IMG/VR virus record: IMGVR_UViG_3300027365_000064
Coordinates: 1 to 23,180 of that record
Origin: a virus
Strand: one strand, 5' to 3'
DNA length: 23,180 nt
Below are positions 1 to 23,180 of this stretch, piece after piece; within the stretch, counting starts at the first letter, position 1; each line of letters opens with the position of its first letter. A program made the position numbers and the translations under genes. The notes beneath the pieces were generated by a model. It was not told the DNA's origin. It ran no database searches and worked only from the letters and a program-made list of their open reading frames with translations.

Positions 1-1
1 C

Positions 2-121
2 CATATGTGGTATGTTAAATATAACAGACCCATCATTCGGTGCGTTCAAATCACCGAAGAAGAATGGTTAGAAATTACTGACATTGAAAAATATCAACCG
101 ATTCATGGTGTTGATAATTAA
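2..121 (+). CDS. Small protein, possibly truncated at the window edge
   Basis: This open frame runs from the window edge to a TAA at 119-121. The first in-frame ATG is at 5-7, which would give a 38-residue acidic protein (MWYVKYNRPI... ending IHGVDN), but with only four bases upstream I cannot tell whether that is the true start or an internal Met. Its stop overlaps the next ATG as TAATG, the same coupling used elsewhere in this window (for example at 15943, 20259 and, on the minus strand, 22221), which supports it being translated. I do not recognise a family. Confidence 0.5.
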   Translation, partial: HMWYVKYNRPIIRCVQITEEEWLEITDIEKYQPIHGVDN

Positions 122-309
122 TGCCTCGCCCATCTATTGACATTCCTATGAGAAAGGATCTTCTTAGTTTAGAAACTCTTTTAGATGCTGGTATGACATA
201 TCAACAAATCCTTTCTTATTATGAAAAACATGGTGTTGTGATGAGTGAAAGAACTCTTGTAAATAAGATCAAGGAGCTAAGAGATTCCGCCAATATAAGG
301 AGAAATTGA
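121..309 (+). CDS. Small helix-turn-helix protein
   Basis: A 62-residue protein beginning MPRPSIDIPM. Residues about 16-55 look like a helix-turn-helix: LETLLDAGMTYQQILSYY as the first helices, then a turn and a recognition-like helix SERTLVNKIKELRD. It is lysine/arginine-rich at the C-terminus, as expected for a DNA binder. Its ATG overlaps the stop of the preceding frame (TAATG), so the two are probably translationally coupled. A second short HTH protein beginning MPRPTKKIEI is encoded on the opposite strand near the right end (22057-22221), also coupled through TAATG. The role is probably transcriptional regulation of early genes; that is inference from fold and size only. Confidence 0.7.
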   Translation: MPRPSIDIPMRKDLLSLETLLDAGMTYQQILSYYEKHGVVMSERTLVNKIKELRDSANIRRN

Positions 310-310
310 A

Positions 311-475
311 ATGGTTATAATGTGGGATTTAAGCAAAGTTGATGATGTGAATGAAATAGTGCCTGTATGCCCGTTCAAATACACATTCCAAGAATGTCAT
401 GATTTGGAACAATGTAATCTGTATTCTGATTACTGCGGTTGTGTGGCATATGATGTAAGAGGTAGATTTTACTAA
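311..475 (+). CDS. Cys-rich 54-aa protein
   Basis: The frame opens at ATG 311, one base after the preceding stop, and closes with TAA at 473-475. The 54-residue product has cysteines at 20, 29, 35, 42 and 44 in a pattern CPF..(x)..C.....C......C.C, a likely small metal-binding knuckle. It belongs to the run of mini-genes leading to the helicase-primase gene. No family recognised; several other Cys-rich mini-proteins of comparable size occur in this window. Confidence 0.6.
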   Translation: MVIMWDLSKVDDVNEIVPVCPFKYTFQECHDLEQCNLYSDYCGCVAYDVRGRFY

Positions 476-501
476 ACCGCCAAGTAAAGGCAGGTGATAA
501 A

Positions 502-606
502 ATAGGCTATGTAAATCCTAATTGTACTTGCGAAGAATGCAAAACGGAAAACCAATACTGCAAATGGAACGGACTTAAAATGATCTGTGAAAAATTTCTG
601 AGGTGA
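502..606 (+). CDS. Cys-rich 34-aa ORF with apparent ATA start
   Basis: Downstream of a good ribosome-binding site (AGGTGA at 492-497) the position where an ATG would be expected is ATA (502-504). From there an uninterrupted frame runs 34 codons to TGA at 604-606. The product carries the motif CTCEEC followed by two more cysteines (Cys 8, 10, 13, 20 and 29), a zinc-knuckle-like pattern. The site matches the spacing AGGTGA-N4-start seen at 10905 and 11451, where the start is ATG. Either AUA is used, the gene is dead through an ATG-to-ATA change, or the match is chance. An even shorter frame with the same arrangement (AGGTGA, ATA at 611) ends in TGATG at the helicase start. Confidence 0.3.
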   Translation: MGYVNPNCTCEECKTENQYCKWNGLKMICEKFLR

Positions 607-645
607 TACGATAAAACGTGAAAGAGTTCAGGGGGTCCGAACGTG

Positions 646-3537
646 ATGGCAAGCACCACCAAGACATCACCGTTCCAAACCCCCCTCACAGTCCCCCGCG
701 AGAACCAAGATCCCCGCGTTGCAACCGCGTATAACCTCCTGAACGCATATCAAGAAGGGTTATATCTGGTTCACAAGACCACTCGGGCGGGATGCACGAC
801 AGCATCTGTAGCGGAGTCACTGAACCGCCAGGAACAATTCCTAGTTGTCGTACCAACTAATAAAATAGCCGATAAGACTGTCATTGCAGATTCTATCAAA
901 TATTCGGATAGAGATTCGTGCAATGTTATTCACATCCCATCGAATCATGCGTGTTTGAAGAATCAAGAACTGTGCGAGCTATATCCCGACCTTGAAAAAC
1001 TGCCTATACTGCCCCTTGCTGAGAAGTGTTCAGAATGTGAACAATACTATGATTGTCCGGTCACCCGGATAATTCACGAAGGCAGGACATGTGATGGTAT
1101 TGCACTGACCTACCAGAAGCTTGTAGCGTTAATGATGGCTTCGATGAGCAGGCCGAACACTACGGCAGAGCATGTACTTGATACAATCTCAAGAGTTCAC
1201 AATGCACTGTTCGATGAGGTCCACGAGATACAGTACGGCAAGTCTACGGCCATAATCATCTACAATGATGCAAGGAAGGATAAGAAACAGCTGGACACAT
1301 CGAACTTTCAGCCCGTTATGGACGAGTTTCCACATATACGGAAGATCGTTGCTAACTTCGAGATGTTGAGGAGTGAGCAGGCCGTTAAGAGTGCTCTCCT
1401 GCAGACCTACAACAATGCAGCGGATGAGGGATACTACCGGCACAAGCTCAGCATTACTATTCAGAACTCATACCACGAATTCGAGGACGACCAGACGAAG
1501 TTCATAATGGCCGTCTACAGTGAAATTATTCACCTGACCAAGGACAGAAAACGATACGGCCTTTCCATGGTGGATGTACTGAACCTGTATAAGATCCTCG
1601 GTGTGGTCACAAGTGAGAGAGTAGTCATACATGGTATCCGTGACCGTGGCTTCGTTAAGATCAGGATGGTTGCAGTTGACCAGATGTTCACGAGTATGCT
1701 CAGGTCGTACATAATGAGCATTCAGAACAAGGCAAAGAGGACACTGCTCACGTCGGCCACTATCTGCAGTCATGATTATGACCAATACTTCATGGGCAAT
1801 TCTGGACCCCAGAACATTACCTTTGGTACCGGTGGGGATCCAATGAATACCAATTCTAAAATGCTGATACTGGCAGATTCGAAGAAATATGGTGCTACTG
1901 GTAGGAACTCCCGGTACAACAAAAAGCATGAGATTCTTGAGAAGATAACAACTTTACTTGATTTGTACGGCGATGACGACTGCATCATAATCACGTTGAG
2001 CATTAAGGAAGCTACCGAACTGCAGGACGAGCTTGAAAGGTTCGGACATCCCCATCCAGTGACGTACTACAAGGCCCCTGAAATGATGGGTGTTTCTGCA
2101 GATGCTCGTGTGATGATTGCTGTCGGTGTAGCTGACAAGCCGAGTAACTCTTTTGATGCCATTACTGATACGAAAGAGGAATCTCTTGTACTTCGTGAGG
2201 AAGCGGTGCATTGTGATACCTGGCAGGCATGGTCCCGGGTCAAGGATCCCAACGGTGAGGTTCCGAGTTTGGTGTTTGCCCTTGGGTGTAACGCCGACCA
2301 GTGCAAAAACATCGTTACGTGGGGATTCAACCGGACAGTTGAGATCGATCAGAGTGACAGGAAGAGAGTTGTCAGAGTTCATGCTGACAAGAATGTGATT
2401 ACTTTTCCAGAGATTGTAAAATGCAGGGAGTTTGGTGAGATGTTAAACCTTGCTAATACACATAAACAGACTAAAAAACCTTTAGACAAATGTAAAACCA
2501 ATCTAAAAACTGCACAGAATTACCCTATATATTATATTATAGGGCAAATCAGTGCAAATATTAGATTCAATTTAGACAGTTCCAAATTCGACTTTATCAA
2601 AAACCACCTAATCAACAGATTCGATACATTTGCTGAACAGAACCACAATGGTACTCAATACATTCGAGTTTCTGTTCCATTGACTGACAGGGTAATTGAG
2701 AACCACATTGCCGGTAAGATCACAATTGGTGCATATTCAACGAGTACCGAGGGTACATGCAAATGGATATGTTACGATGTTGATGCACATCGGAAGAAAG
2801 ACGATACAGAAGAAGACGTTATTCAGAAAGAGTTGAAAGCAGAGGAAGACCTGAAAAACCTAACGTCATTCCTTGATAGTGTTGGTTTGAAGTACCTTGT
2901 TGAGTCCTCGGGTTCTCCACATTCGTATCATATCTGGTTATTCATTGAAGAAGTTGCCATTGAAAAAGCGCATTATTTCGCTAATGCAATCGCAAAAGAA
3001 GCCGGTTTTGATGGTGAAGTCAATCCAAAACAGCGCAAGTGGAACAAGGATAATCAGTACGGTAACCTCGTAAAATTGCCATTTGCATTCCACAGAAAAC
3101 ACAGAGTCTATTCTTTTATTCATGGATGGGAAGGTGAAACTATGGACATTCCAGTCTACGATATCTCAGACATTGAGATTCCTAAAAAGAGACAGAACAA
3201 GAAAAAGAACAAAGGAAAAACAATTAACGTCAAACTGAACGGAGTAAGACCCTGCATAATGTCAGCTTTGGAGAAAGATCTCTCTGGAGAACAAGGCAAC
3301 AAAATGCGAGTTGCTATTGTCAGAGAGTATCACAGTTTCGGCATGACTGACAGAGAACAACTTATCGCTCTATTTAGTGGTCAATCTGATTTCACTTACG
3401 AAAAGACATCTTACTATGTCAATAAGATCCTTGAGAGGGATTTCAGGCCATGGCCACAACAGACACTTCTTGAGAGGTGTCCGAAGTACCTGAACTGTGA
3501 CGAATGTGACAGGTTTGATTGTAAAGGAGGAAAGTAA
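646..3537 (+). CDS. Helicase-primase fusion (SF2-like helicase + AEP primase + PriL-like Cys tail)
   Basis: A 963-residue replication protein; residue numbers count from the alternative GTG at 643, one codon upstream. Residues 40-60 hold a P-loop-like segment (HKTTRAGCTT) in which the usual lysine is not present. DEVH at 191-194 is Walker B/motif II. Cysteines at 104, 111, 129, 132, 138 and 150 lie between them, as in the Fe-S region of XPD/DinG helicases. TSAT at 370-373 is motif III, and QAWSRVKDP near 528 resembles motif VI. The C-terminal part has AEP primase motifs: YDVD (711-714, metal-binding Asp pair), SYH (761-763) and GNLVKLPFAFH (807-817). The last ~95 residues (RPCI at 869, then C946, C952, C955, C960) resemble the Fe-S C-terminal domain of PriL. 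It probably unwinds DNA and primes viral replication. ATG 646 overlaps a TGA; GTG 643 remains possible. Confidence 0.85.
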   Translation: MASTTKTSPFQTPLTVPRENQDPRVATAYNLLNAYQEGLYLVHKTTRAGCTTASVAESLNRQEQFLVVVPTNKIADKTVIADSIKYSDRDSCNVIHIPSNHACLKNQELCELYPDLEKLPILPLAEKCSECEQYYDCPVTRIIHEGRTCDGIALTYQKLVALMMASMSRPNTTAEHVLDTISRVHNALFDEVHEIQYGKSTAIIIYNDARKDKKQLDTSNFQPVMDEFPHIRKIVANFEMLRSEQAVKSALLQTYNNAADEGYYRHKLSITIQNSYHEFEDDQTKFIMAVYSEIIHLTKDRKRYGLSMVDVLNLYKILGVVTSERVVIHGIRDRGFVKIRMVAVDQMFTSMLRSYIMSIQNKAKRTLLTSATICSHDYDQYFMGNSGPQNITFGTGGDPMNTNSKMLILADSKKYGATGRNSRYNKKHEILEKITTLLDLYGDDDCIIITLSIKEATELQDELERFGHPHPVTYYKAPEMMGVSADARVMIAVGVADKPSNSFDAITDTKEESLVLREEAVHCDTWQAWSRVKDPNGEVPSLVFALGCNADQCKNIVTWGFNRTVEIDQSDRKRVVRVHADKNVITFPEIVKCREFGEMLNLANTHKQTKKPLDKCKTNLKTAQNYPIYYIIGQISANIRFNLDSSKFDFIKNHLINRFDTFAEQNHNGTQYIRVSVPLTDRVIENHIAGKITIGAYSTSTEGTCKWICYDVDAHRKKDDTEEDVIQKELKAEEDLKNLTSFLDSVGLKYLVESSGSPHSYHIWLFIEEVAIEKAHYFANAIAKEAGFDGEVNPKQRKWNKDNQYGNLVKLPFAFHRKHRVYSFIHGWEGETMDIPVYDISDIEIPKKRQNKKKNKGKTINVKLNGVRPCIMSALEKDLSGEQGNKMRVAIVREYHSFGMTDREQLIALFSGQSDFTYEKTSYYVNKILERDFRPWPQQTLLERCPKYLNCDECDRFDCKGGK

Positions 3538-3539
3538 CC

Positions 3540-3659
3540 ATGGGTTACAAAAAATACGGCCAATGTATCACCCCCGGCTGCAAAAGTCGAGGAGCTGTGA
3601 AAGGGTACTGTAAAAACTGTTATCAAAAGGCCATGTACAGGAGGTCACGAAATGTCTGA
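3540..3659 (+). CDS. 39-aa zinc-finger-like protein
   Basis: ATG 3540 lies two bases after the primase stop and follows AAAGGAGGAAAG, a strong ribosome-binding site. The 39-residue product has a CITPGC pair (Cys 9, 14) and a CKNC pair (Cys 24, 27) with basic residues after it, a zinc-ribbon pattern familiar in phage and archaeal virus mini-proteins. Its stop overlaps the following gene (ATG at 3652 precedes TGA at 3657-3659). The exact role is unknown; a DNA-binding or protein-bridging role is inferred only from the fold-like pattern. Confidence 0.65.
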   Translation: MGYKKYGQCITPGCKSRGAVKGYCKNCYQKAMYRRSRNV

Positions 3660-3813
3660 ACTTGTCGACATCCTCCTCAGAGTAGCAGTACCCCTGAAAG
3701 AAGCAAGAGGTATGTGGAGAGAACTCCGGACCATTGATAAATCAAATATGCCACATACTCGGGCATTTTTGCAAGGTCTTGCTGAATTGGATGAAGTTAC
3801 ACGTGAGGATTGA
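3652..3813 (+). CDS. Hypothetical 53-aa protein
   Basis: It starts at ATG 3652 inside the end of the preceding zinc-finger gene, behind an AGGAGGTCACGAA ribosome-binding site, and ends at TGA 3811-3813. The product (MSELVDILLR... ending VTRED) is predicted to be mostly helical and amphipathic. It is the last gene before the stem-loop that precedes the terminase genes, so it ends the replication-gene series. I recognise no family. Confidence 0.6.
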   Translation: MSELVDILLRVAVPLKEARGMWRELRTIDKSNMPHTRAFLQGLAELDEVTRED

Positions 3814-3819
3814 CACAGA

Positions 3820-3851
3820 GCGTTGTGGTGAAAGATTTCCCACCCCAACGC
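3820..3851. other. Stem-loop before the terminase genes
   Basis: An 11-bp stem (3820-3830 with 3841-3851) with one mismatch and a 10-base loop. Left arm GCGTTGTGGTG, right arm CACCCCAACGC. It sits between the last replication-side mini-gene and TerS, in a ~107-base gap. No T-tract follows, so a simple intrinsic terminator is not obvious. Location fits a packaging-recognition (pac/cos) site or an RNA processing or terminating structure; the function is inference. Confidence 0.55.
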
Positions 3852-3929
3852 ATAGAGTTAAGTATGGGTGAGTTAAGAAAACATCCTTAGAACGCTTATT
3901 TCGAATTATTACCGATACAAGTGGTAAAA

Positions 3930-4433
3930 ATGGCAAATATAAATAAAATTGTAAAGTTTGACCTCGACGAAAGGGCCGTACACCTCCGGGGAGAAAAACG
4001 ACTTTCATTCAACGAGATCGCAACTACTCTGTCTGATGAGTCTGGCGAGAAGATATCGAAGGCATCTGTTCAGAGGTTCTTTGAAGCACGTGACAGAGAT
4101 AGACAGAAGGCAGTTGCTATGTCGTCAAAGTTACAGGCCAAGGTCGCAGAGGCCGAGATCAATACAGTAGGAAAACGGCAGGACCTCATCCAAAAACTCG
4201 AGGACCTTGCACAACTGGCAATTGAACAAGGTGATCTCAAAGTCGCCGTCGATGCTCTGAAGGAAGCAACCTCCGCATTGAATAGCCTCGACAAGTTACT
4301 TGGAAAGTATGAAACCAACCCGGCCGTACAGGTCAATCTAAACCAGGTGAACATAGATGGAGAACTCCGAGCTCTCTATGAGAGAGTTGCTGGCATTGAA
4401 GCCACCGAAGCAGCGTTTGAAGACGTTGAATGA
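3930..4433 (+). CDS. terS: Terminase small subunit (TerS) candidate
   Basis: A 167-residue protein from ATG 3930 (GTG 3921 would add three residues). The N-terminal ~55 residues form a likely helix-turn-helix: LRGEKRLSFNEIATTLS then ISKASVQRFFEAR. A long helical middle follows (to about residue 120), typical of the oligomerising region of small terminases. It directly precedes and overlaps TerL by 77 bases, the classic small/large terminase arrangement. TerS rings recognise viral DNA and hand it to the TerL motor, and the stem-loop just upstream could be a recognition site. Assignment rests on fold-like features and position rather than a conserved catalytic motif. Confidence 0.7.
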   Translation: MANINKIVKFDLDERAVHLRGEKRLSFNEIATTLSDESGEKISKASVQRFFEARDRDRQKAVAMSSKLQAKVAEAEINTVGKRQDLIQKLEDLAQLAIEQGDLKVAVDALKEATSALNSLDKLLGKYETNPAVQVNLNQVNIDGELRALYERVAGIEATEAAFEDVE

Positions 4434-5700
4434 TGCAGGCTTTGATACACCACAGAAACTCAAGATACTTGATGCTTCGTGGGGATTCAACGCGAGGCCG
4501 AAACAGAGGACTCCACCAGGTGATTGGCGCATCTGGCTTATCCTCGCAGGCAGAGGGTTCGGCAAAACGAGGACGGGTGCAGAATGGGTCCGGGAACAGG
4601 TTGAATCTGGAAAAGCAAAAAGAATTGCACTGGTCGGACCAACATCTGCAGATGCAAGGGATGTTATGATAGAAGGGGAGTCCGGCCTGCTTTCGGTGTG
4701 TCCGGAATGGAACAAGCCTTCATACGAACCATCAAAGAGACGCCTGACGTGGCCAAATGGTGCAATTGCCACAGCATATTCAGCAGATGAACCGGAAAGA
4801 CTGAGAGGACCACAACACGACTTTGCATGGTGTGACGAACTCGCTGCATGGAGATATCCTGAAGCATGGGACATGTTACAGTTCGGCCTTCGCCTTGGTG
4901 ATGATCCCAGGGTCATCGTGACAACCACGCCGAAACCAACACCTATGGTCAAAGAGCTTGTCAGGAATCCGAATGCATACATCACAAAAGGTTCAACTTA
5001 TGAGAACAGGGAGAACCTTGCACCTGCCTTCTTGGAAGCCATCGTTGGGAAGTATGAGGGTACCCGGTTAGGCCGACAAGAACTCAACGCAGAGATCCTT
5101 GACGACAACCCCGATGCACTCTGGCAACGTAAAGATATTGACGACAACCGGGTATCAAAAGTACCCGAACTCATACGAATTGTCGTCGGTGTGGATCCAG
5201 CAGCCACGTCAAAACAGGGCGCAGATGATACCGGTATTGTCGTCGCAGGTATTGATAAGAACAAACATGGGTACATCCTCGGGGACTATACCTGCCACCT
5301 GTCACCCAAGCAATGGGCCATTGAAGCAATTGCAGCTTTCAACAAACACCAGGCTGACCGGGTAGTCGGAGAAACGAACAACGGTGGTGAGATGGTCGAA
5401 CATACACTGAGAACAGTTGATCCGGGCATACCGTTCAAGTCTGTTCATGCATCGAGAGGGAAGCAGACCAGAGCAGAGCCGATATCCTCTTACTATGAGC
5501 AGGGACGGATTCATCATGTCGGTTCATTCCCTGCACTGGAAGATCAGATGTGTGATTGGGTTCCTGGTATAAGCGATTCACCGGACCGTGTTGACGCTTT
5601 GGTGTGGGCCTTGACTGAACTGTTGCCACCGGAGAAACCGAGACAGAGTGTTCCGAAGTTCTCACCTGGGTTTGGATTGTCAGGTGGAATGAGAATATGA
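4357..5700 (+). CDS. terL: Terminase large subunit (TerL)
   Basis: A 447-residue packaging motor with both expected domains. The ATPase has Walker A GRGFGKTRTG at about 65-74, Walker B with its catalytic glutamate in FAWCDE (156-161), and VTTTPKP (188-194) as the coupling motif. The C-terminal RNase-H-like nuclease has its acidic residues in VGVDP (D280), GETNNGG (E339) and SPDRVDA (D410, D413). It pumps genome into the prohead through the portal and cuts the concatemer. The start at 4357 is supported by AGGTGA at 4345-4350; it lies within the TerS gene, suggesting coupled translation. Length is normal to slightly short for the family. Confidence 0.96.
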   Translation: MENSELSMRELLALKPPKQRLKTLNDAGFDTPQKLKILDASWGFNARPKQRTPPGDWRIWLILAGRGFGKTRTGAEWVREQVESGKAKRIALVGPTSADARDVMIEGESGLLSVCPEWNKPSYEPSKRRLTWPNGAIATAYSADEPERLRGPQHDFAWCDELAAWRYPEAWDMLQFGLRLGDDPRVIVTTTPKPTPMVKELVRNPNAYITKGSTYENRENLAPAFLEAIVGKYEGTRLGRQELNAEILDDNPDALWQRKDIDDNRVSKVPELIRIVVGVDPAATSKQGADDTGIVVAGIDKNKHGYILGDYTCHLSPKQWAIEAIAAFNKHQADRVVGETNNGGEMVEHTLRTVDPGIPFKSVHASRGKQTRAEPISSYYEQGRIHHVGSFPALEDQMCDWVPGISDSPDRVDALVWALTELLPPEKPRQSVPKFSPGFGLSGGMRI

Positions 5701-5771
5701 ATATGGGTGGCACCGAGATCGCCAAATAGAGGAAGATAATCCCCGAGTATCTTCCAACAATAATCGGACAA

Positions 5772-5790
5772 TTCAACTTTCCTTTATATA
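5772..5790 (+). promoter_or_regulatory. Late-type promoter copy 1 (TTCAACTTTCCTTTATATA)
   Basis: One of four copies of the same 19-bp element. The TTTATATA box (5783-5790) begins 31 bases before the portal ATG at 5814, so an archaeal initiation distance puts transcription start at or next to the start codon, giving a leaderless message. No ribosome-binding site precedes that ATG, which agrees. The upstream TTCAACTTTCC half would occupy the BRE and a possible activator site. Confidence 0.75.
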
Positions 5791-5813
5791 CTCCACACTC
5801 ACCATTTTTCTAC

Positions 5814-7523
5814 ATGCGATTACCAAAACTCTTCTCATCAACTCCACCCACCACAACATCAAAAAAGAATGTCCCGGTCGGTGCGTATGTAGGTGATGAC
5901 CCCTACCAAACCTACATCACCACCCTAAAGTGGATCAAAGAAACAAAGGCCAAAATGCCAGACGGTTCTGTATTCGAAGTCACGCCGTCTATGAGGGAGG
6001 AAGCATTTGAAACAGATCCTCTCCTGAAAGGCACAATCACACCATTTCTGAAGAATTCTATCCTGGGTGACTACCAGCTGGTAACAGAAGATAACAAAAA
6101 ATATGAATCTGCCATCAGAGAGATAAAACAATATCTCAGTGAGATTGGTCTACTGGATGCATTCAGAGATGATTTCAAAGACCTGACAATAGTCCATGGT
6201 CATGCATATCGTCGCAAGGATCCTGATAAGGACAATATAGAATCCCTGGCACCACTCAAGAATGCCACAATCACAACATATCGGGACCCATGGGACAGCA
6301 CCTTTGCAGCATACCATCAGAAGATCTACGTAAATGATTCGTGGACGGAGAATCCATCAACATCTGAGTACAATTCGTGGTTCATTCCAAATGGTGGCCG
6401 ATACATCGAGGGTGAATATGAAGACCGCGGTGCAAAAGCACATTTTGATTTCATCAAGATGAAGTATGGAATCACAGATACCACCAATCTCCGGGTAGAT
6501 TCATCAGACCGTATTGTTGCCATGCATCGTGTAGAGCCGGATGAGCCGGCACCGATTGATTCTGCAATTCTGGCAATCTGGCTTAAGAGGTTACTGCTCA
6601 CCAACTCACCTAATATTATATTCAGAGTGTTATCTCCATTTGTCCATATCAAAAACGGCCTTGTCATGGAGGTCACTGGTGCAGATGGTGGAAAGGATCT
6701 CATCACCACGGTACCGCAGCAACCACCAGAGGAAATGTCGACAACTGATCCAGAGAGATATGCAGCCGAGAGTTCAATCTACAATGCATGGGTCACAGCA
6801 TGTAAGACAGCTGCAAAGAATGTACTCACATCACTGAAGGACGGGGGAATCTTCAGTTCAGGTCCTGATACAGAACTTGAAGTTGTTGAATCTGGCAGGT
6901 CTGTCCCTTCCGCCTTCATCAAAACAATGCTAGACCTACTAGATCAGGAGATTGGACAGTCTTTCGGTTTCCCGGTTGCACTTGTGAAGGCGAATGGTTC
7001 TGAATTGGCAACTTCACGTACTATCCTGGAACTTTTCAACACAACCTATGCAGGTGTGAGAAGAGAATATGAGAAAGTAGCTGACAAACTCATCAGAGAG
7101 AGATTTGAGGGCATGTCATGGCAGTATGAAGTACCCACAAAAGACGGTGGAACCGACACAGGCACTTTCACATTTGATGATATGGCCTGTCATTTCAAAT
7201 TGTCTGTTACTGATGTAAGTGACCAACTCAAAGAAGCTCAGGCCAAAATGCAGAAGATGAAGACACTGCAGATTGCTAAACAGGTTGGTGCAGATCGGTC
7301 TGATATCCAGGCACTTGGAGAAGAATATGGCTTTGGAATGCTCGACCTTGACAATTACGACAATGCTCAGGAACAACCTAATATCCCATTCAACATGCCT
7401 TCGACCAGTGTTCAGAGTACATCTGAAGAGTTAGAACCTTCCGAGGTTACTGACGAAGACGACCTACCGGATGCTTTGTTCGAGGCATACAAAAAAGGCA
7501 TTTCAAAAATTAAGGAACTGTGA
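5814..7523 (+). CDS. Portal protein
   Basis: A 569-residue portal. It follows TerL and precedes the MuF-like gene, the fixed order of HK97-type head modules. Sequence features fit: a long alpha/beta body, the segment DPLLKGTITPFLKNSILGDY (about 67-86) resembling the portal wing, and the stretch IGQSFGFPVALV (about 382-393) followed by ATSRTILELFN, typical of the conserved clip/stem region. The last ~60 residues are acidic and low in complexity, as often seen. The dodecameric ring forms the DNA entry channel at the capsid vertex and docks TerL and then the head-tail adaptor. Start ATG 5814 is chosen from the promoter spacing; translation is probably leaderless. Confidence 0.9.
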   Translation: MRLPKLFSSTPPTTTSKKNVPVGAYVGDDPYQTYITTLKWIKETKAKMPDGSVFEVTPSMREEAFETDPLLKGTITPFLKNSILGDYQLVTEDNKKYESAIREIKQYLSEIGLLDAFRDDFKDLTIVHGHAYRRKDPDKDNIESLAPLKNATITTYRDPWDSTFAAYHQKIYVNDSWTENPSTSEYNSWFIPNGGRYIEGEYEDRGAKAHFDFIKMKYGITDTTNLRVDSSDRIVAMHRVEPDEPAPIDSAILAIWLKRLLLTNSPNIIFRVLSPFVHIKNGLVMEVTGADGGKDLITTVPQQPPEEMSTTDPERYAAESSIYNAWVTACKTAAKNVLTSLKDGGIFSSGPDTELEVVESGRSVPSAFIKTMLDLLDQEIGQSFGFPVALVKANGSELATSRTILELFNTTYAGVRREYEKVADKLIRERFEGMSWQYEVPTKDGGTDTGTFTFDDMACHFKLSVTDVSDQLKEAQAKMQKMKTLQIAKQVGADRSDIQALGEEYGFGMLDLDNYDNAQEQPNIPFNMPSTSVQSTSEELEPSEVTDEDDLPDALFEAYKKGISKIKEL

Positions 7524-7525
7524 AC

Positions 7526-8320
7526 ATGGTCGACGAAGTTCCTCCAGAAACGATTGAAAAGCAGATAGACCAGGCTATCCTTGCCGTCACTGCAGCACAA
7601 TCAAATGCAATCTCAAAACAGATCAAGAAATATTATCGTGCTGGTTCGAACGATGTCAGAGATACCACCGGTCTTACAAACGTACAGAAAAACGCTATTA
7701 AGAGGCTGTCAGCCGAATATTTCGGTTATATTTCTGAATTCAACAACAACATTGGTGAACAAATCAAGGACAAGGCACGAACCTTAATAGCAGATGGAAA
7801 GGGCTACAAGGAAGTTTCTGCGGAGGTCAAAAAGTATGCTGATGACATCTTCAAAGGTTCCGAACATGTTGTAATTGACAATCGTGGAAAGACAAGAACC
7901 GTTATGAAAGTTGGCAAGGACGGCACAATTCGCACAATTGAGAAGACAATCGAACGACCATACGTGACAAATGTCAAAGCATATTCTGACATGGTTGGCA
8001 GGACAGCTACACATACGGCGTGGGAGCATGGAAGAGCAACTGAATATCAGAGGATGGGATTTGATAAGTTCAGAATAGTTGGTCCGACTGACGAAAGGTC
8101 CCGGCCGGATCATGTAGCTGTGCTTGGCTTTGTTTACGAGTATGGAACCGAGCAGGGCAACTATGCACTTTCGTTGTTAGAAGAACCAAATTGTCGTCAT
8201 CGGCAAGTGCCAATATTCAGTGATCCAAAGTTGGATACCCCTATGTCATTCTTTGAAGAACAAAAAAGTAAAGCTGGCTTGTATTGGGATGATGAAAAAG
8301 AAGATTGGGCGTTCGACTAG
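7526..8320 (+). CDS. MuF-like minor head protein
   Basis: A 264-residue protein (GTG 7520 would add two residues and overlaps the portal stop). The C-terminal part has the Mu gpF-family signature: TATHTAWEHGRATEYQRMG, then a short segment with DERSRPDH, and the closing EPNCRHRQVPI, matching the usual pattern of an Asp/His region followed by an NCRC-like motif before a proline. Minor head proteins of this family sit on the portal inside the prohead and may be ejected with the genome. Position between portal and protease/scaffold is standard. Confidence 0.85.
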   Translation: MVDEVPPETIEKQIDQAILAVTAAQSNAISKQIKKYYRAGSNDVRDTTGLTNVQKNAIKRLSAEYFGYISEFNNNIGEQIKDKARTLIADGKGYKEVSAEVKKYADDIFKGSEHVVIDNRGKTRTVMKVGKDGTIRTIEKTIERPYVTNVKAYSDMVGRTATHTAWEHGRATEYQRMGFDKFRIVGPTDERSRPDHVAVLGFVYEYGTEQGNYALSLLEEPNCRHRQVPIFSDPKLDTPMSFFEEQKSKAGLYWDDEKEDWAFD

Positions 8321-8496
8321 GCTTTGTTATCCTCTAAATACTTGATTACCTTTCTGATAGCTTCGCACCCACCAGCACCCCATGCCTTGTCCACTTGATT
8401 ATCTGCACATGCTTGCATGTGGTTGTACTCGGCGTATATTTCACTGAGTATATCGTTTGCGTGGGTGTATTTTGTTTTGATTTTGTATTCGTCCAT
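8317..8496 (-). CDS. Opposite-strand 59-aa protein in the head operon
   Basis: A complete leftward frame (ATG at 8496-8494, TAG at 8319-8317) fills the only sizable gap in the head module. The product begins MDEYKIKTKY and contains HMQACADNQVDKAWGAGGCE before a basic helical end. Its stop overlaps the stop of the MuF gene, so the two genes converge exactly end to end. A GAGGAC ribosome-binding-like site lies about 12 bases upstream. Codon composition looks like that of its neighbours rather than random antisense. It may be a small accessory (moron) gene inserted with its own regulation; I recognise no family. Confidence 0.5.
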   Translation of the reverse strand: MDEYKIKTKYTHANDILSEIYAEYNHMQACADNQVDKAWGAGGCEAIRKVIKYLEDNKA

Positions 8497-8521
8497 ATTT
8501 CCATATAGTCCTCAAAGATAT

Positions 8522-8540
8522 TTCAACTTTCCTTTAAATA
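8522..8540 (+). promoter_or_regulatory. Late-type promoter copy 2 (TTCAACTTTCCTTTAAATA)
   Basis: The TTTAAATA box (8533-8540) begins 30 bases before ATG 8563 of the protease-scaffold gene. Same spacing as copy 1, so this gene is also predicted to be leaderless. It follows directly on the start side of the opposite-strand mini-gene, and therefore re-initiates rightward transcription after that interruption. Confidence 0.75.
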
Positions 8541-8562
8541 GTCACCCTCCAAAGTTTCCTCT

Positions 8563-9489
8563 ATGATAATTTCAACTGTTCTATCCGAGAAACCTCTAAT
8601 CGAAGGTAACTCGGTCACTCTAAAAATATGCAAATCCGGAACAAAAGCATACGACAGTAAAGGAAAAGAGTACATCCTGACAAAAGAAGCACTTGAATCA
8701 AGTGGCGAATCGTGGACCGGTGGTATTGTCACAGTCAACCACATGGTCAAAGAAAAAGGCAAGATGACAAAGTCATGGTTCGAGGATCCTTATGTCTATG
8801 CTACTTTTGAAGGACTTTCCCCTGAAACAGTCGATGCAATCAATTCGAAGGCATATAGGGGAGTATCACAGGAATCTGAACCTGTCAAAGTAGATGGAAA
8901 TAAAGTCCTGCAGCTGAAAGGAACAGGTTCAACTTTTGTTTTTTACCCATTCAAGCCGGCGTGCCCGATGAAGGAAGGATGTGGCCTTCCAATTGCATCA
9001 TGTGACCCGGATTTCAACTTTCCTTTATATAGCCATACTGAAAATTTTGACGTAGATACTCCTGGAGGGGTAAACATAACTGAAGCCGACCAAAGCGCAA
9101 AACTTGAATCAACTATCTCTGATCTCAAAACAGAGAACAAGGATCTCAAGTCCACTATCGATGAACTCCGAAAGGAGTTGACCGAGAAGGATGGAAAGAT
9201 AGAAAGTACAGTCAACGCGGCCGTAAAAGCTGCTCTTGAATCACATGACAAACAACTCAAGGATAACGCAGAACGTGAAGCAGTTTTTACTGAACTCAAA
9301 TCTAGTGTTTCACCCGAGACACTTGACGGACTGAAAGATGCACCAGTTTCTATTCTCAAGAGTACCCTCGCAGCAATCAAAGAGACTGCTGGAAAACATG
9401 TAGGTGCGAACAGTGGAACTGTAAGCCAGAGCACTGGTGATGACATTGACTATGCCAGTCTCGGCATAACATCAATCGAGGTGGAATAA
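8563..9489 (+). CDS. Prohead protease-scaffold fusion
   Basis: A 308-residue two-domain protein. Residues 1-146 form a prohead-protease-like domain: VNH at 58-60 offers the catalytic histidine and RGVSQES (S102) the nucleophile, in the arrangement of HK97-type (S78/U35-like) serine proteases; PACPMKEGCG ends the domain. A linker (147-170) is followed by a highly charged coiled-coil region (172-240) and a C-terminal region to 308, together typical of capsid scaffolds. The protease would process the scaffold and capsid during maturation. A promoter and ribosome-binding site inside the linker suggest the scaffold half is also made alone. It directly precedes decoration and capsid genes. Confidence 0.8.
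   Translation: MIISTVLSEKPLIEGNSVTLKICKSGTKAYDSKGKEYILTKEALESSGESWTGGIVTVNHMVKEKGKMTKSWFEDPYVYATFEGLSPETVDAINSKAYRGVSQESEPVKVDGNKVLQLKGTGSTFVFYPFKPACPMKEGCGLPIASCDPDFNFPLYSHTENFDVDTPGGVNITEADQSAKLESTISDLKTENKDLKSTIDELRKELTEKDGKIESTVNAAVKAALESHDKQLKDNAEREAVFTELKSSVSPETLDGLKDAPVSILKSTLAAIKETAGKHVGANSGTVSQSTGDDIDYASLGITSIEVE
9013..9031 (+). promoter_or_regulatory. Late-type promoter copy 3, inside the protease-scaffold gene
   Basis: The same 19-bp element occurs within the coding sequence, where it encodes the linker residues FNFPLY. The TTTATATA box (9024-9031) predicts transcription start near 9054. A GGAGGGG ribosome-binding site lies at 9064-9070, so the message would carry a short leader and could express the scaffold part plus the decoration and major capsid genes. 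Confidence 0.65.
9076..9489 (+). CDS. Possible separately made scaffold protein (nested, in frame)
   Basis: Downstream of the internal promoter and the GGAGGGG site, the codon at the right distance is ATA (9076-9078), in frame with the protease-scaffold gene; no ATG or GTG lies nearby in frame. From it the frame encodes 137 residues comprising the coiled coil and the C-terminal capsid-binding part. This mirrors the nested scaffold genes of lambda (Nu3 within C). Whether AUA is used as the start is unproven; the alternative is that the internal promoter serves only the downstream decoration and capsid genes. Confidence 0.35.
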   Translation: MTEADQSAKLESTISDLKTENKDLKSTIDELRKELTEKDGKIESTVNAAVKAALESHDKQLKDNAEREAVFTELKSSVSPETLDGLKDAPVSILKSTLAAIKETAGKHVGANSGTVSQSTGDDIDYASLGITSIEVE

Positions 9490-9490
9490 T

Positions 9491-9868
9491 ATGGCAGCTG
9501 GTGATCTCAAAGGTGAGGAATGTGTTGTCATCACGGTAACTGCCGGAGCAACCGTCACAAAAGGACAGGTCGTTCACCTCGAAGCAGATGGTAAGTGGGC
9601 CCCCGCGGTTCTTACAGACCTTGGAAAATTCGGTGTAGCCCTCGATGCAGCGAGTGGAGCAGATGAAACAATTCGTGTTTGTATCTGGGGCCGTGTAGAA
9701 GTCACAGCAACAGACGCTACAATCGCAAAAGGTGCCACCGTAATGGCCGGTGCAGGTGGGGCAGTGCTCGCATCTGACTATGGCGTGTATGGCGAAACAC
9801 TTGGAACAGCCATGGAGGCGTTCAGTGCCTCTGGTACAGGTACCGTATGGATAGGGATGGTGAACTAA
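9491..9868 (+). CDS. Capsid decoration protein
   Basis: A 125-residue, Gly/Ala/Val-rich, all-beta protein (for example AGATVTKGQVVHLEADGKW and IAKGATVMAGAGGAVLAS). This pattern and length match DUF2190-type capsid decoration proteins. It follows the scaffold by one base, with GAGGTGG ahead of ATG 9491, and is followed by the major capsid gene after one base. Trimers of such proteins stabilise the expanded shell. Confidence is moderate because the family call rests on composition, length and position. Confidence 0.75.
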   Translation: MAAGDLKGEECVVITVTAGATVTKGQVVHLEADGKWAPAVLTDLGKFGVALDAASGADETIRVCIWGRVEVTATDATIAKGATVMAGAGGAVLASDYGVYGETLGTAMEAFSASGTGTVWIGMVN

Positions 9869-9869
9869 C

Positions 9870-10718
9870 ATGGCAGGAACAATCACTCCTTCGAATATCG
9901 ATGGCTCACTTGATGCCAAGTACATAGCAATGCGTGTCCTCAAGGGCGCAATAGAACAGACCGACCTTGCACCGATGTGTATGTCCGTGCAGGTTCCTGA
10001 ACTCGTGGCAACCGTGCCAGTGTACTCAGTACCTGCCGGAAACGAAGACCTTGAACCGATGGAAGAGTCTGAAATTGACGGTTCCGAGTTCACCAATGTG
10101 GACTTTGACCTCAAGAAAGACAGGGTTAAGGTTGCAGTAACTGACGAGGCCAGATACAAGTCACGTGCTGGTGATCCTCTCACACTTCAGATAGGTGGTG
10201 CATCCGACAGACTTGCACAGATCCTGAACAAGAAGATTGTCACTGCTATGAACACCACACCACAGACTTCTGCAGGTGCTGATTGGTCCGGAGCCAACAA
10301 TCCAATTGCAGACATCGCAACTGCAGTAGCTGCACTCAGGCCATACAAGGCAGACTACTGTCTCATGGGTTCAACCGCATTTGCCAACTATGTTGGAAAC
10401 AGTTCTATCGCCAACTTCGGCACAGGGAACATTGGCCAGTTTGCCAACGCCGTCGCCGTCGTGCCGGGTTATAACCTTCCGATCTACGTCAGTTCAGAAG
10501 TGGATGACAACGTTGCAGATGACGCTACGTTTGTAGTTGCATCAAAAGCACCTGGCGCAGTGATTGGTAACGGTCCTGTCAAGGTCCGCAGAAAGGACCT
10601 TATGAGTGGTGCAGAGGTGTACCAGATCGATGTCTGGAGAGAAGTCGTCTCTAACATCCACGATACTGGAAGTTCCACCAACAAGGCAGTGTACAAACTG
10701 ACAGGCCTGGACGGCTAA
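9870..10718 (+). CDS. Major capsid protein (HK97 fold)
   Basis: A 282-residue protein at the standard major-capsid position. Features of the HK97 fold: an N-terminal arm, the P-domain helix region DRLAQILNKKIVTAMNTTPQ (about 111-130), an A-domain region CLMGSTAFANY (about 164-174) followed by LPIYVSSEV, and the C-terminal beta segment with GPVKVRRKDLMSGAEVYQIDVWREVV. It lacks an obvious long N-terminal delta domain, consistent with a separate scaffold. It forms the icosahedral shell. Confidence 0.9.
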   Translation: MAGTITPSNIDGSLDAKYIAMRVLKGAIEQTDLAPMCMSVQVPELVATVPVYSVPAGNEDLEPMEESEIDGSEFTNVDFDLKKDRVKVAVTDEARYKSRAGDPLTLQIGGASDRLAQILNKKIVTAMNTTPQTSAGADWSGANNPIADIATAVAALRPYKADYCLMGSTAFANYVGNSSIANFGTGNIGQFANAVAVVPGYNLPIYVSSEVDDNVADDATFVVASKAPGAVIGNGPVKVRRKDLMSGAEVYQIDVWREVVSNIHDTGSSTNKAVYKLTGLDG

Positions 10719-10751
10719 CCCCGTCCGCCATGGTTTTTATGAGGTGTATCA

Positions 10752-10886
10752 ATGGTAGATCAACCGTGGATCCCGGGAAAATTGGCAGAGCAATACCTAC
10801 AGTCCATCGCAGGAACAATAGATGATAGTGGGGAATACCCAGTGATCCGTGTGCGCAACGAAGCAATTGACGGTGGGACTGCGTAA
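10752..10886 (+). CDS. 44-aa protein after the capsid gene
   Basis: ATG 10752 follows GAGGTG at 10741-10746 and the frame ends at TAA 10884-10886. The product starts MVDQPWIPGK and continues with LAEQYLQSIAGT and EYPVIRVRNEA. It lies between the major capsid and head-tail adaptor genes and is preceded by a short gap (10719-10740) with no other feature. Small proteins at this place are often head-completion or decoration accessories, but I recognise no family. Confidence 0.6.
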   Translation: MVDQPWIPGKLAEQYLQSIAGTIDDSGEYPVIRVRNEAIDGGTA

Positions 10887-10904
10887 TACTACAGAGGTGA
10901 CAAG

Positions 10905-11306
10905 ATGTCCCTGATCACTAAGGCGGATATCGAAGATGAGCTGCAGCTGACACTCCCAACTGGATACACAGATGCAATCATCTCAACTATTGCAGAGACC
11001 GCAGAAGATTTGTTGAAGATCCGGACAAAGAGATCAGCGTTCACAGGTTCAGCAGCCAATCTTGCAACGAAGTATGTTTTGTTCAAGAGCATTGACCAGC
11101 TGCTGACTACCAGTCCTGATCTTGTTAAGACTGATGTCAAGAAGATCTCAGAAAACGATGCTAGTGTGGAATTCTTTGACACTGGTCGAAAACTCAAAGA
11201 CTATGCAACTGAAGCCGAGAGCATTTTGAAGCAGCTGGTGATCAGGCCGGCACGGACAAGCTACAGCTACGTGAACGAATCTACATTCTATGCGGAGGAT
11301 TCATGA
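10905..11306 (+). CDS. Head-tail adaptor (gp6-like connector)
   Basis: A 133-residue mostly helical protein behind a consensus AGAGGTGACAAG site. It starts SLITKADIEDELQLTLP, the characteristic opening of gp6/Gp15-type head-tail connectors (a helix with Thr-x-x-Asp/Glu), and continues with helices YTDAIISTIAETAEDLLKI and LATKYVLFKSIDQLL. Adaptor rings dock under the portal. The stop overlaps the next start (ATGA). Confidence 0.75.
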   Translation: MSLITKADIEDELQLTLPTGYTDAIISTIAETAEDLLKIRTKRSAFTGSAANLATKYVLFKSIDQLLTTSPDLVKTDVKKISENDASVEFFDTGRKLKDYATEAESILKQLVIRPARTSYSYVNESTFYAEDS

Positions 11307-11446
11307 TTGAAGACTGCTCGATGTGTAGGTTTTTCCATCCACGAACATTAGGTGACGGCGAGTGTAGGAAGAACGCACCTGCCACGGGCAGAGTGTTCCC
11401 AATGGTGCCTGTTGATGGATGGTGCGGACAATTCATAGAGAGGTGA
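11303..11446 (+). CDS. 47-aa Cys-rich protein (C..C, C, WCG type)
   Basis: ATG 11303 overlaps the adaptor stop. Cysteines at 5, 8, 21 and 41 occur in the pattern CSMCRFFHPR, GECRKNAP and DGWCGQF. This CxxC...GxCRxxxP...WCGxF arrangement is common in small phage proteins and probably binds one zinc. Its function is unknown. It ends just before the ribosome-binding site of the membrane mini-protein. Confidence 0.75.
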   Translation: MIEDCSMCRFFHPRTLGDGECRKNAPATGRVFPMVPVDGWCGQFIER

Positions 11447-11450
11447 CAAA

Positions 11451-11648
11451 ATGTACGAAAATCACATCGAAACTGTAGCCGGGTTCGTCGTGGGTGCAAT
11501 CGGAACAGGTGTTGTTCTAGCTCGTACCTGGTGGACAGGCAAGACAAAGGAACAGAAGAAAGAGTTTGTCAAGGACACACTGGCAGCACTGGCAGATAGG
11601 AATATCACAATTGATGAAGCATCTGCAATGATTGATGAGCATTTCTGA
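11451..11648 (+). CDS. 65-aa single-pass membrane protein
   Basis: Residues about 8-27 (TVAGFVVGAIGTGVVLARTW) form one transmembrane helix, followed by a charged cytoplasmic-type region ending IDEASAMIDEHF. The ribosome-binding site is GAGGTGACAAA. Together with the next gene it forms a pair of small membrane proteins placed before the tail-tip gene, which could serve host exit (holin-like) or superinfection functions. No diagnostic family motif is present. Confidence 0.6.
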   Translation: MYENHIETVAGFVVGAIGTGVVLARTWWTGKTKEQKKEFVKDTLAALADRNITIDEASAMIDEHF

Positions 11649-11657
11649 GGTTCATAC

Positions 11658-11894
11658 ATGCCAGAACATGATCTCCTAATGCAATTAAATAAGGATATCA
11701 AAGAAGTATGCAGGGCTGTCGGGAGGATAGAGGAGAAGGTTGACAACTCTATCAAAGCGGACAGTCAACTGTGTGATGTAATGGAAACACTCGATGATCG
11801 GGTTACCTGTCTTGAACATAAAGATATCTATAGGACCGGTGTAGCCGGGGGTATTGCCATAATAGTTTCCGGGATAATGGGCTGGATTAGGTGA
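11658..11894 (+). CDS. 78-aa coiled coil plus C-terminal membrane helix (XhlA-like)
   Basis: Residues 1-55 are amphipathic and heptad-like (LMQLNKDIKEVCRAVGRIEE, then LDDRVTCLEHK); residues about 60-77 (GVAGGIAIIVSGIMGWI) form a terminal transmembrane helix. This topology matches XhlA/hemolysin-type small proteins that assist holins. GAGGTTCATAC precedes ATG 11658. The function is inferred from topology only; structural coiled-coil roles are possible. Confidence 0.55.
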   Translation: MPEHDLLMQLNKDIKEVCRAVGRIEEKVDNSIKADSQLCDVMETLDDRVTCLEHKDIYRTGVAGGIAIIVSGIMGWIR

Positions 11895-11925
11895 CACAGA
11901 TATTAATATACAGAAGATGATAACA

Positions 11926-13275
11926 ATGCCAAGAAACCAACTAATACAAATCAGGCGAGATACTACGGCACACTGGGCATCTGAAAACCCCGTGCTTGCA
12001 GCAGGTGAACCATGCTACGATAGTGACAATGGCATCTTGAAGATAGGAGATGGATCCACACCATATTCACAGTTGGCACCTGTTGCACCAGGAAAGGACA
12101 TCATGCCCGTGGGAATTGAGTGGGATACTTCCAGTTCATCTCCATCGCTAACACAAATCGATATCAATGGCAATACTATAACACCAACTACTTCATTCTT
12201 CGACAATCATGCAATATTCGGCAGCATGTGGAGGTGTGTGGTTGATCCAGACACCGGTGAGGTGTCCTATGGTAGCAACCCGAGAGGTGACGGGCTTGAT
12301 CTAACAGGCGCATCTGGAAACGTTATGGTAGAAATACCAAAATTCTACGTGAAGTTTGAATCTTCCGGTGATATCCGGAAATGGTGGGTCAGCCCAATTG
12401 CTTTGTCTGGTTTCGAGGTGCATCCAATGTTCAAAATGCGTGGAGGGGCGGTTAGACCAAAGATATACCTCTCTGCATACGAGGCAGCCGGGGTACTTGA
12501 TACAGTTTTCAAACTCGTGAGTGCAACAAACAAAACACCCGTGACCGGAGACGTCGCATATCCTGATCTTCCTAATTCAGGTAGATTCACAATAGATGAT
12601 GCAGAAACATACGCAAATAATATTGGTTCTGGGTATGGATGTATGAATATATGGACAATGTCGGCAATTCGTCTTTTGTTCTATACAGAAATGGGTAGTT
12701 TGGACAGTCAAACCGCACTTGGCAGGGGTGTAGTAGATTTAGATGCTGGTACTGGGTTTGCCGGACTCAACACAGGTGCAGATTCCGCAGATACGAATAT
12801 CGGTACTAACGGAACAGGGACAGGCACAGGAGTCGATGGCGAAACACCTATTGTGTACAGAGGCATTGAGAATCTATGGGGGAATGTATGGCAATTCTGT
12901 ATCGGATACAATGCAGTAGATGCAGAATACCGTATCACTCCACGTGACGGGACAGGAGTACTTGCAGGAGATCTTGCAGCAGGGGAATATGAGGCAAGCA
13001 TCGTAGAGCCTATACTCTCAGACGGCTACCAATCGGATGTGGAAACAGAGAATCTGCTGCAGTATCTGATGATAGGGTCAGAGGTATCTGGCAGCAGTAG
13101 CACATATCTATGTGATTATTTCTATGTGCATGATGCAGGAGAAACAAACATTCTGCTCTCCGGCGGGTCTTGGTATTACGGGTCGTCTCCGGGGGTCGGT
13201 TATCTGTTTTCGTCTGGCGGGTCTTCGAATTCGAATCGGACTATCGGCGCTCGCTTCGAGTTTATCCCGCAGTGA
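11926..13275 (+). CDS. Mtd-like receptor-binding protein, DGR variable protein
   Basis: A 449-residue protein (residue numbers from ATG 11917, three residues longer). The N-terminus IQIRRDTTAHWASENPVLAA...GILKIGDGSTPYSQL matches the Mtd N-terminal/tail-fibre repeat family. The rest is a C-type-lectin/FGE-like fold: a central domain with WTMSAIRLLFYTEMG, a Gly/Thr-rich loop near 300, and YRGIENLWGNVWQFCIGYNA (about 316-335). The C-terminal 40 residues (LLSGGSWYYG..., ending IGARFEFIPQ) form the ligand-binding variable region of DGR target proteins. It probably determines host receptor specificity at the tail tip. It is the last gene of an insert-like cassette, with an unassigned gene next. Confidence 0.85.
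   Translation: MPRNQLIQIRRDTTAHWASENPVLAAGEPCYDSDNGILKIGDGSTPYSQLAPVAPGKDIMPVGIEWDTSSSSPSLTQIDINGNTITPTTSFFDNHAIFGSMWRCVVDPDTGEVSYGSNPRGDGLDLTGASGNVMVEIPKFYVKFESSGDIRKWWVSPIALSGFEVHPMFKMRGGAVRPKIYLSAYEAAGVLDTVFKLVSATNKTPVTGDVAYPDLPNSGRFTIDDAETYANNIGSGYGCMNIWTMSAIRLLFYTEMGSLDSQTALGRGVVDLDAGTGFAGLNTGADSADTNIGTNGTGTGTGVDGETPIVYRGIENLWGNVWQFCIGYNAVDAEYRITPRDGTGVLAGDLAAGEYEASIVEPILSDGYQSDVETENLLQYLMIGSEVSGSSSTYLCDYFYVHDAGETNILLSGGSWYYGSSPGVGYLFSSGGSSNSNRTIGARFEFIPQ
13159..13272 (+). other. Putative DGR variable region (VR)
   Basis: The last codons of the receptor-binding gene show the hallmarks of adenine-directed mutagenesis. Twelve codons between 13168 and 13236 (TCT, TAT, TAC, TCT, GGT, TAT, TTT, TCT, GGC, TCT, AAT, AAT) are each derivable from AAT/AAC by changing adenines only, and the stretch is poor in A compared with the surrounding gene. 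An unvarying GC-rich tail follows (13237-13272). A 12-bp palindrome, TTCGAATTCGAA, lies at 13224-13235. The template repeat is not in this window, so the exact limits are inferred. Confidence 0.7.
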
Positions 13276-13288
13276 CTGAGGTTGCCAT

Positions 13289-13762
13289 ATGAGTGAAGAA
13301 AAGATACCAAAATTCAGTGAATTTGCTAGGGGCAAGAAACATCTTATCGGTGAAAAGATGAAACTGAAAGATGTCCTTGAAATCCCGATAGTCGTCACTG
13401 GCTACAAGGTAGACAAAATCAAATGGGGAAATACCATGGTAGAATCGACAATTGAACCAGCAGAACTTGAAATAGATAAAATCAAAGGTGGCAGAGCAAG
13501 GATACTCTGCAGATGGAATATTGAACAGATATCCCGGACAGATGAATCGTCAAAAGACCCTCATACACTGTGGCAGTACGAAGAAGCTGCGCTGTGGTGG
13601 ACATTCCCCCACTCAGATAACGGGAATGTACTTGATAATATCCTCGCGATAGACTCATATGTGCAGGCTAATAAGGAAGAGATAATGAACTTTGCGAGGG
13701 GGACACAGATCAGTATCACTTTGCGAGGGGGACACAGATCAGTATCAAAAGAGGCTGCATAA
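13289..13762 (+). CDS. Unassigned 157-aa protein with duplicated, frameshifted 3' end
   Basis: It starts at ATG 13289 after GAGGTTGCCAT. The first third (KFSEFARGKKHLIGEKMKLKDVLEIPIVVTGY) has the look of a small beta-barrel/ssDNA-binding-type viral protein, and W-rich helical sequence follows (LWQYEEAALWWTFP). It occupies the place where DGR accessory genes often stand, but it is not Avd-like. A 29-bp exact tandem duplication at 13691-13748 shifts the frame after ARGTQISI; without it the frame would read on to a TGA at about 13834, through an IS200/IS605-like hairpin. The present C-terminus (TLRGGHRSVSKEAA) is therefore probably secondary. Function unknown. Confidence 0.65.
   Translation: MSEEKIPKFSEFARGKKHLIGEKMKLKDVLEIPIVVTGYKVDKIKWGNTMVESTIEPAELEIDKIKGGRARILCRWNIEQISRTDESSKDPHTLWQYEEAALWWTFPHSDNGNVLDNILAIDSYVQANKEEIMNFARGTQISITLRGGHRSVSKEAA
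13691..13748 (+). repeat. Tandem 29-bp duplication inside a gene
   Basis: Two adjacent copies of TTTGCGAGGGGGACACAGAT plus nine further bases, at 13691-13719 and 13720-13748, differing only in the last base. Twenty-nine is not a multiple of three, so the second copy is read in another frame. Near identity suggests a recent event. Confidence 0.95.
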
Positions 13763-13787
13763 ATTACAAAGCAATCAACCGTAGAAC

Positions 13788-13808
13788 CCCACGAACTTTA
13801 GTCGTGGG
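13788..13808. mobile_element. IS200/IS605-type end hairpin remnant
   Basis: A perfect 7-bp stem CCCACGA / TCGTGGG with loop ACTTTAG. The string CCCACGA-ACTTTAG-TCGTGGG closely resembles the subterminal hairpin at the right end of many IS200/IS605 (TnpA/TnpB) elements. No TnpA or TnpB gene is present, so this would be a leftover end or a short non-autonomous element. A simple transcription-stop hairpin is the alternative. Confidence 0.4.
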
Positions 13809-13863
13809 AGTATATCAGAAAATCACTGTGAAGTGAAAGAAAAATAAACATAGTGGAGTGAAC

Positions 13864-14226
13864 ATGACATTTGCATTATTCGATTATCCGAGAACAGTCA
13901 CAAACGTTGACGTGACCGAGGGCTACACTAATCAAACAACTGGTGCATGGGTTCCAGAATCCACAGAGGAAACGGAAATTGATGCCCATATCAGTGATAT
14001 CACCCTGAAAGAACGACAGTACCTCGATGCAGCTGTTCTGGAGAAAGGAGCCAGAAAACTCACCTGCCGTTCAGATGTTGGTCTGGTCGTTGGTGACAGG
14101 GTGAAGATTACTGAAGAAGATTCCACAGAAACAGAATGGATCGTGAATGCGAAGTTATCAGAATCTAATTTGATGGAACAATATCTGGATAGTTCGAGGT
14201 CAACATTTTTGTTAGTAAGGAAATAA
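13864..14226 (+). CDS. Head-tail stopper/closure-like protein
   Basis: A 120-residue protein from ATG 13864 (GTG 13858 adds two residues) after TGGAGTG. The composition is beta-rich, with the segment GDRVKITEEDSTETEWIVNAKL (about 79-100), typical of head-closure proteins whose beta barrel seals the connector. It lies between the adaptor (separated by the inserted cassette) and the gp10/gpG-like neck protein, the usual stopper position. Motif support is weak; position carries most of the assignment. Confidence 0.6.
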   Translation: MTFALFDYPRTVTNVDVTEGYTNQTTGAWVPESTEETEIDAHISDITLKERQYLDAAVLEKGARKLTCRSDVGLVVGDRVKITEEDSTETEWIVNAKLSESNLMEQYLDSSRSTFLLVRK

Positions 14227-14234
14227 TTATATTC
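14222..14234 (+). promoter_or_regulatory. Possible TATA-type promoter before the Cys-rich pair
   Basis: The AT-rich stretch AATAATTATATTC (14222-14234) lies about 26-37 bases before ATG 14260, which has no ribosome-binding site. This fits an archaeal TATA box with a leaderless start. It does not share the TTCAACTTTCC element of the late promoters. Confidence 0.4.
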
Positions 14235-14259
14235 TAACAGAGCGTATTATGTAATTACG

Positions 14260-14508
14260 ATGTTCGTTTGCCGACGTGATGGATTGCTCCGAGTCTGTAC
14301 ATCAGACTGTCCTTATAGAAGTACCTGTGAACAGCACAAGATACCTTTTTTGATCTCGACGCTCAATGCATCATGCATGTCACCGAAGACCACCGAAGAT
14401 GATTTTTGTATCTCGGTGTTCCCTACAGTTGAAACCCACCAAGACGCCTACATCAACGACATTGTAAACCATGACAGAAACAACATTAGTGTCCTGTGCA
14501 AATCCTGA
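14260..14508 (+). CDS. 82-aa Cys-rich protein
   Basis: Starts at ATG 14260 about 30 bases after a TATA-like stretch, with no ribosome-binding site. Cysteines at 4, 13, 17 and 23 form a likely metal knuckle (C..C...C.....C), and the C-terminal half has two more (39, 49) without clear spacing. It overlaps the next gene by 38 bases. I recognise no family; a mini zinc-binding protein is inferred. Confidence 0.5.
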   Translation: MFVCRRDGLLRVCTSDCPYRSTCEQHKIPFLISTLNASCMSPKTTEDDFCISVFPTVETHQDAYINDIVNHDRNNISVLCKS

Positions 14509-14662
14509 CTGTGATACGCTTATCCCCATGACCCGTATTCAAAAACGCAAATTCAATTCAGTGTACTTTGTCAAGTACCGACAAGTTGTACTTCCATATT
14601 GTTCTAAAGGATGTCAAGAGGATCACCAGAAGGAGTTACGAAATGTTACGTGCAAATGCTGA
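14471..14662 (+). CDS. 63-aa zinc-ribbon-like protein
   Basis: ATG 14471 lies inside the preceding gene. The product has a CANPDC pair (Cys 9, 14) and YCSKGC (Cys 44, 48), the spacing of a zinc ribbon, with basic sequence between. It overlaps the start of the gp10/gpG-like gene (ATG 14643) by 20 bases. No clear ribosome-binding site precedes it, so translation may depend on the upstream gene. Confidence 0.55.
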   Translation: MTETTLVSCANPDCDTLIPMTRIQKRKFNSVYFVKYRQVVLPYCSKGCQEDHQKELRNVTCKC

Positions 14663-15047
14663 CACTTCGGGTACTCTCAAATCATTGAAAAAACTCCGTG
14701 ATGATATCGACAATGGTACCCAGGGTCGCCTTGAGAAAGCCGGAGTGTTCCTGGAATCAAAGATGACAGAGAAAATAGACTCGTGGTTATCGCCCCCACT
14801 TGACCCGAAAACAATTGCGAGAAAAAAGAGTTCACAGCCTTTGATGGACGAAGGTGAGATGTATGACCAGATTGATCATAAGTCAGGACCCGGTTATGTA
14901 GATGTAGGTGTTTTTGGTTCCCGTGCTGCAGTTGCTCGTCACCATGAGTTTGGAGCTCCACGGGCTAATATTCCAGAGAGGTCTTTTATGAGGTCTGCTT
15001 TGAACAGTAACCGAAAGCAGATTAAGAAAATTGTCACTGACAGATAA
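14643..15047 (+). CDS. Neck/tail-completion protein (HK97 gp10 / Mu gpG-like)
   Basis: A 134-residue protein from ATG 14643, chosen because GGAGTTACGAA precedes it; the longer frame from 14568 lacks such a site and gives a basic tail not expected here. The segment ARHHEFGAPRANIPERSFMR (near residues 98-117) is the family signature: His-Glu-Phe-Gly followed by IPxRxFmR. An N-terminal helix-rich region precedes it. Proteins of this family form the neck between connector and tail. Confidence 0.85.
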   Translation: MLRANADTSGTLKSLKKLRDDIDNGTQGRLEKAGVFLESKMTEKIDSWLSPPLDPKTIARKKSSQPLMDEGEMYDQIDHKSGPGYVDVGVFGSRAAVARHHEFGAPRANIPERSFMRSALNSNRKQIKKIVTDR

Positions 15048-15049
15048 TT

Positions 15050-15068
15050 TTCAACTTTCCTTTAAATA
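15050..15068 (+). promoter_or_regulatory. Late-type promoter copy 4 (TTCAACTTTCCTTTAAATA)
   Basis: The TTTAAATA box (15061-15068) stands 81 bases before the tail-terminator ATG at 15142, so unlike copies 1 and 2 this one produces a leader of about 50 bases. It probably drives the tail operon. Confidence 0.7.
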
Positions 15069-15082
15069 CTCCAAAACGAAAG

Positions 15083-15145
15083 CCATGTGTGCAGAGAACC
15101 TGCGTTCCTGAAAAACGTCCTCAAAAACGTGGAGTACCCACATGG
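15083..15145 (+). promoter_or_regulatory. Leader inverted repeat covering the start codon
   Basis: CCATGTG (15083-15089) and CACATGG (15139-15145) are perfect reverse complements; the right arm contains the ATG of the tail terminator gene. A small GCAG-N5-CTGC hairpin and two AAAAACGT repeats lie between. If transcribed, the arms could pair and hide the start. Whether the left arm lies inside the message depends on the exact start site. Confidence 0.35.
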
Positions 15146-15579
15146 CAAGAGCAATTTCAAACGATCAGAAAAAAACTATTTTTACTCAGTTACCTGCATC
15201 GGTCACAATTGATACCGATACCATTAACGCATCAAAGATTTACGTCAATCAGGCAATAACATCCTATCCTACAATTACTCTCAACTTTTCAAACGATGGT
15301 CAGGCAACTGACATAAGAGACGTTTCTGACGGCGTTCTCTACTATTCTTGTACTCTAACCATTCACATTCTTACGGAAAACACTGACAGTTACAATGGTG
15401 CCAGAATAGCTGAACAGTTCGCATCTGACATCATTGCAGAGATTGAAACTTGGACTACTCCACTGACATCAGATGTTCGTATATTCAACCCCGACGAAGA
15501 CATCAATGCAATTGGCAATATGGGTTTTGACGAAGGCATTTTCGATTACATTCTTTCAATTACACTCTATCATTCATGA
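15142..15579 (+). CDS. Tail terminator protein
   Basis: A 145-residue alpha/beta protein at the place of the tail terminator, between the neck gp10/gpG-like gene and the tube. The central beta segment (YYSCTLTIHILTE) followed by a helix (GARIAEQFASDIIAEIETW) matches the beta-beta-helix pattern of these proteins, which cap the growing tail and join it to the neck. It has GGAG before ATG 15142. Its motifs are not strongly diagnostic. Confidence 0.65.
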   Translation: MARAISNDQKKTIFTQLPASVTIDTDTINASKIYVNQAITSYPTITLNFSNDGQATDIRDVSDGVLYYSCTLTIHILTENTDSYNGARIAEQFASDIIAEIETWTTPLTSDVRIFNPDEDINAIGNMGFDEGIFDYILSITLYHS

Positions 15580-15588
15580 GGTTACACC

Positions 15589-15945
15589 ATGGCAGAAACC
15601 ATAACAGAAAAAACCGGACCAACCGAGGCCGAGATACTCCAAGCACAGTTGGAGATATCCGAGGCCAAAGTGGTACAATTGACAGCCGAAAAGGCCGGAC
15701 TGGAAGCACAGATCGCGGAACAGACACGACTTCTGCAGGAGAACCAGCAGGGCCAGACAGTACTATCAAAAGCAGCTGCTGAACTTTCGACAACAATTCA
15801 TGAGAAAGAACTCACACTGCTCGAAATTCCGGAAGGCTTGACAGCAACCGAAACACAGGCATTGAAGGATACCAGGCAGAAGGAAATTGACACACTCAAA
15901 GCAACGCAGGAGAAATACAAGACATACATCAGAGGTGAATTATAA
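15589..15945 (+). CDS. 118-aa coiled-coil protein
   Basis: The protein is nearly all coiled coil: heptad-like AEILQAQLEISEAKVVQLTA (about 14-33) continues to LLQENQQ, and a second helical half follows from about residue 66. GAGGTTACACC precedes ATG 15589. Its stop overlaps the tube gene start (TAATG). It lies between terminator and tube genes, where a small structural or assembly protein fits; no family recognised. Confidence 0.6.
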   Translation: MAETITEKTGPTEAEILQAQLEISEAKVVQLTAEKAGLEAQIAEQTRLLQENQQGQTVLSKAAAELSTTIHEKELTLLEIPEGLTATETQALKDTRQKEIDTLKATQEKYKTYIRGEL

Positions 15946-16856
15946 TGGCAGTAATTGACGGCCGAACGGTCAAATTTGCAGATTGGGTAGATGAATCGAC
16001 ATTCGGAACTACCCCAACAGATCCGACAATGAGTGCATTCCCGGGAGAACTAACCAATATTGAAGTAACATCCGGTCCAGAGATCGACAGTTATCCTGTC
16101 CTCGAAGGTGCGACGAATACAGATCCACTCAGTTCGGGTAAGACTGTGAAGACGGGAGAAACACATTCAATTACAATTACACTCCGTGCATCTGCATTGA
16201 CATGGCTGCCATATGCACTGATGGCTTCTGATACAACCACATATGCACCTGGAAAGGTTGAACATCCGATCAGTATAGGACTTGTTTCTGATGATGAGTT
16301 CTGTGTCTACAAAGGCTGTGTTCTCCAGGAAGCAATATGGGACTTCCCGGACATGAGATCAGCAAATACACTGACGCTCACGTACATGTGCCAGGATAAG
16401 GGAGACTGGTCTGCAACTGACTACATCGGAACAGGCTCACATGGAAGCGCACCTACTGACGATCCTTACACACTTGCTGACCTGACATCATTCCAATATG
16501 ACAGTGCAGCACCATCCACGGCAAACCTGATTATTGAATCATTTAAGATGACACTCTCATATGACATGGAAGGCGTCACTGACCTGTCAGAAACAGCACC
16601 ATCGAAGATAGCAGAGTTCTCATTCAACTCGCGCTCAATTCAGGTGGAGACAAGTGCCACAGCCATGGCCATGGGAGCACATGATGACATCATCACCGGA
16701 GATGACCACACAATCTCATTCACATGTGATACAAAGGATTTCACTTTCTCTGCATTGAAGTGGACTAACAATCCAACCGTCGGTATGGGTCCGGCTTCCA
16801 GGGTAGGAATGACATTTACGAGCGATGGTGAAGCTACCCGGATAGCAATTGCATGA
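15945..16856 (+). CDS. Major tail tube protein
   Basis: A 303-residue, beta-rich protein. Its start MAVIDGRTVKFADWVDESTFGTTP resembles the N-terminus of tube proteins that begin with GRTV..w..Es.fGt. The rest is repeated beta strands without lengthy helices. Position after the terminator and before the G/GT chaperone pair is diagnostic for siphoviruses. The protein stacks as hexamers around the tape measure. Translation is coupled to the coiled-coil gene (TAATG). Confidence 0.8.
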   Translation: MAVIDGRTVKFADWVDESTFGTTPTDPTMSAFPGELTNIEVTSGPEIDSYPVLEGATNTDPLSSGKTVKTGETHSITITLRASALTWLPYALMASDTTTYAPGKVEHPISIGLVSDDEFCVYKGCVLQEAIWDFPDMRSANTLTLTYMCQDKGDWSATDYIGTGSHGSAPTDDPYTLADLTSFQYDSAAPSTANLIIESFKMTLSYDMEGVTDLSETAPSKIAEFSFNSRSIQVETSATAMAMGAHDDIITGDDHTISFTCDTKDFTFSALKWTNNPTVGMGPASRVGMTFTSDGEATRIAIA

Positions 16857-16866
16857 TGGTGATTCA

Positions 16867-17310
16867 ATGAAAGATATCACAATATACGAAGAACCTCGCA
16901 AAGGCTCTGTGAAACGGGTTCAGGGTCTTAAGAATCGCTGGTATCTGAAACACATGCCACTCGACAAGCTGGACCAGCAGATGTCCTTTGAGAAAGCATT
17001 CAATGAGTGTATCAAGAAGGATCCTGAACTCATGTGTGAATTCCTCGAGTTCCAGCAGGACATTGAAGATGCACAAGAGATCATGCTGGCAACTGCTCTG
17101 ACCTATGATGATGTGAAACGCCTCGAGGATGAACTGTCGGTCAAAGAGTTTGATGAGTTTGTTGTCAAATGCAAAGAAGCGACTGGAGGCATTGTCAATT
17201 TTTTCGACGAATCCGGTTCAGGTACCAACTTGACGAACCGGAAGAACCAGCCGGAGACATCAGAGTGTACGAGCTCACCCGGCCAGCCTGGTGGTTCCAC
17301 TCAAGAGTAG
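16867..17310 (+). CDS. Tail assembly chaperone, short form (G-like)
   Basis: A 147-residue acidic helical protein from ATG 16867 (the in-frame TTG 16849 is less likely). Central helices include SFEKAFNECIKKDPELMCEF and the C-terminal part is poorly ordered. It overlaps the end of the tube gene region and precedes the tape measure after one gene. The frame contains a TTTTTTC slippery site and an overlapping -1 frame, so this is the unshifted product of a G/GT pair that chaperones the tape measure. Confidence 0.75.
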   Translation: MKDITIYEEPRKGSVKRVQGLKNRWYLKHMPLDKLDQQMSFEKAFNECIKKDPELMCEFLEFQQDIEDAQEIMLATALTYDDVKRLEDELSVKEFDEFVVKCKEATGGIVNFFDESGSGTNLTNRKNQPETSECTSSPGQPGGSTQE

Positions 17311-17474
17311 ATTATGCATACGAAGGGAAACGATGTGAACTGCCGGAATTGTCAGACTTTGTAATGCGGGAATCAATGGGAATCACACAGGACGAACTTG
17401 ATATGATGTCTTATGAGCAGTACATTCAGGATTCTATCTTTTTGAGTAGGAGGAATCAGAGTGCAAATAGGTAA
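16867..17474 (+). CDS. Tail assembly chaperone, frameshifted form (GT-like)
   Basis: If ribosomes slip -1 at 17199-17205 (T TTT TTC), translation leaves the G frame after NFF and continues with RRIRFRYQLDEPEEP in the frame that ends at TGA 17472-17474, about 202 residues in total. The T extension contains WWFHSRVDY, a strong Trp/Arg/Asp run, and is rich in Met/Glu at its end (ITQDELDMMSYEQYIQ). This layout (G short, GT long, next gene overlapping) is conserved in siphoviruses although sequences vary. The extension does not have its own ribosome-binding site. Confidence 0.75.
17199..17205 (+). promoter_or_regulatory. -1 frameshift slippery heptamer TTTTTTC
   Basis: In the G frame it reads aaT TTT TTC; after -1 slippage both tRNAs can repair as TTT TTT. 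It is the only such heptamer seen in the overlap of the G and T frames (17169 onward) and lies before the G stop by about 100 bases. I did not find an obvious strong downstream stem by eye. Confidence 0.75.
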
Positions 17475-18426
17475 TGTAGATCTTCCTGCAATCGCTACAT
17501 TCAAAGTCGGTGACATTGCAGCTGCGAATGAAACATTTCTTGGTCTGGGTTCCCGTGGTCACAACCTTGCAGAGTTTGAACCAGAACTTCCACAGGTCAC
17601 ACTTCAAGGATATCTCCTGCAGAAGTATGGTTCCACAAGAACATTGTATCAGCTGAAAGAAGATGCTGAAGCTCTCATAGGTCGGAGAATTGCATATAAT
17701 CATGTCAGTGATATCAAGGGTCGTTCTGGGTGGATATCCGTTGTCTCCGTGGATGTAGACGACAATCCCGGTACTCTCTGGCCTGTACTCGTAGAAGGTA
17801 CTTGGTTTGATGCGGGACAGTACAAAGAAGAGTATTCAGCTAATCCAGTGACCAGATCAAATGACTTCGGGATCACAGGTTCTTATGATCTTGCCACTGT
17901 CACAGCTGCAGATGATGTTCGCTGTCTGGATGGATCCACAGAAGTCTACTCGGTAAATCATATATTCTCTGGTAATTGCAGTATTCTGAATGGTCAGTAT
18001 ATGGTCACATTGTCAGAGAATACGATATCTGTATATTACTACAACGAAGCCTACATAAAAATAGATGATTTTGATGCAGGAACATTTGATCGGGTAACTG
18101 TTCTTGATGTTACTGAAGATGTTGTGAAGGTCAAAACATCGAATGATATTGAGATCACCATCGAAAGAGGAAGAGTACCACACATCAACAGTCCGGTCGA
18201 TTTGACCTGTTCGGTGTTGTCGCCTGCTGATCAGAGTACTGATACAGAGAACTATCTCACTCTCGGAAGTGACATGTATGTTGCATCTGACCAGTCATTC
18301 TCGGTTGCATCTGGTGTTATTGATGCTGGTGATTTGTGGGTGTTCCGGGCTACTGCTGATGTTGTGACTGTTGCTGAGGATTGTCTGGTTGTGTCGAATT
18401 TGCGGAGGCAGGTGGCTGTGAGATGA
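17461..18426 (+). CDS. Tail protein upstream of the tape measure
   Basis: A 321-residue beta-rich protein starting at GTG 17461, preceded by AGTAGGAGGAATCAGA, a strong ribosome-binding site; there is no ATG nearby. The N-terminal ~120 residues (KVGDIAAANETFLGLGSRG, then LPQVTLQGYLLQKYG) look like a folded tail-structural domain, and the C-terminal two-thirds is beta-strand repeat-like with Val/Thr/Asp. It overlaps the GT end by 14 bases and is followed by a 44-residue gene. A tail-tube-completion or distal role is inferred from position; I do not recognise a family. Confidence 0.6.
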   Translation: MQIGNVDLPAIATFKVGDIAAANETFLGLGSRGHNLAEFEPELPQVTLQGYLLQKYGSTRTLYQLKEDAEALIGRRIAYNHVSDIKGRSGWISVVSVDVDDNPGTLWPVLVEGTWFDAGQYKEEYSANPVTRSNDFGITGSYDLATVTAADDVRCLDGSTEVYSVNHIFSGNCSILNGQYMVTLSENTISVYYYNEAYIKIDDFDAGTFDRVTVLDVTEDVVKVKTSNDIEITIERGRVPHINSPVDLTCSVLSPADQSTDTENYLTLGSDMYVASDQSFSVASGVIDAGDLWVFRATADVVTVAEDCLVVSNLRRQVAVR

Positions 18427-18557
18427 GTGACTTGCCTTTGCATATTGGGCATCTGTCTGCGCTGCCAAACACGGCCCATAGGAACGCATACAGTATTCCA
18501 CCCACTCCATTTTTTGACTGGCTCTACTTGTCTCTGGCAGAAAGTACAATATTTTGA
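18423..18557 (+). CDS. 44-aa protein before the tape measure
   Basis: Start ATG 18423 overlaps the preceding stop (ATGA); the frame ends TGA 18555-18557. The product contains LPLHIGHLSALPNTAHRNAY and then SIPPTPFFDWLYLSL, a rather aromatic, hydrophobic C-terminal segment. In many tail operons a very short gene lies here. No family recognised. Confidence 0.5.
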   Translation: MSDLPLHIGHLSALPNTAHRNAYSIPPTPFFDWLYLSLAESTIF

Positions 18558-18602
18558 CATGATTGAAACAACGAAAAAGAATTATAAAAAGTCGGTGGTT
18601 GT

Positions 18603-20261
18603 ATGGTAGGCGAGACGATTGAAAAAACAGTAATTCGCATTGAAGCAGATGTAAAGAAAGCACTACGAGATCTCGACCGGGTAGAGGAAGAGATGAAAGA
18701 TCTCGACAGAACAACCAGATCCACATCAAACGGTGCAAAGGCATCTGGTGCGATAATGGCATCTGCGTTTAGTGCTGTCACGGTTGCAGTCACTGCAGCT
18801 GCTGCAGCAATGACAGCATTTGGGGTGTACTCTACCAAAGCTGCCACAGACGTTGAACAATACCTGGTCTCACTCGGTGTCCTCTACGACTCGCAAGAAC
18901 GAGCCGGAGAACAACTAGAATGGATTTTCGACTTTGCCAGAAGTACACCTTTTGAAGTCGCCGGCCTTGTAGATGCATCTATAAAGTTGAAAGCATTTGG
19001 ACTCGAAGCTCAGAATGTTCTCGAGGTACTCGGTGACACTGCAGCTGCTACATCAAAGCCAATAGATCAGGTTGTGAATGCTTATGGTAGACTAAATGTT
19101 GGTGATACTGGTCAGGCAATAGCCATGTTCAGAGATATTGGAGTGAACCTGAAAAACATTGAAGAACTCGAATTCGATGCAAGAGGAGCACTTGTCACAC
19201 CGATCGCGGAGGCAATGCCACTCGTTCAGCAGTACCTCGAAGAAGAGTTCGGTGGTCTAATGCAGGCACAGTCAGAAACTGCAAAAGGTATCGGTTCAAA
19301 CATCAAAGATTCGATGTACCAAGCCGGTCTCGCGTTCATGGGATTTGAAGTTGATAGTGCCAAGTTCAGAGAAGGTTCGCTGTTCAATGGTATGAAAGAT
19401 TCTTTGCAGGATGTTCTCGACTATGTGAACCAGATTGATTTTTCGGCTATTGGTAGAGCATTTGAGGAAGGGTTCACACTTGCCAAGAATATAGTTGGAG
19501 ATATGGCCAGAGCATTTGAAGATGTTGACCTGACGAGTGTCAAAAACCTGTTTTTGGATATAGCCGGGGCTGTTGTACTCGCGTTTAGAATCATTGATAA
19601 GTATGATGTCCTTGAACACCTGCTGAAGGGTGTTGGTGATGTTCTCGAAGTCCTTGGTGAATTACACAATGCAATGAGAACTGCCTTTGTGGGTGCAATT
19701 AACCTGATGATTGATGCTTACAACCGCCTAGTTCCTGTCATGCAGCGGGTTGGTATGGAAGTTGAAGAGATTCAACGGATAAGTGGAGATTATGCTCTTT
19801 CTAGATTCTTCAAAGATGCTAAAAATGCTGCCGACAGTGCAAAGAATAGTATGGAAGGCGCAACAGAAGCAGCAAATGCAGCAGCAAGTGCAACAACTTC
19901 TGCAAAAATTCCGGATTGGGCTGGACGTTCCGATTACATCAGAACAAGACTTGACGAAATCGGTGGAAAGAACATTGATGATATGTTGGCAGCTTCGGGT
20001 GTGTCGTCGAATGTCGGCGGTGATCAGAGCATCGAAAGCATTGTCAGTGCAAGTCTTGATACGAACTCAATTCGTGCACCGACGGTCACGCTCATCGATG
20101 TTACACGAAATGGACTGAACACGATTGCATCGAAACTTGACACACTCATCGAAGTAACCGGTGCCTCCGGTTCATCTGGTAGTAGAAAAAGAACAACCGG
20201 TGACATCATGAAAGAGAGCGCAATTGCCGACAAGATCAGAGTAACACCGAGGTGGCTATAA
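18603..20261 (+). CDS. Tail tape measure protein
   Basis: A 552-residue mostly helical protein. The N-terminal part has long charged helices and the hydrophobic Ala-rich stretch AFSAVTVAVTAAAAAMTAFG (about 55-75). The central motif FARSTPFEVAGLVDASIKLK (about 112-131) and the region ending FRDIGVNL match the TP901-type core domain. Later Ala/Asn-rich helices (DAKNAADSAKNS) follow. At about 0.15 nm per residue this implies a tail of about 83 nm, short for a siphovirus. It is preceded by GGTGG 5-9 bases from ATG 18603 and ends TAATG into the next gene. Tape measures set tail length and are ejected during entry. Confidence 0.92.
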   Translation: MVGETIEKTVIRIEADVKKALRDLDRVEEEMKDLDRTTRSTSNGAKASGAIMASAFSAVTVAVTAAAAAMTAFGVYSTKAATDVEQYLVSLGVLYDSQERAGEQLEWIFDFARSTPFEVAGLVDASIKLKAFGLEAQNVLEVLGDTAAATSKPIDQVVNAYGRLNVGDTGQAIAMFRDIGVNLKNIEELEFDARGALVTPIAEAMPLVQQYLEEEFGGLMQAQSETAKGIGSNIKDSMYQAGLAFMGFEVDSAKFREGSLFNGMKDSLQDVLDYVNQIDFSAIGRAFEEGFTLAKNIVGDMARAFEDVDLTSVKNLFLDIAGAVVLAFRIIDKYDVLEHLLKGVGDVLEVLGELHNAMRTAFVGAINLMIDAYNRLVPVMQRVGMEVEEIQRISGDYALSRFFKDAKNAADSAKNSMEGATEAANAAASATTSAKIPDWAGRSDYIRTRLDEIGGKNIDDMLAASGVSSNVGGDQSIESIVSASLDTNSIRAPTVTLIDVTRNGLNTIASKLDTLIEVTGASGSSGSRKRTTGDIMKESAIADKIRVTPRWL

Positions 20262-20872
20262 TGGCCTTCCGTGGTTTACAGAAGTACAGACTGGCCACAT
20301 TCACCGGGTCGGAGTACGCATGGGGTGGCACAACTCACGATGACATGATGCTTTCTGATGACGTCACGGTACCCGACGAGGTCGGCATAAACACATCAAT
20401 CGTGCAGAGCTATCCGAATTCACCGAGCAGCGGAACCAAAACATTCTCACTGATATTCCCAGAGGCATTTGATATTGTCAGTGTCTATGATGGTACCGCA
20501 TGGGGGACCGTGAAAATCAAAGTAACAATGCCCGACATCAACAATGGAAATTCCATAACAGTTACATCATGTGATATTAAACTGGTCGCGGTTGACTCAG
20601 ATGGTAACGAGCGTGAGATAATTCCACAGACAACCGTATATGATACCAATTTTGGCCTGTCTGATTACGGGCCAGAAAGTCTCACTCGTACTTTCATGTG
20701 GTGGTATCACATAAGCGATGCTGAAATCAGGATCAACGAAAGGATGAGAATAGACTACCTCATAACATGGTCAGCGGGTGGCAGCATAAATCCACGAGAT
20801 GGTACCATCGAACTCGTCAACAGTAGAAATGGTGATGAAACTATGATAGCACTACCGGCGGTGATTGAATGA
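20261..20872 (+). CDS. Tail protein downstream of the tape measure
   Basis: A 203-residue protein from ATG 20261 (overlaps the tape-measure stop; GTG 20252 adds three residues). It is beta-rich, with GLQKYRLATFTGSEYAWGG at the start and repeats of acidic beta segments (DIKLVAVDSDGNEREI, RIDYLITWSAGGS). Immediately after the tape measure a distal-tail protein is expected, so it is probably part of the tail tip. It overlaps the next gene by four bases (ATGA). Confidence 0.6.
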   Translation: MAFRGLQKYRLATFTGSEYAWGGTTHDDMMLSDDVTVPDEVGINTSIVQSYPNSPSSGTKTFSLIFPEAFDIVSVYDGTAWGTVKIKVTMPDINNGNSITVTSCDIKLVAVDSDGNEREIIPQTTVYDTNFGLSDYGPESLTRTFMWWYHISDAEIRINERMRIDYLITWSAGGSINPRDGTIELVNSRNGDETMIALPAVIE

Positions 20873-21651
20873 TCTACCCTAACATAATCTATCATCCGGA
20901 TTCACAAACAACTGTCTTCATAGACACATTACAACAGATAGGCAACAGTGCATCTGCCGAAGTAGTCACATACCAGAGCTCTCTTGATGGATCACTCAAA
21001 GCATTCAATCGCGGTCTGGGTGCTCGCGAACTTCCTCTCCGTGGAAAGATCAGTTCAGATAATGTTGACACACTTCGCAGGCAATTACAGTACCTAAGAG
21101 GAAAACAGATCTACCTCATGTTAGGTGCTCAGAACACAGCCACAGTTGCCAGAATAAGAGACTTTGATCTTCCTGTTGCTGTGGGTACCCATTCCCCACT
21201 GACATTAGATGTTGTGGCTGAGAGTGAGACAGAGGGACAGTTCTACGAAGCCGAAGACTGCACACACACTGGAACTGAGAGTACACAGTCGTTTGCGTCA
21301 GGAGGGACAGGTGTTCTTCTTAATACCGGTGGGGAGGATGTGAGAATCGAACTGTATCAGTCAGACATTGTGCTCCCACCCGGAAATTACACAATGTTTG
21401 CTCGTGCATATGATATGAATAACGTAGTAAATGACTTTGGATTGAATGTCTATAACTACAATGACTCCACTACGATAGATTCCACTACAGTAACCCTGGC
21501 ATCGCCGTATGGGACATATGCAATCGTCACTGCAGATTTCACAATTTCAAGTTCCGATGCTGGAGATCTAATCTATATTTATGTCAAAAAAGCGACCGGC
21601 ACATCTAACAACATATATGTTGATTTCATAGGATTTGTGAGGACTGACTGA
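20869..21651 (+). CDS. Distal tail protein with a CBM6/35-like C-terminal domain
   Basis: A 260-residue, two-domain protein. Residues 1-115 are beta-rich and begin with a Dit-like pattern (YPNIIYHPDSQTTVFIDTLQ, then RGLGARELPLRGKI). From about 123 the sequence FYEAEDCTHTGTESTQSF resembles the opening of CBM6/CBM35-type carbohydrate-binding modules, which start with an EAE-type motif; a jelly roll follows, ending NNIYVDFIGFV. A sugar-binding domain on the tail tip could bind the archaeal cell surface. The fold call for the second domain is by motif and needs structure prediction. Confidence 0.6.
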   Translation: MIYPNIIYHPDSQTTVFIDTLQQIGNSASAEVVTYQSSLDGSLKAFNRGLGARELPLRGKISSDNVDTLRRQLQYLRGKQIYLMLGAQNTATVARIRDFDLPVAVGTHSPLTLDVVAESETEGQFYEAEDCTHTGTESTQSFASGGTGVLLNTGGEDVRIELYQSDIVLPPGNYTMFARAYDMNNVVNDFGLNVYNYNDSTTIDSTTVTLASPYGTYAIVTADFTISSSDAGDLIYIYVKKATGTSNNIYVDFIGFVRTD

Positions 21652-22076
21652 TGCTTGCCGAGATTATGAATATTGTTTTCCCTGTACCTCTGCAGACTTC
21701 TGAAACAACAATGTCAAAAATCTACGTGATGCAGGCTTTCAAGAACGTAGATGATCTCAAGCTGACCGATACCATGTACAAACTTGTTGACATCAATCAG
21801 CTGAAGATTTTCCTTTCCAGAAACACTGTGAATTCAAGGAAATATGTATCAGATTCAAATGACTGTGATGATTTTGCCCTCATTCTTTTAGGTGATGTTA
21901 CCAGGTGGGATTCGGATCTTGCATTTGGGATAGCATGGGTACTTCGGGACGATGGGAAATATCATTCATTGAATGTTTTTATTGCAACTGATAAAAAAAT
22001 ATATTTTGTGGAACCACAAACGGATGATGTTTTTTTGGTTCCGGATAATTGGGATATCAGGTTTGTAATGATGTGA
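21651..22076 (+). CDS. Papain-like Cys/His/Glu protein (MOA C-terminal-domain-like)
   Basis: A 141-residue protein. It carries NDCDDFALILLGD (Cys 72, followed by a helix), KYHSLNVFI (His 105) and YFVEPQTDDVF (Glu 121), the Cys-His-Glu order of the agglutinin (MOA) C-terminal cysteine-protease domain found in some phages. This suggests a papain-like hydrolase or a degenerate relative at the tail tip. It starts overlapping the preceding stop and converges with the leftward HTH gene, with which it shares 20 bases. Catalytic activity is not shown by sequence alone. Confidence 0.6.
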   Translation: MLAEIMNIVFPVPLQTSETTMSKIYVMQAFKNVDDLKLTDTMYKLVDINQLKIFLSRNTVNSRKYVSDSNDCDDFALILLGDVTRWDSDLAFGIAWVLRDDGKYHSLNVFIATDKKIYFVEPQTDDVFLVPDNWDIRFVMM

Positions 22077-22221
22077 ATTGCCTGACTCTCCGTGAAATAG
22101 TATCCTGACTGACACCAAAATACTCCGCAATCTCTGAATGTGATTTTCCTTCTTCAAGTTGCGTTTTTATGCCTTTAATGTCATGCCACGGGATTTCTAT
22201 TTTTTTTGTGGGACGGGGCAT
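22057..22221 (-). CDS. 54-aa helix-turn-helix protein
   Basis: The real start is ATG at 22221-22219 (a longer frame to 22326 lacks support). The product MPRPTKKIEI...SEIAEYFGVSQDTISRRVRQF has a canonical HTH, with helix 2 EIAEYFGV and the recognition helix SQDTISRRVRQF. It is coupled to the preceding leftward gene via TAATG. It resembles the left-end HTH protein (121-309) in size and in its MPRP start. It may regulate the right-end promoter, where two palindromes are present. Confidence 0.75.
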   Translation of the reverse strand: MPRPTKKIEIPWHDIKGIKTQLEEGKSHSEIAEYFGVSQDTISRRVRQFTSLQT

Positions 22222-23072
22222 TATTTGACCTCTACATCTCTTATAATCTCTGCTACATCTCCGCGGTGTGGAATCCGCCTGCCAATTGCGCCAGCGCCAC
22301 CAGTTTTCACATTGTTTCTGCTCCAATCGTCCCCGTCCATGCCATTGTTTTTTATGTGCCAGATATATTTTTCAGTGATTGTCCACCACTCGCCGCCGCC
22401 GTATATGTTTTTTGGGTTTCGTGGGTGTTGGATTTCCTCTCCTTCGATGTCGAACATTTCATATGAAGCTGGGTATTCAGCATTTATGAATGCATCGTCG
22501 ATGGTTTTTAGTTTTTCATCAAGATGTTTTTCCTGTTCCACCCTCTCTTTGCTTGCCTTTTCACTCTGTTCCTTTCTATAGTCTACCGTGTTCTCTTTTT
22601 TGACTGCGAGGATTTTCTCTATTTTTTCTACATTGAACTGTGTTGTCAGCCAGCCTTTGAGAGCACATCCTGACCATGTTTCTTCTTCGTCTGCTCTGTG
22701 GTAATCAAAAAATTCTGCGATTTTTGCCCACAGATCTTTTGATACACGTGTACTAAGACTGTAATAATCTATGCCGGTTTCCATGCTTCTGTCAACGTGT
22801 ACAAGCATAATATTTTCTAGTTCGTGTTTTCTCTTAGCTGTTTCAAATGTTTCAACAACCTCGAATGGGAGAGCGTTGTGGTGCACTTGCTCACCGTTCA
22901 GTTTTACATTAAGTTCAGTAATGAATACGCACTTTGTATCTCGGTATGTTGTTATATGCTCCGTCCTAGTTTCCTTGTCACCAAGCTTCGTAACGAGTTC
23001 TGGTCTATCTGTGTAATCAAGATAATATTTAAATGTTCCAACACTTGTTTTCTTTTCACCGATCTTTTCCAT
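22221..23072 (-). CDS. Unknown 283-aa protein
   Basis: A leftward gene with a strong AAAGGAGG ribosome-binding site about ten bases before ATG 23072-23070. The N-terminal half is mixed alpha/beta (LDYTDRPELVTKLGDKETRT); a charged coiled-coil stretch (about 165-195) follows. The C-terminal region is striking: NPKNIYGGGEWWTITEKYIW and DGDDWSRNNVKTGGAGAIG, a glycine/tryptophan-rich motif set that looks conserved, probably a binding or catalytic surface. It precedes the HTH gene in one operon running against the structural genes. I do not recognise the family. Confidence 0.7.
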   Translation of the reverse strand: MEKIGEKKTSVGTFKYYLDYTDRPELVTKLGDKETRTEHITTYRDTKCVFITELNVKLNGEQVHHNALPFEVVETFETAKRKHELENIMLVHVDRSMETGIDYYSLSTRVSKDLWAKIAEFFDYHRADEEETWSGCALKGWLTTQFNVEKIEKILAVKKENTVDYRKEQSEKASKERVEQEKHLDEKLKTIDDAFINAEYPASYEMFDIEGEEIQHPRNPKNIYGGGEWWTITEKYIWHIKNNGMDGDDWSRNNVKTGGAGAIGRRIPHRGDVAEIIRDVEVK

Positions 23073-23092
23073 TTCCTTAATCCTCCTTTATC

Positions 23093-23160
23093 AGGCATAA
23101 CTTGCCTCTAGTTAATAATATGCACGCATAATATATATAGTTATCGTTTATACAGTAAAC
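23093..23160 (-). promoter_or_regulatory. Regulated leftward promoter with two palindromes
   Basis: Read on the minus strand, an AT-rich TATA box (plus-strand 23130-23140, ATATATATA core) lies about 58-68 bases before the ATG of the 283-aa gene. Perfect palindromes flank it: GTTTA-N5-TAAAC at 23146-23160, upstream of the box, and AGGCA-N5-TGCCT at 23093-23107, around the predicted start site near 23109. Both have a five-base spacer and could be operators. Confidence 0.55.
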
Positions 23161-23180
23161 TATTAGAATCTGTCAATAAC

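Follow-up and report, generated by a model that had tools for sequence, protein, structure and literature searches.

The C-terminal region of a tail gene in a virus that likely infects methanogens is a genuine variable repeat (VR) of a diversity-generating retroelement (DGR). It is probably a target orphaned by recent loss of its cassette and now frozen. The sequence analysed, hereafter the window, is the whole of IMG/VR record IMGVR_UViG_3300027365_000064 (23,180 bases, class linear). The comparisons below establish adenine-specific variation in the VR, a template repeat (TR) and reverse transcriptase (RT) in two relatives, three distinct deletion scars, and the absence of RT and TR from two closed sister genomes. 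The window contains terminase, capsid and tape-measure genes. Its major capsid protein has 41% identity to BK063669, a Methanomicrobiales virus, and the RT of its relatives has 46% identity to the RT of BK063673, a Methanosarcinales virus. Given these matches to methanogen viruses, a methanogen host is likely.

The target gene and its variable repeat

The target gene (11917–13275, + strand) encodes a 452-aa tail/receptor protein with an N-terminal Mtd_N domain (Pfam PF18454, E=1.9e-15), which places it in the Mtd family, and with the VR at its C-terminus. The product also matches the tail protein PHROG 5302 (E=5e-61). It may display its variable residues on a C-type-lectin-like fold; profile comparison gives a weak match to PDB 5vf4_A. 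An AlphaFold model of the protein was discarded (mean pLDDT 29). We infer that this tail protein recognises the host.

The VR (∼13153–13260, + strand) departs almost only at template adenines from the TR found in two related contigs, L001 and L002 (see next section). That TR aligns without gaps to window positions 13161–13260. Twenty-three of the 100 sites differ, and 22 of these are at template A (hypergeometric p = 1.8e-13); the single exception is a G to C change at 13189. Adenine makes up 10.5% of positions 13159–13272, as against 30% in the remaining gene and window, and the lowest-A 100-nt intervals of the whole record fall exactly in this region. The preliminary description, made from the window alone, had read the C-terminus as variable-region-like, with twelve AAY-derivable codons implying adenine mutagenesis. 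Comparison with the true TR confirms both the VR and the mutagenesis but lowers the count to 10 AAY-derived codons, plus TAT and ATC. At the 3′ end of the VR, the sequence suggests a possible target-site hairpin (CTCG-CTT-CGAG, 13250–13260, + strand). It is invariant in nine of nine VRs and takes the broken form CTCA-CTT-CGAG in the TR, and its predicted fold is weak, no better than that of shuffled sequences.

No RT (PF00078) was found in the 23,180-base window. Nor was a TR, that is, a second copy of the VR, found in it on either strand, and a search for divergent and reverse-strand copies gave none above background. Lacking both the DGR-type RT and the TR, the window does not itself hold a DGR system.

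Relatives with the complete cassette

A search of viral contigs yielded nine related loci, and the VR alignment comprises the window VR, eight others and the TR. The target gene and its VR/TR pattern were absent from genome_contigs (one-per-species genomes), and a profile scan gave no further close relative with the full tail gene. Two of the relatives, L001 and L002, carry a full DGR beside the same gene. In L001, the VR (4371–4470) is followed by an accessory ORF (4499–4804; full protein 101 aa), the TR (4842–4941, 471 bases beyond the VR), a DGR-type RT (4983–6119) and a downstream gene (6116–6430); the L002 TR lies at 1606–1705. The RTs contain the motifs IGNYLSQ and YCDD. They belong to a DGR family, as 62 of 65 relatives examined have a neighbouring TR/VR pair whose mismatches are A-biased. 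At about 30 of these 65 DGR loci, a homologue of the accessory protein is encoded next to the RT; the protein has no Pfam match and only marginal PHROG and NCBIfam matches.

The VRs of L001 and L002 differ at eight sites, all eight at TR adenines, and outside the VR there are zero differences across 3237–6378. Nine more differences at 6379–6409 mark the end of the shared sequence. A similar pattern separates the window from G004, a 96%-identical relative. Here, 17 of 99 VR sites differ, 16 of them at template A, whereas the flanks differ at 18 of 2462 sites upstream (11 of the 18 cluster at 12924–12963) and at 0 of 85 downstream, so that variation is confined to the VR. The preliminary description had named two findings that would speak against it, namely absence of a TR anywhere and a lack of A-derived differences between close relatives. 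Both turned out the other way, given the TR of L001 and L002 and the A-derived differences within these two pairs.

Deletion scars

Directly after the VR, the window retains a remnant of the DGR accessory gene (13289–13418, + strand), consisting of its first ∼43 codons and near-identical to L001 4499–4628. An earlier statement that the window contains no RT, TR or Avd-like gene thus holds for RT and TR but overlooked this remnant of the accessory gene. The remnant ends at a deletion junction (13419–13435, + strand) of 17 nt of no clear source, where ∼1.49 kb present in L001 is missing, namely the remainder of the accessory gene together with TR and RT. Beyond it, the gene that follows the RT in L001 (13436–13762, + strand) is fused in frame to the accessory start, forming a 157-aa ORF (13289–13762).

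Other relatives carry different junctions. Compared with L001, G004 lacks exactly 1,503 bp, in a deletion with 1 bp of microhomology; its sequence is identical to L001 over 98 bp to the left and 197 bp to the right, and the final 19 RT codons remain as a scar. G007 has a third junction, at which the accessory gene is reduced to MSEEIRKFSEV. In G005/G006, G008 and G009 the downstream gene comes directly after the VR gene. Related viruses thus show what appears to be the same cassette loss more than once. Exact end repeats (127 bp in G004, 55 bp in G007) mark two of these records as closed genomes. Neither contains an RT or a TR, so the cassette is not elsewhere in those genomes. Three options had been offered for the window: a DGR elsewhere in its genome, a DGR in the host, or freezing after loss of the machinery. 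The closed sisters disfavour the first, and freezing is the best supported of the three, with one scar in the window and different ones in G004 and G007.

The ancestor of the window virus would have carried the usual array of an Mtd-like gene with its VR, an accessory gene, a TR and an RT. The RT would have made errors at adenines while copying TR RNA, and the resulting cDNA would have replaced the VR and altered the ligand-binding tip of the tail protein. Later, TR, RT and the greater part of the accessory gene would have been lost in a deletion that fused the flanking genes and left the VR frozen in its last state. On this account, diversification presumably occurred in cis before the loss, and the window VR is presumably static now. 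Freezing is favoured because rewriting would erase the non-A change at 13189. It is also favoured because the VRs of G005 and G006, which lack the cassette and come from two metagenomes, are identical, although their whole overlap is identical too and the comparison therefore carries little information.

A probable common template

The evidence that counts against an orphaned, frozen VR is its homogeneity among viruses whose flanks differ by 20–30%. In each pair compared, just 0–2 of the VR's 68 non-A positions differ. At fourfold-degenerate sites, 21 virus pairs show 0/370 differences in the VR and 85/257 just upstream; the pairs are not independent, and these are bare counts for which no p-value is claimed. 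When diverged lineages are compared, identity is 72–93% over the 100 bases before the VR and mostly 40–70% over the 30 bases after it. Since synonymous VR sites are identical across diverged viruses, all the VRs seem to derive, by writing or by exchange, from almost the same template. The pattern suggests that the VRs, those of cassette-less viruses included, were copied from a TR that was common to them or had been shared very recently, and a single mutation template seems to have served the related viruses. Long-independent cis systems or long-frozen VRs would have drifted; therefore, either both the loss and the sharing of the module are recent, or writing in trans continues. The simplest account is that the module was shared recently and written in cis, and that the cassette was then lost repeatedly.

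The TR of L001 and L002 disagrees with the VRs at nine of its adenines: of the 81 VR cells aligned to these sites, 78 contain G and three contain A. Each of the nine is a CpA dinucleotide in the TR and a CpG in the VRs, and at one of them, a synonymous alanine position, every VR has G. Either the writing TR had G at these sites and the L001 TR has changed since, or selection or an A-to-G bias was at work. RT errors are context-dependent, with a mean misincorporation of about 31% (PMC12875486). This known bias was rejected as the cause, as such a mean does not yield the observed share of G. When the phage and plasmid sets were searched with a predicted TR carrying G at all nine positions, the only hit was a partial match in a Bacteroides phage. 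Outside L001 and L002, no TR was found in viral_contigs, and none at all in genome_contigs, phages or plasmids.

Alternative explanations

Instead of cassette loss in each lineage, the 3′ end of the tail gene could have spread with its VR by homologous recombination, so that some recipients never had a cassette in cis. We regard this as possible but doubtful. Exchange has evidently occurred in these viruses: positions 10401–13345 of the window are near-identical to G004 in backbones that are about 70–80% identical on either side, and this capsid-end to tail-gene segment is best read as a recent exchange. Likewise, L002 carries the L001 module in a backbone whose 3′ flank is 94.7% identical to cassette-less G008, and the absence of any accessory remnant from G005/G006, G008 and G009 fits recipients of this kind. 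However, recombination tracts are not expected to stop at the limits of TR homology in every pair, and between lineages identity falls at once on both sides of the VR. Cassette remnants are, moreover, present in the window, G004 and G007.

Writing in trans would mean that the DGR of a co-infecting virus, a provirus or the host still diversifies the cassette-less viruses, among them that of the window, from one common TR. This would account for the identical fourfold sites and for VR homogeneity that starts and stops near the limits of TR homology. There is precedent inside one bacterial genome (PMC10907252), and L001, with the cassette, and G006, without it, come from the same IMG metagenome (3300035038). 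We nonetheless consider it unlikely. A TR was found in only two of the viral contigs, the L001 TR alone fits poorly as the writer given its nine discordant adenines, the window VR has kept a non-A change, and the G005 and G006 VRs are identical. Slightly less likely again is a mutator shared among viruses. Under this reading, one cassette, carried by only a few methanogen viruses, would act in trans on the receptor-binding genes of several other viruses that lack it and infect the same hosts. If true, viruses could lose the machinery yet stay diversified.

An assembly artefact, with the cassette present in the virus and skipped by the assembler, is very improbable. The sequences are indeed metagenome contigs, but at least three records have distinct junctions, the fused reading frames are intact in the window and G004, two records have exact end repeats, and L001 and L002 were assembled with the cassette. 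An ordinary hypervariable tail tip under positive selection that was never a DGR target is refuted for the family and practically inconceivable here, as the changes lie at template A and a TR with matching adenines adjoins the same gene in relatives, together with a DGR-type RT.

Comparison with known systems

The orphaned target resembles that of the Bordetella phage BPP-1 DGR (mtd, avd, TR, brt) in its Mtd_N-type tail gene, C-terminal VR and adenine-specific changes, and L001 has the BPP-1 order of VR, accessory gene, TR and RT. Unlike BPP-1, the window lacks TR and RT, the accessory protein belongs to no Pfam family and the likely host is archaeal. The archaeal virus ANMV-1 (PMC4372165) likewise has an Mtd-like target by tail genes, with a VR of ∼110 bp; its short hairpin may correspond to the possible one described here. 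It was reported with a complete cassette, whereas here the cassette is deleted, with breakpoints that differ among related viruses.

Orphan targets have been described in Treponema denticola, where strains without RT or TR have target genes with adenine-type VR differences that were read as leftovers of DGR loss (PMC4891356). Those cases share with ours the adenine-type differences without RT or TR, but they concern bacterial chromosomes with several targets; here the genomes are viral, the scars lie beside the VR, and the VR is homogeneous among distinct viruses. In Thiohalocapsa PB-PSB1, degenerate and remote DGR loci and their trans matches all lie inside one bacterial genome (PMC10907252), whereas our match is between different virus genomes. 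We found no report in the open-access literature of orphan targets after DGR loss, or of trans matches, between viruses. These viruses offer a natural experiment on DGR loss, with closed genomes with and without the cassette, near-identical flanks for dating and precise scars. The identity of synonymous VR sites across diverged viruses also makes DGR action between viruses testable.

Additional features of the window and its relatives

Several further observations concern the same genomes. The window encodes a 964-aa protein (643–3537) with an AEP-TOTE primase domain and a helicase-like part that is unmatched in phage records. In a further relative, L098, a wholly different gene set without an RT, including a 723-aa protein, stands in place of the tail-gene/DGR module (10865–14486). 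Inside the fused ORF of the window, a perfect 29-bp tandem duplication (13689–13746) adds 30 bp relative to the single copy in G004; because the surrounding stretch is otherwise identical to G004, the duplication appears to be very recent. The window also has a 51-bp insertion (13768–13818) that G004 lacks. It contains the hairpin CCCACGA-ACTTTAG-TCGTGGG and has no Rfam match at gathering scores, and we take it to resemble the end of an IS200/IS605-type element.
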